NCBI GenBank assembly: GCA_013327885.1
Contig: JABUMY010000011.1
Location: 124,001-188,000 of the forward strand
Source of the DNA: Flavisolibacter longurius
Lineage (GTDB): Bacteria > Bacteroidota > Bacteroidia > Chitinophagales > Chitinophagaceae
Reading direction: 5' to 3'
Length of the DNA stretch: 64,000 bases
In this document: piece by piece, positions 1 through 64,000 of the stretch
Numbering within the stretch: position 1 is the stretch's first letter
Layout: each line of letters begins with the position of its first letter
Made by a program: the position numbers and the translations under genes
The notes under the pieces: generated by a model
What the model was told of the DNA's origin: nothing
Database searches by the model: none
Seen by the model: the letters and a program-made list of their open reading frames with translations, nothing else

Positions 1-1598
1 CCGGCAAAGCCTTTGGCGCTTACGGTCCGTTTGCCCAAACCTACCGGTTGAATTTTTCTGCGTTTACCGGGCGGGGAAAATACAAGCTGGTGGCCGGTGG
101 CGCAGAGTCGCCCGTTTTTCCCATTGCCGAAAATGTGTACGACGGTGCTGCCGATTTTTGCCTGCGCTACATGCGCCAGCAGCGCTGCGGCTTTAATCCT
201 TTTTTAAAGGACAGTTGCCATACGCAGGATGGCTACACGCTTTATAGCGAAAAGGCCGGCCTGAAAGACAGCACGTTTGTGGATGCTGTTGGTGGCTGGC
301 ACGATGCCAGCGATTACCTGCAATATGTTCCTACAACAGCTAATGCCACCTATCACCTCCTGATGGCTTACCGCGATTTTCCGCAGGTGTTTAGGGATGA
401 AAAAGCGGACAATGGGCTGGACGGAAAAAACGGCGTGGCCGATGTGCTGGACGAGGCCCGGTGGGGATTGGACTGGCTGCTGAAAATGCACCCCTGTGCA
501 GACTGGATGTTTAACCAACTGGCCGATGACCGCGACCATATTTCGATGCGCATGCCAAAGCTCGACAGCCAGTACGGGAGAGGATACCAGCGGCCGCTGT
601 ACTTTATCACCGGTGAGCCGCAGCAACGGGGAAAGCTGATGAACGATACAAAAGGAACATCTTCTTCGGCGGCTAAGTTTTCCAGTGCGTTTGCGCTGGG
701 GTCCCAACTGTTTTCATCCAATATAGAAAGAGGGATTCAGGAGCAAAATCCTTATTGGCTACGCTTGTCAAAGGCTGCAGAATCAGCATATGCGTTTGCA
801 TTAAAGAAACCGGGTGTCACCCAAACGGCATCGGTGAAGGCTCCATACATTTATGCAGAGGACAATTGGGTAGATGATATGGAACTGGCTGCGATACATC
901 ACAATAAACTTAGTGATGCAATGAACTATGCAAGACAGGAAAAGCACACTCCCTGGCTGGGTGATGATACGGCCAAACATTACCAATGGTACCCTTTCAT
1001 CAATGTTGGTCATTACGAACTGGCCAAACAGTTAAAAGGAAACGAAAGGGATACCATCGTTGGCTATTACAAGCAAGGCATTCAAAAAGTATGGGACAAA
1101 GCAAAGACCAATGCTTTTTACCGCGGTGTGCCCTTTATCTGGTGCAGTAACAACCTGACAACATCTTTCGCTATTCAGTGCCTGTGGTACAGACAGCTAA
1201 GCGGCGATAAAAGCTTTGATGAACTGGAGCAGGCGAATTTCGACTGGCTGTTTGGCCTCAATCCCTGGGGCACATCGATGGTGTACGGCCTGCCAAGTTG
1301 GGGCGATACGCCGGTGGACCCGCATTCGGCGTTTACGCACATCAAAAAATATCCCATCGACGGCGGCCTGGTAGACGGACCCGTTTACAGCAGCATCTAC
1401 AAAAACCTGATTGGCATTACGCTTTACGAACCCGATGAGTACGAAGCTTTTCAAAGCGACCTCGCCGTGTACCACGATGACTACGGCGATTACAGCACCA
1501 ACGAGCCTACCATGGATGGTACGGCTTCGCTGATTTATTTGTTGGCGGCAAAGCAGGCGGAGGTGCCGGGAAAAAGTTTTATCAAAACAAAAAAATAA
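1..1598 (+). CDS. Glycoside hydrolase family 9 endoglucanase (5' end outside window)
   Basis: Inverting beta-1,4-glucan hydrolase of the GH9 (alpha/alpha)6-barrel family. The frame is already open at position 3, so the signal peptide and most of an N-terminal Ig-like (CelD_N type) domain lie upstream; the first ~35 visible residues look like the end of that domain. Family motifs seen: GGWHDASDY (291-317) with the two Asp that activate water, LFGLNPWG near 1249-1272, PVDPHSAFTH near 1312-1341, and DYSTNEPTMDG (about 1487-1520) carrying the catalytic acid Glu. All key residues are present, so it should be active. No dockerin or T9SS sorting domain is seen at the C-terminus. The exact substrate (cellulose or other beta-glucan) is inferred from family only. 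Confidence 0.93.
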   Translation, partial: GKAFGAYGPFAQTYRLNFSAFTGRGKYKLVAGGAESPVFPIAENVYDGAADFCLRYMRQQRCGFNPFLKDSCHTQDGYTLYSEKAGLKDSTFVDAVGGWHDASDYLQYVPTTANATYHLLMAYRDFPQVFRDEKADNGLDGKNGVADVLDEARWGLDWLLKMHPCADWMFNQLADDRDHISMRMPKLDSQYGRGYQRPLYFITGEPQQRGKLMNDTKGTSSSAAKFSSAFALGSQLFSSNIERGIQEQNPYWLRLSKAAESAYAFALKKPGVTQTASVKAPYIYAEDNWVDDMELAAIHHNKLSDAMNYARQEKHTPWLGDDTAKHYQWYPFINVGHYELAKQLKGNERDTIVGYYKQGIQKVWDKAKTNAFYRGVPFIWCSNNLTTSFAIQCLWYRQLSGDKSFDELEQANFDWLFGLNPWGTSMVYGLPSWGDTPVDPHSAFTHIKKYPIDGGLVDGPVYSSIYKNLIGITLYEPDEYEAFQSDLAVYHDDYGDYSTNEPTMDGTASLIYLLAAKQAEVPGKSFIKTKK

Positions 1599-1628
1599 GC
1601 CATTGAAAATGGTGATCAAACAGGTGGT

Positions 1629-2078
1629 ATGCTAAACCGTTCAATTGAGCTGGAAGGACAATGGGTTGGCCATTTTGCATACGGTCCCGACTATGGCGAG
1701 GAGATGAATGGTGAAAAAGTGCAGTTCCGCGTTTTTATTGACAGGAGCAAAAACGGTGGGTTTGTAGGGCGGTCCGTTGACCTCGAAGGAATTGGGGCCA
1801 ATTTTGAAGTGGCGGAAGTAAAAGGTTTTTTGGAAGAAGGATTGATCAGCTTTACTAAACAGTACCCGCACTTTTATGCATTGGATGAAGCCGGTAACAC
1901 GGTTGAAGACAAAAACAAACCACATCCGCTGGTTGCTTATACCGGCACGTACAACCAATCTACAAAAACGTTTACTGGTGACTGGGAGATGCGGGTAGCC
2001 ATTGCACCGGTTGGCACTTATTGGCTGGAGGATGTTTGTACCGGCACCTGGGAAATGCGGAAAGATGTTGAACGATAA
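1629..2078 (+). CDS. Hypothetical protein, 149 aa, tryptophan-rich beta-type
   Basis: I do not recognise the family. It starts 30 bases after the GH9 stop with GGTGG seven bases before the ATG, so it may be co-transcribed. There is no signal peptide or membrane segment. The N-terminal LEGQWVGHF and C-terminal TFTGDWEM and GTWEMRK segments recall the first and last strands of a lipocalin-like or avidin-like beta-barrel, which is only a shape argument. Probably a cytoplasmic small-molecule-binding or structural beta protein; no catalytic motif is visible. Confidence 0.75.
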   Translation: MLNRSIELEGQWVGHFAYGPDYGEEMNGEKVQFRVFIDRSKNGGFVGRSVDLEGIGANFEVAEVKGFLEEGLISFTKQYPHFYALDEAGNTVEDKNKPHPLVAYTGTYNQSTKTFTGDWEMRVAIAPVGTYWLEDVCTGTWEMRKDVER

Positions 2079-2162
2079 GGTTGGCCGAACATTTGCGCAG
2101 CGATAACCGCATCGCGTATCGATGCAAACAGATACTTTACGTAAAAGACGAAATCATCACGT

Positions 2163-2666
2163 ATGAAGACATTGATCCTTGTTCGGCACGCCAAAAGCAG
2201 TTGGGAAAGCGCTGGCCTTAGCGACAGCGAACGCCTCCTGAATGACCGCGGTAAAAAAGACGCACCGGAAATGGCAAAGCGCTTGCGCAAACGGGGGCTG
2301 TCTGTCGATGCCCTTGTTTCGTCGCCGGCGGAAAGAGCTTTCCGTACGGCACGGTACTTTGCCAAAGAATTCGATTTCAAAAAAGATGATATTGTTGTGG
2401 AGAAAGCCTTGTACGGCGCCTTGTCGGCACATTTTGAAGAGGTGATTGGTAGCTTAAAAGATAAGGTGAATACCGTTGCTGTTTTCTCCCACAACCCCGG
2501 CATCACCGATTATGCCAATACACTCACCTCGGTGCGTACCGATAACATTCCTACCTGTGGCGTGTTTGCCGTACAGGCGGATGTAGAGAACTGGAAAGCC
2601 TTTGCCAAAGCAGAAAAAAGCTTCCTGTTTTACGACTATCCCAAAAACCCGCTGGCCGCTATCTAA
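2163..2666 (+). CDS. SixA-like histidine phosphatase
   Basis: Histidine phosphatase superfamily (branch 1) protein of 167 aa, the usual size of SixA proteins. The catalytic motif is LVRHAKSSWE at the N-terminus, with His9 as phospho-acceptor and the following Arg-His pair; SSPAERAFRTA (about residues 58-68) supplies the second Arg, and FSHNPGITDY (about 115-124) the second His. E. coli SixA removes phosphate from histidine phosphotransfer domains and the PTS protein NPr; the substrate here is unknown. It faces the minus-strand exporter gene with only 55 bases between. Confidence 0.88.
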   Translation: MKTLILVRHAKSSWESAGLSDSERLLNDRGKKDAPEMAKRLRKRGLSVDALVSSPAERAFRTARYFAKEFDFKKDDIVVEKALYGALSAHFEEVIGSLKDKVNTVAVFSHNPGITDYANTLTSVRTDNIPTCGVFAVQADVENWKAFAKAEKSFLFYDYPKNPLAAI

Positions 2667-2721
2667 AGAAGGAATCAACCATTGCGAACATGCGTAACAA
2701 TGCTGGTACGCAGTCTTGTTT

Positions 2722-3615
2722 TTACGTTTGCACTTTGCTTTTTTGATTGACAAGAAACACGCCGGCAAAAATGAGCACAGCCGATACTATCTTTTGCCAG
2801 GTAACAGTTTCGCCCAGGGCAAAAAGGGCGATGCCAACAGCAAATACCGGTTGCGTATAAATATAGCTGCCCGTAACAGAGGCACCAAGTTTGGCAATGC
2901 CAAAGATGTTTAAATAATACGCCAGGAAGGTACCTGCAATGCCCACATACAACAGGGCCAGCACCTGCAGCCAACTGATGCTGCTCCAGGGAATGGCTGC
3001 GGTCTGCTGCCAGCAAAACGGCAGCATTAAAAAAAAGCCGATGGTAAAGATCCACCGGATCACATGCAGCGCCGAATAGCGTTCCATTAGTGGCTTTACC
3101 AAAATAAAATACAGCGAATACGAAATGGCGTTGATGATGATCAGCAGGTCGCCCAGCAAATAATTGGTGGCATGCTGCCCCGCTTCCCGTTGCAGGATAA
3201 GAAACACTGCTCCGCCAATGCCCAGCGAAAGACCGGCAGCTTTGTAAAGCGTAAAGTGTTCTTTCAGCACCCAAAGGGCAAACAGCGTCACTACAATTGG
3301 TGTGATCAGTGTTAGCAGCGCCGCATGTACGGTGGAAGTCAGTGTCAGTCCTTTAATGAACAGCATTTGGTTGACGGCAATACCGGTAACGGCACAGGCA
3401 AAAAACCGTCCCCAGTGGCGGCGTTCAATACCTGCCGCTGTTTTGCCAAAAGCCCAAACAGTCCAGAACAACACAAGGCTGATGGCCACCCTTGTGAGGT
3501 TGATGGCAAAGGGACCGATCGGTTTGGGAGAGATAAGCTTGACAAGACTGTAATTGCCGGCAAAAAATAAATTGGTCAGGAGTACGGCCAGGTGTGCTTT
3601 GGTGGTTTCTTTCAT
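2722..3615 (-). CDS. EamA/DMT family transporter
   Basis: Inner-membrane drug/metabolite transporter superfamily protein, 297 aa, with two tandem EamA domains and about ten hydrophobic helices. Typical features seen: PIGPFAINLTRVAISLVLF in helix 2, NQMLFIKGLTLTSTVHAALL in the first repeat and GTFLAYYLNIFGIAKLGAS in the second, ending with a conserved glutamate-containing loop LGETVTWQKIVSAVLIFAGV. These carriers export metabolites or amino acids; the substrate cannot be told. Transcribed alone, convergent to the SixA-like gene. Confidence 0.9.
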   Translation of the reverse strand: MKETTKAHLAVLLTNLFFAGNYSLVKLISPKPIGPFAINLTRVAISLVLFWTVWAFGKTAAGIERRHWGRFFACAVTGIAVNQMLFIKGLTLTSTVHAALLTLITPIVVTLFALWVLKEHFTLYKAAGLSLGIGGAVFLILQREAGQHATNYLLGDLLIIINAISYSLYFILVKPLMERYSALHVIRWIFTIGFFLMLPFCWQQTAAIPWSSISWLQVLALLYVGIAGTFLAYYLNIFGIAKLGASVTGSYIYTQPVFAVGIALFALGETVTWQKIVSAVLIFAGVFLVNQKSKVQT

Positions 3616-3737
3616 GCTGCTGCGCTCTTGCTGTTTGTCACAATGTCTCTTCTTTTATTTTCATCACCACTCCTTGCAAACTGGCAGCGTATACGTTCGG
3701 CCTTTGCCTGTTGTCTATTGCTCATTGCCTGTTACAC

Positions 3738-4343
3738 TCAGATCACTTCGCCGGCGCCTTCGCGTATCAGTTCGGCCTCGCCGCTTACAAAGCTGATGAT
3801 AGTGGAGGGCACAATTCCGCCAGGTCCGCCATCGATCACCATGTCCACCAGCTTTTCAAACTTGTCGTGAATGTTATCCGGATCGGTGTATTCCTCCACG
3901 TATTCACCCGGCAGCGAAGCGCTGAGGATAGGGTTGCCCAACTCCTTTACGATAGCCCTTGCAATGTTGTTGTCGGGTACCCGGATACCTACGGTGTCTT
4001 TTTTTGTTTTGAGAATCTTGGGCACCTGCCGGCTCGCTTCTAAAATGAACGTGTACGGTCCCGGGAGGTATTGCTTCAACGTACGGTAAACCGAAGTTTC
4101 CAATTGTCGTGCATACTGACTAAGATCACTAAGATCGTAACAAACAAAGGAAAGATTGGCCTTTTGCGGGTCAACGCCTTTGATGCGGCAGATGCGTTCC
4201 ACTGCTTTTTGCTGCGTGATATCGCAACCCAAACCGTAGATGGTGTCGGTGGGATAAACGATCACGCCGCCACTGCGCAGCACACCAACAATTTGCTTGA
4301 TCAGGCGGTCCTGCGGGTTATCGGGATGTACGTGTATTAACAT
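3738..4343 (-). CDS. YrdC/Sua5-domain L-threonylcarbamoyladenylate synthase
   Basis: Protein of 201 aa with a single YrdC (Sua5/YciO/YrdC/YwlC) domain. The family makes threonylcarbamoyl-AMP from threonine, bicarbonate and ATP for the t6A37 tRNA modification. Motifs seen: GGVIVYPTDTIYGLGCDI near the N-terminus, RICRIKGVDPQKANLSF with the KxR-type binding loop, and VGIRVPDNNIARAIVKELG. The ATG at 4343 is chosen because the family fold starts just after it; an upstream in-frame Met at 4418 would add an unrelated 25 residues. It lacks the extra C-terminal Sua5 domain, so it is TsaC-like or YciO-like; a YciO role cannot be excluded. Confidence 0.87.
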   Translation of the reverse strand: MLIHVHPDNPQDRLIKQIVGVLRSGGVIVYPTDTIYGLGCDITQQKAVERICRIKGVDPQKANLSFVCYDLSDLSQYARQLETSVYRTLKQYLPGPYTFILEASRQVPKILKTKKDTVGIRVPDNNIARAIVKELGNPILSASLPGEYVEEYTDPDNIHDKFEKLVDMVIDGGPGGIVPSTIISFVSGEAELIREGAGEVI

Positions 4344-4451
4344 AGTGTTTGATTTTTTACCGCAGAGAACGGGAGGATGCGGAGGTATTCGCAGAGTATA
4401 ATAATTTTCTCTGCGCAACCCTCTGCCTCTCTTGTTCTCTGCGGTTTCCTC

Positions 4452-5378
4452 TTACCATTTCTCTGTTTTCAACGATTCCAAAATATTGACATAACTCACA
4501 TAGCGGTCTTCATCGATCTCGCCATCGATCACTGCCTGTTTGATGGCGCAACCTGGTTCGGCCAGGTGCTGGCAGTTGTTGAACTGGCAGTCGTTCAGGC
4601 GCTGGCGCATTTCCGGAAAATAACCCGAGAGTTCTTCCTTCTCTACATCCACCAGTCCAAACTCCCGCATACCCGGTGTGTCAATAATGTTGCCAGCACC
4701 GGGCAGGTCGTACATCTCGGCAAAAGTGGTAGTGTGCAGGCCTTTGCCGCTCCAGCCACTCACATCCTGCGTACGGATCTTTGCTCCCGGCAGCACCGCA
4801 TTGATAAACGTGGACTTGCCCACGCCGCTATGCCCGCTGATGAGTGTAATCTTGCCTTGCAACATGGCTTTTACGTCGTCAAGACCTTCCTCTTTTTTGA
4901 TGCTGATGGGAAATACCTTGTATCCAACGGTCTCGTATACCTGTTTTAAGCGGTGGTACACCTCCCATTCTTTGTCTTTGTACAGGTCTGTTTTGTTAAA
5001 CACCACAATAGCCGGTACATGGTACATCTCGCAGGCCACCAGAAAGCGGTCAATAAATCCCTGCGAGGTGCGGGGGTCTTTGATGGTGGCCAGCAGCAGG
5101 GACTGGTCGAGGTTGGCCGAAACAATGTGGTGCTGGTGCTTGGCCCGTGGCGATTGCCGGGCCACATAGTTTTTGCGGTCGTAAATTTTGGTGATGGTAA
5201 CTGTGCCTTCCGCTTCGTTCTCTTTTTCAAACGCAACTTTATCACCAACCGCTATCGGGTTGGTAGACGTGATCCCATCCAGTTTGAGAACACCTTTGAT
5301 ACGGGCATTCAAAAACCGGCCGTCTTCGTCCTTTACGCTGTACCAACTGCCTGTTGATTTGTAAACAATGCCTGTCAT
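4452..5378 (-). CDS. rsgA: Ribosome small-subunit-dependent GTPase A
   Basis: RsgA (YjeQ/YloQ), 308 aa, a circularly permuted GTPase that checks late 30S subunit assembly. The order is as expected: N-terminal OB-fold (about 1-70), then G4 VVFNKTDLYKD, G1 GHSGVGKSTFINAV, G3 DTPGM, and a C-terminal zinc finger with DCQFNNCQHLAEPGC. The start at 5378 (MTGIVYKSTG) is preferred over an in-frame ATG at 5405 because the OB-fold begins there. The spacer upstream contains low-complexity text repeating words like TTGCCAAT and GGCAATG. Minus strand, next to the Bat-type operon but separated from it by 60 bases. Confidence 0.96.
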   Translation of the reverse strand: MTGIVYKSTGSWYSVKDEDGRFLNARIKGVLKLDGITSTNPIAVGDKVAFEKENEAEGTVTITKIYDRKNYVARQSPRAKHQHHIVSANLDQSLLLATIKDPRTSQGFIDRFLVACEMYHVPAIVVFNKTDLYKDKEWEVYHRLKQVYETVGYKVFPISIKKEEGLDDVKAMLQGKITLISGHSGVGKSTFINAVLPGAKIRTQDVSGWSGKGLHTTTFAEMYDLPGAGNIIDTPGMREFGLVDVEKEELSGYFPEMRQRLNDCQFNNCQHLAEPGCAIKQAVIDGEIDEDRYVSYVNILESLKTEKW

Positions 5379-5438
5379 GTTCAATATGCAATTTGCAACC
5401 GGCAATGCATAGCCTTTTGCCCATTGCCAATTTTTTGT

Positions 5439-6434
5439 TTAGGGAAAGCTTCGCAGAACGGTATAACGCAAAATTACTTCCAAAAAAAGCAGGATGAGTG
5501 CCGCGGCCAGTAAGTACATGAACTGCTCTTCTACCCTTGTTTTGGTAATGCGTTCAAAGCTCGATTTTTCCAGCCGGTCGATCTGTGCATACACAACGCC
5601 CAGGGCTTCTTTGTCGCGGGCCCGGAAATACGCACCGCCGGTTTCCCGCCCAATGCGTTGTAGCAAGGCATCATCGAGGTTGCTGGTGGGAGTAAAGTTT
5701 TGTGTAAAGCGCTGCGCCACGGGGTCGCCGGCCATGCCCACGGTGTACACTTTCACGCCTTTTACCTTGGCAATTTGCAGGGCCGTCAGCGGGTCAATAA
5801 TGCGGGTATCGGGTGCTTCTTCTTTTCCGTCGGTAAGCAGAATGACCACCTTGCTTTTGGCAGCGTCAACCGAAGAAAGTCGCTCTACCGATTTGGCCAG
5901 TCCTTCGCCGATCAGCGTGCCGTCCTGCAGCATGCCGCTCTTCAGGCTTTTGATCTGTTGCAGGATCACTTCGTGGTTGGTGGTAAGCGGCGACAGCGTA
6001 AAGCTTTCACCGGAAAAAGCAACCAGCGCAAACCGGTCCACAGGGCGACTCTTTACAAAATCGGCGGCAACGGATTTGGCGGCTTCCATTCGGTTGGGCG
6101 CAAAATCCTGCGAAAGCATGCTGCCGCTGATATCGATGCAAAGCACAATATCGATACCCTCGCCTTTGTTGCGGCTTTGTACATTGCGGATCTGCGGACG
6201 GGCCAGGGCCAAAAGAAGACAGGCCAGCGCCAGCAGGCGGAGCCAGAACGGAACATGGATCAAATAATTTTTTGCCGTACGGTGAGTTGTACCACTGGTT
6301 GTTGACAGTGTAAAAGCGGACTTTAGTTTGGCAAACGTGGTGTACCGCAGCCAGGCAATAATGGGCAGCAGGATCAAAAAGGGCAGGACCCAGATATTGG
6401 CAAACGTGATATTTTGAAAATACTCATACAACAT
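5439..6434 (-). CDS. BatA-like von Willebrand factor A protein
   Basis: Membrane-anchored VWA protein of 331 aa, last gene of the MoxR/Bat operon. A hydrophobic segment near residues 14-30 and another at the very C-terminus bracket a VWA domain whose metal site motif is CIDISGSM (DxSxS), followed by LVAFSGESFTLSPLTT and ILLTDGKEEAPD. Homologues (Bat, aerotolerance proteins) are thought to act with MoxR ATPases as periplasmic assembly factors or in stress tolerance; the exact role is unproven. The ATG at 6434 lies 11 bases inside the preceding gene, indicating translational coupling. Confidence 0.9.
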   Translation of the reverse strand: MLYEYFQNITFANIWVLPFLILLPIIAWLRYTTFAKLKSAFTLSTTSGTTHRTAKNYLIHVPFWLRLLALACLLLALARPQIRNVQSRNKGEGIDIVLCIDISGSMLSQDFAPNRMEAAKSVAADFVKSRPVDRFALVAFSGESFTLSPLTTNHEVILQQIKSLKSGMLQDGTLIGEGLAKSVERLSSVDAAKSKVVILLTDGKEEAPDTRIIDPLTALQIAKVKGVKVYTVGMAGDPVAQRFTQNFTPTSNLDDALLQRIGRETGGAYFRARDKEALGVVYAQIDRLEKSSFERITKTRVEEQFMYLLAAALILLFLEVILRYTVLRSFP

Positions 6435-7281
6435 GGGCCTGTTCGATGGTTGTAATGCTTTGTTTGATGATGGAAAGGGATTGTTGATTCTGGCTGTTAT
6501 CGGGCCTGTAGGCCGCAAACTTGGCCAGGTCGCTGAGCCGCAGGGTTTGCACCAGCGCATTGTAATCGGCGGATGGAAGCTTTTGGCTTTGCAGTTGAAT
6601 GCTCAGGTCATCTGTTGTTTTGGAAAACGACTGAATGCCTTTCGCCCCTTTCAGGTAGGTTCTGAAAATATTGACCAATTCTGTATAATATACTTTGACA
6701 TCAGCAGGGTTTTCTTTTTCCAACTTAGCCAGTTCTTCCATGGCTTTTCGGTATGCCTTCTTATCCAATTCCACTTCTTTTTTATCGCCTTTGCCTTTTG
6801 GAAAAAAGAGCAGAAAAAGCGCAATGAGAACGGCCAGTCCAATGATATACCACCACCAGGTGGTGCGACCGGGTTTCTCCACCGGTACAATTCCTTTGAT
6901 ATCGTGGTAGGGCTGCGCCGGGTTCCAGGGCGATGTAAACGCTACGTCCAGCGCTACGGTTTTAGTGGGCTTTCCGTTGGCAATAACGGTGGGAAGGTTC
7001 CAACGGCCGCTGTCCCAACTTGTCACGATCAGCGTTTGCGAAAGCTGCAGCGTTTCGCCTACCACCGTTGTATCAATTTTCGAGGCTTCCAGTACTTCCA
7101 GGTGCGGCAATGTATCAATTGGTAATAAGACCAGTGTTGTGCCCGCATCGCCAAAGGCTTTTACGGTTACACCTAACTGCTCGCCCAGTAAAATGCGCTG
7201 CTTGTCGTACGACAGGTTTACCACCTGGGCCGTAAGACAATGGGCAATGAGCAAAAGGCAACTGGCAAAAAATATTCTCAT
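6424..7281 (-). CDS. BatD-like / DUF4381-type membrane protein
   Basis: A 285-aa protein with signal peptide (cleavage probably after HCLTAQ), a periplasmic beta-rich half, one transmembrane segment (about residues 144-163, TTWWWYIIGLAVLIALFLL) and a cytoplasmic lysine/glutamate-rich helical tail. This layout is that of BatD/DUF4381 partners found in MoxR operons. It overlaps the DUF58 gene before it by 4 bases and the VWA gene after it by 11 bases, so the proteins are probably made in fixed ratio. The family name is inferred mainly from layout and neighbours. Confidence 0.8.
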   Translation of the reverse strand: MRIFFASCLLLIAHCLTAQVVNLSYDKQRILLGEQLGVTVKAFGDAGTTLVLLPIDTLPHLEVLEASKIDTTVVGETLQLSQTLIVTSWDSGRWNLPTVIANGKPTKTVALDVAFTSPWNPAQPYHDIKGIVPVEKPGRTTWWWYIIGLAVLIALFLLFFPKGKGDKKEVELDKKAYRKAMEELAKLEKENPADVKVYYTELVNIFRTYLKGAKGIQSFSKTTDDLSIQLQSQKLPSADYNALVQTLRLSDLAKFAAYRPDNSQNQQSLSIIKQSITTIEQAHVV

Positions 7282-8153
7282 CGTTTGTGACGGCTGATAA
7301 AAAATTTCTTCAGCACTTTTACATAGTCTTCATCGGTGCGGATATGCAAGAGGTCGGAGCCGCTCCGCTTGAAGGTACGGGTGCAATATTCGGTACGGTT
7401 AAAAAAGTCTTTTTCATATTCGTGCCGCACATAGGCACTGGAGGTGTCGAGCCATTTCTGGCTGCCGGTCTCCGCATCCTCTACGCGAAGCATGCCTACT
7501 TTGGGCAGGTGCACATCCATCTTGTCATAAATCTTTACACCTACAATGTCGTGCCGTGTAGCGGCTACCCGCAATGAATCAGCGTAATTCTCATCGATAA
7601 AATCGCTTAAGATAAAAGCAATGCTTTTGTGCTTGTTGATGTTACTGAAATAACGCAGGGCGGTACTGAGCTTCGTGCTTTTTTTGGTGGATGAAACCGA
7701 AAGCAGTTCGCGGATAATGAACAGGGCATGATCGCGGCCTTTTTTGGCCGGGATGTATTTTTCAATTTTATCGCTATAAAAGATAACGCCTACTTTGTCG
7801 CCGTTGTTGATGGCCGAAAATGTGACCACTGCTGCGATCTCTGTGCTCAATCCTTTTTTGGACGTATTGATGGTACCAAACAGGGAAGAGGCGCTCACAT
7901 CCACCAGGAGCATCACTGTTAGTTCCCGCTCTTCTTCAAACACTTTCGAGAACGGGTGGCCAAAGCGTGCCGAAACGTTCCAGTCGATAAAGCGAATGTC
8001 ATCACCGGCCGCATACTCCCTTACTTCCTTAAAGTGCATGCCTTTTCCTTTGAACGCACTGTGGTATTCGCCGGAAAAAAGATTCGTCGTTAGCTGCTTG
8101 CTTTTGATCTCAAGCTGCCGCACTTTTTTGAGTATGTCTTGTAACGTTAGCAT
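7278..8153 (-). CDS. DUF58 domain-containing protein
   Basis: Cytoplasmic 291-aa protein of the DUF58 family, partner of MoxR ATPases. It carries the signature YAAGDDIRFIDWNVSAR followed by a VWA-like core with MLLVDVSASS. There is no transmembrane segment, as usual for the short form. Its last four bases overlap the next gene (ATGA), and it lies 99 bases downstream of the MoxR gene, so the four genes 9251-5439 form one operon. A chaperone or co-factor role with MoxR is family inference. Confidence 0.92.
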   Translation of the reverse strand: MLTLQDILKKVRQLEIKSKQLTTNLFSGEYHSAFKGKGMHFKEVREYAAGDDIRFIDWNVSARFGHPFSKVFEEERELTVMLLVDVSASSLFGTINTSKKGLSTEIAAVVTFSAINNGDKVGVIFYSDKIEKYIPAKKGRDHALFIIRELLSVSSTKKSTKLSTALRYFSNINKHKSIAFILSDFIDENYADSLRVAATRHDIVGVKIYDKMDVHLPKVGMLRVEDAETGSQKWLDTSSAYVRHEYEKDFFNRTEYCTRTFKRSGSDLLHIRTDEDYVKVLKKFFISRHKR

Positions 8154-8252
8154 TGTCTGAACCGGGATTTCAGGGATAAGTGGGATGTAAAGGATGGAAG
8201 GGTTTTATTTATCCAGTCTATCTCATGCATCTCACCTATCCCTGTTCAAAGA

Positions 8253-9251
8253 CTAGGGCGTATTTATCTTTTGTAAAATCTGATCAATCACGTTCTCTGT
8301 CGATACGTTCTCCGCTTCGGCTTCGTATGTTAAGCCAATGCGGTGGCGCAAAACGCTGTGGGCAATGGCCCGTACATCATCCGGCGTTACATAACCGCGG
8401 CCATTCAAAAACGCCTGTGCCTTGGAGGCCAGCGCCAGGGCAATGCTTCCCCTTGGCGAAGCGCCGTATTGAATCACCGGCTTTAAGCCCGCCAGTCCAA
8501 ACTGGTTGGGGTCGCGGGTGGCAAACACCAATCCCAGTATATATTGCTCTACTTTTTCATCGAGGTAGATCTGCCGCACCAGCTTGCGGGCTTCGTTGAT
8601 CTCGAATGTAGAAAGCACCGGGTTGATCACCGGAGGCGCTGCACCTTCCACATTCTGACGAATGATCAACTGCTCGTCACGCATCGTGGGATAGCTTACT
8701 ACCACTTTCAGCAGAAAGCGGTCCACCTGCGCTTCGGGCAGGGGATAAGTGCCTTCCTGTTCAATGGGGTTTTGCGTAGCCAGCACCAAAAAAGGTTCAT
8801 CCAGTTTATAGGTTGTATCGCCAATGGTGATCTGCCGTTCCTGCATCGCCTCCAGCAAAGCGCTTTGCACCTTGGCCGGGGCCCGGTTGATCTCATCGGC
8901 CAGCACAAAGTTGGCAAAGATGGGACCCTTGCGTACCACGAACTCGTTGCGCTGCTGGTTATAGATCATGGTGCCGATAACGTCGGCAGGCAGCAGGTCG
9001 GGAGTGAACTGGATGCGGCTGAACTTGGCCTGGATGGCCTGCGCCAGCGATTTGATGGCAAGCGTTTTGGCCAGTCCCGGGATGCCTTCCAGCAAGATGT
9101 GGCCATTGGCCAGCATGGCAATAGCCAGTTGCTCCAGCATTTTTTCCTGGCCAACAATGGTCTTCGATAGTTCGGAGAAAAGCTTTTGCCGTAAATTGTG
9201 TTTGTCTTTAATTAAATTCGTGAGGTGCGTAATTTGTTCGGATGTCGTCAT
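8253..9251 (-). CDS. MoxR family AAA+ ATPase
   Basis: First gene of the operon. A 332-aa AAA+ ATPase of the MoxR class with Walker A GIPGLAKT, Walker B ADEINRAPAKVQSALLEAMQ, sensor LATQNPIEQEGTYPLPEAQ and arginine-finger region. These ATPases act as chaperones that activate or assemble partner proteins containing VWA domains, here probably the DUF58 and BatA-like proteins encoded downstream. The ATG at 9251 (MTTSEQITH) is preferred over one at 9314 because the family starts there. A 99-base spacer with the repeated words GGGATAAGTGGGATG and CTATC follows it. Confidence 0.95.
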   Translation of the reverse strand: MTTSEQITHLTNLIKDKHNLRQKLFSELSKTIVGQEKMLEQLAIAMLANGHILLEGIPGLAKTLAIKSLAQAIQAKFSRIQFTPDLLPADVIGTMIYNQQRNEFVVRKGPIFANFVLADEINRAPAKVQSALLEAMQERQITIGDTTYKLDEPFLVLATQNPIEQEGTYPLPEAQVDRFLLKVVVSYPTMRDEQLIIRQNVEGAAPPVINPVLSTFEINEARKLVRQIYLDEKVEQYILGLVFATRDPNQFGLAGLKPVIQYGASPRGSIALALASKAQAFLNGRGYVTPDDVRAIAHSVLRHRIGLTYEAEAENVSTENVIDQILQKINTP

Positions 9252-9325
9252 AGAAAAAGTTCGTCCCGCAGGGTTAACAAATAGTTTGCCCTTTTCAAAA
9301 TTAGGGCAACGCAAACTGTATAATT

Positions 9326-9796
9326 ATGAAAATCTTTTCAGCCGCTGGTGCGCTTTGTTTTTGTCTTTTGTTCTCTTCCTGTCAAAAAGAGGACGATAAA
9401 CCTTCCAAAACAGGGGAAATCAGTTCTTCGCCCTGGGTACACGAAAGTTCAGGGATCGATACCGATAAAAACGGTACCATCGATATCTCCCTGCTCATGG
9501 CTGGCGTGCCCGAATGCAGGCTGGATAATGTGCTGACCTTTCGGGCTGATGGTTCTGCAACTGCAGGGGAAGGGGCGACCAAATGCAATACTTCCGACCC
9601 GGCAACCACAAATTTCAACTGGAGCTTTACCGACAACGAAACCACGTTAAACCTTAGTGGAAATGTGTTTGCGCAGTTGAACGGAAGCTTTAAGATAAAA
9701 ACCCTCAACAGCACCAACTTCAGCCTGACAAGAGATACGGTTATTACCGCACCGGTCAGGATCGACGCAACGATTATCGTGAACCTGAAGCATTGA
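9326..9796 (+). CDS. Lipoprotein of unknown function, lipocalin-like
   Basis: A 156-aa protein with lipoprotein signal peptide; the lipobox LFSSC places the lipidated Cys near residue 20. The mature part is beta-rich with SPWVHESSG, a repeated TDKNGTIDIS stretch, and a final strand set ending in IDATIIVNLKH, resembling Bacteroidota lipocalin-like or DUF5004-type lipoproteins. It sits 74 bases from the divergent MoxR gene and its last 23 bases overlap the 3' end of the convergent gene on the other strand. The family is not recognised with certainty. Confidence 0.8.
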   Translation: MKIFSAAGALCFCLLFSSCQKEDDKPSKTGEISSSPWVHESSGIDTDKNGTIDISLLMAGVPECRLDNVLTFRADGSATAGEGATKCNTSDPATTNFNWSFTDNETTLNLSGNVFAQLNGSFKIKTLNSTNFSLTRDTVITAPVRIDATIIVNLKH

Positions 9797-10880
9797 CCTT
9801 TTCATTGGCCGGTGGCTCGTAATCATAGGGCAACTGGTCGGCCAGGTTTCGCCAGCTCCAGTAGCCCTGGTTGATCCAGCTTTTCTGGTCGGTAAAATAA
9901 CCATTGGGTTTAATGAGGATAGTTTCTGCAATATCCACGTACGAGATCTGCACGGGTACATTCAGCGGTAGCTTATTCTTTTCGAGATAGCGTTTTTCCG
10001 GGGCCTTTTTGGTATAGGTGATGCTGGCCTTGTCGGGAAAGAACAATTCGGCATTGGCCGTGGAATCGTCAAAATAATAAAAAGCCGTGTCGTAAGGATT
10101 GCGCAGGCGGGAAAACTTGGTGCTGCTCGACGGTGAAAAGAGGTCCACGGTAAAACCTTCCTTCACAAGGGTGCTGTCGTAATAAGCCCGCAGGAAATGC
10201 AGGCGGGAACCGTAATAAGCTTCTTTCCGGGCTTTTTCCCAGGCAGCCTGTTGGTTCGCATCGCCTTCCATGGGCAGGTACAAACAGTTGCCGCGGTACG
10301 AATTCAGGTCGGTCTGGAAATGGTGCACAAACGAATCCAGTTCGTAACGCATGTTATAACCCAGCGCCCTGTTCTCTATCCGCAGCGGTTCGGTGGCCAG
10401 CACCTTCAGCCGGTCGTTGCGTTTGTAGTATAAAAACTTTAAAGCCTCAGGGTTCAGCAGCGTACAGCTATCGGCGTTGGGCGAAGCGCCGATGAAGTTG
10501 GCAAGAAAGAACTGTCCGTGCTTTTCCCAGCCATCCGCTACTTCGTTTGTGTTTTTAATGATCACTTCTCCCAAGGTATTGTCGCCTTTTTGCAGTTCGA
10601 TGGTAAACTCGCGGTCGCCGGTCACTTCGGCAAGGTTGATGGTGCGGCTAAGGTAACCGGTGAACGAGATCACGATCTCGTAACCGCCTCTTTCGAGGTA
10701 AAGTTTAAAGGCGCCTTCTTTATCGGAAAGCGTACCTCTGGTGGTATTTTGGGCAAACACCGAAGCGCCTTCCAGCGGCAGGCCGGTTTCGGCATCTTTT
10801 ACCGTACCGTTAAGGGTGCCCTGTGCAAAGGACAGCAGGGTACAAAGCAAACTGAAAACGAGGAGAGTGGTCTTTTTCAT
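9774..10880 (-). CDS. CarboxypepD_reg-like domain protein, secreted
   Basis: A 368-aa exported protein. Signal peptide (cleavage after LLSFAQ), then a carboxypeptidase regulatory-like beta-sandwich (about 21-105) with GTLNGTVKDAETGLPLEGAS, found in Bacteroidota at the start of TonB-dependent receptors and surface proteins. Unlike those, no plug or barrel follows; the rest (about 110-368) is an uncharacterised region with many Tyr, Asn and charged residues. It overlaps the convergent lipoprotein gene by 23 bases and lies 9 bases after the epimerase gene, suggesting one minus-strand transcript. Confidence 0.85.
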   Translation of the reverse strand: MKKTTLLVFSLLCTLLSFAQGTLNGTVKDAETGLPLEGASVFAQNTTRGTLSDKEGAFKLYLERGGYEIVISFTGYLSRTINLAEVTGDREFTIELQKGDNTLGEVIIKNTNEVADGWEKHGQFFLANFIGASPNADSCTLLNPEALKFLYYKRNDRLKVLATEPLRIENRALGYNMRYELDSFVHHFQTDLNSYRGNCLYLPMEGDANQQAAWEKARKEAYYGSRLHFLRAYYDSTLVKEGFTVDLFSPSSSTKFSRLRNPYDTAFYYFDDSTANAELFFPDKASITYTKKAPEKRYLEKNKLPLNVPVQISYVDIAETILIKPNGYFTDQKSWINQGYWSWRNLADQLPYDYEPPANEKVNASGSR

Positions 10881-10889
10881 ACGAAGTGG

Positions 10890-11960
10890 TTATAACGTTA
10901 GCTTGCCTTCTTTCATTGCCTGCAGGTACTGTGCGCAGGATCTTTTGATCACGCTTTCCAGCGGCTGGTAAGCAAAACCTGGTAATGCTTTCAGCAGGGC
11001 GCCGTTGTCAAACGAGGTATGGCTGTGAGCAATCTTAGCCGTTTCTTTTGAGAGCAGCGGCTTTTGGCCGGTCAGCAAACCTTTGACCGCTTCGAGTCGC
11101 CAGGCGATTTCACCCATGGTTTTATTGGCAAAGCGATGGGGCGGCTTTTTGCCAAACGCTTCGGCAATGGTGGTGAACAGCCATTGAAAGCTGCAGTTCT
11201 CAGCGTTGAGGATAAAGCGCTTTTCAGTGATGCCTGAAAAAAGCAATTGCACCGCCGCTTCGGCAGCATCTTCTACCCCCACAAAACCGTTGATGCCTTT
11301 GGTGTACCAGGGAAATTCTTTGTAAGCGTTTTTAAAAAGTGCACAGCTGCTGCCGTGCCAGTTGCCGTAACCAAGAATGGTGCTGGGATTGATGACAACA
11401 CCTTCCAGTCCTTCGGCAAAGCCCCGCCAGGCCTGCATTTCGGCCTGGTGTTTGGTAATGGCGTAATGCGTGTTGGCCTTGGAGGTTTCCCATTTTTTAT
11501 CTTCGGTTACGGTGGTAGCGTTAAGTGTACGGCCCAACGCCGCTACCGAGCTTACATGCAAAAAGCGTTTTACGCCGGCCTCCAGGGCCATGTTTACCAC
11601 GTTGGCCGTGCCGTCGATGTTAATCTTGTACATGGCCTCGCGGTTGTGACTGGCAAACGAAACAATGGCTGCCGAATGCACAACGGCACCAACGCCCTGC
11701 ATACCCTCTTCCAGCGCCACCACGTCCAGCACATCACCCTCAATAAAATCTACTTTTTCCCAAACCGCTGCCGGGATAAAAAACGGCAGGGGCGAATTGG
11801 GACGTCGAAGGGCACGAACGGTATGGCCTTTTGCCACCAGGTTTTGAATAATATAGGATCCCAAAAAGCCGGTGCCGCCGGTGACAAAAACGGAACGGTC
11901 GGCCCCCTGTCCCCCGGTGGGGGAACTTAGGTGGATGTTATCTGTTTTATCTTCTGTCAT
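10890..11960 (-). CDS. NAD-dependent epimerase/dehydratase (extended SDR)
   Basis: A 356-aa extended short-chain dehydrogenase/reductase. Rossmann motif VTGGTGFLGSYIIQ, NAD-binding EGDVLD and HSAAIVSF segments, and catalytic YAITK (Tyr and Lys of YxxxK) are all present. It resembles dihydroflavonol-reductase-like epimerases; substrate unknown. Odd feature: the N-terminus before the Rossmann fold (HLSSPTGGQGA) is encoded by a copy of the 33-bp dispersed repeat at 11901-11933, and I find no alternative start codon between that repeat and the Rossmann motif, so the repeat must be translated. Confidence 0.92.
   Translation of the reverse strand: MTEDKTDNIHLSSPTGGQGADRSVFVTGGTGFLGSYIIQNLVAKGHTVRALRRPNSPLPFFIPAAVWEKVDFIEGDVLDVVALEEGMQGVGAVVHSAAIVSFASHNREAMYKINIDGTANVVNMALEAGVKRFLHVSSVAALGRTLNATTVTEDKKWETSKANTHYAITKHQAEMQAWRGFAEGLEGVVINPSTILGYGNWHGSSCALFKNAYKEFPWYTKGINGFVGVEDAAEAAVQLLFSGITEKRFILNAENCSFQWLFTTIAEAFGKKPPHRFANKTMGEIAWRLEAVKGLLTGQKPLLSKETAKIAHSHTSFDNGALLKALPGFAYQPLESVIKRSCAQYLQAMKEGKLTL
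11901..11933 (+). repeat. 33-bp dispersed hairpin repeat, copy A
   Basis: GC-rich unit with hairpin core TCCCCCGGTGGGGGA and a right end ACTTAGGTG. It is identical over 33 bases to the reverse complement of copy B (12641-12673) and to copy C (30663-30695). This copy lies inside the 5' coding end of the minus-strand epimerase gene, where it is read as HLSSPTGGQGA. A and B face each other in inverted orientation 707 bases apart. Confidence 0.93.
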
Positions 11961-12156
11961 TTCTTTTACGCAATCTTATGAAAGGCATTTTTTATTAAGT
12001 GAGTTATAAATGTCTTGTGTGCAACCTTCAAAGGTTTTCCAAAATGCCAAATGTCCTTTTGCGTTTTGCTTATTAACCTTGTTTTGATGAACAGCGTTTG
12101 CGGGGCAATATTAGCACTAAGCTGTCATTTTGAGAGGCCTGGTTCGTCATGTCCTA

Positions 12157-12534
12157 TTAACCTCTGATGCTTTTGAGTATAAAAATAAATCCGAATAAAG
12201 CGATAAGTCCTAAGGCTATAAATTCAGATTGAACGGACTCTTTTGGAAATAGAATTTTCGTCGCCTCTTCATGGTATTTCATTTGCAGCGTTTCGCCTAC
12301 TTTGTGTTCGTTACAAAACAAGCCTGGAATTCTTTTGATAAATTCAAGCCCTTGATAACTGAAAGTTGCGTAGTGGCTCACCTTTGTACCGATACAGTTC
12401 GCAGGCAGTTCGGTTATCTGCATATCCACCAGACTGCCTTCTTTTTCTATTTTGTACAGTTCCAACTTGGGTTTAATAAGAGCAAGGGAAAGTAGGATCA
12501 TCAAAATTCCTCCCAAGCCTAAATACATCCGCAT
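12157..12534 (-). CDS. Small membrane protein, DUF3592-like
   Basis: A 125-aa protein with a hydrophobic helix at each end (about 5-20 and 103-121) enclosing a soluble beta-rich section with LPANCIGTKVSHYATFSYQG and VGETLQMKYHEE. This layout matches small DUF3592-type membrane proteins; function unknown. Its codons are AT-richer than its neighbours. It lies alone between inverted copies A and B of the 33-bp repeat, so it may have been brought in or rearranged with them. Confidence 0.75.
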   Translation of the reverse strand: MRMYLGLGGILMILLSLALIKPKLELYKIEKEGSLVDMQITELPANCIGTKVSHYATFSYQGLEFIKRIPGLFCNEHKVGETLQMKYHEEATKILFPKESVQSEFIALGLIALFGFIFILKSIRG

Positions 12535-12640
12535 AGTGTTTTTTTAATCAGGTTTTGGTCGAACACAAGGTTTACTGAAACTAGTTGGCGGAACAAAAGA
12601 CCAACAATAAATGTATGGCTGCAGAAAGAACAGTTTTCTG

Positions 12641-12673
12641 CACCTAAGTTCCCCCACCGGGGGACAGGGGGCC
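12641..12673 (-). repeat. 33-bp dispersed hairpin repeat, copy B
   Basis: Reverse-complement copy of the unit at 11901-11933, identical over 33 bases. It forms the 3' end of the minus-strand hydroxyacyl-CoA dehydrogenase gene: read in frame it encodes GPLSPGGGT and its ACTTAG supplies the stop codon (12644-12646). The core can fold as CCCCC/GGGGG with a GGT loop. No run of T follows, so it is not a classical terminator. Confidence 0.93.
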
Positions 12674-13510
12674 GTAATACCCCTTCCCTGTTTTTTTTCC
12701 CAGTTCGCCTTTCTCCACTTTTTCTTTTTGGATGTAAGAGGGCATCAGGCGTTCGGGTCTGCCGAGTTGTTCGTACACCGAACAACTCACGGCATAGTTG
12801 ACATCATTGCCAATAAGATCCATCAGCTTGAACGGGCCCATTTTAAAGCCAATGCCTTCCAGCAGGCGATCCATCACGTCAAAGGAAGCATAGCCTTCTT
12901 CTGCCAGTCGCAACGACTCGATGTAATAGGGCCTTGCCACGCGGTTAACGATAAAGCCGGGTGAATCGTTGCAAACCACCGGTACCTTGCCCACGGCTTT
13001 GGTAAAGGCAATCAACTGCGTGATGACCGCATTGCTTGTTTGTTCTCCCTTCACCACTTCCACCAATTTCATCAGCGGCGCGGGGTTAAAGAAATGCAGG
13101 CCGGCAACTCTTTCGGGGTGGGGCAAACCGGTTGCGATCTGTGTGATGGAAAGAGAAGAGGTATTGGAAGCAAAAATGGTTTCTTTGGCATTGATGGCTG
13201 CCAGTTGTTGAAACAGCGAGAGCTTGGCCTCCGGTTTTTCTACAATGGCCTCTATCACAAGATTGGCTATGCATTGCTGCAGGTCGGTAACAAATTGGAG
13301 GTTGCTTATGGTTTCATCGGCTTTCTGCTGCGTGATCTTTTCTTTTTCCACCAGCCGGGCCAGGTCCTTCTTTAGCTTTTGCGCGGCTCCCTGCACGGCC
13401 GTTTCCGACACGTCGAAAAGCAGGGTGTGAAAGCCCGCCGCCGCCGAAACCTGCGCAATGCCGCTGCCCATGGTACCGGCTCCGCAAATACAAATGGTTG
13501 TTGTTTGCAT
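12644..13510 (-). CDS. 3-hydroxyacyl-CoA (3-hydroxybutyryl-CoA) dehydrogenase
   Basis: A 288-aa NAD-dependent dehydrogenase that oxidises L-3-hydroxyacyl-CoA in fatty-acid or butyrate metabolism. Rossmann motif CGAGTMGSGIAQ at the N-terminus, catalytic HFFNPAPLMKLVEVV with the His and Asn, and NDSPGFIVNRV of the C-terminal domain are intact. The ATG at 13510 is chosen because the dinucleotide fold begins five residues later. The normal C-terminus (GKKTGKGYY) runs straight into repeat-encoded GPLSPGGGT and the repeat's TAG, so the natural end of the protein has been replaced or extended by the repeat. Confidence 0.94.
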   Translation of the reverse strand: MQTTTICICGAGTMGSGIAQVSAAAGFHTLLFDVSETAVQGAAQKLKKDLARLVEKEKITQQKADETISNLQFVTDLQQCIANLVIEAIVEKPEAKLSLFQQLAAINAKETIFASNTSSLSITQIATGLPHPERVAGLHFFNPAPLMKLVEVVKGEQTSNAVITQLIAFTKAVGKVPVVCNDSPGFIVNRVARPYYIESLRLAEEGYASFDVMDRLLEGIGFKMGPFKLMDLIGNDVNYAVSCSVYEQLGRPERLMPSYIQKEKVEKGELGKKTGKGYYGPLSPGGGT

Positions 13511-13573
13511 GATGGGTGTAAATGTACATTGGTAATGAAAACAACCTATCTTAATAGTTTCAAAGTCATTGTT

Positions 13574-14284
13574 ATGGCCACTACCAACACAACGGATATT
13601 TACCGCAAGCCTTACCTCCCTACCGCCCTTTATGCGCTTGCCCTGCTGCTGTTTTTGCTTCCTTTTTTCGATATCAAGTGCAACAACATGTCCATGGCAA
13701 AGCTTAGTGGCATTAGCATGGCCACGGGTGGCAAGCCCAGTTTGAGCAGCGAGATGACGGATATGCAAAACAGCTTTCCTGGTGAGCGGCGCCGTTCGGC
13801 TTCCTCGTTTGAAGGAGAAGGACAGTTGTTTGTGACAGCTTTGTTTGCCCTGTTGCTGGGTGTGGCCGGGTTGCTTTATTCGCTCCTGAATAAAGGCGAC
13901 AACCAGCGGCCGGCCGTGTATATTGGTGCCTTGGGTGCACTGGCCCTTATCGGGTCGTGGATACAGGTAAATTCATTTGTAAGTGAGAACAGTCGAACAC
14001 AGGGCGTGCAAATGCCCGATAACCAGTTTTCGGCCATGATGAAAGTATCGGCTTCGCCAACGTTTTGGTTTGTGTTTTGCCTGCTTTGCTTTCTCGCGGC
14101 CGCCTTTATCAGTTATCAAAAAAGCAAGCCTGCGGTTGCCGCAACTGCCCCTTCTGCTGCAGGTGCATCTACAGCAACGGTTGACGAAAAGCCGCCGCAG
14201 GCAGCCCCGCAAATACCTATCAAAAACCCCGGCGATCAGTCGGAGTTTCCGTCGGCACCTGACGGCGAAAGAGACCTGGGTTAA
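13574..14284 (+). CDS. Hypothetical membrane protein, 236 aa
   Basis: Integral membrane protein of unknown function with about four hydrophobic segments (residues ~16-33, 90-108, 121-137 and 167-184) and a soluble loop containing SGISMATGG and SFEGEGQ between the first two. The C-terminal 45 residues are rich in Ala, Pro and Lys and look disordered. The ATG at 13574 gives a proper N-terminal in-leader (TDIYRKPYLPTALYA); another ATG at 13535 is possible. Divergent from the dehydrogenase gene by 63 bases and followed by a good terminator at 14393. Confidence 0.8.
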   Translation: MATTNTTDIYRKPYLPTALYALALLLFLLPFFDIKCNNMSMAKLSGISMATGGKPSLSSEMTDMQNSFPGERRRSASSFEGEGQLFVTALFALLLGVAGLLYSLLNKGDNQRPAVYIGALGALALIGSWIQVNSFVSENSRTQGVQMPDNQFSAMMKVSASPTFWFVFCLLCFLAAAFISYQKSKPAVAATAPSAAGASTATVDEKPPQAAPQIPIKNPGDQSEFPSAPDGERDLG

Positions 14285-14285
14285 C

Positions 14286-14381
14286 TCAGGCCAGCAGGTT
14301 CACAAGAATAAAAGAAGCCGTAACAACCAGGATAAGGCGGATGGCAGTTTTGAACGATTGGGAACGAACCGGGTTTTGCAT
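14286..14381 (-). CDS. Possible 31-aa single-span membrane peptide
   Basis: A short frame encoding a basic N-terminus (MQNPVRSQSFKTAIR) followed by a hydrophobic stretch (LILVVTASFILVNLLA) and stop. It has the composition of small membrane peptides and lies antisense just beyond the end of the preceding gene. No clear ribosome-binding site is seen, and the terminator hairpin at 14393-14415 lies just upstream of its start. Weak call: it could be chance. Confidence 0.25.
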   Translation of the reverse strand: MQNPVRSQSFKTAIRLILVVTASFILVNLLA

Positions 14382-14392
14382 AACGATTTAGA

Positions 14393-14423
14393 TTGGCAGC
14401 TAAAATTGCTGCCAATTTTTTTT
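14393..14423 (+). terminator. Intrinsic terminator after the membrane protein gene
   Basis: Perfect 8-bp stem TTGGCAGC/GCTGCCAA with a 7-base loop, followed directly by eight T. It sits 108 bases downstream of the stop at 14284 and would isolate the SdpR/SdpI unit from upstream transcription. Confidence 0.88.
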
Positions 14424-14516
14424 GCTGTCAAGGGGCATAGCCAAATGCTGCTTTTTCTTCGCCGGAATGTACCGGGCAATAGCCGGTTGGTATAAAAAGT
14501 TTCGGTGAACGCACCT

Positions 14517-14540
14517 ATATTTAGATATTTGTCTAAATAT
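14517..14540. promoter_or_regulatory. Inverted-repeat operator/promoter of the sdpR-sdpI operon
   Basis: Perfect 9-bp arms ATATTTAGA and TCTAAATAT separated by 6 bases, centred about 69 bases before the regulator's ATG. ArsR-type winged-helix dimers bind AT-rich interrupted palindromes of this kind. The left arm lies inside TATATTTA, a near match to the Bacteroidota -7 element TAnnTTTG, so binding would block transcription and allow autorepression. The assignment to the adjacent regulator is inference from position. Confidence 0.7.
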
Positions 14541-14597
14541 TAAAATCTTTCGCTGGCTTCCGGGAAGGCTTTTGCGGTCAGCACCAAACCCATTTTT

Positions 14598-14861
14598 ATG
14601 AACCTTTTGTTCAAGGCACTGAACGATGCGACGCGGCGGGAGATCCTGACCTTGCTAAAGGAAGGCGATAAAACAGCCGGTGAGATTGCGGATCATTTCA
14701 ACATCTCCAAGCCCAGTATTTCGCACCACCTGGACCTGCTGAAACAAGCCGGCCTGGTGGAAGCGGAAAAACACGGACAGTTTGTTTTGTACTCGCTCAA
14801 CACCACGGTGGTCGACGAGATTGCACAATGGTTCATCCAGTTCAAAACCAAAAAAAAGTAG
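14598..14861 (+). CDS. ArsR/SdpR-type winged-helix transcriptional repressor
   Basis: An 87-aa ArsR-family regulator: LNDATRREILTLLKEG, the recognition helix region NISKPSISHHLDLLKQAGLV and a beta-wing EKHGQFVLYSL. It has no metal-binding Cys pair, as in the SdpR (autorepressor) subgroup. It is followed after 3 bases by an SdpI-type membrane protein, the classic Bacillus sdpRI arrangement, in which SdpI at the membrane captures SdpR when the toxin SDP is present. The 24-bp palindrome at 14517-14540 is the likely operator. Confidence 0.93.
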   Translation: MNLLFKALNDATRREILTLLKEGDKTAGEIADHFNISKPSISHHLDLLKQAGLVEAEKHGQFVLYSLNTTVVDEIAQWFIQFKTKKK

Positions 14862-14864
14862 CAT

Positions 14865-15515
14865 ATGAAAAAAACGAAAGCTTACCTGCTGGCTGTTCTT
14901 TTGCTTGCCCTTTCGCCCATTGCTTACCTGGCAATGGTGTACAACAGCCTGCCGCAGCAAGTGGCCCTGCACTACGGAACCGATATGAAACCGGACCGCT
15001 ATGGCGACAAAGAAGAATTGTGGCTGGTGACGATCCTGCTGGCGGGGGTATCTGTATTTGTGTATGGTTTGCTCACCAACATTCAGCGCTTTGATCCCAA
15101 GCGCAAGGCCATCGGCGGCTCCGCTACATTCAACAAGCTTGCGTTTGGCTTGGTGGTGTTTATGGCAGCACTCAATTTTGTCATCATCGCTTCTTCCCGC
15201 GGCAATATCGACATACAGCGGGTGATGTTCCCGCTCATGGGACTCTTGTTTGCTTTTATCGGCAATTATATGAACCACATCAAGCCAAATTATTTTGCCG
15301 GCATTCGCCTGCCTTGGACGCTGAGCAGCGATGAGAACTGGCGCCGCACACACCAACTGGCGGGCAAGATTTGGTTTGCTGGTGGTGTGCTGATCGCTCT
15401 TGCCGGGTTGGTGCTTTCGTCTTCGGTTGCCTTCCCGGTGTTTATCGGTGCGCTGGTGGTGATGGTGCTGATACCTGTTGTTTATTCTTACCGGCTTTTT
15501 AAGCAACAAGTGTAG
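14865..15515 (+). CDS. SdpI family membrane protein (DUF1648)
   Basis: A 216-aa polytopic membrane protein. The N-terminal DUF1648 part has a first helix followed by LPQQVALHYGTDMKPDRYG; the C-terminal SdpI part carries GNYMNHIKPNYFAGIRLPWTL and SDENWRRTHQLAGKIWFAGG. In Bacillus subtilis SdpI gives immunity to the SDP cannibalism peptide and recruits the repressor SdpR. No toxin gene (sdpC-like) is seen nearby, so here it may serve as a sensor or an immunity protein against foreign peptides. Confidence 0.92.
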   Translation: MKKTKAYLLAVLLLALSPIAYLAMVYNSLPQQVALHYGTDMKPDRYGDKEELWLVTILLAGVSVFVYGLLTNIQRFDPKRKAIGGSATFNKLAFGLVVFMAALNFVIIASSRGNIDIQRVMFPLMGLLFAFIGNYMNHIKPNYFAGIRLPWTLSSDENWRRTHQLAGKIWFAGGVLIALAGLVLSSSVAFPVFIGALVVMVLIPVVYSYRLFKQQV

Positions 15516-15585
15516 TGTTGCCCGGGGCAGAAGCCAGTTCATTTCAACTAAAGAATGCTACAACAGAACACCTAAATTTTTACGT

Positions 15586-17019
15586 ATGAAGAAGTTCATT
15601 GGAATACTTGCGGTTCTTTTTTTCGGGGGCGCAGCCACGGCACAAACAGGCCTGCAAGGCACATGGGAAGGAAGGCTTTCCGTTGGCACTAATTCGCTGC
15701 GCCTGGTGATTCATATTAAGGGCGAAGAAGGTGTGTATGCGGCGACGCTTGACAGTCCCGACCAAGGTGCCAAAGGCATACCGGTAAGCAGCGTAAAAAG
15801 AACCGGCGACAGCCTGTACCTGGAAGTAGCAGCGGCGGCAGCCAGGCTTTCCGGAAAGATCACCAGCGATTCTACCCTTGCTGCACAATGGCAACAAGGT
15901 GGTGCAGCTTTCCCTATCGAATTAAAAAAGACAACAGCAACAACCAACACTGCCGCTGCACCCAACCGGCCGCAAACACCGGTGCCGCCATTCCCCTACA
16001 GCAGCAAAGATGTTACCTACCACAACTCCGGTCAGTCGATACAGTTTGGTGCAACTGTTACCAAGCCATTTGGCAACGGACCTTATCCTGCGGTATTGCT
16101 CATAACCGGTTCGGGGCCGCAAAACCGGGACGAAGAATTGATGGGGCACAAGCCTTTTGCTGTAATAGCCGATGACCTGACAAAGCGTGGCTTTTTAGTG
16201 TTGCGTGTCGACGACCGTGGTGTGGGACAAACCACCGGCGATCACCGGTCGGCTACGTCGAAAGATTTTGCTGAAGATGCAAAAGCAAGCCTTGCCTATT
16301 TGCGTTCCCTGCCCGAAGTGGACAAGCGCAAAATAGGGCTGCTTGGTCACAGCGAAGGCGGCATGATTGCGCAAATGGTAGGTGCCGAAGAAAAGGACCT
16401 CTTATTTATTATGCTGCTGGCAGCACCAGGCATACCGGTAACGGAATTAATGACGCTGCAAAACGAAGCCGTGTTGCTGGCAGCCGGTGCCGAAAAAGAA
16501 GCGGTGAATGAATACCTGAAACTGTACCGGCAACTCATTTCAGCCCTTGCCTTTGCTCCTGCTGAAGGGGCCGAAAAGTTGACAAACGAACTATTGAACA
16601 ATTGGATAAAAAAAACACCCAAAGAAAAAGTAGCCGCCACTACCGGCATCACCGATGAAGCGAGCAAGCAAAAATGGGCGGCATCCTTCAGCAGGCAGGT
16701 AACGCATCCCTGGTTCAAATTCTTTTTACAGTATAACCCCGATGCCTATGTTAAAAAGCTTACCGCAAAAGTGCTGGCGTTGAATGGAAGAAAAGATGTG
16801 CAGGTCACGGCTTCGGAAAACCTTGCGGGGCTGCAGGCCTCACTAAAAAAGAGCAAGTCTCCGAAGTTTGATATTGTTGCCCTGGAAGGATTGAACCACT
16901 TGTTTCAGCGTTGTACAAAATGCAGTGTGCAGGAGTACGGCGAGCTGGAAGAAACCATTTCACCTGTGGCATTGGAAGCAATCGGCACCTGGCTGGTAAA
17001 GGAAATCAAAAACAAGTAA
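15586..17019 (+). CDS. Secreted alpha/beta hydrolase
   Basis: A 477-aa exported protein. Signal peptide (cleavage after GGAATAQ), an N-terminal beta-rich domain (about 20-125, LQGTWEGRLSVG) and an alpha/beta hydrolase domain from about residue 150. Catalytic serine in GLLGHSEGGMI (GxSxG), Asp in LALNGRKDVQV and His in EGLNHLFQ. An inserted helical cap lies between. Such proteins are peptidase-like or esterase-like; the substrate is unknown. It starts 70 bases after sdpI and may share its transcript, which would make it a third operon member. Confidence 0.9.
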   Translation: MKKFIGILAVLFFGGAATAQTGLQGTWEGRLSVGTNSLRLVIHIKGEEGVYAATLDSPDQGAKGIPVSSVKRTGDSLYLEVAAAAARLSGKITSDSTLAAQWQQGGAAFPIELKKTTATTNTAAAPNRPQTPVPPFPYSSKDVTYHNSGQSIQFGATVTKPFGNGPYPAVLLITGSGPQNRDEELMGHKPFAVIADDLTKRGFLVLRVDDRGVGQTTGDHRSATSKDFAEDAKASLAYLRSLPEVDKRKIGLLGHSEGGMIAQMVGAEEKDLLFIMLLAAPGIPVTELMTLQNEAVLLAAGAEKEAVNEYLKLYRQLISALAFAPAEGAEKLTNELLNNWIKKTPKEKVAATTGITDEASKQKWAASFSRQVTHPWFKFFLQYNPDAYVKKLTAKVLALNGRKDVQVTASENLAGLQASLKKSKSPKFDIVALEGLNHLFQRCTKCSVQEYGELEETISPVALEAIGTWLVKEIKNK

Positions 17020-17034
17020 GCGGTTAGAACCGCA

Positions 17035-17181
17035 GAATATCGAACAAGGAACAAGGAATGTCGAAGTGTTTTTCGGCTTACCTTTTCTTTTATATGCATG
17101 TGGTCAATTCCCACGATGGAATACTGAAGTAAGGACACTCATTTCGACATTTCTTGTTCCTTGTTCATCTGTTCGATATTC
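17035..17181. repeat. Long imperfect inverted repeat between convergent genes
   Basis: Left arm 17035-17068 begins GAATATCGAACAAGGAACA and ends TGTCGAAGTG; right arm 17140-17181 is its reverse complement with a few substitutions and an insertion of about seven bases. A 71-base segment separates them. It occupies the whole gap between the plus-strand hydrolase and the minus-strand acyltransferase, so folding would place a long hairpin at both 3' ends. Each arm is itself built from repeated words (GAACAAG). Confidence 0.8.
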
Positions 17182-17191
17182 CCTCCGCCCT

Positions 17192-18145
17192 CTATCCTTT
17201 CTTTTCGCCAAACACTTTCTCCCAAAGAAGCGGAATGCGTTTCATCCACACCAGTTCTTTTTTCTTGAGCATGGCATCTTCGGCAGGAGAACCAAAATAT
17301 TTTTTACCGCCTTCGAGGCTGGAGGGTACACCACTTTGCGCATACACTTCGGCGCCTTTGCCAATCGTCAGGGTTTTGCTTACTCCCACCTGTCCCCACA
17401 AGATCACATTGTCTTCAATGGTAGTGGCACCGGCAATGCCTACCTGTGCGGCAAACAGGCAATTCTTACCCACTACCGTATCGTGACCAATGTGCACCAG
17501 GTTATCCATCTTTGTACCGGCACCGATCACCGTATCGCCACTTACGCCACGATCAATAGTGCAGTTGGCACCAATCTCTACACTGTCTTCAATCACAACC
17601 CGTCCGCCGCTGAGCATTTTTTTATAGTGCACATCGCGGTTTGTTTTTTTGTTGTAGTAAAAAGCGTCGCTGCCAATAACGGTTCCGCTTTGTATAACAA
17701 CATTGTCGCCAATGATGCAATGATCCATGATAACCACATTGGGATAGATAACGCTGTTCTTCCCGATCTGCACACTGTTGCCAACAATGGCGCCGGGCAT
17801 CACAAGGCTTCCTTCACCGATGGTGGCTGTATCGCTAACGGCTTTTTGCAGCGGTGTAAACGGACGGTAATGAGCAACGATCTTTTGGTACGCTTCAAAC
17901 GGATCGTCTACTACCAACAGTGATTTATGCGGTGGGAACTCCGTTTCCTGGTTTATGATGATAAAGCTGGCCGCAGAGTGTATACACTTCTGGTAATACT
18001 TGGGATGATCAACAAACACTAGGTCGCCTTCTTCCACTTTATGGATCTCGTTGATACCACTTGCTTCTCTTTCACTGTCACCAACGATCCTTGCACCGAT
18101 CAAGGCAGCGATGCTGGTTAACGGCACCTTTTTTTCAAAACGCAT
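17192..18145 (-). CDS. LpxD-like UDP-3-O-acylglucosamine N-acyltransferase
   Basis: A 317-aa left-handed beta-helix acyltransferase. The N-terminal uridine-binding-like domain (about 1-100, [19 protein letters not shown]) is followed by many hexapeptide repeats ([26 protein letters not shown]) and the catalytic-type [10 protein letters not shown] with the general-base His. LpxD adds the second acyl chain in lipid A synthesis. The chain is somewhat short for LpxD and no lpxA, lpxC or fabZ is adjacent, so it may be a paralogue. The C-terminus is a basic helix ([12 protein letters not shown]). Confidence 0.86.
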
Positions 18146-18420
18146 GCAGAAATTTTTTTCAAAGGTAACAGCGAATCAGGTGCACACGCTTCAACCCTGC
18201 ATGCAGCAATCAATGAAGAAAGAAGGCGTATGTTTTTTAATTGGCAAACGAAAATGCATGATGGCCGCTGTCGTTTTTTTGGCTATGCAAAAAATAAATT
18301 GTGCAGCAAACGGAAGATTAAAACGTAAAGATGAACGGCTGTTGATAACGACAATAAAAAATGTGAATAAAAATTGTATGATTTTTTTTTCGTTAGAAAA
18401 AAATCTTTTTAATATTGTGT

Positions 18421-18491
18421 CAGGAAATTAAATTTCCTGTACTTACTAACCCATCTACATATTAAGCCTTCCGCAAAACGGAGGGCTTTTT
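18421..18491 (+). ncRNA. Candidate small RNA with two hairpins
   Basis: A possible transcript of about 70 bases. It starts with a perfect palindrome CAGGAAATT-A-AATTTCCTG (18421-18439), continues with an unpaired linker ACTTACTAACCCATCTACAT, and ends with a terminator stem AGCCTTCCG/CGGAGGGCT (one G-T pair, loop CAAAA) followed by TTTTTG. A TAATATTG element ends about eight bases before it, matching the Bacteroidota TAnnTTTG -7 box at all but one position. No gene on the plus strand ends upstream, so the terminator has no other client. Inference only. Confidence 0.4.
18465..18491 (+). terminator. Orphan intrinsic terminator
   Basis: 9-bp stem AGCCTTCCG/CGGAGGGCT with loop CAAAA and a T-rich tail. 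It points in the plus direction although the nearest upstream gene is on the minus strand. Confidence 0.8.
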
Positions 18492-18665
18492 GTTTGGCCT
18501 TTTTGCAAAGAACATCTTTCAAATGTTTACCGTAATCGACAGGTTGACACAGGTGCATAACTGCAACTGTCCGGCTTATTGAAGAAACGAAATTTTGAAA
18601 ACCACCTTTGCATTCAGGGATTGGTTGAAAAGAGATACATTTATTGTTGACTAAAGAATCTGTAC

Positions 18666-19541
18666 ATGCTAAAATCGATGACAGGCTTCGGCAGGGCCGA
18701 ACAGAGTGTAGGTGATAAAACGTTCCTGGTAGATATCAAATCGCTCAATGGAAAACAGTTTGAATTGCAATTAAAGCTTCCTGCATTTTTAAAGCCGTTT
18801 GAGTTTGACATTCGCAGGCAGCTTTCCGAAAAGCTGGCAAGAGGTAGCGTGGATTGCACCATCAGCTTAAAAGAAACCGGCAGTGCAAAACCGGTTACCA
18901 TCAATACCGACCTGGCAAAGGCTTATTATCAACCCCTGCGTTCTCTTTCCGATGAGCTGGGGCTGGATATTTCTTCCCTGCTAAGCACCATCATCAAGCT
19001 TCCCGAAGTGATCACACCAACAGGTGATACCTTGTCGGATGAAGAATGGCAGAAGCTGAGCAGTGTGATCAACGAAGCCATCGATAACCTCAATCATCAC
19101 CGGCAGGAAGAAGGCAAGGTATTGCAGGCCGATCTTGAACTGCGCATTGCCAACATCTTAAAACAACAGGAAGAAGTGGAGCGGCTGGAACCGTTGCGCA
19201 AGCAAAAGATCCGCGAAGGTGTTACACGGCTGCTGGAAGAAAATGTAGGCAAGGAAAATTACGACAGCAACCGGTTGGAACAGGAGCTTATCTATTACAT
19301 CGAAAAAATAGACATCAGCGAAGAACAGGTGCGGCTGCGCAACCACTGCGATTATTTTACCACCATCCTCCAGGACGAAGAAGAAAGCAAAGGCAAAAAA
19401 CTTTCGTTTGTGTTGCAGGAGATCGGACGGGAGATCAATACCACCGGTGCCAAAGCCTACGATTCTACCATTCAAAAATCGGTAGTGCTGATGAAAGACG
19501 AACTGGAAAAAGCAAAAGAGCAGGTATTGAATGTGCTGTAA
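18666..19541 (+). CDS. YicC/YloC family endoribonuclease
   Basis: A 291-aa YicC-type protein. It begins with the family hallmark MLKSMTGFGRAE and ends with the conserved C-terminal domain HCDYFTTILQDEEESKGKKL, LSFVLQEIGREINTTGAKA and KDELEKAKEQVLNVL. Bacterial YicC/YloC are RNases involved in RNA turnover and stress. The length is standard. It precedes gldH by 75 bases on the same strand; the start at 18666 is fixed by the conserved N-terminus. Confidence 0.95.
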   Translation: MLKSMTGFGRAEQSVGDKTFLVDIKSLNGKQFELQLKLPAFLKPFEFDIRRQLSEKLARGSVDCTISLKETGSAKPVTINTDLAKAYYQPLRSLSDELGLDISSLLSTIIKLPEVITPTGDTLSDEEWQKLSSVINEAIDNLNHHRQEEGKVLQADLELRIANILKQQEEVERLEPLRKQKIREGVTRLLEENVGKENYDSNRLEQELIYYIEKIDISEEQVRLRNHCDYFTTILQDEEESKGKKLSFVLQEIGREINTTGAKAYDSTIQKSVVLMKDELEKAKEQVLNVL

Positions 19542-19616
19542 GGAAGCTACCAGCTGTTGGCCGCAAGCTGCAAGCTTTATTCACCCGGTTTAGCCATCAC
19601 GTGTTAGTTTTACAGC

Positions 19617-20144
19617 ATGATTCGATCAGGCAAACGTCTTTCTTCTTTTCTCTTGTGGCAGCTATTGGCTTACTGCCTGCTGCTTTTTTCCTGCGACACC
19701 ATCGACCTCTACGAAAAAGTAGTGCCGGTGCCAAAGCACCAATGGCAAAGCAGTTATAAGCCCCAGTTTACGTTTGCTGTAAGCGATACCACGGTTCCTT
19801 ACCAGGCCTTTGTGCTGCTGCGGCACAACAACAAATACAAGTACAATAACATTTGGATAAACCTATATGCCGCCGGCAACGGCGACAGCCTGCAAAAGCT
19901 GGGATTGGAACTGCCGCTTGCCAGCAAAGAAGGCTGGCTGGGTACCGGCATGGATGATGTGTTTGAACACCGCATTCGCCTTGGCAACGAAATGCAGCGC
20001 TTTCCGTTTCTGCGCATGGGCGAAGAAGGATTTTATTTTACAAAGCCGGGGTCTTACACCTTCAGCCTCGAGCAGATCATGCGTGACGATCCCCTGCCGG
20101 ATGTGATGAACCTGGGCTTCCGGCTGGAAAAGAAAAGGCCTTAG
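19617..20144 (+). CDS. gldH: Gliding motility lipoprotein GldH
   Basis: A 175-aa lipoprotein of the GldH family, part of the gliding and type IX secretion machinery of Bacteroidota. The signal peptide ends in the lipobox LLFSC (Cys near residue 26), followed by the typical DTIDLYEKVVPVPKHQW, the FVLLRHNNKYKYNNIW strand region and YTFSLEQIMRDDPLPDV near the C-terminus. It lies one base before the histidine kinase gene, so all three genes 19617-21827 are likely one operon. Confidence 0.92.
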   Translation: MIRSGKRLSSFLLWQLLAYCLLLFSCDTIDLYEKVVPVPKHQWQSSYKPQFTFAVSDTTVPYQAFVLLRHNNKYKYNNIWINLYAAGNGDSLQKLGLELPLASKEGWLGTGMDDVFEHRIRLGNEMQRFPFLRMGEEGFYFTKPGSYTFSLEQIMRDDPLPDVMNLGFRLEKKRP

Positions 20145-20145
20145 C

Positions 20146-21123
20146 ATGGCAAACGATACCAAACGCAAACTTCGTCTTGTTACCATAGTTTACTGGGTGC
20201 TGCTTCTTTACATTATTGCCGCCCTTGTGTGGTGGGCCATTTTGCTGCTGCAGCAAAACACCGAGATCTTTGACCAGCACCGTGCAGCACTTGACCCAAC
20301 AGCGGCTGACTATCGTACGCGGCTGGAAAACATCAACCGGGAACAAAAGCGCGGCGAATACAAATACATTGGCGAAGGCAGTGCCTTTCTTCTTCTTATT
20401 TTGGTGGGAGCGATGTTTGTATACAGGAGCGTTCGCAGGCAGTTCCGGCTGCAGCAGCAGCAACAAAATTTTGTAATGGCCGTAACGCATGAACTAAAAA
20501 CACCCATTGCCGTAGCAAGGCTTAACCTGGAGACCATGCAGAAATACCAGTTGGATGAAAGCAAACAGCAAAAGCTGGTGCAAATGACCCTGCAAGAAAC
20601 CCTGCGCCTCGATACGCTGATCAACAACATTCTTATCTCCTCGCAGCTCGAAGGAAATGCCTATCGTATCTCGAAAGAGGAACTTAATTTTTCATCGCTG
20701 GTGGAAGACGTGGTGCGCAGTTTTCAAGGCCGTTACCCCGACAGGGTTTTAGAGGCTTCCATTGCAGAAGAGATCGATATAAAAGGCGATGCGATGCTGC
20801 TGAAGCTTTTACTGAGTAACCTGCTGGAAAACGCCAACAAGTATTCGCCAAAGGACAAGCCTATCAACATTTCGCTTTCGCTAAGCAACAGTATTTTTTT
20901 AGTGGTTTCCGATGAGGGTCCCGGTATTCCGGACGAAGAAAAAAAAGCGGTGTTTGAAAAGTTTTACCGCATCGGCAACGAGCAAACCCGTAAAACACAG
21001 GGCACCGGTCTTGGTCTTTTTATCTGCAAAAAAATTGCACAGGACCACGACGGAGAAATTGTAGCCAAAGACAATCAGCCAACAGGAAGTAAATTTATCG
21101 TTCAATTTAACCCAGCCGTATGA
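20146..21123 (+). CDS. Two-component sensor histidine kinase
   Basis: A 325-aa membrane sensor kinase. Two transmembrane helices (about 13-35 and 80-96) enclose a short periplasmic loop of about 45 residues. The HisKA motif VTHELKTPIAVARL holds the phospho-accepting His115; the ATPase domain has NLLENANKYSP (N box), DEGPGIPDEEK (G1) and TGLGLFICKKI (G2). Such RprX-like kinases are common in Bacteroidota; the signal is unknown, perhaps at the envelope given the adjacent GldH. Its last four bases overlap the regulator gene. Confidence 0.95.
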   Translation: MANDTKRKLRLVTIVYWVLLLYIIAALVWWAILLLQQNTEIFDQHRAALDPTAADYRTRLENINREQKRGEYKYIGEGSAFLLLILVGAMFVYRSVRRQFRLQQQQQNFVMAVTHELKTPIAVARLNLETMQKYQLDESKQQKLVQMTLQETLRLDTLINNILISSQLEGNAYRISKEELNFSSLVEDVVRSFQGRYPDRVLEASIAEEIDIKGDAMLLKLLLSNLLENANKYSPKDKPINISLSLSNSIFLVVSDEGPGIPDEEKKAVFEKFYRIGNEQTRKTQGTGLGLFICKKIAQDHDGEIVAKDNQPTGSKFIVQFNPAV

Positions 21124-21827
21124 TTGACACATCCAAGCCATCCATCTTGTTAGTGGAAGACGAAGAGAACCTGCACGAAAGCCTGAAGATGAACCTGGAG
21201 CTCCAGGGCTACCAGGTAACATCGGCCTTTGATGGCTTGCAGGCATTAAAGGCTGTGCAAAACGAATATTTTGACCTGATCATCATGGATGTGATGATAC
21301 CCGAAGTGGATGGCTTTAGCGTAACGCAAAACATCCGGCTCACCAATACCGAAGTGCCTATCCTGATCTTAAGTGCAAAAGACAGCAGTGCCGATAAAGT
21401 GACCGGTTTGAAAAAAGGCGCCGACGATTATCTCACCAAACCGTTTAACCTGGAAGAGTTGTTGCTGCGGGTGCAAAAGCTGATCGACAAAAACAAGCGC
21501 CTGCAAAAAACATCCACCATTGATGACGCCTATAGTTTTGGTGGCAACACCGTTGACTTTAAAGCGCAACAGGCCACCACGAGCCGCGGCGAAAAAATTG
21601 ACCTGAGTAAAAAAGAAGCCATGTTGCTCAAGCTGCTGATTGAAAATAAGAATGACGTGGTACCACGCGAAAAGATACTGCAGGCCGTATGGGGTTACAA
21701 TGTTTATCCCACCACCCGTACCATCGATAATTTTATTTTAAGCTTTCGCAAGTATTTTGAAGAAGACAGTCGCAACCCGAAATATTTTCATTCGGTGCGG
21801 GGCGTCGGCTATAAGTATGCAGAGTAG
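21120..21827 (+). CDS. OmpR/PhoB-family response regulator
   Basis: A 235-aa response regulator, partner of the kinase just upstream (ATGA overlap). Receiver domain with acidic LVEDEEN, phosphorylated Asp57 in LIIMDVMIPEVDGF and the conserved Lys in LILSAKDSS; the C-terminal winged helix (Trans_reg_C) has KEAMLLKLLIENKNDVVPRE and RTIDNFILSFRKYF, ending with VRGVGYKYAE. It resembles RprY. Targets are unknown. Confidence 0.96.
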   Translation: MIDTSKPSILLVEDEENLHESLKMNLELQGYQVTSAFDGLQALKAVQNEYFDLIIMDVMIPEVDGFSVTQNIRLTNTEVPILILSAKDSSADKVTGLKKGADDYLTKPFNLEELLLRVQKLIDKNKRLQKTSTIDDAYSFGGNTVDFKAQQATTSRGEKIDLSKKEAMLLKLLIENKNDVVPREKILQAVWGYNVYPTTRTIDNFILSFRKYFEEDSRNPKYFHSVRGVGYKYAE

Positions 21828-21958
21828 GCACTCATGTTGAAAAAAGATTTTCCTTTCGTGTCATTGCAGCTTTCGGTAAAGCAAGGAAACAAGCCGATCA
21901 ATAATTGATAACCAATAATCAATAACCACCACTCACCACTGACCATTCACCACTCACC
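21828..21958. repeat. Spacer built of short repeated words
   Basis: The gap between the convergent regulator and cupin genes contains low-complexity text in which AATAATCAATAACCA and variants of ACCACTCACC follow each other (about 21899-21958). No hairpin with a T run is present. Similar word-repeat spacers occur at 38942-38965, 50174-50223 and 53183-53250. Confidence 0.6.
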
Positions 21959-22510
21959 CTAATCAATATAATCAGTATACACTGCCTTGTACCCCGCCAG
22001 TTTGGATAGCGGTGCCAGGAGACCAAACAGCAGCTTTTGCACCGCGTAGGGTGGTTTGGCAATGCGAAAAACATTTTTGTAATAGCGGGCAAGCAAAGCT
22101 GTTTGCAGCACCGGCGGCAGTCCTTTTTTGTTGACCATACCACTTTGCGCCAGTCCCATACCGGTTTCCAAAAAATATTCAGTGCTCAGTGCAGGCTGCA
22201 CTTTCCAGTTGACAACTGCTTTTGTATTTCCGGCATTCCACATCGAGTGCACGGTGCGGGGCGGGATCTCTAACTGGTCGCCGGCCTGCAGCGTCCATAC
22301 TTTTCCGCGGAGGCGCACTTGCAGCGTGCCTTCCAGCACCACAAAAACTTCGTGCTGCCGTGGGTGGTAGTGCGGAATGGGCTCAACCGATTGCGGGGCA
22401 AAGCTTGATTCCATTTCCAGCAACTGGCCTTCGGTATCGCAGCTTGTTTGCAGGAACCGGATGCTTTGACCGGTAACAGGGTTACGTATTATTTTGTTTT
22501 TGTATGCCAT
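21959..22510 (-). CDS. Cupin domain-containing protein
   Basis: A 183-aa protein with a cupin beta-barrel in the first half: PHYHPRQHEVFVVLEGTLQ carries the metal-binding His/Glu set, and GDQLEIPPRTVHSMWNAG the second motif with its His. The C-terminal part has hydrophobic helices (QKLLFGLLAPLSKLAGY) that may be membrane-associated. The ATG at 22510 precedes the cupin strands; an in-frame start farther upstream adds an unrelated leader. Function not predictable beyond small-molecule binding. Confidence 0.87.
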   Translation of the reverse strand: MAYKNKIIRNPVTGQSIRFLQTSCDTEGQLLEMESSFAPQSVEPIPHYHPRQHEVFVVLEGTLQVRLRGKVWTLQAGDQLEIPPRTVHSMWNAGNTKAVVNWKVQPALSTEYFLETGMGLAQSGMVNKKGLPPVLQTALLARYYKNVFRIAKPPYAVQKLLFGLLAPLSKLAGYKAVYTDYID

Positions 22511-22688
22511 AGAGCGAATCCTCCGAGACAAAAGTGGAACGGCAGCAGCGCAAACAAAAACAGAAAGGGAATGAACCGGATATTTTGCTGTGCCAGTTGC
22601 GAAAAGCATTTTTGCAATTCATCGGTAGCCCCTAAATGCGGCAAAAAACCTTAACGATAAAACACAAACCTGTAACTTCAATCCAAAC

Positions 22689-22696
22689 TAACTTTG
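22689..22696 (+). promoter_or_regulatory. Bacteroidota -7 promoter element of korA
   Basis: TAACTTTG fits TAnnTTTG exactly and ends four bases before the ATG at 22701. If transcription starts about seven bases after it, the mRNA would have almost no leader. No clear -33 TTTG is visible. Confidence 0.45.
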
Positions 22697-22700
22697 CCCG

Positions 22701-24566
22701 ATGGATCGTAAGCAAGAAGTCCTGCAGGACGTAGTAATAAAATTTGCCGGAGACAGCGGCGATGGCATGCAGCTCACCGGTACCCAGTTTACCAACAATA
22801 CCGCCCTTTTGGGTGCTGACCTCTCCACCTTTCCCGACTTCCCGGCGGAGATCAGGGCGCCGCAAGGCACCCTGCCCGGCGTGAGTGGTTACCAGTTGCG
22901 CTTTTCCAGCGAGGCCATTCACACGCCAGGCGACCAGTGGGATGTGCTGGTGGCGATGAATGCCGCTGCGTTAAAGACCAATCTGAAAAGCCTGAAAAAA
23001 GGCGGGAAGATCATCGTAAACACCGATGGTTTCGATACCAAGAACCTGCGCCTGGCAAACTATCCCGATGGCGTGAATCCCATTGAGGACAATTCGCTGG
23101 AAGGCTACGACGTCATTAGAATGGATGTGACCAAAATGACCCGTGAGGCGCTGAAGGAATTCCAGATGGGGACCAAGGAAAAGGACCGCGCCAAGAACAT
23201 GTTTGTGCTGGGCTTTTTGTACTGGATGTACAACCGCGACATGAAGAACACCGAGCGGTTCCTGGAAGAAAAGTTTGGCAAAAAGCCCGAAATCCTCGAA
23301 AGCAATTTAAAAGTGCTGCGTGCCGGTTATAATTACGGCGATACCACCGAAACCTTCACCACGCAATACACGGTAGAAAAAGCAAAGATCCAGGCAGGGG
23401 CTTACCGCAGCATCATGGGCAACCAGGCGCTGGCCTACGGATTGATCGCCGCTTCGGTTAAAAGCGGGCTGCCCCTGTTTTTGGGTACCTATCCCATTAC
23501 GCCGGCTTCCGATATTTTGCACGAACTAAGCAAGCATAAAAATTTTGGTGTAAAAACCTTCCAGGCCGAAGATGAAATTGCCGCTATCTCCTCTGCTATT
23601 GGCGCCAGCTATGGCGGGCATATGGGCATCACTACCACATCAGGTCCGGGCATGGCGCTGAAAAGCGAAGCCATGGGACTGGCCATGATGCTGGAGATTC
23701 CGCTGCTGATTGTGGATGTACAACGCGGCGGACCCTCAACCGGCTTGCCTACCAAAACAGAGCAAAGCGATCTGCTGCAGGCCTATTACGGCCGCAACGG
23801 CGAAAGCCCGATGCCAATCGTCTCTGCTTCTACACCCAGCGATTGTTTTGAAGCCGTGTATGAAGCCGTTCGCATTTCGGTGGAGCATATGACACCCGTG
23901 ATCTTTTTAAGTGATGGTTATATTGCCAACGGTGCCGAGCCCTGGCAGTTCCCGGCAACGGAAAACCTGCCGGCCATCCGGGTTAAATTCAAAACCGAAC
24001 TGGGACACAACGAAACAAAATTCCAGCCTTATCTGCGGGATGAAAATTTAGTGCGGCCCTGGGCCCTGCCCGGCACTCCGGGATTGGAGCACCGCATTGG
24101 AGGACTGGAAAAAGAAAACATAACCGGTAACGTTAGCTACGATCCGGAGAACCACCAGTTGATGGTAAAGATCCGCCAGGAGAAAGTAGACAAGATCGCC
24201 CTGAACATTCCGGAGCAAACGCTGGACAACGGCCCCGAAGAAGGTGATGTGCTGGTACTGGGCTGGGGGTCTACCTACGGTGTGATCAAAACCGCCGTGG
24301 AAGAGTTGCTGGGACAGGGACACAGTGTTGCCCATGCGCATCTCCGTTATGTGCGGCCTTTTCCCCGCAACCTGGGTGATATGCTGAAGCGTTACAAAAC
24401 TGTGCTGATTCCAGAAATTAACAACGGGCAGCTTGTAAAAATCATCCGCGACCTTTATCTTGTCGATGCAAAAGCCTACAACAAGATCATGGGCGTGCCC
24501 ATCACCAAGTCCGAACTGGTGGAAGAGATCAAAAAGCATTTGCACCTGACGGCTTCACTCTCCTGA
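22701..24566 (+). CDS. korA: 2-oxoacid:ferredoxin oxidoreductase, fused gamma-alpha subunit
   Basis: A 621-aa fused gamma plus alpha subunit of a KorAB-type oxidoreductase, which converts 2-oxoglutarate (or a related 2-oxoacid) and CoA to acyl-CoA, CO2 and reduced ferredoxin. The gamma domain (about 1-190) starts KFAGDSGDGMQLTGTQFTN; the alpha domain has GTYPITPASDILHELS, FQAEDEIAAISSAIGASYGG and TTSGPGMALKSEA. The thiamine-diphosphate-binding beta subunit, normally the next gene, is absent: 871 repeat-rich bases and a gene on the other strand follow. The 2-oxoglutarate preference is inferred. Confidence 0.93.
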   Translation: MDRKQEVLQDVVIKFAGDSGDGMQLTGTQFTNNTALLGADLSTFPDFPAEIRAPQGTLPGVSGYQLRFSSEAIHTPGDQWDVLVAMNAAALKTNLKSLKKGGKIIVNTDGFDTKNLRLANYPDGVNPIEDNSLEGYDVIRMDVTKMTREALKEFQMGTKEKDRAKNMFVLGFLYWMYNRDMKNTERFLEEKFGKKPEILESNLKVLRAGYNYGDTTETFTTQYTVEKAKIQAGAYRSIMGNQALAYGLIAASVKSGLPLFLGTYPITPASDILHELSKHKNFGVKTFQAEDEIAAISSAIGASYGGHMGITTTSGPGMALKSEAMGLAMMLEIPLLIVDVQRGGPSTGLPTKTEQSDLLQAYYGRNGESPMPIVSASTPSDCFEAVYEAVRISVEHMTPVIFLSDGYIANGAEPWQFPATENLPAIRVKFKTELGHNETKFQPYLRDENLVRPWALPGTPGLEHRIGGLEKENITGNVSYDPENHQLMVKIRQEKVDKIALNIPEQTLDNGPEEGDVLVLGWGSTYGVIKTAVEELLGQGHSVAHAHLRYVRPFPRNLGDMLKRYKTVLIPEINNGQLVKIIRDLYLVDAKAYNKIMGVPITKSELVEEIKKHLHLTASLS

Positions 24567-24598
24567 CAAACCAAGGCTTACAAACCCTGTGCAACAAT

Positions 24599-24633
24599 AA
24601 AAAAACGCAAGTCATTGATGGCTTGCGTTTTTT
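24599..24633 (+). terminator. Intrinsic terminator after korA
   Basis: Stem AAAAAACGCAAG/CTTGCGTTTTTT (12 bp, perfect) with a 10-base loop. It can act in both directions because of its A and T tails. Confidence 0.88.
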
Positions 24634-24664
24634 GTTTTTGACCAGCGGCAGAATACCGATTGTT

Positions 24665-24741
24665 CTTCCGTTGCGACGCTCCGTTCATCGTTCCGGAATT
24701 CTGTTGGGCAGCATAAACCCACCAAAAATCTTTACAGCATT
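24665..24741 (+). repeat. Diverged ~75-base dispersed repeat, copy 1
   Basis: Begins CTTCCGTTGCGACGCTCC and ends near AAAAATCTTTACAGCATT. The reverse complement of 30725-30799 shows the same order of words (CTTCTGTTGCGTCGC, TTCATCGTTCGG, AAAAATCTTTGTGCTGA) with scattered substitutions. The CGTTCATCGTTC part is best kept. Confidence 0.6.
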
Positions 24742-24856
24742 AACAATGCTGGTGATAAACCTTCAAGGATGCAACGCGGCTTTAGCAGGATGGGCGGGAT
24801 GAGGGAGAGAATGTTAGCCCGATCGTTATTTGATATATGCTTTAGCGCTGCTGTTC

Positions 24857-24943
24857 GACCCCATCCGGGGTCGTGGTTACTTCTCTTCTTTTCTTACCCC
24901 GGGTTTCACCCGGGGCTATTCACAGAAGACCCCTTCCGGGGTC
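24857..24943. repeat. Cluster of three GC hairpins
   Basis: GACCCC-ATCC-GGGGTC (24857-24872), CCCCGGGT-TTC-ACCCGGGG (24897-24915) and GACCCC-TTCC-GGGGTC (24928-24943), all perfect stems. The first and third differ by one base, giving a symmetric A-B-A layout. No T run follows any of them, so they are more like REP/BIME-type palindromes than terminators. Confidence 0.85.
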
Positions 24944-25310
24944 ATTGCTTTCAATCTTCTTTCCTAAGCTAGTTGTCTTTGATCCATCTTCTCATTATGA
25001 TTAGCTTCTCAAATCAATGCAGTAATAAATGTTCAATAATCAACTCTCAATGTTCAATTCTCAAATAAGAAAGCAGCTCTCCAAATTATTTCCCCAATCC
25101 CGCTGGTTCAGCGCCTTATTGCGCATGGCCTAACGTTTCTTTATGCTGTGATGAAAGGATAGCGCAATACAGCGCTTGCAGTTTCTTGCTTTATTAGCCG
25201 ATAAATGAATTTGTATCATGCTGCCTGTAGTGAAGAATGTAGCGCAAGAGAAAGACTACCTACAATTCGAGTATTGCAAACAGTAATGAAAGCCTGTTGT
25301 GCGTTGGCCC

Positions 25311-25382
25311 GGCAAATCCAGCGGAGCGTTGGATTTGCCTTGAATTTTTGGCTCCACCTTTTGTTTCCAAGACAAAAGGTGG
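25311..25382. repeat. Two tandem hairpins downstream of the zinc peptidase gene
   Basis: GGCAAATCCA/TGGATTTGCC (25311-25320 and 25330-25339, 9-base loop) and CCACCTTTTGT/ACAAAAGGTGG (25354-25364 and 25372-25382, 7-base loop), both perfect. They lie about 55 bases beyond the minus-strand stop codon. The second, with its GTTTCCAAGAC loop, resembles a hairpin type I recall as common in Bacteroidota intergenic DNA. Confidence 0.8.
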
Positions 25383-25437
25383 AAAACAAACTAGCGAAAA
25401 GAAAGTCCCAACCAAAAGAAACCCAACAAAATCTCCC

Positions 25438-26286
25438 CTAATTCAAACTTGGATCATTAAACGTATCCCCCTGCCGGAGGTCCCCCGTCTGCAGTCCCTT
25501 CTTAAACCAATACATCCGCTGCGCCGACGTACCATGCGTAAAGCTCTCCGGCACCACATGCCCCTGCGCCTGCTTCTGCAACTGGTCGTCGCCAATGGCA
25601 TTGGCTGCCCGTAGCGCTTCTTCCACATCACCAGATTCCAGGTAGCCCTTGCCTTGCACATAATGTGCCCACACGCCGGCATAATAATCCGCCTGCAGTT
25701 CCAGCATCACAGAGTATTTGTTGTATTCGCCCTGGCTCAATTGCTGCCGCATGCGCTGCACCTTTGCCGATGTGCCCAGGAGGTTCTGCACATGGTGCCC
25801 TACCTCGTGTGCAATGACATAAGCCATAGCAAAATCACCGGCCGCACCAAAGCGCTGTTCCAGTTCATTAAAAAAAGAAAGGTCTATATACAGTTTACTG
25901 TCGCCAGGGCAATAAAATGGTCCCACGGCGCTGCTGGCATTACCACAGGCCGACTGCACGGCATCGGTAAAAAGCACCAGCCGCGGTTCCTGGTATTGCA
26001 CACCGGCTTGTTCGGGTAAAATACGGTTCCAGATCACTTCCGCATCCCGCAGCACCACGCTGGAAAACTGGGCCAGTTCGTCCTGCGCCGCTTTTTCTTC
26101 GGCAGACATTTGCCTCGACTGGCCACCGCCAATCGGTAATTGCGAGGGGTCAATATCCCCGCCGGTAAATAAATTAAAGAGCAGTACGATCACGCCAATA
26201 AGGCCGCCGCCTACTGCAATACCGCCGCCGCCAATACCGCGACGGTCTTCCACGTTACCGCTGCCTTCTCTTCCTCTCCAAAGCAT
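25438..26286 (-). CDS. Neutral zinc metallopeptidase, YpfJ/KPN_02809 family
   Basis: A 282-aa putative membrane-bound zinc peptidase. Short N-terminal cytoplasmic piece (RGREGSGNVEDRRG), one glycine-rich transmembrane helix (about 20-42), then the periplasmic domain with the zinc motif IAHEVGHHVQ (HExxH), CGNASSAVGPFYCPGD with two Cys probably forming a disulfide, and ELQADYYAGVWAHY with the third ligand Glu. The C-terminus GTSAQRMYWFKKGLQTGD is typical. The ATG at 26286 is chosen because the family begins there. Substrate unknown. Confidence 0.93.
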   Translation of the reverse strand: MLWRGREGSGNVEDRRGIGGGGIAVGGGLIGVIVLLFNLFTGGDIDPSQLPIGGGQSRQMSAEEKAAQDELAQFSSVVLRDAEVIWNRILPEQAGVQYQEPRLVLFTDAVQSACGNASSAVGPFYCPGDSKLYIDLSFFNELEQRFGAAGDFAMAYVIAHEVGHHVQNLLGTSAKVQRMRQQLSQGEYNKYSVMLELQADYYAGVWAHYVQGKGYLESGDVEEALRAANAIGDDQLQKQAQGHVVPESFTHGTSAQRMYWFKKGLQTGDLRQGDTFNDPSLN

Positions 26287-26415
26287 AGTATAGAGTTTTT
26301 TCAACCGGTAAGGTATAAAAAATGTGCCGCACATTGCCGGGGTTCTTACCGCGAAAACAGGGAAGCAGCAACCGCACACAAATAGTTCTTTATTTTGTCC
26401 TTCAACATTCCTGTT

Positions 26416-27966
26416 ATGAAACGGTTTTCCTCTTTTCTTTTATGGTCGCTAATTTTTTTCTCTGCCTGCCGCACCGCACAAACCGGTGGTGCAAACGGGG
26501 ACGATGGCAAAATCAGCGTAACCTTTTTGCAGATCAATGATGTGTACGAAATTGCTCCCCTCAGTGGTGGGAGAGAAGGCGGCATTGCCCGTGTGGCCAC
26601 ACTAAAAAAGCAACACAAGCAAAAGAACCCGAATACATTTTTGGTGATCGCCGGTGATTTTTTAAGTCCTTCGGTGTACAACAGTTTGCAGCAGGGGGGA
26701 AAGGCCATTCGTGGCAAGCAGATGGTAGATGCACTGAATGCAGCAGGCCTTGACATTGCTGTTTTCGGCAACCATGAATTTGATATCAGGGAAAGCGAAC
26801 TGCAAGAGCGGTTAAACGAATCAGCCTTCGCGTGGGTTTCATCCAACACCTTTCATAAAACAGGTGCTGGCGTGGCGCCGTTTGCCAGAACCGGCGGAAC
26901 ACCGTTTCCAAAAACCAGCATCCTGCGGGTGCAGGACGCCGATGGCACCACTGCCAGAATCGGGATTCTTGCGGTAACGCTTCCCTTCAACAAAGCCGAT
27001 TATGTTTCCTATACCGATCCGTTGCAAACGGCTAAAGAAGCCTACAACAGCTTGAAAGATTCGGTGGATGCCGTGGTGGCCATCACCCACCAGGCCATGG
27101 AGGAAGACGAACGCCTCGCAAGAGAAGTTCCCGGATTGACGGCCATCATTGGGGGGCACGAACACGACCAGCGTTACGCAAAAATTGGCAGCGTGTACAT
27201 TACCAAGGCTATGGCCAATGCAAAAAATGCCTATGTGGTAGAACTCCGCTTAAAGCCCAAAAAGAATAAGGTAGCCGTAAAAACCTCGGTGGAAACTTTG
27301 AACGAAACCGTGCCGCTGGACAGTGCCACGGATCTTGTGGTACAAAAGTGGAACCGTATTGCACAAGAGGCCTACAGCACCCTGGGCTTTGATGCCGGAG
27401 CCATTGTGATGCGCAAAGGGGAGCCGCTCGATGGCCGCGAAGTGGAAGTGCGTACGAAGCCTACTGCTTTAACCCGCCTGGTAGTTTCGGCTGTAAAAGA
27501 AGCCGTGCCTGCAGCCGATGTAGTGGTGATGAACGGCGGCTCTATCCGCGTGGATGATGTGTTGCAATTACCCGTTTCGCAATACGATATTTTGCGCAGC
27601 CTGCCGTTTGGCGGTGCCATCAGTACAGCCGATATGAAAGGAAGTCTTGTCGTGCGTATGCTGGAAATGGGTCGTAAGAATTTTGGCATCGGCGGCTTTT
27701 TGCATTACAACGAAAATTTGCGTTACGATGTGGCAACAAGCAACTGGCTGCTCGATGGAAAAGCCATCGATCCACAGGCAACCTACAAAGTAGCGCTGCC
27801 CGAATTTTTAATGACGGGCAAAGAAGCCAACATGGATTTTTTGAACCCGCAAAACCCGGATGTGGTGAAGCTTTACCCGGCGGCAACGCAAAAAGGCGAT
27901 CCCCGCACCGATGTGCGGCTGGCGGTGGTGCAATACCTGCAAAAGAACAAAGACAAGTTTCTGTAA
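26416..27966 (+). CDS. 5'-nucleotidase/metallophosphatase lipoprotein (UshA-like)
   Basis: A 516-aa exported nucleotide or sugar-nucleotide hydrolase. Lipobox FFSAC near residue 16; metallophosphatase domain with FLQINDVYEI, GDFLSPS, FGNHEFDI and IIGGHEHDQ; C-terminal 5'-nucleotidase substrate domain (about 320-516) with VVMNGGSIRVDD. In the first motif DVHG is replaced by DVYE, so one usual metal-site His is a Tyr; activity may be altered. The start at 26416 is set by the signal peptide. It probably salvages nucleotides in the periplasm. Confidence 0.92.
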   Translation: MKRFSSFLLWSLIFFSACRTAQTGGANGDDGKISVTFLQINDVYEIAPLSGGREGGIARVATLKKQHKQKNPNTFLVIAGDFLSPSVYNSLQQGGKAIRGKQMVDALNAAGLDIAVFGNHEFDIRESELQERLNESAFAWVSSNTFHKTGAGVAPFARTGGTPFPKTSILRVQDADGTTARIGILAVTLPFNKADYVSYTDPLQTAKEAYNSLKDSVDAVVAITHQAMEEDERLAREVPGLTAIIGGHEHDQRYAKIGSVYITKAMANAKNAYVVELRLKPKKNKVAVKTSVETLNETVPLDSATDLVVQKWNRIAQEAYSTLGFDAGAIVMRKGEPLDGREVEVRTKPTALTRLVVSAVKEAVPAADVVVMNGGSIRVDDVLQLPVSQYDILRSLPFGGAISTADMKGSLVVRMLEMGRKNFGIGGFLHYNENLRYDVATSNWLLDGKAIDPQATYKVALPEFLMTGKEANMDFLNPQNPDVVKLYPAATQKGDPRTDVRLAVVQYLQKNKDKFL

Positions 27967-27976
27967 AGAGGGGCGC

Positions 27977-28023
27977 AAACGCCAGATATTCCATATCTGC
28001 GAGATATGGAATATCTGGCGTTT
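27977..28023 (+). terminator. 22-bp perfect inverted repeat, probable terminator
   Basis: Arms 27977-27998 and 28002-28023 are exact reverse complements (each contains AGATATTCCATATCT) with a 3-base GCG loop, and the right arm ends in TTTT. Each arm is itself nearly palindromic (AGATAT-TCC-ATATCT), so alternative folds are possible. It sits 11 bases after the 5'-nucleotidase stop. Confidence 0.8.
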
Positions 28024-28044
28024 TGGTTTTGCCTATTTTAGCGC

Positions 28045-29424
28045 ATGCGCAAACTCTTCATCCCGCTGTTTGCAGCCAGCATTTTCTTTGCTGCCTGCAA
28101 CAATACCGCCAATACTACGACAACCGTTGATTCAGGTTCAACCGATTCGGTGGCTATGGTCGATGGTCATCCTGACTGGATCCAGCAGGGCAACATTTAT
28201 GAAGTCAATGTTCGGCAATACACACCGGAGGGAACCTTCAACGCTTTTGGCCAGCACCTGCAGCGACTCAAAGACATGGGCGTGCAAACGCTTTGGTTTA
28301 TGCCCATTCAGCCCATTGGCGTGGAAGGCCGCAAAGGTGTGCTGGGATCGTATTACGCCATCTCCGACTACCGCAGGGTGAACCCCGAATTTGGTACCAT
28401 GCAGGACTGGAAAGACCTGGTGACACAGGTGCACAACATGGGCATGAAAGTGATCATCGACTGGGTGCCCAACCACACTGCTCCCGATCATCCCTGGGTA
28501 AAGCAACACCCCGAATTTTTTATCCGCGATTCCAGCGGCACACCGGTGCACCAGCCGGGCACCGACTGGACCGACACCCGCAAGCTGGATTTCAAGAACC
28601 AGCAGTTGTGGGATAGCACTATCAACATCATGAAATTTTGGGTGGCCGAGACCGGTATAGACGGTTTTCGTTGCGACCATGCGCAAGGACAAGGCGAGGC
28701 GTTTTGGACAAGAGCAAACGCCGAATTAAAAGCCCTCAAGCCCGGTCTGCTGATGCTGGCCGAAGCCGAAGATCCCTGGGTATACAAAGCTGGTTTTGAC
28801 ATGAGCTATGCCTGGAAGTTTTTTCACAAAATGGTGGATGTAGCCGCAGGCAGAAGACCGGCACTGGCGCTGGATTCGGTGCTGCAGGAATTTGATACAA
28901 CGTTTAAAGATCCCGGTGCGCTTTTCCTGCACTTTACCAGCAACCACGATGAGAACAGTTGGAATAAGGCCGACTACGGTACCATGCCCGGCGCTTCGCA
29001 TGCACCGTTTGCCGTGATCACGCAAACCATCAAGCAGTCGGTTCCGCTGATCTACAGCGGGCAGGAAGTGCCGGTACTTGACAGCATTTCCTTTTTTTAC
29101 AAAGACACCATTTCGTTTAACCAAACCGGTCGTGCACCGTTTTACAAAGCGCTACTGAACCTGCGCAAGACCAACGCAGCGCTGGCGGCCAATGCATCGT
29201 TTAAAAAGCTGCGCACTTCCAACGATGCCGCTATCTATGCCTTTGAACGGGAAAAAGGCGGGCAAAAAATATTGGTGGTGACCAACCTTTCCAACAAGCC
29301 GCAGCAGTACTCCTGGTTCGATCAGCCTTCAGAAAAAGAGTGGGATAACCTTTTCCTTGGTAACACGGAGCCCGTCCTTACGTCTATTGAGCCCTGGGGC
29401 TATGTTGTTTACCAAAAAAAGTAG
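28045..29424 (+). CDS. Alpha-amylase family (GH13) lipoprotein
   Basis: A 459-aa exported GH13 glucan hydrolase. Lipobox FFAAC near residue 18, then a catalytic barrel with the four family regions: DWVPNHTAPDHP, GFRCDHAQG (nucleophile Asp), LMLAEAEDPW (acid/base Glu) and FTSNHDENSW (transition-state Asp), followed by a small C-terminal beta domain (PQQYSWFDQPSE). All three catalytic acids are present. It probably degrades starch-like glucans at the periplasm or cell surface. It starts just after the long inverted repeat at 27977-28023. Confidence 0.95.
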   Translation: MRKLFIPLFAASIFFAACNNTANTTTTVDSGSTDSVAMVDGHPDWIQQGNIYEVNVRQYTPEGTFNAFGQHLQRLKDMGVQTLWFMPIQPIGVEGRKGVLGSYYAISDYRRVNPEFGTMQDWKDLVTQVHNMGMKVIIDWVPNHTAPDHPWVKQHPEFFIRDSSGTPVHQPGTDWTDTRKLDFKNQQLWDSTINIMKFWVAETGIDGFRCDHAQGQGEAFWTRANAELKALKPGLLMLAEAEDPWVYKAGFDMSYAWKFFHKMVDVAAGRRPALALDSVLQEFDTTFKDPGALFLHFTSNHDENSWNKADYGTMPGASHAPFAVITQTIKQSVPLIYSGQEVPVLDSISFFYKDTISFNQTGRAPFYKALLNLRKTNAALAANASFKKLRTSNDAAIYAFEREKGGQKILVVTNLSNKPQQYSWFDQPSEKEWDNLFLGNTEPVLTSIEPWGYVVYQKK

Positions 29425-29438
29425 AACAGCAATTGCAG

Positions 29439-29481
29439 GACGTGAAAAGAGGCCGTTACATTTGCGGTCTTTTTTCACGTC
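29439..29481 (+). terminator. Probable terminator after the amylase gene
   Basis: 17-base arms 29439-29455 and 29465-29481 (GACGTGAAAAGAG... / ...TTTTTTCACGTC) pair along their length if G-T pairs are allowed, loop TTACATTTG. The U-rich stretch is inside the right arm. The text after it (29481-29520) repeats the word CGTCTGACGT. Confidence 0.6.
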
Positions 29482-29534
29482 TTTTGTCTGACGTCTCTCG
29501 TCTGACGTTCCTCGTCTCACGAAAACTGTTTTTT

Positions 29535-30662
29535 ATGTACGATTCAATACTTGATTTTTTAAACCCGCTGAACCTGTCGCAGATCAGCGATGATAACGGT
29601 TACAAGGAAGGACAGGTGGGAAAGGCCATCCGGGTGTATGAAGAAGAGTTCCCGGACCTTGATGAAGTGGACGTGGTGATTGTTGGCTGCACCGACCAGC
29701 GGGGATCGGCGCTGCTGCACCCCAGCACGGCACCGTTTGCCATTCGCACCGAGTTTTATAATTTATTTTACTGGCACCAGGATGTACGCATAGCCGACAT
29801 TGGCGATGTAAAAACAGGCAAGTCCTCCAGCGATACCTACGCCGCCCTCAAGATGGTGTTGCACGAATTGCAGCTCGCCAACAAAACCGTGATCGTATTG
29901 GGCGGCTCCCATGACCTCACGCTTTCGCAGTACGGTGCCTTTGCCGACGAGAAAAAAGCCATCGATGCCGTAGGGGTTGATGCCGTGATCGACATTAACC
30001 TGGAGTCGCCGTTTCGCTCCGAGAACTTCTTGATGGAACTGCTGACGGCGGAGCCCAACTACATGCAACATTATAACCACATCGGGTTTCAAAGTTATTA
30101 CGTTCATCCCCGCATGCTGGAAACTATGGACAAGCTACGCTTTGATTGTTTCCGTGTAGGAACAGTGAAGGAACACATCGAGGAAATGGAACCCGTGATC
30201 CGCAACTGCAGCATTCTATCCTTTGATATTTCAGCCATCGCCAGGGCCTTTGCACCGGCCAACCATGTTTCGCCCAATGGCCTTAGTGGCGAAGAAGCTT
30301 GTGTGCTGCTGCAGTACGCCGGCATGAGCCCGAACATGAACAGTGTGGGCATTTACAATTATCGTCCCGAACAGGACGTCGAACACCTGACGGCCAAACA
30401 GATCAGCCAGATGCTCTGGTATTTTTTGGATGGCTACAGCCGCAACAAACGCGAAGCAAAGCTGGAAGAGCGTGATTCGTTCAACGAGTTTCACTTGGCG
30501 CTTGCCGACATTGACACGGTATTTCTGCAAAGCAAAAAAACCGGTCGCTGGTGGATGCAGTTACCCGATAAGCAATTTATTGCCTGCTCTTACAAGGACT
30601 ACATCACCGCCAGCAGCAACGAACTGCCGGAACGGTGGTTAAGGGCACAGGAAAGGCCTTAG
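29535..30662 (+). CDS. Arginase/formimidoylglutamase-fold protein with altered metal motifs
   Basis: A 375-aa ureohydrolase-fold protein. Alignable family segments are present, but the manganese motifs are changed: the canonical GGDH is GGSHD, DAHxD is DINLE, and the SFDxDxxxP motif reads SFDISAIAR. Several of the usual Asp/His ligands are therefore missing, so it is probably not a normal arginase or formimidoylglutamase; a pseudoenzyme or a scaffold role is my inference. The ATG at 29535 follows a spacer of repeated CGTCTGACGT words. The stop codon TAG is immediately followed by copy C of the 33-bp repeat. Confidence 0.88.
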   Translation: MYDSILDFLNPLNLSQISDDNGYKEGQVGKAIRVYEEEFPDLDEVDVVIVGCTDQRGSALLHPSTAPFAIRTEFYNLFYWHQDVRIADIGDVKTGKSSSDTYAALKMVLHELQLANKTVIVLGGSHDLTLSQYGAFADEKKAIDAVGVDAVIDINLESPFRSENFLMELLTAEPNYMQHYNHIGFQSYYVHPRMLETMDKLRFDCFRVGTVKEHIEEMEPVIRNCSILSFDISAIARAFAPANHVSPNGLSGEEACVLLQYAGMSPNMNSVGIYNYRPEQDVEHLTAKQISQMLWYFLDGYSRNKREAKLEERDSFNEFHLALADIDTVFLQSKKTGRWWMQLPDKQFIACSYKDYITASSNELPERWLRAQERP

Positions 30663-30695
30663 GGCCCCCTGTCCCCCGGTGGGGGAACTTAGGTG
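30663..30695 (+). repeat. 33-bp dispersed hairpin repeat, copy C
   Basis: Identical to copy A over 33 bases. It begins on the base after the arginase-like stop codon (30660-30662), in the same orientation relative to that gene as copies B and D are to theirs. Confidence 0.93.
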
Positions 30696-30724
30696 TGTTA
30701 CTCATTATTTATCGCCAGCTTCTG

Positions 30725-30799
30725 TTCAGCACAAAGATTTTTTAGTTACTGTATGTTGAATAGGATTACCGAACGATGAAGAGTGCGACGCAACAGAAG
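30725..30799 (-). repeat. Diverged ~75-base dispersed repeat, copy 2
   Basis: Reverse-complement relative of 24665-24741; see that entry. It lies between copies C and D of the 33-bp repeat. Confidence 0.6.
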
Positions 30800-30835
30800 T
30801 TAAACAGTAGTACTTCAGCTCAGTACATAAAAAAG

Positions 30836-30866
30836 AAAAATGCCTGTTTTATCAACAGGCATTTTT
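30836..30866. terminator. Bidirectional intrinsic terminator
   Basis: Stem AAAAATGCCTGTT/AACAGGCATTTTT (13 bp, perfect) with loop TTATC between convergent genes, with A-rich and T-rich flanks. It should end transcripts from both the arginase-like and the helicase genes. Confidence 0.9.
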
Positions 30867-30918
30867 TATTAAAGAAAGTTTTTGCTAAATGAAAGACTGA
30901 AATAAAAAAGTATTTCAG

Positions 30919-30949
30919 ACCTAAGTTCCCCCACCGGGGGACAGGGGGC
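30919..30949 (-). repeat. 33-bp dispersed hairpin repeat, copy D (31 bases)
   Basis: Reverse-complement copy identical over 31 bases. It ends two bases from the stop codon of the minus-strand helicase gene (30952-30954) and is in sense orientation to it. C and D face each other 223 bases apart; the diverged repeat copy 2 and a terminator lie between. Confidence 0.93.
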
Positions 30950-30951
30950 TT

Positions 30952-33900
30952 TTATATCGCTTTCATAAACGGCCGTACGTCTTCTTCCTCTTTTAGCTCA
31001 TGTAATGCGATGGCGAGCTTATTGGTCTTTACAAAATTGCACCAGTGACAATCGTCCTTGCCGCAGCCGGTGTAAAATTCCTTGCGCTGGATCTTCAGCC
31101 ACACATCGCGGATTTGTTGCTTTACAATGTCGATGTCGATAGAAGAAATGGTGATCTTTTCCTTGCGGTAAGTTTTCTTTTTATCGGGTTCGATAAAATC
31201 AAATTCAACACCGGTCACATTCCAGTCTTTGGGCGAAAGGTCTAAGAGAATTTTATAAAAGATTGCCTGCCGCCAGTAGTCGCCACCGTTAGGCTCTTTG
31301 CCGGGGCGGGACAGCTTATCAGAACACTTTTCGGGATCACCGGTTTTGTAATCGATAACGGTTGCTTCCCTGCCATTGAACTCTATTTTATCGATCTTTC
31401 CTTTCAGCGGTATGTCATCCAGCAGCACATTGCGTACGTTCATTTCCACGGCAACGATCTTGTTCCATTTAGTAACATATGTGTTGTAATAATTTTTCAG
31501 TATCTCCAGGCCATACTCCAGGCGCCGGGCAAACTGCTCCCGGGTAAAGCTTTCGCGGTGGCGCTTCATGTACCAGGTAAAGTCCTGCAGAAAATCATCC
31601 AGCAGCGGAAAGGCATCGCTCTTTTTCATTTTATTGAAAAGGCTTTCCAGTGCGTGGTGCACAGCCGATCCAAACTCCATCGCTTCGTTGCGCGGCGATG
31701 GAATGCGAACAATGCTTTGGTAATAAAAACCAAGCGGGCATTTGAGATAAGAATTGAGCGAAGAGGCACTCATGCCAAAGTTCTGCACAATGCGGTCGAC
31801 CAGTTCATCATCAAGGTGCGCCACTTCGGGTGCTTTGCCTTTTTGGAACTGCAGCACGCTAAATTCAGTGATGACATCTTCGGCAATGCTTACTGTAGTT
31901 TTTTGCAGCTCGTGTTCCATTTGTATCTCGGCCAGGAACATGGTTGCTTCCAACTGCTTGCCTTCGTTGGTATAAGCCGGATACGAAATGGAAAGATGTT
32001 TTTTGGCTCTTGTAAGTGCTACGTAAAACAGGCGGCGTAGTTCTTCGGTATCGTTGCCTTTGGCGCCGGTGGCAAACAACGTATCGGGAAACGAAAAGCC
32101 GCTAAACGGTTTGCGCTTTTTCTCCCAGCAGCTCGATGAATTGCCCACGAAAAAAACGTAGTCAAATTCAAGTCCTTTTGAGCCGTGGGCCGTCATCAGG
32201 TTCACACCTTTTTCGTTGCCGCTCACTTGCACCAATGGAAGCACAAGGCCTTCTTTCCGCATCAGCTCTATGCGGTTCATAAACTCGGGCAGTTGCACCA
32301 GCGGGTGCCGCCTTGTTTCTTCTTTCACATGGTCGTAAAAACCGGTAAGGGCCTGCATCAACTTGCTCTTATCAGGACTGTTGATGATGTGCCCGAGAAA
32401 GCCCGCTTCCCGTACAACCTTTTCCAACAGCGTTTGCAGGGTTTCGTTGGAGACGGCGCTCATCAGGTCTTCCATCACCAGCGAAGCTTCTTTCAAACCC
32501 TTGTGCATGCCGGTATCAAAAAGGTCCATCTGCGGCCGCCGGGCTTCTTCGGCTAACCATTGCCGTAAGGACGTTTTTTGCCCGCTGTATTTCATTTCCG
32601 AAACCCGCATGGTGGCCTTGGCGATTTCAATGGCCGGGATGCCAAACCATTCAAAGTGCAGGATCTCAAAAAGCATTTCATCGCCGCTGTAGGGGATGTC
32701 GTGTTCGGCATTGAGGTAGTTCAGCACCAGCAAAATTTGTTGCACCAGCGGCTGGTCCAGGATGTTCAGGTTGCGCTTGCTGTAATACGGAATTTCTTTT
32801 AACCGCAGGTAGGTAGCCAGTTCTTCGCCGTATTTGTTCTCGCGGTAGATAATACCAATGCAGTTTGCTGCAACGCCTTCTTTAACCAGTTTTTCAATTT
32901 TCAGCACGGTGCCAATCATTTCATCCTGCTGTCGTTCGTATTCAAGAACACTGGGTGGGTGGGCAAGGCCGGAAGTAAGTGCCGTATTACTGGCGATCAG
33001 TTCCTTACTCAGGCCATCGATCTTTTTTACCAGGCGCTCTTCGTTGTTGTCGATCAGCGTTTTTGAAATATCGAGGATGGGTTGCGTGGACCGGTAGTTG
33101 TTTACCAAAACAACTTTCAGCAGGTCTTTTTCGTAGGTGGTGGCAAAGGTCAGCATGTTCTCCACGTTGGCACCCTGGAAGCGGTAGATGCTCTGGTCAT
33201 CATCGCCCACCACAAACACGTTGGGTTTGTCCCAATAATTAATGAGTTGGTTCACCAGGTTGTTCTGGCTGCCCGATGTATCCTGGTATTCATCTACCAG
33301 TATGTATTGGAATTGCTCCTGGTACGTACGCAGCAGGTCTTCGTTGTTTTTAAACGCATCGATCACCCAGTTGATCATGTCGTCAAAATCGTAGCGGTTG
33401 CGGCTGCGCATCAACTCCTGGAACTTTTTGAATTCGTTGCAGGCTGCCCGCAGCTTGGTCATCTTTTCTTTTTGCTCTTCGATCTTGTCCCACCGCACAT
33501 CGCCTTTCTTAAAATCCTTGGTAGCCCGCTTACAGATGTACTCATCGCGGTGTTGCAGGCCGTCTATGTATTCATCTACTTTCTGGCAGATAAAATCAGC
33601 CGTCCAGCCTTCACGTTTCATCAGGCTAAAAAGACTTTGCAAGCTGTTGATCTCAAAATACACATCGCCGCGGTAACGCTTCAGCGGGTGATCTTTCGGG
33701 AAAGCATCGATCAACTCTTTCATCAGCTCAATGCGTTCGAGGTCGGAGATAGGATCGAGGGATGTTTTTTCAAACATGCCAATGTTGTCCTGGATCACAT
33801 CGTTGCAAAAGGCGTGAAAGGTGGCAATGTTCACCCGGTAGGCATCCGGGCCAATAAACCCCAGCAGGCGCTTGCGCATGGCCACAGCGCCGGAATCGGT

Positions 33901-34113
33901 ATAGGTCAGACAAAGAATATTATTCGGTTCCGTGCCAATGTCGGTCAGCAAAATTTTGCCGATGCGGGCACTCAGGATCTGCGTCTTGCCTGTTCCCGGG
34001 CCGGCAATTACCATCACGGGTCCTTCTACCTGGTCAACGGCCTGGCGCTGTTGCGGGTTCAGCTTGTTGTATTCTTCTTCAAATTTCTTCAGCAGCTTTT
34101 CTTTCGACGTCAT
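30952..34113 (-). CDS. UvrD-like superfamily 1 helicase with C-terminal Fe-S PD-(D/E)XK nuclease
   Basis: A 1053-aa helicase-nuclease. The UvrD/PcrA core has Walker A AGPGTGKT (residues 37-44), DEYQDTSGSQ (Walker B, about 274) and GDDDQSIYRFQG; a motor-type NLMTAHGSKGLEFDYVFF is motif V. From about residue 780 a RecB/AddB-type nuclease follows: YLKCPLGFYY (first Cys), GKIDKIE and VIDYKTGDP (catalytic Asp and Lys, about 921) and a cluster CGKDDCHWC (about 1018), giving the four-Cys pattern of Fe-S nucleases. A single-chain end-processing enzyme like AddAB is likely. Its start overlaps the YhcG-type gene by 4 bases, so the two are co-translated. Confidence 0.94.
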   Translation of the reverse strand: MTSKEKLLKKFEEEYNKLNPQQRQAVDQVEGPVMVIAGPGTGKTQILSARIGKILLTDIGTEPNNILCLTYTDSGAVAMRKRLLGFIGPDAYRVNIATFHAFCNDVIQDNIGMFEKTSLDPISDLERIELMKELIDAFPKDHPLKRYRGDVYFEINSLQSLFSLMKREGWTADFICQKVDEYIDGLQHRDEYICKRATKDFKKGDVRWDKIEEQKEKMTKLRAACNEFKKFQELMRSRNRYDFDDMINWVIDAFKNNEDLLRTYQEQFQYILVDEYQDTSGSQNNLVNQLINYWDKPNVFVVGDDDQSIYRFQGANVENMLTFATTYEKDLLKVVLVNNYRSTQPILDISKTLIDNNEERLVKKIDGLSKELIASNTALTSGLAHPPSVLEYERQQDEMIGTVLKIEKLVKEGVAANCIGIIYRENKYGEELATYLRLKEIPYYSKRNLNILDQPLVQQILLVLNYLNAEHDIPYSGDEMLFEILHFEWFGIPAIEIAKATMRVSEMKYSGQKTSLRQWLAEEARRPQMDLFDTGMHKGLKEASLVMEDLMSAVSNETLQTLLEKVVREAGFLGHIINSPDKSKLMQALTGFYDHVKEETRRHPLVQLPEFMNRIELMRKEGLVLPLVQVSGNEKGVNLMTAHGSKGLEFDYVFFVGNSSSCWEKKRKPFSGFSFPDTLFATGAKGNDTEELRRLFYVALTRAKKHLSISYPAYTNEGKQLEATMFLAEIQMEHELQKTTVSIAEDVITEFSVLQFQKGKAPEVAHLDDELVDRIVQNFGMSASSLNSYLKCPLGFYYQSIVRIPSPRNEAMEFGSAVHHALESLFNKMKKSDAFPLLDDFLQDFTWYMKRHRESFTREQFARRLEYGLEILKNYYNTYVTKWNKIVAVEMNVRNVLLDDIPLKGKIDKIEFNGREATVIDYKTGDPEKCSDKLSRPGKEPNGGDYWRQAIFYKILLDLSPKDWNVTGVEFDFIEPDKKKTYRKEKITISSIDIDIVKQQIRDVWLKIQRKEFYTGCGKDDCHWCNFVKTNKLAIALHELKEEEDVRPFMKAI

Positions 34114-35201
34114 GTTGTGTTTGGGGTTTGGCGTTTGCGGTTTGGGGTTGATAGACCTTCCTCTGTTATTTCCTCTTTGCTCGTCTGTTCGGTCTTCTCT
34201 TTATCCTCCTGCGCTTGTTGAATGGTGTTCTTCACTTCTTCGATGAGTTGTTTTTCGCTGGGCAGGTAAAGCTGGTATTTGCTGGCAACGATCTGCCGGT
34301 TGTTTTCGGGAAGCGAAAAACGCACAACCGCGTCGTTCTTGTCGGCGCAAAGTAAGATCCCAATCGTGGGATTTTCAAAGGCCTGCTTTTCAATGCGATC
34401 GTAGTAATTGACGTACATCTGTAGTTGTCCAAGGTCCTGGTGCGTCAGTTTTCCGGTTTTGATCTCCACAAGAACAAAACATTGCAGCAGGCGGTTGTAA
34501 AACACCAGGTCAACAAAAAACTCGTCGCCTTCGAGGTGAATGCGTTTTTGCCGGGCAACAAAAGAAAAGCCGTTGCCCAGTTCCAGCATAAATTCCTGCA
34601 GATGGGTAAGCAACGCCGATTCCAGGTCGCGTTCATAGTAGGCGGCTTCTCTTTTTAAACCCAAAAATTCGAGTACCATTGGGTCTTTTATGATGTCTTT
34701 CGCATCGGAAGGTTGCTTTTCGTTGCGGGCCACGGCCAAAACGGAGTCGACATCCCTGCTAGCCAGCAGCCGTTCAAACAACTGGCTGTTGATCTGGCGT
34801 TCGAGTTGACGGGCCGTCCAGTTATTTTTTTCGGCTTCGGCAATGAAAAATGCCCGTTTTTCTTCTTTGTCGATGCTGATCAAAAGCTTGTAATGTGTCC
34901 AACTGAATTGCGTCCGCAGTGTGGACGCAATTGGAAAGGTGCGGTAAAACTGCCGGTAACGTTCTAGCTGTCGCACTGAAAATCCACTACCGTAAACAGG
35001 CTGTAGTTCCTGCGAAAGGGAGCGAATTAAGTAAGCACCATACGCCGCTCTTTCTTTCGATCCCTGCTCTTCTTCAAAGATCTTCTGCCCCAGATGCCAG
35101 TACAGCAACACCCGGTGATGATCCACAGAGCGGATGGCCGCTTCTTTTGAAGCTGCAATGAGTTGCTGTATTTCTGCTAAAAACGCTTGCCGGACCTGCA
35201 T
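34110..35201 (-). CDS. YhcG-type PD-(D/E)XK nuclease (DUF1016)
   Basis: A 363-aa DUF1016/YhcG family protein. The N-terminal helical domain has LYWHLGQKIFEEEQ, GSGFSVRQLERYRQFY and WTHYKLLISI; the C-terminal PD-(D/E)XK nuclease has LVFYNRLLQCFVLVEIKTG (Asp before, ExK) and IGILLCADKNDAVVRFSL. E. coli YhcG is a putative endonuclease often found near restriction or defence genes. It is the first gene of a two-gene unit with the helicase-nuclease. Its last ~12 residues (TPNRKRQTPNTT) come from a word-repeat sequence GTTTGGGGTTTGG. Confidence 0.92.
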   Translation of the reverse strand: MQVRQAFLAEIQQLIAASKEAAIRSVDHHRVLLYWHLGQKIFEEEQGSKERAAYGAYLIRSLSQELQPVYGSGFSVRQLERYRQFYRTFPIASTLRTQFSWTHYKLLISIDKEEKRAFFIAEAEKNNWTARQLERQINSQLFERLLASRDVDSVLAVARNEKQPSDAKDIIKDPMVLEFLGLKREAAYYERDLESALLTHLQEFMLELGNGFSFVARQKRIHLEGDEFFVDLVFYNRLLQCFVLVEIKTGKLTHQDLGQLQMYVNYYDRIEKQAFENPTIGILLCADKNDAVVRFSLPENNRQIVASKYQLYLPSEKQLIEEVKNTIQQAQEDKEKTEQTSKEEITEEGLSTPNRKRQTPNTT

Positions 35202-35344
35202 AGACGCTAAAAAATTAAACCTTTTCTCCGATCAAAACTAGCCTATTTGCTAAAGCATTTGGCAAGGTTTTCGGCTTTTGCCGCGAAATAGAGCGGTGAA
35301 AGGGGCAATTCTCCCAACGGGTAAACCGCCAATTTCAATACAAT

Positions 35345-35352
35345 TACCTTTG
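35345..35352 (+). promoter_or_regulatory. -7 element of the desaturase gene
   Basis: TACCTTTG matches TAnnTTTG and lies 78 bases before the ATG at 35431, leaving a leader of about 70 bases. No clear -33 TTTG is seen. Confidence 0.45.
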
Positions 35353-35430
35353 TATTTTATTTGCAGGCATATTTCTTGAAATAACATTTATACCGGTTTT
35401 ATCTTGCAACCCATTTAGCGAATCAAAAAC

Positions 35431-36432
35431 ATGACACATTTTACACCGACGAATAACGAATTGGAAAAAAACAAGGAAGTGATTGACGGCCTGGAGCCCA
35501 TTGCCCATGAAGCCATTGAAAAATACCTTGTAGAAGCGGAAACCGCCTGGCAGCCTTCGGATTTTTTGCCTGATATGAGCATGCCCGAAGCCCTGAAAGA
35601 AGTGAAACTGCTGCAGGAAAGAGCGGCCGGCTTACCGGATGGCGTTATTACATCGCTGGTGGGAAACATGATTACCGAAGAGGCGCTGCCTACTTATACC
35701 ACTTATTTTAACCTGCTGGAAGGTGTTAACCCCGAGGGAAACTATGCTTCGGACAGAGGTTGGGTAAAATGGTCACGCAAATGGACAGCAGAAGAAAACC
35801 GCCACGGCGACCTGCTGAATAAGTATTTATACCTGACAGGCCGCGCCGATATGCGGCAGGTAGAGATCACCATCCATAACCTGTTACAGAACGGTTTTGA
35901 CCCAAAGACCGAAGGCGATCCTTACCAGGCGTTTATTTATACATCGTTCCAGGAAAGGGCTACCCGTATCTCCCACGTAAATACCGGCAAGCTGGCCGAT
36001 AGAAACGGCGATGAAGTGCTGGCGCGGATCTGTAAGACCATTGCCGGCGATGAAGGCCGCCACGAAAAGGCCTACAAAAGCTTTATGTCTAAAGTTTTTG
36101 AAGTGGACCCCAATGGCGCTATGCTGGCGTTTGAGAAAATGATGAAAAAGCAGATCGCCATGCCGGCCATTATGATGGACAATTCGCCGGTTGACAACCT
36201 GTTTACCCGTTTTTCGGCCATTACGCAAAAGCTGGGCATCTACACTACGTTGGACTATGCCGCTATCATCAAGCATCTTACCGACCTCTGGAAGGTGGAT
36301 AGCGTTACGGGGCTGAACTCCTATGCTGCCAAAGCGCAGGAATACCTCAGTACGCTTTCGGACCGCTACCGCCGTATTGCCGAGCGAATGAAAGAGCCGG
36401 AAACGGTGAAACTGGCCTGGCTAGTGCAGTAA
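35431..36432 (+). CDS. Acyl-ACP desaturase (soluble di-iron, FAB2/DesA type)
   Basis: A 333-aa soluble fatty-acid desaturase that puts a double bond into acyl chains carried on ACP, using ferredoxin and O2. The di-iron ligands lie in EENRHGDLLNKYLYL and in DEGRHEKAY, with the first Glu in the helix before. The core is very similar to plant plastid stearoyl-ACP desaturases as I recall them (for example FIYTSFQERAT, and NLFTRFSAITQKLGIYT). It is monocistronic between a -7 element and a 30-base palindromic terminator. Confidence 0.95.
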   Translation: MTHFTPTNNELEKNKEVIDGLEPIAHEAIEKYLVEAETAWQPSDFLPDMSMPEALKEVKLLQERAAGLPDGVITSLVGNMITEEALPTYTTYFNLLEGVNPEGNYASDRGWVKWSRKWTAEENRHGDLLNKYLYLTGRADMRQVEITIHNLLQNGFDPKTEGDPYQAFIYTSFQERATRISHVNTGKLADRNGDEVLARICKTIAGDEGRHEKAYKSFMSKVFEVDPNGAMLAFEKMMKKQIAMPAIMMDNSPVDNLFTRFSAITQKLGIYTTLDYAAIIKHLTDLWKVDSVTGLNSYAAKAQEYLSTLSDRYRRIAERMKEPETVKLAWLVQ

Positions 36433-36461
36433 TCATTGTCTGGAAACAAAATGAATAAAAC

Positions 36462-36491
36462 AAAAAGGACACGCCGCGGCGTGTCCTTTTT
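36462..36491. terminator. Perfect 30-base palindromic terminator
   Basis: Arms AAAAAGGACACGCCG and CGGCGTGTCCTTTTT meet with no spacer. It lies between convergent genes and has A and T tails, so it can end both transcripts. Confidence 0.92.
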
Positions 36492-36523
36492 CATTTTACA
36501 GCCCTGGTTCAAACCAAAGCCGC

Positions 36524-37960
36524 TTATTTCGCATTCAATTGTACAAGGTTCTCATTGATCTGGTTGGCCAGGTTGTCCAGTTCTGCCGCCACGTCTTCTT
36601 TGCCCTGCAAGGCAACAATGGCAAGATCGGTATGCCGGATGCGCAGCGCTATATAATCCTGCAGCAGCTTCCGGTGTTTGGAAAGATTGTCATCCAGCTT
36701 ATACGCTTTTGTTTCATCCAGGATAGCCTTGGCCTTTGCCCATTCCACCTGCGACACGGTGGACAGCTTGGTCAACAGGTCATCATCAGAGGTGTAGTTT
36801 TGCAGCGGTGCGATTGCTTTTTCCTGGATAGCCAGCACTTCATCTACTTTTTGCGCATAAACGCCGGCATCGTTGTTGGATGTTTTGAGGTAAGAAAACG
36901 AGAGCAGTACGGTTGCGACTACCGTTAACCCAATTGCCATTGGCGGGCGAAAGCTGGGCTTGCGCAGCGAAAAGAAATAAAGATAACCCAGCACCAACCC
37001 ACTGATCATTCCACCCAGGTGCGCTGCATTGTCGATGCCTTTTGCACCAGCACCATAAACCAGGTTGTACACCACAAACACGCCAATGCTTTGCAGCAGT
37101 GCTTTGCGTACGGTTTGCGGAATCAGCTTTGTGCTCAGCAGGGCCAGGAAAACACCGTACAAACCAAAGATGGCGCCTGACGCACCGGCGCTAACCGTTG
37201 CCGCGCCATGCCACCAGGTACTGCAAACACTGGCCAGCACTCCCGTACACAGGTAAGCCGCCAGGTACCGCCCTTTGCCCAGCATAGGCTCCAGGTAAAT
37301 GCCTGCCATGTAAAGCGCATACATGTTAAACAGGAGGTGAATAATGCCGATATGGATAAACGTAGCGGTGAGCAGCCGCCACCATTCGCCACCGGTAGTA
37401 AGCGGCATATAGTTGGCGCCCCACGCTAACAGGTCGGCTGTTTGCGGCGCAAAGAAATGGACGCCGCTTGCCACCATCGCTACAAACAGCAATATATTGG
37501 CGCCAATGAGGGCATAGGTAACTGTTTTTGATCCCGCAGAAAGATTCATCACTTCTTCCACCTCGGCAGCTTCCTGCGCTTCTTTTTCCAGGGTGGTGTT
37601 GGTTTGTTCGCGGAGGCTGGCAACACTGGCCTCCCACTCCTGCACCAGGCTTTCTGTGGCACTGGCGGCTACCGTTTCAAACGACGACAGGAAATTGCGT
37701 ACATTCTTTTTATTCTTTTGCAGCAGGTCCCAGGAGGAACCTTCGGGTAGCTTGCTGGTGACGGTAAGCGTATTATCCGCGGCATCAACAAGAATGTGGT
37801 CGTGATGCCTGTTCCATGTTTTTTTGGTAAAGCCAACAAGGCGGTCTTCAAAGGCCAGTTCGGTGCCCCAGCCCAGGTGCTGAAAAGTGGCATAGGAAAG
37901 GGCAATTAGCTGGCTGGCATTGTATTGCGGTAACGCAATGGTTTGTTGGTGCTGTGGCAT
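36524..37960 (-). CDS. Rhomboid family intramembrane serine protease
   Basis: A 478-aa protein. A cytoplasmic N-terminal domain (about 1-150, with FTKKTWNRHHDHILVD) precedes the rhomboid core of about six helices: HLLFNMYALYMAGIYLEPML, active serine in GASGAIFG (about residue 262) and active His in NAAHLGG (about 313). A helical C-terminal tail (about 365-478, KAYKLDDNLSKHRKLLQDY) follows. Both flanking domains are larger than in the E. coli enzyme. The ATG at 37960 is preferred; one at 37990 adds ten residues. Cleaves unknown membrane proteins. Confidence 0.93.
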   Translation of the reverse strand: MPQHQQTIALPQYNASQLIALSYATFQHLGWGTELAFEDRLVGFTKKTWNRHHDHILVDAADNTLTVTSKLPEGSSWDLLQKNKKNVRNFLSSFETVAASATESLVQEWEASVASLREQTNTTLEKEAQEAAEVEEVMNLSAGSKTVTYALIGANILLFVAMVASGVHFFAPQTADLLAWGANYMPLTTGGEWWRLLTATFIHIGIIHLLFNMYALYMAGIYLEPMLGKGRYLAAYLCTGVLASVCSTWWHGAATVSAGASGAIFGLYGVFLALLSTKLIPQTVRKALLQSIGVFVVYNLVYGAGAKGIDNAAHLGGMISGLVLGYLYFFSLRKPSFRPPMAIGLTVVATVLLSFSYLKTSNNDAGVYAQKVDEVLAIQEKAIAPLQNYTSDDDLLTKLSTVSQVEWAKAKAILDETKAYKLDDNLSKHRKLLQDYIALRIRHTDLAIVALQGKEDVAAELDNLANQINENLVQLNAK

Positions 37961-38108
37961 AAGCAGTGTTTGCTGCGAAAGATGCAACAAAAAATCGTAG
38001 GGGCAAAGAAATCATTGCCGATTGTTTTGTTGCCGTTGGATTGTATGGTTAAACGTCAACAACAGGCACAGTTTTAGGATCAATTTTCTTCCACTAAAAA
38101 AACAACAA

Positions 38109-38345
38109 ATGACACCACATAGAGGCAGTGAGCACAATAACATCCGTGAAACCTGGGAGCGCAACGAGGCCGAAAGAGCCGCGGCGGCCGGTACAGGCAG
38201 GCAGGGCACAGCTAGCCCATCGGAAGACCGAGACCTGGAAGAAACCATTAAAGAAGAGGCAGCGGCCTATGATAGCGCCAACAAGGAAGACCGGCTGCTG
38301 GATGGCGACCGGGCTACCGTAAATGACACTGGCAATGACCGCTAA
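38109..38345 (+). CDS. Small highly charged, disordered protein (78 aa)
   Basis: Hydrophilic protein with no hydrophobic core, rich in Glu, Asp, Arg, Ala and Thr (REAERAAAAG-like text and EETIKEEAAAYDSANKEDR). Family not recognised; composition is like small stress- or hydrophilin-type proteins. Divergent from the rhomboid gene; the ATG at 38109 gives the shortest sensible product. Compare the 66-aa protein at 52179-52379, which is similarly hydrophilic. Confidence 0.6.
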   Translation: MTPHRGSEHNNIRETWERNEAERAAAAGTGRQGTASPSEDRDLEETIKEEAAAYDSANKEDRLLDGDRATVNDTGNDR

Positions 38346-38366
38346 AAAGGCGGGAGAACGCTGCGG

Positions 38367-38615
38367 TTAATTCAGCAGGTCGTCCAGGGGAATGCTTTGC
38401 AGGTAAGGGAAAAGGTGTTGCGTGTCGTTAAAAACACGGTATTCCTCAATGGCCTTGTTCTGCGGGTTACAAAAGGTTTCCACGTAATAATCTTCCAGCT
38501 GGAAAAGGAATACCTTTCTGTGGTCTTTTTCCCGTTTTCCTACCAGGATGCCTTGGTGAAGGACCGTAAACTTTTTTTCTTTTTCGCCGAGCAGGATAAA
38601 ATCAGATAGTCTCAT
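38367..38615 (-). CDS. Hypothetical small protein (82 aa)
   Basis: Compact soluble protein (MRLSDFILLGEKEKKF, FQLEDYYVETF, YLQSIPLDDLLN) without signal peptide or membrane segment. It is mixed alpha/beta by composition. Family not recognised; no partner gene is obvious. An in-frame ATG at 38624 would add three residues. Convergent with the small charged protein gene, with 21 bases between. Confidence 0.65.
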   Translation of the reverse strand: MRLSDFILLGEKEKKFTVLHQGILVGKREKDHRKVFLFQLEDYYVETFCNPQNKAIEEYRVFNDTQHLFPYLQSIPLDDLLN

Positions 38616-38624
38616 CGTTTTCAT

Positions 38625-38962
38625 TTTTTAGCGTGAACAAAAAACTGTAACGAACGATACATGAGGCCCGGTCCGGAAAACGGCCCGGTTATGCTAACCT
38701 GAAAAATCGAAAAATGCGAGGCTAAATGAGGCTGTGCGAGTGCACGTTGAATGATACGAATGTAAAAATACGGTTACTTCCCGGTTTTCAAACCCTTTGC
38801 CGCCACTATTACGGATGTATAAAGGTTTATCCTTATTGGTAAGCAGGCAAAGCAGAAAATGCTTTACTCTTCCCTTTTGCTCTTAATGCGTATGGTATAT
38901 TGTCATCAACCAAGCAATAGCTCCTCTCAGCAATACAATTGAACCTGACCAATAATCAATAA
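38625..38962. other. 338-base gap without a visible gene
   Basis: I see no open frame of interest and no hairpin with a T run. The region is AT-rich, with GAGGCTAAATGAGGCTG near 38719 and the word-repeat AATAATCAATAACTACTC at the right end (from 38952). It probably holds the promoter of the small minus-strand gene. Confidence 0.6.
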
Positions 38963-39556
38963 CTACTCTTCCAGTTTCAACAACCTGAAAAAATCCTCCT
39001 CCGTCACTTCCCTCACACCACCCGGAGGTAGGTTGCCCAGTTCCATGTCTTCAATGCTGACACGAATAAGACGAAAGCATTTGTGGCCGATGGCAGCCAC
39101 CATTTTGCGCACCTGCCGGTATTTGCCCTCGGTGATGGTAAGCAGCAGCCAGGTAAACTCACCGTAATCAGGAAAAGGCTTGGGCGATGGAAACAGCGGC
39201 GGATCGGCAAAGCGGGCTTCGCAGGGCGGCGTGGTGTAGTACCTGCCACCATCTACCTGGATGGTAACACCGGTGCGCAGTTCCTGCAGCTTTTCTTCAC
39301 TTACTTTAAACCTCACCCGCACCAGGTAGCTGCGCCGGTGGGGCACGGCACCCTGAAACAGGAGCTTTGTAATTTTTTTATTGGTAGTGAGAAGCAGCAA
39401 ACCTTCCGATGGCTTGTCCAGCCGGCCAATGGCATGGGTGCCTTCCGGGAAAGAAAAATCCAGGTCGCCCAGCAGGGCCGCTGGGAAGTTTTCTTTGAAC
39501 TGCGACTCCATGCCATAAGGCTTGTGGATCATAAAATACCGGTGTTGCGCTTGCAT
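38963..39556 (-). CDS. RluE-type rRNA pseudouridine synthase
   Basis: A 197-aa pseudouridine synthase of the RsuA/RluE group without the S4 domain, as in RluE, which modifies 23S rRNA U2457 in E. coli. Motifs seen: MIHKPYGMESQF, catalytic Asp in AIGRLDKPSEGLLLLT, and EGKYRQVRKMVAAIGHKC with the conserved RxV region. Length fits RluE. Target site is inferred from the family. Stands alone on the minus strand. Confidence 0.92.
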   Translation of the reverse strand: MQAQHRYFMIHKPYGMESQFKENFPAALLGDLDFSFPEGTHAIGRLDKPSEGLLLLTTNKKITKLLFQGAVPHRRSYLVRVRFKVSEEKLQELRTGVTIQVDGGRYYTTPPCEARFADPPLFPSPKPFPDYGEFTWLLLTITEGKYRQVRKMVAAIGHKCFRLIRVSIEDMELGNLPPGGVREVTEEDFFRLLKLEE

Positions 39557-39750
39557 GGCCGCAATGTTAAACCAATCCGGCCGGGGCCACGCAGAAAAAC
39601 GCAGTTTCCTAAAAAAACAGGGTAAAACAAATGATTTTTTACGCTTATATATTATTTACCTTACAATACCGATCCTACCGGTATAAAGCTGCATCCGCGC
39701 CATAGGGCAACAAGTATCACCTCATTGTTCAACCGCAAAAAACTTCACAC

Positions 39751-40281
39751 ATGAAACCCGTCTCCACACTGCTTCTGGCCGCTGCTTTTTGCATTTTTAC
39801 TGTTGGTGCCAATGCACAAACCTCTCCTGTTGTACAAACAAGCAACACCAACGAACAGCAGCCCTACAAAGTGGCGCTGACAAAACTTTCGCCTGGCAAC
39901 GAACAGTTCACCAAGTATGTATTGAATGCCTGGAAAGCCTATGACGACAACAGGCTGGATGATATTGGCTTTATCATTTCCGACACCGTCTTTGCCAGTT
40001 TTCCCAATGGGCAAACGGTGAAAGGAAAGGAGGCTTTTATGCAGGGACTAAGAGAACACAGGGGGCAGTTTGCGTCTGCGGTAAGTCGTGTTACTGCCTG
40101 CACCACGCTGAAATCGCCGGACGAAGCAATGAACGAATTTACACTCATCTGGGGTGAAGAACTCGATACCAAAAAAGACGGCACCGTGCAGCGGTTTTCG
40201 TTGCACGAAGTTTTTGTGTTTGACAAAGCTGGCAAGGTGGCGCAGTTTTACCAGTATGCGATACCGTTACCTGCTAAATAA
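39751..40281 (+). CDS. Secreted NTF2/SnoaL-like domain protein
   Basis: A 176-aa exported protein with signal peptide (cleavage near AANAQ, residue ~24) and a small alpha+beta cone-fold domain: YVLNAWKAYDDNRLDDIGF, VKGKEAFMQGLREHRGQF and a final strand FVFDKAGKVAQFYQYA. This is the NTF2/SnoaL-like scaffold, which may bind ligands or act as an isomerase; no specific function is visible. It is followed by a weak terminator. Confidence 0.82.
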   Translation: MKPVSTLLLAAAFCIFTVGANAQTSPVVQTSNTNEQQPYKVALTKLSPGNEQFTKYVLNAWKAYDDNRLDDIGFIISDTVFASFPNGQTVKGKEAFMQGLREHRGQFASAVSRVTACTTLKSPDEAMNEFTLIWGEELDTKKDGTVQRFSLHEVFVFDKAGKVAQFYQYAIPLPAK

Positions 40282-40293
40282 ACCTGTTACCGA

Positions 40294-40318
40294 AGCCCTA
40301 GAACCGAGGGCTTTTTTT
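40294..40318 (+). terminator. Intrinsic terminator
   Basis: Stem AGCCCT/AGGGCT with loop AGAACCG, followed by six T, 13 bases after the preceding stop. Confidence 0.8.
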
Positions 40319-40436
40319 CTGCCATTTTGTGACCACAGAAAAACAAAACAGCACCAAATAAAAGCGTTTGCCAGTTGCCAATTGTTCATTGCTGATTGGC
40401 TCCTGAAACAGTATCTTCAAGTAAACAATTTTCACC

Positions 40437-41288
40437 ATGGACCAGCAGATCATTAACCTTTACGACGAGTATACCCACAAGCCCCTCAGCCGCCAGGATT
40501 TTTTAAAACGACTGGCCGTACTGGCTGGCGGAACGGCCGCCGCCATGACGCTCTTGCCCCTGCTGGAAAACAATTATGCCAGCGCCGCTGTAACAGCTAC
40601 CGATGACCTGTTCACCGAATATGTTACTTACCCTGGCGTGCCCAACGAAATGAAGGCTTATGTTGCCCGCCCGAAGGCGGTGAAAAAATATGCAGCCGTG
40701 GTAGTGATCCATGAGAACCGCGGCCTGACGCCACACATTGAAGACGTGGCAAGACGAGCGGCTGCGGCCGGCTACCTGGCTATAGCTCCCAACGCACTTT
40801 CGGCACTGGGTAAAACACCAGCCAACGAAGACGAAGCCCGCCAATGGTTTAGTGAACTGAAAGCGGAAAACAACCTGCAAAATTTCATCAATGCCTTTGC
40901 ATCCCTCAAAACCCGCAACGACTACAATGGTAAATCCGGCTGCGTTGGCTTTTGCTGGGGCGGTGCCATGGCCAATAACCTGGCGGTGAATGTGCCCGAG
41001 CTGAAAGCCGCCGTTGCCTTTTACGGACGGCAGCCGCCGCTGGAAGAGGTGCCCAAAATAAAGGCCGCCGTACAACTGCATTATGCAGGGCAGGATGAAA
41101 GAGTAAATGCCGGCATGACAGCCTATGAAGAAGCATTGAAAAAGAATAACATCGTCTACGAACAGTATGTGTATGAAGGCGCACAGCATGCGTTTCACAA
41201 CGATACATCGGCGGCACGCTACAATGAAGCCGGGGCAAAGCTGGCATGGGGACGAACACTTGCCTTTTTTGCAAAATACCTGAAGTGA
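40437..41288 (+). CDS. Dienelactone hydrolase family protein, exported
   Basis: A 283-aa alpha/beta hydrolase of the dienelactone hydrolase (carboxymethylenebutenolidase) family. Cys nucleophile in VGFCWGGAM (about residue 173), Asp in YAGQDERV (about 219) and His in GAQHAFHND (about 251). The N-terminus PLSRQDFLKRLAVLAGGTAA looks like a twin-arginine signal but has RQ in place of RR; whether it is exported by Tat is open. The substrate is unknown. Monocistronic. Confidence 0.92.
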   Translation: MDQQIINLYDEYTHKPLSRQDFLKRLAVLAGGTAAAMTLLPLLENNYASAAVTATDDLFTEYVTYPGVPNEMKAYVARPKAVKKYAAVVVIHENRGLTPHIEDVARRAAAAGYLAIAPNALSALGKTPANEDEARQWFSELKAENNLQNFINAFASLKTRNDYNGKSGCVGFCWGGAMANNLAVNVPELKAAVAFYGRQPPLEEVPKIKAAVQLHYAGQDERVNAGMTAYEEALKKNNIVYEQYVYEGAQHAFHNDTSAARYNEAGAKLAWGRTLAFFAKYLK

Positions 41289-41353
41289 TCTTAGAGCAGT
41301 GATTTGGGCTTATTAGGGCTTCTTATCTAAATCCGTAGTAACTCTCTCAAATT

Positions 41354-41486
41354 GCCCCGGCATTTATGCCGGGGTTCTATAATGCTTGATATAATCTCTG
41401 TATCGGCTTCAGCCGAACGACTTCGGCTAAAGCCGATACAGAGAGAAAACATACAATTTTTTATCCCCGCGCTAAAGCTGCGGGGC
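41354..41486. repeat. Nested palindrome cluster
   Basis: Three hairpins: CCCCGGCAT-TT-ATGCCGGGG (41355-41374), a long one with 15-bp arms TCTCTGTATCGGCTT/AAGCCGATACAGAGA (41395-41409 and 41430-41444) that itself encloses an AGCCGA/TCGGCT stem, and CCCCGC...GCGGGG (41465-41485). The outer two are roughly inverted copies of each other (TTGCCCCG at both outer ends), so the whole element is also an inverted repeat. Confidence 0.85.
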
Positions 41487-41572
41487 AACTGAAAAGGCAG
41501 TAGCAATTCACTTTTGGATATTCGCTATACATCCGTGAATTCTCGCTGTTACAAAAACCTGCGCTAAAAAGT

Positions 41573-41580
41573 TACCTTTG
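41573..41580 (+). promoter_or_regulatory. -7 element of phnA
   Basis: TACCTTTG matches TAnnTTTG and lies 20 bases before the ATG at 41600, so the leader would be short. Confidence 0.5.
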
Positions 41581-41599
41581 CGGCCTTAATTTTTAAGCT

Positions 41600-42190
41600 A
41601 TGAAACTGGAAGAGGTACTGCAACAGCGAAGCGGCGGCAAATGTGAACTCTGCGGCGCTACAGAAGGAGTCCAACCTTACGAGGTGCAGCCACAAGATTC
41701 CCGCAACGAAGAAAATACGGTTCTGCTTTGTGCCAAATGCCGGGCACAGGTAGAGAAGAGGGAAGAACTGGATAACGAACATTGGCGCAAAGCCCTGCCC
41801 GAAAGCATGTGGAGCGAAGTGCCGGGTGTGCAGGTAACGGCTTGGCGTATGCTGAACCGCCTGCGCAACGAAAGCTGGGCTGCTGACAGCCTGGACATGC
41901 TGTACTTGGATGAGGAAAAACTAGCCTGGGCCAAAGCCACCGGCGATCATGAAAGTGACGGCAGCGTTGATTTGCACAAAGACTGCAACGGCGCCGTGCT
42001 GCAATCTGGCGATACAGTGGTTCTCACCAAATCGCTGGATGTAAAAGGCTCAACGCTGAATGCAAAAATGGGAACCGTTGTAAAGAACATTCGCCTGGTA
42101 GAAAACAATACGGAACAAATTGAAGGCCGCATCGAAGGGCAGGTAATCGTGATTCTGACCAAATATGTACGAAAGCAAAATAACGGATAA
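41600..42190 (+). CDS. PhnA-domain protein (YjdM-like)
   Basis: A 196-aa zinc-ribbon plus PhnA-domain protein. The N-terminal zinc ribbon has CELCGATEG and LLCAKC; the C-terminal PhnA domain (about 125-196) has LHKDCNGAVLQSGDTVVLTK and VKGSTLNAKMGTVVKNI, ending in GQVIVILTKYVRKQ. Despite the name, this family's role is not established. It is intact and followed by its own terminator. A second, diverged copy of its last 16 codons occurs at 45234-45281 (see findings). Confidence 0.93.
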   Translation: MKLEEVLQQRSGGKCELCGATEGVQPYEVQPQDSRNEENTVLLCAKCRAQVEKREELDNEHWRKALPESMWSEVPGVQVTAWRMLNRLRNESWAADSLDMLYLDEEKLAWAKATGDHESDGSVDLHKDCNGAVLQSGDTVVLTKSLDVKGSTLNAKMGTVVKNIRLVENNTEQIEGRIEGQVIVILTKYVRKQNNG

Positions 42191-42220
42191 AAATAAACGG
42201 ATAAGAATAGTTGTAAAAAG

Positions 42221-42250
42221 AAAAGCCGCTTCGCAGGCGAAGCGGCTTTT
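42221..42250 (+). terminator. Intrinsic terminator of phnA
   Basis: Perfect 13-bp stem AAAAGCCGCTTCG/CGAAGCGGCTTTT with loop CAGG. Confidence 0.92.
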
Positions 42251-42444
42251 TGATGCAAAATAGGTTTGGTCTGCGAGATAGTAGTGCTGTGTTGTTGCTG
42301 GAAAAGCTGTTGCAAGCAGTCCAGTTCTCTTCACTCAAAAGATGCGAAAGAAAAACTGCTGTATTTTCTTTCGCAAATAGCATTATATTCTGCCTACATT
42401 CGTGTCGAGCATATTCGTTACACCCTTGCACAAGCCATACTTTT

Positions 42445-42954
42445 ATGAAATACATCATCCTGCTTACTACGTTTCTTTCTTGTTTTTATGGGTGCATTCG
42501 TCCTTGCATAGAGCCAAGAGGCATAGAGGGAGCGGGTCTGACTATCAAGTTCTTTCACACTGCAAACGACCAGTATTTTTATACCGAAAACCCTAATCTT
42601 TCTCCTTTTCGGCTGGACAGTCTTAAAATTTTGGACTCCCGTGGCAAACTGTTAAACACTCCCACAGGCATTGATCAGGATCATAGAAACCCTTTACGAA
42701 AGATTTATACAGTCGGTATATATCCCATCTTCATTCCAAGCGATGACGAAGAAGCTTTCAACAGCGAGCAAAGCAAATGGATTTACATTTATTATAACCG
42801 CACTACGTCCGATACCTTGAAACTGGTGTACAAGGCAAGAAAAGAAAAGTGCGCCAATAAGTATGAGTACCTGAAAGCCTACCACCGGGAACAGTTGGTT
42901 GGAGAAATATACAACAGCTACCACGAGAATCTTGAGTTTACACTAAACCACTGA
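42445..42954 (+). CDS. Hypothetical lipoprotein (169 aa)
   Basis: Small exported protein of unknown function. The signal peptide has a lipobox at FYGC (Cys near residue 17), with another Cys four residues later. The mature part is rich in Tyr, Asn and Lys (YFYTENPNLSPFRLDSLK, KWIYIYYNRTTSD, YEYLKAYHREQLVGEIY), with no recognised domain. Codons look AT-richer than the neighbours. It lies five bases before the metalloprotease start, so they form one unit inside the inserted block. Confidence 0.78.
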   Translation: MKYIILLTTFLSCFYGCIRPCIEPRGIEGAGLTIKFFHTANDQYFYTENPNLSPFRLDSLKILDSRGKLLNTPTGIDQDHRNPLRKIYTVGIYPIFIPSDDEEAFNSEQSKWIYIYYNRTTSDTLKLVYKARKEKCANKYEYLKAYHREQLVGEIYNSYHENLEFTLNH

Positions 42955-42959
42955 CTCAT

Positions 42960-45192
42960 ATGCAAAAGCATCTGCTTATCATCATGCTGTTCGCAGCATC
43001 GTACACCCATGCCCAAACTACTACCAGAGGACACTGTGAAACGCCTGAAATGGATACAGCGGAATTTCAAAATCTTCCTTGGTATGGTAACAAACGACAT
43101 GCTCGAAACCTTTTTGGACAGCATTGGCTATCCATCAGAGGTGAGCACAAATCGCATCATTGGACGGCCTCAGGTGAGGTATTGGATTCCTATTAAATTT
43201 TGGATTTACCGTGACGATAACGGTAATGGTGGACCTACACCTGTACAGATTCAAAGATTGATGGACGATTTGAACTTTCGGTTCAATCAGAATAACAACA
43301 CCATGATCGGGTTTTATCAAAAGTGCGAACCATCGTTTATTAATAACTCCACACATACTGAAAAAACAACCGTAGGTGCTGCCATTTTGATGGCAGATAA
43401 TAATGATCATGGAAGTATTAACGTGCACATTATTGAAAGATTTGCTTCTGGCGGCGCAGGTCTGGCTGTTCCGCTTGTTAACGGCGCAATGGTTCCTCGC
43501 GGAAGCTATTCCGACCCTGAGGCAAGCGGTGATTTAGCCCACGAGATCGGGCATGTTTTGGGTCTTTCACATACTCATCAATACAGTGCCTGGAATTGGG
43601 GATGCCTTACCGAAAGTGTGAGCCGCACAAGGACCTGGCCTACTTTCAATTTTTGCCCAACAAGGTTTGTATCGGGAAACGTTTCAGAGGCGACCGGTGA
43701 TGCGCTACGGGACACACCTGCTGATAACAACCTGGTCAGCAATAATGCTTGTTTTTATAATGTAACATCTGGCACCGATCCATGGGGTGATTCTTACGAC
43801 AATCCACCGGCAGGTTTTCAAGACCGGGCGAATGTTAGAAATATTATGAGCTATAATTCTGCAACAGATTGTGTTGATCAGTTTTCCAGATTGCAGATAG
43901 CAGTTATGTTGCGAACAATCATCTGGAGAAAAACTAATAATGTGAGCGGATGGAAAAACCCGATAAGTACTTTCGATTCATTTGAGGCGGACAACCAGCC
44001 AGAAACAGCCAGGGAGATTCAATTGAATCAAGTACAAGAGCGAAACTTTCATCAGCAGTGGAACAGAACTGGTGGGTTTGGCTATACAACACAATGCGAT
44101 GTGGATTGGGTGCGTTTTGTAGCGCCTTGTAACGGTTCTTTTACAGTGTTTACTTCTTCGATGCCAGGCATGGCCTTTGCCAATACCCGCTTAACACTAT
44201 TTAATAATAATTTGGTTCAATTAGCTCAAAACGACGACATTTCTTCTACAAACAATTTCTCGAGTATTCAATTCAACTTTGTTTCGGGGAACGAATATTT
44301 TATTCGCATTGAAAATATGAGTATTTCAACAACTGGATACTACACTTTACAGATCAGCAGTATGCTTTCAGTTGCAGGGGACGATAACTTTTGTGCAACT
44401 TCAAACAACTTTACAGTAACTAATCTGCCATTAGGCGCTACGGTACAATGGCAGGTTACTCCGTTAGGAATTATAACTATCAACTCGCCTAATTCAACGC
44501 AAACAACACTAACGCGAAATGGCAATGGAATGGTCATGCTAACTGCTACCGTTTCAAATATATGCGGTGGGCCTGTCACCATAAGCAAAACTATTGCAGT
44601 AGGTGTGCCGGACCGGCCGAAGGTGTTTGATGAAAACGGGCAAGCGATAACAACCATTTCAGCATGCACCAATGTGTATGAATCGCTATGTCCAACCATT
44701 GATTCGAGATGGGGTGTCCTGGAATGGGAATGGGAAAGGGTAATAGGCAATTTTAATTTGATAGACTTTAACAGTTGTGCCGACGTTTTGGGCTTTCAGC
44801 CTGGCTCCGGCTTTATCAGTGTCAGAGTGCGCAATGCATGTGGTTGGAGCAATCCTACATTCATTGTAGCCAACATAGCAGATTGCAGTAGTATGACCAT
44901 ACAACAAAAATCAATCAATCTATTTCCTAATCCGGCTAGTAGTTCTGTTACTCTTTCTGTTAATGGACAAACGAGTCTTCACTCCAAAACAAAAGGAGAG
45001 CAACACTCTGATGACGTGAGCATTAATGAGGTGAAAATTTACGACAGCTTCAGTAATGTAAAACTATACCGGAAGTATAACAGGCAACATTCTGCCACCA
45101 TAGATGTATCAACCTTGCCGAAAGGTGTTTACATAGTAGAAATAAATACTGGCAGTAGACTTGAGTATCAACAATTAATGACTCAAAAATAA
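42960..45192 (+). CDS. Secreted M43-type metalloprotease with T9SS sorting domain, frameshifted near the start
   Basis: Pappalysin/cytophagalysin-type zinc protease. A clean signal peptide (MQKHLLIIMLFAASYTHAQ) and PEMDTAEFQNLPWYGN lie in the frame from 42960, but the main frame (43009-45192, 727 aa) is one base shifted; joining them needs an extra base near 43092 (AACAAACGAC) to be skipped. The catalytic core has AHEIGHVLGLSHTH (HExxHxxGxxH) and IMSYNS (Met-turn), then a PPC-type beta domain (WVRFVAPCNGSFTV), an Ig-like region and a C-terminal type A sorting domain (NLFPNPASSSVTLS, GVYIVEIN). Read without frameshift, it would have no signal peptide and could not be secreted. The gene may be broken, or the shift may be a sequencing error or programmed event. 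Confidence 0.85.
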
Positions 45193-45230
45193 CATTTGCC
45201 AGACCAGTAACTACATAGGAACGATATAAC

Positions 45231-45299
45231 CAAGGGCAGGTGATCGTGATCCTGACGAAGTATGTGCGAAAGCAAAATAATGAACAGGCACAAACGTAA
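45231..45299 (+). pseudogene. Truncated second phnA 3' end
   Basis: Encodes QGQVIVILTKYVRKQNN followed by EQAQT and a TAA stop, in the frame of a PhnA C-terminus. Codons 45234-45281 match 42137-42184 of phnA with six changes, all synonymous; nothing of phnA lies upstream. It therefore is the tail of a diverged phnA whose front has been lost, and it ends directly in its own terminator. Confidence 0.85.
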
Positions 45300-45327
45300 A
45301 AAGCCGGTACAATGGTACCGGCTTTTT
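45298..45327. terminator. Terminator after the phnA remnant
   Basis: Perfect 13-bp stem AAAAAGCCGGTAC/GTACCGGCTTTTT with loop AATG, similar in build to the phnA terminator at 42221-42250. Lies between convergent genes. Confidence 0.92.
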
Positions 45328-45390
45328 ATTTTAAAACGATTTATACTTCGCCTTTGCTCACAACTCACGGCTCAAAGCTCGCAGCTTCTC

Positions 45391-46710
45391 TCACACTGCA
45401 TCCGACAGCGAGCTAAAATTAAACCCGTTGATGCGCATGGGCGGCACCATGCTGTTTTGAATGCGTACCGGTTTGCCCACCGCTTCCAGGTTGACCAGCA
45501 TGTTTGCCGGGCTTTCGTTAAAGCGGAAGTTTTTAATGGCGTGCTGTACGGCGCCGTCTTTGATCAAAAATGTGCCATCGCGGGTAAGACCGGTAAATAC
45601 CAGGGTTTGCGGGTCCACTAAGCGGATGTAATAAAACCGCGTAACCAAAACACCGTTGCTGGTGCCTTTGATCAGGTCTTCCAGCGACTGATCGGTGCCC
45701 TGCATGATAAAACCGCTGGGTGGTGGCGGCGCATCCGTTACTTCTTTTTGCTTGGCCCAGAAGCGGGTGTAGGGCAGGGCCTTCAATACACCGTTTTCTA
45801 CCCAGTTTACTTTCGCCTGCGGGCGGCCATCAAACGCAAAGGGATTTGAAGGATTCTCTGTGCTGAACGGATCGGAAAGGATCGTCACCTTATCGTTGAA
45901 CAATTGGCTGCCGATGCGATTGCCGCCACCACGCTTGCCAAAAAAGTTGCGGCCTTCATCGGCGCCGCGGGCATCCATTGCATTCAAGAGAAGGGAGATC
46001 AGATCATATGCCGCCTGTGGCTCCAGCACCACGGTCATTTTTTCGGGCTTTAATTCTTTTGCATCCTTCGAAGCAATAGCTTTTTTGATGGCGATTTCCG
46101 TTGCGCTTTTGGTATCGAGGCTGGCCGCATCGGTAAAATAACTCACGCCATAACCCGAACCTTTTTCATCGGCCGTTCTGGCCGTTACCGTAAACTCACC
46201 ACCCGTAGCCCGGTTGTAGCCAAACAAACCTTTGTTATTGCCAATGGCCACAAAGCCTGCGGTATCTTCCAGGTAACCCGCTGCGGTGGTTTTCGTGGCG
46301 ATACAAGCCTGTATGCTGGCCAGCGCCGCATCTACCCGGAATAAAGGATCAATCTTTGCCGAAGCCTCGGAAAAATTTAATCCTTTTTGGTATTGCTGCG
46401 GTCCGAGTACCGGCATATACTCGGGATTTTCGGGTGCCAGGCGGGCCACTTCTTCCGAACGACGAACGGTTTTTTCCAGCGTGGCGTCATCAAACTCATT
46501 TCCCGTAGCCGTGCCGGCCCGCTTGCCAAAAACAGAGGTAATGGAATAGGAAAGATTATCGGTTTCGCCGTTGGTAGAAACCGTGTTGCGGGCATAGCGG
46601 ATATTGCCCGTGCGGCCACCGCTCAGCGTAACACTGATCTCGTCGGCCTTTGAATACGAAATTATTTTATCAATCAGTTTTTTTGCTTCTTGTTCAGATA
46701 AGATTGCCAT
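45391..46710 (-). CDS. TldE/PmbA-like metalloprotease subunit
   Basis: A 439-aa TldD/PmbA family protein lacking the HExxxH motif, so it is the TldE-type partner. In E. coli TldD and TldE form a heterodimeric protease that matures microcins and degrades unfolded peptides. Features seen: GGRTGNIRYARNTVSTNGE at the N-terminus, LSDPFSTENPSNPFAFDG and the C-terminal VTRFYYIRLVDPQTLVFTGLT. It follows the TldD-type gene after 9 bases on the same strand. The low-complexity word TTTATACTTCGCC region and the phnA remnant lie just beyond. Confidence 0.93.
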   Translation of the reverse strand: MAILSEQEAKKLIDKIISYSKADEISVTLSGGRTGNIRYARNTVSTNGETDNLSYSITSVFGKRAGTATGNEFDDATLEKTVRRSEEVARLAPENPEYMPVLGPQQYQKGLNFSEASAKIDPLFRVDAALASIQACIATKTTAAGYLEDTAGFVAIGNNKGLFGYNRATGGEFTVTARTADEKGSGYGVSYFTDAASLDTKSATEIAIKKAIASKDAKELKPEKMTVVLEPQAAYDLISLLLNAMDARGADEGRNFFGKRGGGNRIGSQLFNDKVTILSDPFSTENPSNPFAFDGRPQAKVNWVENGVLKALPYTRFWAKQKEVTDAPPPPSGFIMQGTDQSLEDLIKGTSNGVLVTRFYYIRLVDPQTLVFTGLTRDGTFLIKDGAVQHAIKNFRFNESPANMLVNLEAVGKPVRIQNSMVPPMRINGFNFSSLSDAV

Positions 46711-46719
46711 GAAAAAAGT

Positions 46720-48366
46720 TTATGCAGATTTTGCAGAATTGGTATTGAGAACATTGATCTTGTTGAACCGGCTGGTGCTGCAGCCATGCGACACGGCGCT
46801 GATCTGTCCCGGCTGTCCCTTGCCATCACGGAAGGTGCCAAAGCAGCGGTAGTCGCGTTCGTCACAAATCTGTGTGCACTGGTTCCAGAAATACTGGGTA
46901 TTGCTTTGATACGCCACGTCTTCCAGCATACCGGTGATTTTGCCATCCGCAATCTCGTAAAACAGTTGTCCGCCAAACTGGAAATTATAGCGCTGTTGAT
47001 CGATGCTGTACGATCCGCGGCCAACAATGTAAACACCTTTCTCCACGCCTTTGATCATATCATCCACACTCACGCCATCGCGGCCCGGACGCAGCGATAC
47101 ATTGGGCATGCGCTGGAATTGCACATTGTCCCAGCCATCGGCATAACTGCAGCCATGCGATTCGTTCTGTCCCAATATTTGCACCTGGTCACGGGTGGCC
47201 TGGTAGTTCACTAGAATACCATTCTTAACCAGGTCCCATTCTTTTGCCGGTACACCTTCATCATCGTAGCCAACGGTGTTTAAAAAATAGGGCTGCTTGC
47301 GGTCGGCAAAGAAGTTGACGATCTTGCTGCCGTAATTAAACTTGCCGCTTTTCCATTTGTCCAGCGTAGCGAAAGACGTACCCGCATAATTGGCTTCGTA
47401 GCCCAGCACACGGTCCAACTCCAGCGGGTGACCCACCGATTCATGAATGGTTAAACCCAGGTGACTTGGTTCCAGCACCAGGTCGTAATCACCGGCCGAA
47501 ACCGATTTGGCGCTGTGTTTTTCTTTGGCGTGTGCCGCGGCCAGTTTTGCATCTTCCACCATGTCGTAGGCATTGCGGTAAAATACCAGACTAGCCGGAC
47601 CTGCAATGGTTTCCGATGCTTTCGGTGTCAGGTATTCGTAGCCCATTTGCACCGGTGCACTCAGGGCATCCCTTGTTTTGAATTTACCTGTGCCCTTGTC
47701 CACCACCGTTACCGTAAAGTTGGGCCAGAGGCGATGAATATCCTGGTCGATATAAGAGCCATCGGTGGAAGCAAAATATTTTTGTTCGTTTACAAACGAA
47801 AGCGAAGAGTTGATAAACGAAGCACCGGCTTTCAGGGCCTCGCTGTTTACTTTCATCAACAAGTCTACTTTGTCTTTAATAGGAATGGTAAAAGCGTTTA
47901 TCTGCAGCGGGGTTTTCCAACTGCGTTCGCCCAGGCCTTTTTGGGGCGCCAACTTCACCGGTTCTTTTTGCAGTTTGCTGTTGGCCTTTGCCAGCAACAC
48001 GGCACGGGCCGCACATTTTTGAATGCCTTCTTTGGTCATGTCGTTGGTAGCCGCAAATCCCCAGGTGCCGTTCACAATAACGCGGATGCCGGCGCCAAAC
48101 GATTCATTGTTGGCAATGTTTTGCACACGGGCCTCTCTTGTAATGATCGATTGGGTAAGATAGCGGCCAATGCGTACATCGGCATACGTGGCGCCACCTT
48201 TTTTGGCTTCGGTAAGCGCCGCATCGGCCAGGGCTTTTTTTGCCTTTGTATCCAGGCCGGTGCTGAGCAGGTCAGCCGCAGCAATGGGGCGACTGTATAA
48301 ATAATCCGGCACCATTAGGGCACCCAGCCCCAGGGCCGTCATGTGTAAAAAATCTTTCCGTTTCAA
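46720..48366 (-). CDS. TldD-like metalloprotease subunit
   Basis: A 548-aa TldD-type protein with the metal-binding motif LTIHESVGHPLELD (HExxxH), and the later Cys-containing ESHGCSYADGWDNVQF region. The N-terminus MKRKDFLHMTALGLGALMV resembles a Tat signal (RK pair in place of RR) and places it outside the cytoplasm or membrane-anchored, unlike the cytoplasmic E. coli protein; this is inference. The next gene is the TldE-type partner. Confidence 0.94.
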   Translation of the reverse strand: MKRKDFLHMTALGLGALMVPDYLYSRPIAAADLLSTGLDTKAKKALADAALTEAKKGGATYADVRIGRYLTQSIITREARVQNIANNESFGAGIRVIVNGTWGFAATNDMTKEGIQKCAARAVLLAKANSKLQKEPVKLAPQKGLGERSWKTPLQINAFTIPIKDKVDLLMKVNSEALKAGASFINSSLSFVNEQKYFASTDGSYIDQDIHRLWPNFTVTVVDKGTGKFKTRDALSAPVQMGYEYLTPKASETIAGPASLVFYRNAYDMVEDAKLAAAHAKEKHSAKSVSAGDYDLVLEPSHLGLTIHESVGHPLELDRVLGYEANYAGTSFATLDKWKSGKFNYGSKIVNFFADRKQPYFLNTVGYDDEGVPAKEWDLVKNGILVNYQATRDQVQILGQNESHGCSYADGWDNVQFQRMPNVSLRPGRDGVSVDDMIKGVEKGVYIVGRGSYSIDQQRYNFQFGGQLFYEIADGKITGMLEDVAYQSNTQYFWNQCTQICDERDYRCFGTFRDGKGQPGQISAVSHGCSTSRFNKINVLNTNSAKSA

Positions 48367-48543
48367 CTGTAACGTTTTTGTTTGTGTGAATGAAATCTTG
48401 CGGCGTTCAAGCTACGAAAAAGAAGCTAACAACAAGGCGGTACGGTGGTAGAAAAAGGCTTTGTTTTTCCCGTCTGTTTTTTTGACCGTGAGAAGTCGAT
48501 CGGTGCAAAACAGCGGCCGGTAAAATTTCTCTATCTTGTCCGC

Positions 48544-50175
48544 ATGATCAAATATGTTCTTTTTCTCTGTTGCTCCGTTTCGTTGGCAGCAACAGCGCAG
48601 ACGGTTCAGGTTACCAAAAATATTCAGCAAGCCATGAACCGGGTTGATACCACTACCATCCGTTCGCACATTGCTTACCTGGCCGACGACAAGCTGAAAG
48701 GCCGCCTTCCCGGCACAGAAGGTTACCAGATGGCCGTTGATTATGTAACAACGCAGCTAAAAGCAATTGGTGTAACACCGGGCGGCGATGCCGGAGGTTA
48801 TACGCAAAAGCTGGTCATTCGAAAAGCGGTGCTGAACAATGCATCGGCAAAAGCAGCGCTGAAAGATGCTGCCGGCAACGTGGATTCGCTGCAGTTCTCC
48901 CGCGAGTTTGCGCCGGTGCCGCACCCGCTGGCAGAAGCCGCTTCCGCCGAAGGCGAACTTGTGTTTGCCGGTTACGGCGTTGACATTCCCGGCGGTTATT
49001 CCGACTACAACGGTATTGACGTAAAAGGAAAGATTGTAGTGCTGGTGGCTGGTGCGCCGGATGGCATGCTCTCTACCCTGACTGCGCATTTCTCCAACGC
49101 CGGCAACAAATACGGCACGGCTGCACAAAAAGGTGCTGCCGGTGTTTTGCTGATTGATATGCCGGCAAGGCCGGCAACAGCAGCAGCTCCCACCATCCAG
49201 CACAACGTAGCGCTCAACCTGCAAAAAACTACCGCTTACGGCCGCCGCTTTACGGGCAATCTTCCGGTTGCTGTCAGCGGTTCCAGGAGCTTGCTTTCCC
49301 GCCTCTTCTTGTCATCGGGAAAAAACCTGCAGCAAACGCTTGCTTCCATCAAAAGCGGTAAGCCGGCTTCTTTTGCCCTTCCTTACCGCCTGGCTGTTTC
49401 GTATGCGACAACACACAGTGATTTTGAAAGCTTCAATGTTGTGGGCCTCATCCCGGGCTCAGATAAGAATCTCAAGAACGAATACGTGGTGCACTCGGCC
49501 CACCTCGATCATACCGGCATTGGCCGGCCGGTTGCCGGCGATTCCATCTACAACGGTGCCCACGACAATGCTTCCGGTGTGGCTTCCCTGCTGGAGATCG
49601 CCAGGATCTACAAAACATCCGGCGCCAAACCCAGACGTTCGGTGCTGATCGTGATGGTAACAGCGGAGGAGATGGGCCTGGTGGGTTCCTCGTATTTCGC
49701 TGCCAATCCAACAGTGCCCAAAGGTTCTATCGTGGCTGATGTGAATACCGACATGCCGACCGTTATTGCTCCGCTGCTTTCGGTAGTACCGCTGGGCGCA
49801 GAACATTCCACCATCATGAACCATGTGCAGTTTGCTGCCCGCCAATTAGGACTGGATCTAGAAAAAGATCCCGAGCCTTTGGAGAACCGCTTTGTGCGCA
49901 GCGATCAATATAGTTTTGTCATGAATGGCATCCCGGCCCTGCACATCAAGTATGGCAACAAAACCAATGTTCCGGGTTTTGACATGGTGAAATTTGTAAA
50001 GGAATGGCGGGCCAAGTATTATCACCAGCCGGCCGATGGCATGGATGGTATTTTTGATTTTGCCGCCGCCAAAACCTATGTGCAACTGAATTTCCTGATC
50101 TCGTATTCCATTGCCCAAACAACCGAACGGCCCCGCTGGAACGAAGGCGACCTGTTTGCCACGGCGGGGAAGTGA
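48544..50175 (+). CDS. M28 family zinc aminopeptidase, exported
   Basis: A 543-aa exported peptidase. Signal peptide (cleavage after AATAQ), a protease-associated (PA) domain with GVDIPGGYSDYNGIDVKGK, and an M28 catalytic domain with HSAHLDHTGIG (His), GAHDNASGVASLLEIAR (Asp), TAEEMGLVGSSYF (Glu-Glu), VNTDMP (Asp) and a late HQPADGMDG (His). All expected zinc ligands are present. Start at 48544 is set by the signal peptide. Divergent from the TldD gene. Confidence 0.94.
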   Translation: MIKYVLFLCCSVSLAATAQTVQVTKNIQQAMNRVDTTTIRSHIAYLADDKLKGRLPGTEGYQMAVDYVTTQLKAIGVTPGGDAGGYTQKLVIRKAVLNNASAKAALKDAAGNVDSLQFSREFAPVPHPLAEAASAEGELVFAGYGVDIPGGYSDYNGIDVKGKIVVLVAGAPDGMLSTLTAHFSNAGNKYGTAAQKGAAGVLLIDMPARPATAAAPTIQHNVALNLQKTTAYGRRFTGNLPVAVSGSRSLLSRLFLSSGKNLQQTLASIKSGKPASFALPYRLAVSYATTHSDFESFNVVGLIPGSDKNLKNEYVVHSAHLDHTGIGRPVAGDSIYNGAHDNASGVASLLEIARIYKTSGAKPRRSVLIVMVTAEEMGLVGSSYFAANPTVPKGSIVADVNTDMPTVIAPLLSVVPLGAEHSTIMNHVQFAARQLGLDLEKDPEPLENRFVRSDQYSFVMNGIPALHIKYGNKTNVPGFDMVKFVKEWRAKYYHQPADGMDGIFDFAAAKTYVQLNFLISYSIAQTTERPRWNEGDLFATAGK

Positions 50176-50181
50176 GTAGTA

Positions 50182-50223
50182 AGTAGCCAGTAGCCAGTAG
50201 CCAGTAGCGAGTGGCCAGTAGCT
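50182..50223. repeat. Six tandem 7-base repeats before xthA
   Basis: Units AGTAGCC, AGTAGCC, AGTAGCC, AGTAGCG, AGTGGCC and AGTAGCT follow in tandem, ending 13 bases before the exonuclease ATG. The preceding bases (GTGAGTAGTA) are a weaker extension. Confidence 0.9.
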
Positions 50224-50236
50224 AAAACAATGAACG

Positions 50237-51010
50237 ATGAAAATTGCAACATATAATGTCAACGGTATTTCGGCAAGATTGCCGGTCTTACTGCAATGGT
50301 TAACCGAGAAAGCGCCGGACGTGGTTTGCCTGCAGGAGTTGAAAGCACCGCAGGAAAAATTCCCGCTGGATGCCATCCAGGGCGCCGGTTACAGTGCTAT
50401 CTGGCAAGGCCAGAAAAGCTGGAACGGTGTAGCCATTCTTTCCCGTGTGGGTGAGCCACAGGAAAGGGTGCGTGGCCTGCCCGGTAACGAAGACGACGAG
50501 CAAAGCCGCTACCTGGAAGCGGAGGTGAACGGTGTGATCGTTGGCGGCCTGTACCTGCCCAATGGCAACCCGGCGCCGGGACCCAAGTTCGATTACAAGC
50601 TGAAATGGATGGAACATTTTGCCGCCCATGCGGCCGGGCTGGTCAACGAAAACCTACCGGTGGTACTAACGGGCGACTACAACGTTATTCCGACCGACAA
50701 AGATGTGTACAAACCGGAACGCTGGGTAGAAGATGCCCTGTTTCGCCCCGAGAGCCGCGAAGCGTTTCACAACCTGCTGGCACAGGGCTGGACCGATGCC
50801 TTGCGCAAGCTTTATCCCGATGAAACAATTTATACCTACTGGGATTATTTCCGCTACGCCTTTAAGCGCAATGCCGGTTTGCGCATCGATCATTTTTTAC
50901 TGAACGACAGCGCTGCGAAGCGATTGCAAGCCGGTGGTGTGGACAAAGACGTACGGGGCTGGGAGAAAAGCAGCGATCATGCACCGGTATGGATCGAATT
51001 GAAAGACTAA
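50237..51010 (+). CDS. xthA: Exodeoxyribonuclease III (AP endonuclease)
   Basis: A 257-aa ExoIII-type AP endonuclease for base-excision repair. Motifs: MKIATYNVNGISARL, LQELKAPQEKF (catalytic Glu), WNGVAILSR, TGDYNVIPTDKDVY, LRIDHFLLN and SSDHAPVWIEL (catalytic Asp-His). Length and motifs are standard. A 7-base tandem repeat lies immediately before the start codon. Confidence 0.96.
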   Translation: MKIATYNVNGISARLPVLLQWLTEKAPDVVCLQELKAPQEKFPLDAIQGAGYSAIWQGQKSWNGVAILSRVGEPQERVRGLPGNEDDEQSRYLEAEVNGVIVGGLYLPNGNPAPGPKFDYKLKWMEHFAAHAAGLVNENLPVVLTGDYNVIPTDKDVYKPERWVEDALFRPESREAFHNLLAQGWTDALRKLYPDETIYTYWDYFRYAFKRNAGLRIDHFLLNDSAAKRLQAGGVDKDVRGWEKSSDHAPVWIELKD

Positions 51011-51067
51011 GCGTCCGTTAGAAAAGGAGGGCACACGAATTGGATAGGTGGGAAGGGACGATATTGT

Positions 51068-52018
51068 ATGCAACAAGAGAAGGAAAAAGGAAATCGCTAT
51101 TCGCTGGCCGCTTTTTGGACCATCCTGAAAAAAGCGGCCAAACGGTTGGGAAAAAACAGCCCGATTCACCTGGCCGGCGCCACGGCTTTTGTGGCCACGT
51201 TTTCGCTGGCGCCCATCTTTGTGCTCATCATTCACCTGCTCGGCGGGCTGCTTGGTAAAAAAGAGATACGGCAGCGCATCATCCAAAAATTTTCGGAAGA
51301 TGCACCTGAAGACAGTGTATCGCAGCTCCGGCAATTCATCGATGGCTTTCAGCAATTGTGGGGAGAATGGTATATCAACGTAGGCCTTTTTATTTTCCTG
51401 CTATTTGGCTCGTCCAAACTTTTTATTCTTATCCGCAGCTCCTTTTACCAGTTGTGGCGACTAAAACATTTCCACGACAAAAAGCTCCGGTTCCAGGTCC
51501 GGAAATGGTTGTTCCCGGTAGCGCTGATCATCTCTGCCGGTGTGCTGCTGATGACAGGTGTGCTGGGGCACAGCCTGCGTTCTTTTTTAGGTGAAGCTGT
51601 GGCTGAAATTTCGCCATCTGCGCTGGAATATTTCAACAGTCTTTACCGGCACGGCGTTTCCCTCCTGGTAGCCTGGCTTTGGTTTGCTATCGTGTTTCGT
51701 TATCTCACGGATGCAAGGCCACAATGGCCTACGGTATTTGTGGGCGCCTTCTTTACATCGGTCCTGTATAACATTGGCAAAACCATTCTGCAACCCAGTC
51801 TTTCGTTTGGAAAGATCCATGCCGTGTTTGGCACATCGGCCTCGCTGGTGATGCTGCAGTTGTTCATCTTCTACATTTCTCTGCTTATTTATTTTGGGGC
51901 TGCTTTTACGTTTGAGTGGGCCCGTTATTACAAGCAAACCGTTTACATTCCCGAAGAGTTGAGTTATTACAAGCTGGAGGAAAAAAGAGCCAAGGACGAC
52001 AACGGCGATTCGGATTAG
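51068..52018 (+). CDS. YihY/BrkB family membrane protein
   Basis: A 316-aa inner-membrane protein of the YihY (UPF0761) family, formerly annotated as RNase BN. It has about six hydrophobic helices (from AGATAFVATFSLAPIFVLII onward), a conserved AAFTFEWARYYKQ near the end, and a charged C-terminus (EEKRAKDDNGDSD). The function of the family is unknown. It starts 57 bases after xthA on the same strand. Confidence 0.92.
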   Translation: MQQEKEKGNRYSLAAFWTILKKAAKRLGKNSPIHLAGATAFVATFSLAPIFVLIIHLLGGLLGKKEIRQRIIQKFSEDAPEDSVSQLRQFIDGFQQLWGEWYINVGLFIFLLFGSSKLFILIRSSFYQLWRLKHFHDKKLRFQVRKWLFPVALIISAGVLLMTGVLGHSLRSFLGEAVAEISPSALEYFNSLYRHGVSLLVAWLWFAIVFRYLTDARPQWPTVFVGAFFTSVLYNIGKTILQPSLSFGKIHAVFGTSASLVMLQLFIFYISLLIYFGAAFTFEWARYYKQTVYIPEELSYYKLEEKRAKDDNGDSD

Positions 52019-52034
52019 TTGTTACCATTAAAAA

Positions 52035-52074
52035 AGCGAAACGGTGTTGGCAGGATTGTCAACACCGTTTCGCT
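52035..52074 (-). terminator. Probable minus-strand terminator
   Basis: Perfect 15-bp arms AGCGAAACGGTGTTG/CAACACCGTTTCGCT with a 10-base loop. The T run is on the minus strand (AAAAAA just left of it), so it serves the small minus-strand gene and possibly also ends the plus-strand gene. Confidence 0.75.
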
Positions 52075-52178
52075 ATAAGACATCAGCCAATGCGTAACCA
52101 GTAACCAAGGTTTCCGGCAATGCATTTCCCTGCCAGCGGTTGTTGCTGGCCCTTCTTGTAAAATACAGAGGCGATTGT

Positions 52179-52379
52179 TTACGCTTGCTGCCTGTCGTCC
52201 TGCTGCTCTTTTTCTTCTCTTTCCTCTTTTGTCCAGCCGGAGGTTTCGCCCGAATGTTCAAACGGTCCTTCTGCTCTTTTGGTATGCGGCTGCGAGATGT
52301 GAACCTGCTCACCACCTTCCCGGTTTTGTGCTGTTTGTTGCTGCTCGTTTTCCTGCGCAGCGTGTTTTTCTTTATGCAT
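52179..52379 (-). CDS. Small hydrophilic protein rich in Gln, Glu and Lys (66 aa)
   Basis: Very polar protein without a hydrophobic core (MHKEKHAAQENEQQQT, KEEREEKEQQDDRQQA). Family not recognised. Support for it being a gene: an ATG preceded by AAAAGAAAT on the minus strand, and a strong minus-strand terminator at 52035-52074. The composition predicts intrinsic disorder. Confidence 0.5.
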   Translation of the reverse strand: MHKEKHAAQENEQQQTAQNREGGEQVHISQPHTKRAEGPFEHSGETSGWTKEEREEKEQQDDRQQA

Positions 52380-52464
52380 AAAAAATATTTCTTTTAATCA
52401 AGACAATTAAAATTCAATGCCAGCTTTTACGCAGACAACATGTGTTTTGTAAAGAAGCGCTACC

Positions 52465-53127
52465 CTACCGTTGCACATCCGAATGGACCTCTTCTTCCCC
52501 TTCAACAGGCTCGGTTTCTTTTTTCCTGCGCTTGTTTTTCCGCACCTGCAGCACCACCGGTATCAGCAGCAAAAGAACAGAGGCCGGCAGGATATAACCC
52601 AGGTAGTTTTTGATCTCGGGAAACCGGTTACCAAGAAAATAACCGGTAAACAAAAAGAGGCTTAGGTAAAGGATCACGGCCAGCACCGTCAGTCCATAGA
52701 ACCGCCGCCGTGGCATGTGTGTAATGCCGGCGATCACCGGTGTAAAGGGCCGCACTACCGGGAAGAATTTGCCGGCAATAATGGATGTTTTTTTGTGGCG
52801 CTCGATGTAGTCGTGCGCCATCTGCAGGTACTGCTTTTTAAAATACCAGGTATCTTTTTTCTGGTAGAGATTTTTACCAAACTTGCGACCAATAAAATAG
52901 CCGGTACTGTCGCCGCACATGGCTGCTAAGGACAGCAGGATAAAAAACGCAACAATTGAAATATCAAGTGTGCCGGTACTGACCAGCAGGCCGGAGGTAA
53001 ACACCAGCGTTTCGCCACCGGGTACAATGAGCCCGAGCAAGAAGCCGGTCTCGGCAAAAACAAGGATAACGATCAGCGCAATGCCACCCCATTCGATCAG
53101 GTTATTTGTTTGAAACAGCAAATCCAT
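52465..53127 (-). CDS. DedA family membrane protein
   Basis: A 220-aa DedA/SNARE-associated inner-membrane protein, a family that includes undecaprenyl-phosphate or phospholipid flippases. Motifs: ETGFLLGLIVPGGETLVF near the N-terminus, GYFIGRKFGKNLY, and the signature FFPVVRPFTPVIAGITHM with the essential Arg. The C-terminus is basic and then acidic. ATG at 53127 is chosen over a GTG at 53145. Confidence 0.94.
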   Translation of the reverse strand: MDLLFQTNNLIEWGGIALIVILVFAETGFLLGLIVPGGETLVFTSGLLVSTGTLDISIVAFFILLSLAAMCGDSTGYFIGRKFGKNLYQKKDTWYFKKQYLQMAHDYIERHKKTSIIAGKFFPVVRPFTPVIAGITHMPRRRFYGLTVLAVILYLSLFLFTGYFLGNRFPEIKNYLGYILPASVLLLLIPVVLQVRKNKRRKKETEPVEGEEEVHSDVQR

Positions 53128-53269
53128 ACGCAACAAATTAATCACACGCTATAAATGCAAAAAGGATTGTGCCAGTAAAGGAGTAGTGAGAAGCAAGTAG
53201 CGAGTAGTAGTGAAGCGTAGCGGACTCACCACTGACAACTCACTCACAAACCGGCCTTTGTGCGTAAGC

Positions 53270-53734
53270 TTAAAAGATGCTGGTGATGAGCCTGTATAAA
53301 AGCCAGATGATGCCGGCAAGGACCAGTCCTAATATAAGCAGTACCGGCACCACAACCCGCCAGGCACCGCCGCGGTAACGGCCGTGCTGGTAGTACTGCT
53401 GCATCAGTCGTATGTTTTTTACGTTGGCCTTGTGTACAAAGTCAAACAAGTCGCCAACAATGGGAATGGCACCCAGCGCCGCATCAACCACAATGTTGAG
53501 GATCATCCGCGCCAGCACATAACCACTGGCACCATTGCGTGCCATCAGCAAAACAAGATAACCCGAAACTGCAAATGTGGAAAGATCACCCACACCGGGA
53601 ATCAGGCCCAGCAAACCATCCAGCCCAAACCGGAAGTTTGTTCCGGGGAAGGTAAATTTTGTGTCCATCCACCGTGCTATCCATTCAACGCCTTTCAATT
53701 CACGGGGCAGCGGCGGCAGTTGTTTTTGTGCCAT
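53270..53734 (-). CDS. DUF4112 domain-containing protein
   Basis: A 154-aa DUF4112 membrane-associated protein: VEWIARWMDTKFTFPGTNF, FGLDGLLGLIPGVGDLST and LGAIPIVGDLFDFVHKANVKN are the signatures, with two hydrophobic segments and a third at the C-terminus (VVPVLLILGLVLAGIIWLL). Function is unknown. The ATG at 53734 is preferred over one at 53740. Confidence 0.9.
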   Translation of the reverse strand: MAQKQLPPLPRELKGVEWIARWMDTKFTFPGTNFRFGLDGLLGLIPGVGDLSTFAVSGYLVLLMARNGASGYVLARMILNIVVDAALGAIPIVGDLFDFVHKANVKNIRLMQQYYQHGRYRGGAWRVVVPVLLILGLVLAGIIWLLYRLITSIF

Positions 53735-53904
53735 GTACAACTCTTTTTCTTTCCTCTGTATAACTATCGTACCAAAGCGGGCCGAACGTTTTCAAAAGTT
53801 GTGGAAGAGGCTGATTTCCAAAGCATCTCATCCGTTTAAGGCATAATTTTTTCCGTAGTGATTTGCTTACGTAACCCAGCTTTTAACCATTAAAATTTAA
53901 TAGT

Positions 53905-55002
53905 ATGGCTAACAGAAATTTTAACAAGAGATCGCAATCCCGTCAATCCAACCAGGATTGGGAACAAAACAGGGACCGCAACCGCGAACAGTATGGCAGC
54001 ATGTACAACAGCAGACAGGATTATGGTGATGTTGGCTACAGTGGTGACTCGGCACACGGCATGGGTAACACCGATTATGAAGGTGGCTATAATCGTGTCA
54101 ATTACATCCCGGACAACAACGACAACCGCAACTACGGCAACCGTGACCAGGACAGAGGACAATACGGAAACACAAGTGGTTACCGCGGCAACGACCGCAA
54201 CGATGACTGGCAGCGTTATGGCAATGCGGGTTATAACGACAACCGGCACGACTGGAACCGCAGGAATATGGGCGACTCGTGGAGCAGTGACAGTGGCTGG
54301 AACCGCAGGCAGCAAAGCAGCAGCAATTGGGGTGATAACGACCGGCAGGATTGGGGCCGTGGCAATGTAAACACAGGTAACTACGACAGCGACCGCCAAT
54401 ACGGCAACCGCGGCTATGGCAGCAATTACGGCAACATGAATAATGATTACAACCGCGACTGGAGCCGCAACCGAAATGCGGGTAGCTATGACCGTGATCA
54501 CCGCCGCGACGATAACGACAATTGGTGGGAACGTACAAAAGACAAAGTTTCCGGTTGGTTCAGCGATGATGACGACAACAATGACCGTGATCGAAACCGG
54601 CCGTATTCGAGCCACCGCGGCAAAGGCCCAAGCGATTACCGTCGCTCACAGGACCGCATACGAGAGGACATTTGCGACCGCCTGACCGATGACGACCGGG
54701 TGGATGCCAGCAACATCAGCGTGCAGATCGACAGTGATGCCGTGATCCTTAGCGGTACCGTTAACAGCCGCGAGGAAAAGCGCAGGGCTGAAGACCTGGT
54801 GGAATCGGTTTCCGGCGTACGCAACGTAGAGAACCGCCTGCGGGTAGGCACAACAAGTGGACTGGCCTCGCATGATTATACCGGCACAACCGACCGCGTT
54901 GGCGGCATCGGGTCTGAGTCGGGTACAACCAACGAGATCATCCGGAATGTGGCCAACGACCGCAGCACCGATGATACCAAAAACAGGAACAAAACCTTGT
55001 AA
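53905..55002 (+). CDS. BON-domain protein with long Asn/Asp/Arg/Gly/Tyr-rich region
   Basis: A 365-aa protein in two parts. Residues about 1-235 are low-complexity and rich in Asn, Asp, Arg, Gly, Tyr and Trp (NDDWQRYGNAGYNDNRHDW-like text) with no stable fold expected. Residues about 245-316 form a BON domain (ICDRLTDDDRVDASNISVQ, VILSGTVNSREEKRRAEDL, VRNVENRLRV), which usually binds phospholipids in the envelope. No signal peptide is visible, so it may be cytoplasmic. A polar tail follows. The start is a clear ATG after AAATTTAATAGT. Confidence 0.88.
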   Translation: MANRNFNKRSQSRQSNQDWEQNRDRNREQYGSMYNSRQDYGDVGYSGDSAHGMGNTDYEGGYNRVNYIPDNNDNRNYGNRDQDRGQYGNTSGYRGNDRNDDWQRYGNAGYNDNRHDWNRRNMGDSWSSDSGWNRRQQSSSNWGDNDRQDWGRGNVNTGNYDSDRQYGNRGYGSNYGNMNNDYNRDWSRNRNAGSYDRDHRRDDNDNWWERTKDKVSGWFSDDDDNNDRDRNRPYSSHRGKGPSDYRRSQDRIREDICDRLTDDDRVDASNISVQIDSDAVILSGTVNSREEKRRAEDLVESVSGVRNVENRLRVGTTSGLASHDYTGTTDRVGGIGSESGTTNEIIRNVANDRSTDDTKNRNKTL

Positions 55003-55022
55003 GGTTGTTTGCTTATTTTGTT

Positions 55023-55051
55023 AAAGAGCGTCTCCCCTGGAGACGCTCTTT
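55023..55051. terminator. Hairpin terminator between convergent genes
   Basis: Perfect 13-bp stem AAAGAGCGTCTCC/GGAGACGCTCTTT with loop CCT. The T run is short; it probably serves both strands. Confidence 0.85.
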
Positions 55052-55159
55052 GTCTGTTACCATTTAGCGTAGCTACGTATAAACCCAAACCAGCTATATC
55101 ACACATCGGCTTCGAAAGAAGAGGTTTGCAATTGCAGGTGCCGGCAGCACGGTGTCACC

Positions 55160-55582
55160 TTATTCTTCCTCAAAGCGGTGGCTCCTGTTTCTTTGGTTGA
55201 ACCAACGCAACACCAAAGCAGTGAGGCAAAACACCACCTCTATCGCCAACCACTGGTTGCCAAATGCGCCGAGGCTGCCATCGGCCAGGATGGTCAGGAT
55301 GCGGGAAATAGCATACAATCCCCAAAAAACACCAAGCAGGGCCAGGCTTTCGGTGCGGTCTCGTTTCAGGGTGTACAGCATGCAGAGCACAAAGGTGAGT
55401 CCCACACCACCGTAGACCCCGCGGATAGAGCTGATGGCATCGTTGTTGGGAAGCTTGGTGGCAACCAGATCCATCACCGCCTGCGGGCTAAAAAGCGCCA
55501 TTACGCTGACCGATAAAACACTAATGGCGGAAAAAAGAACATAACCGGTAGAAGACCAGTGCAGAAGTTTGTTTGCTTTCAT
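55160..55582 (-). CDS. DUF4345 domain-containing membrane protein
   Basis: A 140-aa protein with four hydrophobic helices, matching DUF4345: the conserved RGVYGGVGLTFVLCMLYTL segment and LLGVFWGLYAISRILTI. Function unknown. An in-frame ATG at 55600 would add six residues. Followed on the minus strand from the Crp/Fnr-type gene after about 50-67 bases, so both may be co-transcribed. Confidence 0.88.
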   Translation of the reverse strand: MKANKLLHWSSTGYVLFSAISVLSVSVMALFSPQAVMDLVATKLPNNDAISSIRGVYGGVGLTFVLCMLYTLKRDRTESLALLGVFWGLYAISRILTILADGSLGAFGNQWLAIEVVFCLTALVLRWFNQRNRSHRFEEE

Positions 55583-55649
55583 TTCAATTTCGTTTAGCAT
55601 GCAAACATCTCAACTTGGCAAAAAAAGAATCTTGGTAAAAGCCAAGATT

Positions 55650-56255
55650 TCAGATGCGGACGGAATTCAGCAGCTTGCTGAAATTGGTGGCATTAATGCC
55701 CAGGTAATTTGCCAGGTATTTGTGCGGCACCAGTTGCAGGATATGCGGGCTGCGCCGAAGCAGTTGCCGGAACTTTTCTTCCGATGAAAAACACTGCAGC
55801 TCCACCATGCGTTGCAACAGGCCCTGCATGCTGGCGGCAAGCGCTTTGCGTACAAAGGCTTCGGTGGCCGGCACAGTTTGCAAAAGGGTTTGCAGTTCGG
55901 GGTAAGAAAGTTGAAGGAAGAGCGATGGCGTGAGTGATTCGTAATAATACCCCGATGGCTTTTGTTGGAGAAAGGCATCCACGATACCGCCAAACGAAGG
56001 AGCGTAGGTAAACAGCAGGGTGGCTTCGCGTTCCTGTTCATCCAGGTAAAAAATGCGCTGCACGCCTTCGGCTACAAAATAAAGATAAGGCTCACGGCTA
56101 CCCGCAACCGTAATGGTTTGCCGGCGGCCTTCGGAGCGAAGCTTCCAAGGCTGGCTGAAAAGGCTCCATTCATCTGCTGTAAACGGATGAATGGTGCAAA
56201 CCGTTTGTTGAAGTAGATAGAAAGCATTTTCCTGCTGGCTGGGATCCTGGGGCAT
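55650..56255 (-). CDS. Crp/Fnr family transcriptional regulator
   Basis: A 201-aa regulator with an N-terminal cyclic-nucleotide-binding-like beta-roll (VAEGVQRIFYLDEQEREATL) and a C-terminal helix-turn-helix ending in HKYLANYLGINATNFSKLLN. This is the Crp/Fnr arrangement common in Bacteroidota. The usual Arg/Glu cAMP contacts are not obvious, so the ligand is unknown. It lies just upstream of the DUF4345 gene and 180 bases from the divergent exporter, so either could be its target. Confidence 0.9.
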   Translation of the reverse strand: MPQDPSQQENAFYLLQQTVCTIHPFTADEWSLFSQPWKLRSEGRRQTITVAGSREPYLYFVAEGVQRIFYLDEQEREATLLFTYAPSFGGIVDAFLQQKPSGYYYESLTPSLFLQLSYPELQTLLQTVPATEAFVRKALAASMQGLLQRMVELQCFSSEEKFRQLLRRSPHILQLVPHKYLANYLGINATNFSKLLNSVRI

Positions 56256-56435
56256 GGCGCTAAGCTACAGTTTTGATGCTTTTCTGCAAATGGGAAAAGC
56301 TGTACAGTAAAGCCTGTGTGCACAGGGAGTTTCACAAAACCTGTTGAAAAAAATGGTGCGTCCACGCCACGAATGCCGTTACTTTGCCGGCTGATCTTTA
56401 CACGAGGGCTTGCTGTAGACGATACAAAGAATAGT

Positions 56436-57686
56436 ATGAAGAAGAAGACACCGACGAGCCGCTTTTCACTGATCCTTTTGCTGGGTTTACTTTCCGCCCT
56501 TGGCCCCTTTTCCATCGACATGTACTTGCCGGGCTTTCCCGTCATTGCCGCCGATCTGAATACGTCCGTTGACCGTGTTTCGTATTCCCTCTCCAGCTAT
56601 TTTGTGGGGGTTTGCGTGGGGCAAATGCTGTGGGGACCGTTGCTCGACCGCTATGGCCGTAAGCGGCCGCTTTACATGGGCATTGCCATCTATATCCTGG
56701 CTTCGCTGGGCTGTGCGGTTGCCGGCAATATCGAAATGCTGATCGGCTTCCGGTTTTTGCAGGCGTTGGGTGGCTGTGTGGGCATGGTGGCGCCACGGGC
56801 GGTAGTGCGGGATGTTTTCCCGGTTTGGGAAAACGCAAAAGTGTTTTCACTTCTTATCCTGGTCATTGGCGTTTCGCCCATTATTGCACCAACGGCAGGT
56901 TCGTTTTTTATCACAGCTCTTGGCTGGCATTCGGTCTTTGTGGTACTGGCGATATTGAGTGTGCTGCTTCTCCTGGCCGTTATTTTTTACCTGCCCGAAA
57001 GCAAGCAACCCGACCCGGGCTTTTCGCTCCGGCCAAAGCCCATTGTCAACAAGTTTTGGTACGTGCTGAAAGAGCCGCAATTCTTTACCTATTCGCTTAC
57101 CGGTGCCGTGGCCTCGGCCGGGTTGTATGCGTATTTATCAGGTTCGCCTTTTGTGTTTATGTCCCTGTTTGGCGTTAGTGAACAGCACTATAGCTGGATC
57201 TTTGCCCTCATCGCCGCAGGCCTTATCGGCAGCAGCCAGTTGAACAATGTATTGCTGAAAAAATACAGCAGCCAGCAGATCATTCGCACCGTGCTGACGG
57301 TGCAGGTAGGCGTTGGGCTTTTGCTGGCCATTGGCACCGCCGCCCATGTTCTTAACCTCTACACCACCATCTTCCTGATCTTTTTATTTCTCTGCTGCCA
57401 GGGGTTTTCTTTTCCCAATGCGTCGGCACTTTCTATGGCCCCCTTTAGCCGGGAAGCCGGTTCGGCTTCGGCCTTGATGGGAGCCATTCAGATGGGGATT
57501 GGTGCAGTGGCTTCGGCGCTTGTTGGCGTGTTCTTCAACAACACCGCTTTGCCCATGACGGGAGTGATGGCCGGCTGTGCGCTTATTGCCATCCTGATCC
57601 TGGTTACCGGCCAGCGAAAAATTCGCTACAAAGCAAGACTAACCGATAATAACGAGCAGGCTGTTGATCAAATTGAAAAGTTGTAA
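56436..57686 (+). CDS. Bcr/CflA family drug efflux MFS transporter
   Basis: A 416-aa major facilitator of the Bcr/CflA type (12 helices). Signature pieces: ALGPFSIDMYLPGFPVIAADL, motif A-like GPLLDRYGRKRPLYMG and FRFLQALGGCVGMVAPRAVV. Bcr-type proteins export bicyclomycin, sulfonamides or cysteine; the substrate here is unknown. Start at 56436 follows an untranslated stretch. Divergent from the Crp/Fnr-type gene. Confidence 0.95.
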   Translation: MKKKTPTSRFSLILLLGLLSALGPFSIDMYLPGFPVIAADLNTSVDRVSYSLSSYFVGVCVGQMLWGPLLDRYGRKRPLYMGIAIYILASLGCAVAGNIEMLIGFRFLQALGGCVGMVAPRAVVRDVFPVWENAKVFSLLILVIGVSPIIAPTAGSFFITALGWHSVFVVLAILSVLLLLAVIFYLPESKQPDPGFSLRPKPIVNKFWYVLKEPQFFTYSLTGAVASAGLYAYLSGSPFVFMSLFGVSEQHYSWIFALIAAGLIGSSQLNNVLLKKYSSQQIIRTVLTVQVGVGLLLAIGTAAHVLNLYTTIFLIFLFLCCQGFSFPNASALSMAPFSREAGSASALMGAIQMGIGAVASALVGVFFNNTALPMTGVMAGCALIAILILVTGQRKIRYKARLTDNNEQAVDQIEKL

Positions 57687-57696
57687 ACACAACAGG

Positions 57697-57731
57697 AAAA
57701 ACCCGCAGCGAAAAATTGGCTGCGGGTTTTT
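57697..57731. terminator. Bidirectional terminator
   Basis: Perfect 13-bp stem AAAAACCCGCAGC/GCTGCGGGTTTTT between two convergent genes, loop of 9 bases. Confidence 0.92.
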
Positions 57732-57738
57732 TCTGTTG

Positions 57739-58812
57739 TCAGGCTTCGTCCTTCAGCGATTGCATATCGATAACATAACGAAACCGCACCTCTTCGTTTT
57801 GCATGCGGTCAAACGCATCGTTGATGTCCTGCATCGGAATAATTTCTACCAGCGGTGCAATGTTGTGTTCGGCACAAAAGTCAAGCACTTCCTGTGTTTC
57901 TTTGATGCCGCCGATAAGCGAGCCCGTAACCGTGCGCCGATGAAAGGCCACTTCGTTGTTATCGATGCCCTTTTTGTATTTGCCCAGCATGCCTACGGTT
58001 ACCAGTACACCGTCTTTTTTGAGCAGTGAAATATAGGGGTTGATGTCGAAGGGATCGGGAATGGTGATGAGGATAAAATCAAACGAAAGCCCGGCTTTTT
58101 TCATGCTTTCTTCTTCTTCGGAAAGAAGAACATTGGCAGCACCTAATTCAATGGCGGCCGACCGTTTTTCTTCCGATGTGGTAATGACTGTAACCTCGGC
58201 GCCCATGGCCTTGGCCAGTTGCACCGCCATGTGGCCCAATCCGCCCAAACCTGCCACCGCTACCTTATCACCCTGCTTTACCTTCCAGTGCTTCAGCGGC
58301 GAATAGGTGGTGATGCCGGCACAAAGAATCGGCGCTGCTTTTTTAATGTCGATGGCATCGGGTATGCGCAGCACAAAATCTTCCTTCACTACGATGTTTA
58401 CCGAGTAGCCGCCATAGGTGTTCGTGCCGTCGGGTTTCATGGGACCGTTATACGTGGCCGTCCAGCCCTTAGGGCCTTCGCAATACTGCTCTTCGCCATC
58501 CTGGCAGGAAGGGCATTTGCCGCAGGAATCGATCATACAGCCAACACCCACAATGTCGCCGGTCTTGAACTTTTTTACCGCACCGCCGGCTTCCACCACA
58601 CGGCCAATGATCTCATGCCCCGGCACACAGGGATACACCGTATTGCCCCAGTCGTTTTTTACCTGGTGCAGGTCCGAGTGGCAAACACCGCAGTATAAAA
58701 TATCAATCAACACTTCGTCTGCCTTGGGTGCTTCCCGTTCAAACTCCATTTGATCCAGCTTGTGCAGAAACGATCCTTTGGCACCGTACCCCTTGCTCTT
58801 AATTTTTTCCAT
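57739..58812 (-). CDS. Zinc-dependent alcohol dehydrogenase, YahK/CAD type
   Basis: A 357-aa medium-chain dehydrogenase that reduces aldehydes with NAD(P)H. Catalytic zinc: CGVCHSDLHQ and PGHEIIGRV; structural zinc: CGKCPSCQDGEEQYC; Rossmann fold: GLGGLGHMAVQLAKAMGA. The length is standard for the cinnamyl-alcohol-dehydrogenase/YahK group. NADPH preference is inferred from family. Monocistronic with the bidirectional terminator just beyond its stop. Confidence 0.96.
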   Translation of the reverse strand: MEKIKSKGYGAKGSFLHKLDQMEFEREAPKADEVLIDILYCGVCHSDLHQVKNDWGNTVYPCVPGHEIIGRVVEAGGAVKKFKTGDIVGVGCMIDSCGKCPSCQDGEEQYCEGPKGWTATYNGPMKPDGTNTYGGYSVNIVVKEDFVLRIPDAIDIKKAAPILCAGITTYSPLKHWKVKQGDKVAVAGLGGLGHMAVQLAKAMGAEVTVITTSEEKRSAAIELGAANVLLSEEEESMKKAGLSFDFILITIPDPFDINPYISLLKKDGVLVTVGMLGKYKKGIDNNEVAFHRRTVTGSLIGGIKETQEVLDFCAEHNIAPLVEIIPMQDINDAFDRMQNEEVRFRYVIDMQSLKDEA

Positions 58813-59054
58813 GACGCGATTTTAAATTGATTGCATTTGCCGCTTCCCCAACTTTCACTTGACCCTTTTTTGTGAACTAAAACAGTGTAAGTACAAAGCG
58901 GTGGTTCAACAAACACAGGAAAATTATTTTTCATGTGAAGGCGCAAAAGAATTATGCCCGGTGACTATGTTCACAATCCTGCAATGTTGCAGAACGCGAA
59001 ATAAAAAAAGGCTGCACAAGGCAGCCCGGGTACGCTAGAACGGCATGGCAGGTA

Positions 59055-59705
59055 CTAAAAGCGGTAACCCACAAATAGCTGCACAACGCCATTTTTCAGG
59101 TTGGTGGTTTCAGGGTTGAACGGCAAAGGGTAAGCGTTGGGTTCAGAGGCTGCGGATTCGTATCGCTTGTATAGTTTTCCCAGTCCAAGGTTGTACCGGC
59201 CGCCGATCAAAAAGCCGGCAGCGGGATTGAGCTCTATGCCAGCGGCAAAGCCGTAATCGATCCGGTTCATCAGTCCAGTGATGGTACTGTCCTTTGTGCC
59301 GCTCAGCTTTGAGTTCAGCAGCACGCCGATCTGCGCACCGGCTTGCAGTTGAAAAAAGCGGCCAATGCCCAAGGTCACCAGTTGCGGCAGGTAGATGTAA
59401 TCGTTCAGCACATCCGTGTTTTTTCCGCCATCGTCAAAAGAATAACCCTGGCGGGAGAAAACGATCTCGGAGCGAAAGCCTTTGCCCGTACGTGACGTTG
59501 GGGCATAAAAAGCGCTGACCATAAAGCCGCTGCGGTTGCCGGGTTTAAAGCCTTCTTTGCTGCCCGATACATAGGACCAGTTGTAACCGGCTTTGAGTCC
59601 GAAATGCTGTTTGTAAGGGTCTTCAATTTTCCGTGTATCGATGTCTTGTGCAAAAGAGAACGATGTAATGAGGCAGGCCAATAGTGTATATAAAACGTTC
59701 TTCAT
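59055..59705 (-). CDS. Outer-membrane beta-barrel protein, PorT-like family
   Basis: A 216-aa exported protein with signal peptide (cleavage after TSFSFAQ) and a small barrel-type pattern of alternating residues: HFGLKAGYNWSYVSG, RSGFMVSAFYAPTS, GIELNPAAGFLIGGRYNLGLG, ending in aromatic QLFVGYRF. This is the outer-membrane beta-barrel (OMP_b-brl) type common in Bacteroidota. ATG at 59705 sets the signal peptide; an in-frame ATG at 59840 adds an unrelated leader. Function unknown. Confidence 0.88.
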   Translation of the reverse strand: MKNVLYTLLACLITSFSFAQDIDTRKIEDPYKQHFGLKAGYNWSYVSGSKEGFKPGNRSGFMVSAFYAPTSRTGKGFRSEIVFSRQGYSFDDGGKNTDVLNDYIYLPQLVTLGIGRFFQLQAGAQIGVLLNSKLSGTKDSTITGLMNRIDYGFAAGIELNPAAGFLIGGRYNLGLGKLYKRYESAASEPNAYPLPFNPETTNLKNGVVQLFVGYRF

Positions 59706-59898
59706 GTCAGTTGTTTTGTATTGCAAAGAAGCAACAACCAGTGAGCGAAATAAGGGCAAACGCAAGGGGCCGGCTGTTTTCATGCCTGAATTGAAAAAAC
59801 AAGGCCCCGAATTGTGATGCGGAATTAAAAACGGCTGCACTCATTACTGCAAACGGCCATGCAATCTGTGGTATATTCATGCATAAAAATCTATTTGC

Positions 59899-61614
59899 AT
59901 GCGAACGCTGCTTTTTCTTTTTAGCTTTTGCTTTATACAGGCAAATGCACAGCTATTGATCCGTAATGTAACCGTGGTGGATGTTGAGAACAAAAAGCTG
60001 CTTGCCGGCCAGGATGTACTGATACAGCAGGAAACCATTGCAGCCATTGGTAAAAAATTGAAAGCACCGGCCGGTGCGCAGGTCATCGACGGCAGCGGAA
60101 AATACCTGATGCCCGGGCTGGTGGATGCGCATGTGCATTTTTCGCAGAGCGGCGGCATCTACACCCGTCCCGATGCAATTGACCTGCGCCGTAACAGGCC
60201 GTACGAAGACGAAGTTCGCTGGACGCACCAAAACATGGAAGGGCTGCTTCGTCGGTATGCAAGGGCGGGCATTACATCGATGGTGGATGTGGGTTCCACC
60301 GTTAATTTTTTAACGCAACGCGACAGCTTTCGCAGCAAGGCCTATGCACCCACGGTTTACATGACCGGTCCGCTGCTGACCACGTATGAGCCGGAAGCGT
60401 TAAAGGGCCTGGGTAACGACGCCATCTTCTACCTGATGAAAACCCCCGAAGAAGCCCGTGAACATGTGCGCCGGCAACTACCGCATAAGCCCGACTTTAT
60501 CAAGATCTGGTACATTTTACTGGGCCGCAACAAGGACAGTGCGGCGCGGGCCAGCCTTCCGATGATAGAAGCCGTTATTGACGAAGCACGTAAACATAAT
60601 TTACGTGTAGCCGTACACGCTACCGAACGCATTACAGCGCAGTTGGCCGTAGAAGCCGGTGCCCAGCTTTTGGTACACGGCGTGGAAGATGAACCAATTG
60701 ATGCGGCGTTCGTTTCCCTGCTGAAGCAGAAAGGAACCGTACTGACGCCAACTCTGGTGGTTGCGGGCAATTACCTGAAAACCTTTGCGCAGGCCTACCA
60801 GCCTACGGCAGATGATTTCCGGTATGCACACCCGACTCCGCTGGCCTCGCTGTACAACCTGCCGGCGGCACAGGATACGGCGATGGTTAGGCAATACAAG
60901 GCCTACGCTGTGCGAAACACGGCTGTGGCCAAAAGCGAGGATTCGCTGCGGGAGGCCAACCTGAAACGGTTGGTAGAAGGTGGTGTGACGCTGGCGACCG
61001 GTACCGATGCGGGCAATATCGGTACACAGCATATTTCGTCGTATTACGATGAGCTGGCCGCTATGCAGCGAAGCGGTATGAAGGGCTGGGACCTGCTGCA
61101 GGCCTCTACATTAAACGGTGCCAAAGCTGTGGGAAAAGAAACGGAGTTTGGCGCAGTGAAAAAAGGCCATCGTGCCGACTTGTTGCTGCTTAGCAAAAAC
61201 CCGGTGGAGGATTTTCGCCACTGGCAAAGCATTGCTGCAGTTATCAACAAGGGAAACCTGCTGCAACCGGATTCGCTGGTAAAGCCCAGTCCGGAAGAGC
61301 TGGCCGATCAGCAGTTACTGGCCTATAATGCGCATAACCTGGAAGCCTTCCTGCAACCCTATGCGGATAGCGTGGAGATATATGACCTGGAAACAAACAA
61401 GCTGCAGGTAAAAGGCAAGGAAGCCATGCGCAAACGGTATGGCTTTTTGAACACGGTAAAAACGCTCTACTGCAGGTTGCTGAACCGAATTGTACAGGGA
61501 AACATCGTAGTAGATCACGAAGAAATCTGGTTGGAAGGTGGCCGTAAAGTTTATGGTCTGGCGATTTATGAAACAAAAGGGGATAAGATCGTTCGGGTTT
61601 GGTTTCCGCGTTAA
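59899..61614 (+). CDS. Amidohydrolase fused to a SnoaL-like domain, exported
   Basis: A 571-aa exported protein. Signal peptide (to about residue 17, ending QANAQ), then a metal-dependent amidohydrolase: GLVDAHVHFSQSG (HxH), RVAVHATER, LLVHGVED and ATGTDAGN (metal Asp). From about residue 470 a SnoaL/NTF2-like domain follows (DQQLLAYNAHNLEAFLQPYA, VYGLAIYETKGDKIVRVWF). A SnoaL domain fused at the C-terminus is unusual for amidohydrolases. Substrate unknown. Confidence 0.93.
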   Translation: MRTLLFLFSFCFIQANAQLLIRNVTVVDVENKKLLAGQDVLIQQETIAAIGKKLKAPAGAQVIDGSGKYLMPGLVDAHVHFSQSGGIYTRPDAIDLRRNRPYEDEVRWTHQNMEGLLRRYARAGITSMVDVGSTVNFLTQRDSFRSKAYAPTVYMTGPLLTTYEPEALKGLGNDAIFYLMKTPEEAREHVRRQLPHKPDFIKIWYILLGRNKDSAARASLPMIEAVIDEARKHNLRVAVHATERITAQLAVEAGAQLLVHGVEDEPIDAAFVSLLKQKGTVLTPTLVVAGNYLKTFAQAYQPTADDFRYAHPTPLASLYNLPAAQDTAMVRQYKAYAVRNTAVAKSEDSLREANLKRLVEGGVTLATGTDAGNIGTQHISSYYDELAAMQRSGMKGWDLLQASTLNGAKAVGKETEFGAVKKGHRADLLLLSKNPVEDFRHWQSIAAVINKGNLLQPDSLVKPSPEELADQQLLAYNAHNLEAFLQPYADSVEIYDLETNKLQVKGKEAMRKRYGFLNTVKTLYCRLLNRIVQGNIVVDHEEIWLEGGRKVYGLAIYETKGDKIVRVWFPR

Positions 61615-61793
61615 CATTTTTTAACAAACCGGGCCGCTGGAGTGGATTGTTCTAACAAATAGAAAACAACTTTATTACAATTCAATTAGAAAGTGCCCCG
61701 GCACTCTTCTTGCCATAAGGTCATAAGCTACCTTCACCATTTGTTACCCGGTAACAAACCACCCTTACTCGTTTTTGTATAAACACGTGACGT

Positions 61794-64000
61794 ATGAAAC
61801 AAAGTGTACTCGGCTTCATTTTAGTGCTTGGTAGTTTTTTGGCAAAAGCCCAGATAGAGCGGGAAGAGCCGCAGGGTCCAGTGGGCCCGCAGATCCAACT
61901 GGCCCAGCAACGGATTTTGGGTAAGGTGGTGGACCAGGCCACCGGCCGCGGACTGGAAGCCGCCAGTGTACAGGTTTTTGTACGCAACGCTGCAGGCAGC
62001 GACAGCCTGGTAAGGGGGCAACTTACAAAAGGCAACGGTGAATTTGCGTTTGAAGGCTTGCCGCAGGCCGACAGTTTTCGGGTAGACATCACCGGTATAG
62101 GCTATACACCCTGGAGCCAGGTAGTAACATTGCCACAGGCAGGCTTTCTTGACCTGGGCAACGTTGCCATTGCCACAGAAAGCCAGGTGCTGGGCAATGT
62201 GGTAATTACGGCGCAACAGCGGCCGGCCCTGCAGATGGGCATCGACAGGAAAATATTTTCGGTTGAGAACAACATTACCTCTGCCGGTGGAACGGCGCTT
62301 GACGTGATGCGCAACATTCCCTCCGTATCGGTAGATGCGGAAGGCAGTGTGCAACTGCGCAACGCACAGCCGCAGATCTTTGTCGATGGCCGGCCAACCA
62401 TCTTAACTCCGGACCAGATACCTGCCGACCAGATCGAACGCATCGAACTTATTACCAACCCTTCCGCCAAATTTGATGCCTCCAGCTCAGCAGGTATCAT
62501 CAACATTGTGATGAAGCGCAACCGGCGCATGGGGCTGAACGGCATTGCCACCATCGGTGGTGGCCATCCTTCCATTTTCAACGCCAACCTTTCGGTCAAT
62601 GCACGCCAAGGCAAGGTAAACCTGTTTGCTACCGGTGGGTACAACCAATCGGGCGGACTGGCCCGTGGCCGCACCTTCCGGCAGAACAAGCGCAATGGTG
62701 TTGTGGAAGATTATTTCAACCAGTTCTCGGAAACCGACCGGATGCGCCGCTTCCGCTCCATCCGTTTTGGGGTTGATTTTTTTGCATCCATCCGCAACAC
62801 CCTTTCACTGACGCAAAACATTGTAAAGGGAACCTTCTCCAACGAAGAAACCCAGGACCAGGAATACCTGAACCTGAGCAAAACAATGGAACGCTACGGC
62901 CTGCGCCGTGCCGATGCTGAAAGTGATTTTGAACGCTATAACACGCAACTGAATTTTACGCACCGTTTTCCCAAACAAGGGCAGCAGTTCAGTGCCAACC
63001 TGAATTACAACACGGGTAGCGGCAACGAGGCGTCAAACATTGTCAACTCGTTCTTCCTGCCCGACGGAACGCCGTATTCTTCACCGGCACGGGTACGCAA
63101 CAGCGGCCGTAATAACAGTGACCAGTACACGTTTGAACTGGATTATACCAACCCGCTCAGCGAGAACTCAAAGTTTGAAGCCGGTGCCCGGTCGTTCTCC
63201 AACAAACAAAAAAGTTATTTCTCATCGTTCTCGCTGCTCAATGGCTCCGAAACCCTGCTGCCCCTGAGTAACAATTATGCCTACTCGGAAACCGTGAATG
63301 CGGCCTACTTCTCCTTCTCCAACAAGATCAATACGTTTGGTTACCAGGTTGGCCTGCGTGCCGAAGTTTCCCGCTTTGAAGGCGAACTTATCGACAGCGC
63401 TAAAAAATTCGGCTATGATTATCCGCGCAGTGCCGACCGTTTTTTCGATGCCCTGTTTCCCAGCGTGTTCCTCACCAAGCAGGCAGGCGACAATACCGAA
63501 CTGCAGGTGAATTACACCCGCCGTATCCGCCGGCCTAACTTCTGGCAACTGAACCCGTTCATCGACATCAACGACCCGGTGAACCTGCGCCAGGGAAATC
63601 CCTTACTGCAACCCGAGTTTGTCAATTCGTTTGAGTTCAACTACAGCCAGAACTACCAGAAAGGTAATTTTCTTGGCGTGGTATATTACCGCAACAACCT
63701 GCGTGACATTACCCGCTTCAGCGATACCATCAATGCCTCGCTTTACCAGCAGTTGAACAATGCTGCCATTGATCCTAACGCCATCCTGAATACATTTATC
63801 AATGCCCGCAGCACCAACCGGCTGGGCATGGAGCTTACCTTGCAGCATCGCTTCTCCCCGCAGTTTGATATTGTGCCCACCATCGACATGCAGTACCGCA
63901 AGGTGAATGCCGATGAATACCGCTTAAGCAACAGCGGTTTTAACTGGGATGCGGAACTTACGGCCAACCTGCGTTTTGCAGCGCAAAGCGGGTTGCTGAA
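61794..64000 (+). CDS. TonB-dependent outer-membrane receptor (3' end outside window)
   Basis: The gene starts at 61794 and is still open at the window end (735 residues seen). Signal peptide (FLAKAQ), a CarboxypepD_reg beta-sandwich (about 38-120, ILGKVVDQATGRGLEAASV), a plug domain with ALDVMRNIPSVSVDAEGSV, PQIFVDGRP and IERIELITNPSAKFDASS, then a barrel of the outer-membrane beta-barrel type (PF14905-like) with ANLNYNTGSGNEASN and NYTRRIRRPNFWQLNPF. These receptors import large or scarce ligands with TonB energy; the ligand is unknown. Partner SusD is not seen within the window. Confidence 0.93.
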   Translation, partial: MKQSVLGFILVLGSFLAKAQIEREEPQGPVGPQIQLAQQRILGKVVDQATGRGLEAASVQVFVRNAAGSDSLVRGQLTKGNGEFAFEGLPQADSFRVDITGIGYTPWSQVVTLPQAGFLDLGNVAIATESQVLGNVVITAQQRPALQMGIDRKIFSVENNITSAGGTALDVMRNIPSVSVDAEGSVQLRNAQPQIFVDGRPTILTPDQIPADQIERIELITNPSAKFDASSSAGIINIVMKRNRRMGLNGIATIGGGHPSIFNANLSVNARQGKVNLFATGGYNQSGGLARGRTFRQNKRNGVVEDYFNQFSETDRMRRFRSIRFGVDFFASIRNTLSLTQNIVKGTFSNEETQDQEYLNLSKTMERYGLRRADAESDFERYNTQLNFTHRFPKQGQQFSANLNYNTGSGNEASNIVNSFFLPDGTPYSSPARVRNSGRNNSDQYTFELDYTNPLSENSKFEAGARSFSNKQKSYFSSFSLLNGSETLLPLSNNYAYSETVNAAYFSFSNKINTFGYQVGLRAEVSRFEGELIDSAKKFGYDYPRSADRFFDALFPSVFLTKQAGDNTELQVNYTRRIRRPNFWQLNPFIDINDPVNLRQGNPLLQPEFVNSFEFNYSQNYQKGNFLGVVYYRNNLRDITRFSDTINASLYQQLNNAAIDPNAILNTFINARSTNRLGMELTLQHRFSPQFDIVPTIDMQYRKVNADEYRLSNSGFNWDAELTANLRFAAQSGLL

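What the first reader, a model, noticed from the sequence alone, without database searches (positions are those of the whole stretch)
42137..45299. Diverged second phnA 3' end bracketing a 3.1-kb AT-richer block
The last 16 shared codons of intact phnA (42137-42184) recur at 45234-45281 with six base changes, every one at a synonymous third position, so both copies spent their history under protein-level selection. The second copy has no phnA sequence upstream and has its own terminator. Between them lie only a lipoprotein gene and a frameshifted secreted protease with visibly AT-richer codons. This looks like insertion or recombination at the phnA 3' end that brought in a donor phnA end, the way integrative elements restore target gene ends, but without an integrase.
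Basis: partly seen in the sequence, partly recalled or inferred. Interest (0 to 1): 0.72.

Follow-up and report, generated by a model that had tools for sequence, protein, structure and literature searches.

The report
Inserted cassette displaced a gene's end
A two-gene block (a lipoprotein and a broken secreted protease) was inserted at the end of the phnA gene in a soil-type bacterium, bringing a foreign version of that gene's end and leaving the original end stranded behind it; the same gene pair carries the same kind of scar in another genus.

Summary
In detail: phnA's last 16 shared codons (42137-42184) recur at 45234-45281 with six differences, all synonymous. The nearest relative found, Flavisolibacter longurius, has an empty site: phnA - terminator - tldE. 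Its flank matches the flank of the second copy, not that of the first. So the second copy is most likely phnA's original end, left behind; the end now on phnA, its terminator, a lipoprotein gene and a frameshifted metalloprotease are the newcomers. The two ends differ about as much as orthologues of these two species, as if each had been a working phnA end in a different lineage. The lipoprotein-protease pair is rare (full-length protease in 3 of 394 family genomes). In genome G198, another genus, it sits between a DUF6029 gene and a convergent gene, and the DUF6029 gene's native end again lies stranded beyond it; congener G124 has the empty junction. I recognised no integrase in the block, and 0 of 110 phnA loci held a second phnA end. 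I favour one-sided, homology-anchored recombination with a congener's DNA; a site-specific element without its own recombinase remains open. New variant of a known kind.

The parts
41600..42190 (+). phnA (PhnA/YjdM family), intact, with the incoming 3' end
   Evidence: PF03831 E 3.9e-25; 92% amino-acid identity to F. longurius
42135..42184 (+). copy 1 of the phnA end, inferred to be the newcomer (the left limit of the exchanged stretch is unknown)
   Evidence: its downstream flank does not match F. longurius beyond chance level (35 of 1000 shuffles as high)
42221..42251 (+). terminator-like hairpin behind copy 1
   Evidence: fold z -4.2, 0 of 200 shuffles as stable
42445..42954 (+). lipoprotein gene, no known family
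   Evidence: no Pfam, PHROG or NCBIfam match; homologues in G198 and G075; lipoprotein by my reading of the N-terminus
42960..43196 (+). reading frame with the signal-peptide part of the protease (broken from the body by a frameshift)
   Evidence: intact homologues
43009..45192 (+). reading frame with the body of the metalloprotease: HExxHxxxxxH motif, pre-peptidase C-terminal domain, T9SS sorting tail
   Evidence: Peptidase_M43 22.4 bits, just under its cut-off of 23
45232..45281 (+). copy 2 of the phnA end, inferred to be the stranded native end (its frame runs on to a stop at 45297-45299)
45303..45332 (+). native phnA terminator
   Evidence: aligns with the F. longurius terminator; copy-2 flank score 46, 0 of 1000 shuffles as high
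45391..46710 (-). tldE, convergent neighbour, in the same place in F. longurius
   Evidence: 94.5% amino-acid identity

Best explanation
A 3-kb stretch of DNA from a related species, holding a phnA end, its terminator, a lipoprotein gene and a secreted-protease gene, recombined into the gap between phnA and tldE. On the left it joined by homology within or upstream of phnA, so phnA received the donor's end. On the right it joined without evident homology about 50 bases before the recipient's own phnA stop, which left the native end and terminator stranded. Shown: the two diverged ends, the empty site in one relative, the native flank of copy 2, the different composition, and the same scar around the same gene pair in another genus. 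Inferred: the donor, the left crossover and the one-sided (homology-facilitated illegitimate) route. The mirror image (copy 1 resident, and a block-free allele with copy 2 and tldE re-entering from the right) gives the same sequence. The role of the pair, a secreted protease with a partner or protective lipoprotein, is inference only.
For: Empty site in F. longurius; copy-2 flank matches it (0 of 1000 shuffles) and copy-1 flank does not beyond chance level (35 of 1000). Synonymous difference between the two ends 0.53 against a median of 0.55 (range 0.37-0.73) for 38 host-F. longurius orthologues, so the ends behave as alleles of two species. Block DNA found in 0 of the 17 other genus genomes searched. 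Same pair and same scar at an unrelated gene in G198, with an empty junction in G124. Family scans of the block's pieces show no recombinase.
Against: No donor found. Both right joints lie within 50 bases of the upstream gene's stop, which one-sided recombination does not predict. Polarity at phnA rests on one relative; loss of the block in F. longurius by recombination between the two ends is not formally excluded. The body of phnA shows no donor signature, so the left crossover is not located.
Confidence: 0.5

Rival explanations
1. A site-specific integrative element, or a CIME-like remnant of one without its own recombinase, used the phnA 3' end as attachment site. Its own attachment site carried a phnA-like end that restored the gene, and copy 2 is the displaced attachment half.
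For: The repeat is short, lies at a gene's 3' end, and restores the gene; CIMEs of 1.2-13 kb with cargo and no recombinase are described at gene 3' ends (PMC7563491, passages). Both readable sites of the pair have the joint within 50 bases of the stop. Tyrosine recombinases exist elsewhere in the host genome.
Against: No recombinase recognised in the block. 0 of 110 loci hold two phnA ends; 0 viral contigs. The two target ends (phnA, DUF6029) have no obvious common core. Identity of the two ends is only 42 of 48.
Confidence: 0.3
2. The block inserted in an ancestor by some transposition-like event that duplicated the gene end; copies then diverged, and transfer of the block between strains by ordinary homologous recombination refreshed copy 2.
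For: In G198 the two ends share 19 of 21 bases, closer than either is to G124 by my count. A related module in G254 inserted cleanly into recQ, so modules of this kind can insert by a precise route.
Against: Needs two steps; G254 shows at most one duplicated base, not a gene-end duplication.
Confidence: 0.12
3. The ancestor had two full phnA genes in tandem; the block replaced most of the second one, leaving its end.
For: It would also explain synonymous-only differences.
Against: No locus of 110 holds two phnA ends; the host has no other phnA match; it does not explain the matching scar at DUF6029 in G198.
Confidence: 0.05

Closest known systems
Homology-facilitated illegitimate recombination, proposed for displaced T6SS effector genes in Vibrio cholerae (PMC5361080, passages read) and measured in E. 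coli conjugation (PMC3240628, abstract read)
   Same: Incoming DNA anchors by homology on one side, joins illegitimately on the other, and leaves the 3' part of the resident gene stranded behind the new module.
   Different: There the displaced gene is the effector itself and a different one replaces it; here a housekeeping-type gene keeps its function through an equivalent end and unrelated cargo rides along. The route is not demonstrated here.
Cis-mobilizable elements (CIMEs), decayed ICE/IME remnants at gene 3' ends (PMC7563491, passages read)
   Same: Size, cargo without a recombinase, repeat at the 3' end of a gene that is restored.
   Different: No ICE, IME or sister element with this end was found; the two ends are only 42 of 48 identical.
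Genomic islands with restored target gene and displaced fragment, as catalogued by Islander (PMC4383910, abstract read)
   Same: Restored gene plus displaced fragment marks both limits of the insert.
   Different: Those are in tRNA/tmRNA genes and must encode an integrase; this is a protein gene and has none.
Phage 21 and e14 at the E. coli icd gene (recalled; one search gave a search listing only)
   Same: The incoming element supplies a diverged, mostly synonymous 3' end of a protein-coding gene.
   Different: Those carry an integrase and phage genes.

Membership tests
Site-specific integrative element | own site-specific recombinase | tested here: not met
   family scans of the block's protein pieces find none
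Site-specific integrative element | flanking repeat with target gene restored | tested here: met
   (phnA intact); identity 42 of 48
CIME | related ICE/IME using the same attachment site | tested here: not met
   0 of 110 loci hold two phnA ends; 0 viral contigs; only these collections and loci were looked at
CIME | mobilisation in cis by an incoming element | not testable with these tools
   needs an experiment
Homology-facilitated illegitimate recombination | homologous joint on one side | tested here: inconclusive
   phnA is homologous throughout, but no donor and no crossover could be located
Homology-facilitated illegitimate recombination | non-homologous joint on the other side | tested here: inconclusive
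   abrupt left edge of copy 2; the donor sequence before the joint is unknown
Integron gene cassette | integron integrase in the genome | tested here: not met
   TIGR02249 over its cut-off in 0 of 8 genomes; weaker matches in 8 of 8 and in 14 of 14 control genomes
Integron gene cassette | attC site on the cassette | tested here: inconclusive
   right border of the window block does not fold, left shows only the terminator; no dedicated attC model was available

The most novel reading that the evidence does not exclude
The lipoprotein plus T9SS-protease pair is a mobile cassette without its own recombinase. It settles repeatedly between convergent genes in Chitinophagaceae by exchanging the 3' end of whatever gene lies upstream, leaving the native end as a scar; its movement is specific to the cassette, not an accident of recombination.
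Probability: 0.2. Interest if true: 0.6.

Novelty: new variant of a known kind. Interest (0 to 1): 0.42.

Why it matters
Stranded gene ends are a readable record of how accessory genes enter a chromosome. Here two sites in two genera share the cargo and the scar but not the target gene, and no recombinase was recognised. That makes a direct test possible between accidental one-sided recombination and an unrecognised way of moving small secreted-protein modules in Bacteroidota.

Tried and rejected
Tandem duplication with decay: rejected on the empty site in F. longurius and the synonymous-only differences. Donor signature in the phnA body: the GC drop along phnA is also in F. longurius and phnA's synonymous divergence is close to the median; the rise along the gene rests on few sites. 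Low divergence of tldE and tldD as a sign of right-side replacement: low but within the range of 38 orthologues. Integron cassette idea, raised by a G/TT boundary in G254: not supported. G075 as a third site: its contig ends in a repeat and a 102-base foldback, so its borders are unreadable. A seeming recQ end duplication in G254: two congeners show a clean insertion instead. Borders of the two related copies in G237 were compared only with the other modules, not with an empty site. Rfam hits over the site are below gathering scores. In one search the F. longurius tail was cut out of frame, so its two tail comparisons with that species are void; the distances (6 and 8 of 48) replace them. Papers: the 8 listed of 75 papers held no mention of phnA; one search found 3 papers, none on such a module by title and abstract; these are two searches of an open-access library only. 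No structure was predicted.

Full report
The observation. The 16 codons at 42137-42184 and 45234-45281 encode the same peptide and differ at six third positions. The similarity is far above chance (score 73; 500 shuffles reach at most 31). Six random substitutions would leave the peptide unchanged with probability 1.35e-4. The left edge of the second copy is abrupt, each copy has its own terminator-like hairpin, and the block between is AT-richer than its neighbours.

The site in relatives. The phnA loci examined are the best 80 of 327 genome-collection matches plus loci from the genome search. Only F. longurius BT320 (L031, the same record as G006 contig C54) shares the host's neighbourhood; the few other matches to neighbour proteins are weak and scattered. 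In F. longurius phnA runs straight into its terminator and tldE. The 62 bases after copy 2 align with the F. longurius flank (score 46, 0 of 1000 shuffles as high). Those after copy 1 do not beyond chance level (score 15, 35 of 1000 as high). So copy 2 sits in the native place and copy 1 came with the block. The alternative, that F. longurius lost the block by recombination between the two ends, is not formally excluded, but copy 2 would then have been a long-standing relic and should have decayed. Block DNA was found in 0 of the 17 other genus genomes, some of them incomplete.

How far apart the ends are. Copy 1 and copy 2 differ at 0.53 of synonymous sites. Thirty-eight orthologues between host and F. 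longurius (best matches with at least 60% amino-acid identity) have a median of 0.55, range 0.37-0.73; phnA itself has 0.54. Against 93 other phnA ends, some from overlapping loci, copy 1 is nearest to F. longurius (6 of 48 bases); copy 2 is 8 from it and 7 from two others. The ends behave like alleles of two species. No nearer donor is in the collections searched.

The cargo. The lipoprotein matches no Pfam, PHROG or NCBIfam family. The second protein has a zinc-protease motif, a pre-peptidase C-terminal domain and a type IX secretion tail, and a match to Peptidase_M43 just below the cut-off. In the window it is split between two frames near its start. Homologues of both, side by side and in the same order, occur in G198 and G075. 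The protease profile matches 5 of 394 family genomes, three over its length and two at the C-terminal part only. The lipoprotein search matches 4 of 294 family genomes, one of them a piece at a contig edge; its profile matches 1 of 395 phylum genomes, the host, in a sample that did not bring up G198 or G075.

A second site with the same scar. In G198 the pair lies between a DUF6029 gene (PF19494) and a convergent gene that I read as metF. In congener G124 the two genes abut. G198's DUF6029 gene ends differently, and behind the protease, directly against the convergent gene, stands a second end in frame that matches the G124 junction (20 of 27 bases; 4 of 200,000 random pairs reach that). The alignment continues into the convergent gene. 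By score alone this repeat is at the background of the scan (90; control 99% quantile 87), so the case rests on its position and on the match to the empty junction. G323, another congener, has the same two genes with a longer gap and no module there.

How common it is. In 800 gene ends from 84 sequences the phnA case ties for first place (205); three others above 130 look like neighbouring paralogues, and control segments reach 165. In two whole contigs of the host (449 kb) and two other loci, 758 tests gave the phnA case, look-alike neighbours in L150, and gene ends made of a dispersed repeat; one control reached 210. Such scars are rare in this sample, yet the two sites of the pair that can be read both have one. 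That is the strongest hint that this cargo moves in a particular way, but the number is two. Against it, a related module in G254 (another partner gene, shared C-terminal part) inserted into recQ without such a scar, sharing at most one base at the junction.

Mechanism. One-sided homologous recombination with a congener's DNA explains the synonymous differences, the absence of a recognised recombinase and the unrelated targets. It does not explain why both right joints lie within 50 bases of the gene's stop. A site-specific element explains the joints but would need two specificities, with the recombinase absent from the block in the window, and no phnA-targeting relative was seen; recombinases elsewhere in the host could act in trans. 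I put about 0.5 on one-sided homologous capture and 0.3 on a site-specific element or its remnant. The topology itself (insertion, displaced native end) I hold at about 0.85.

Known kinds. Displacement of a resident gene by one-sided recombination was proposed for T6SS modules in Vibrio cholerae, including a shifted-back 3' end of an effector (PMC5361080, passages). The process was measured at low frequency in E. coli conjugation (PMC3240628, abstract). Restored target and displaced fragment define genomic islands (PMC4383910, abstract). CIMEs are recombinase-less remnants at gene 3' ends (PMC7563491, passages). This case resembles each in part and meets the full tested definition of none, hence a new variant of a known kind.

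Noticed in passing
L149:6920-9732 (G254): A related module (outer-membrane-barrel-like gene plus a T9SS-tail protein sharing its C-terminal part with the protease) interrupts recQ cleanly; G131 and G203 have recQ uninterrupted there, and at most one base is shared at the junction.
   Followed up: partly
window 12644-13768 (-) and elsewhere on host contig C2: Several unrelated reading frames end in the same peptide GPLSPGGGT, made by a dispersed G/C-rich repeat that supplies their last codons and stop.
   Followed up: no
L118:1-60 and 2976-3187 (G075); L131:884-999 (G227): The G075 contig with the gene pair starts and ends in a repeat related to GGGCAGAAGGAATA, also present twice in congener G227, and ends in a 102-base near-perfect foldback that may be an assembly artefact.
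   Followed up: partly
L150:8701-14445 (G237): Two neighbouring copies of the related barrel plus T9SS-tail module at a contig end.
   Followed up: no
G005 contig C89 near 144833-145020 (L025): Small fragments of a second phnA besides an intact one elsewhere in that genome, with a stop inside: a likely relic.
   Followed up: no
window 41600-42190: Apart from F. longurius, no phnA locus examined has the host's neighbours beside phnA, so phnA seems to change place often in this family (some loci are short).
   Followed up: no
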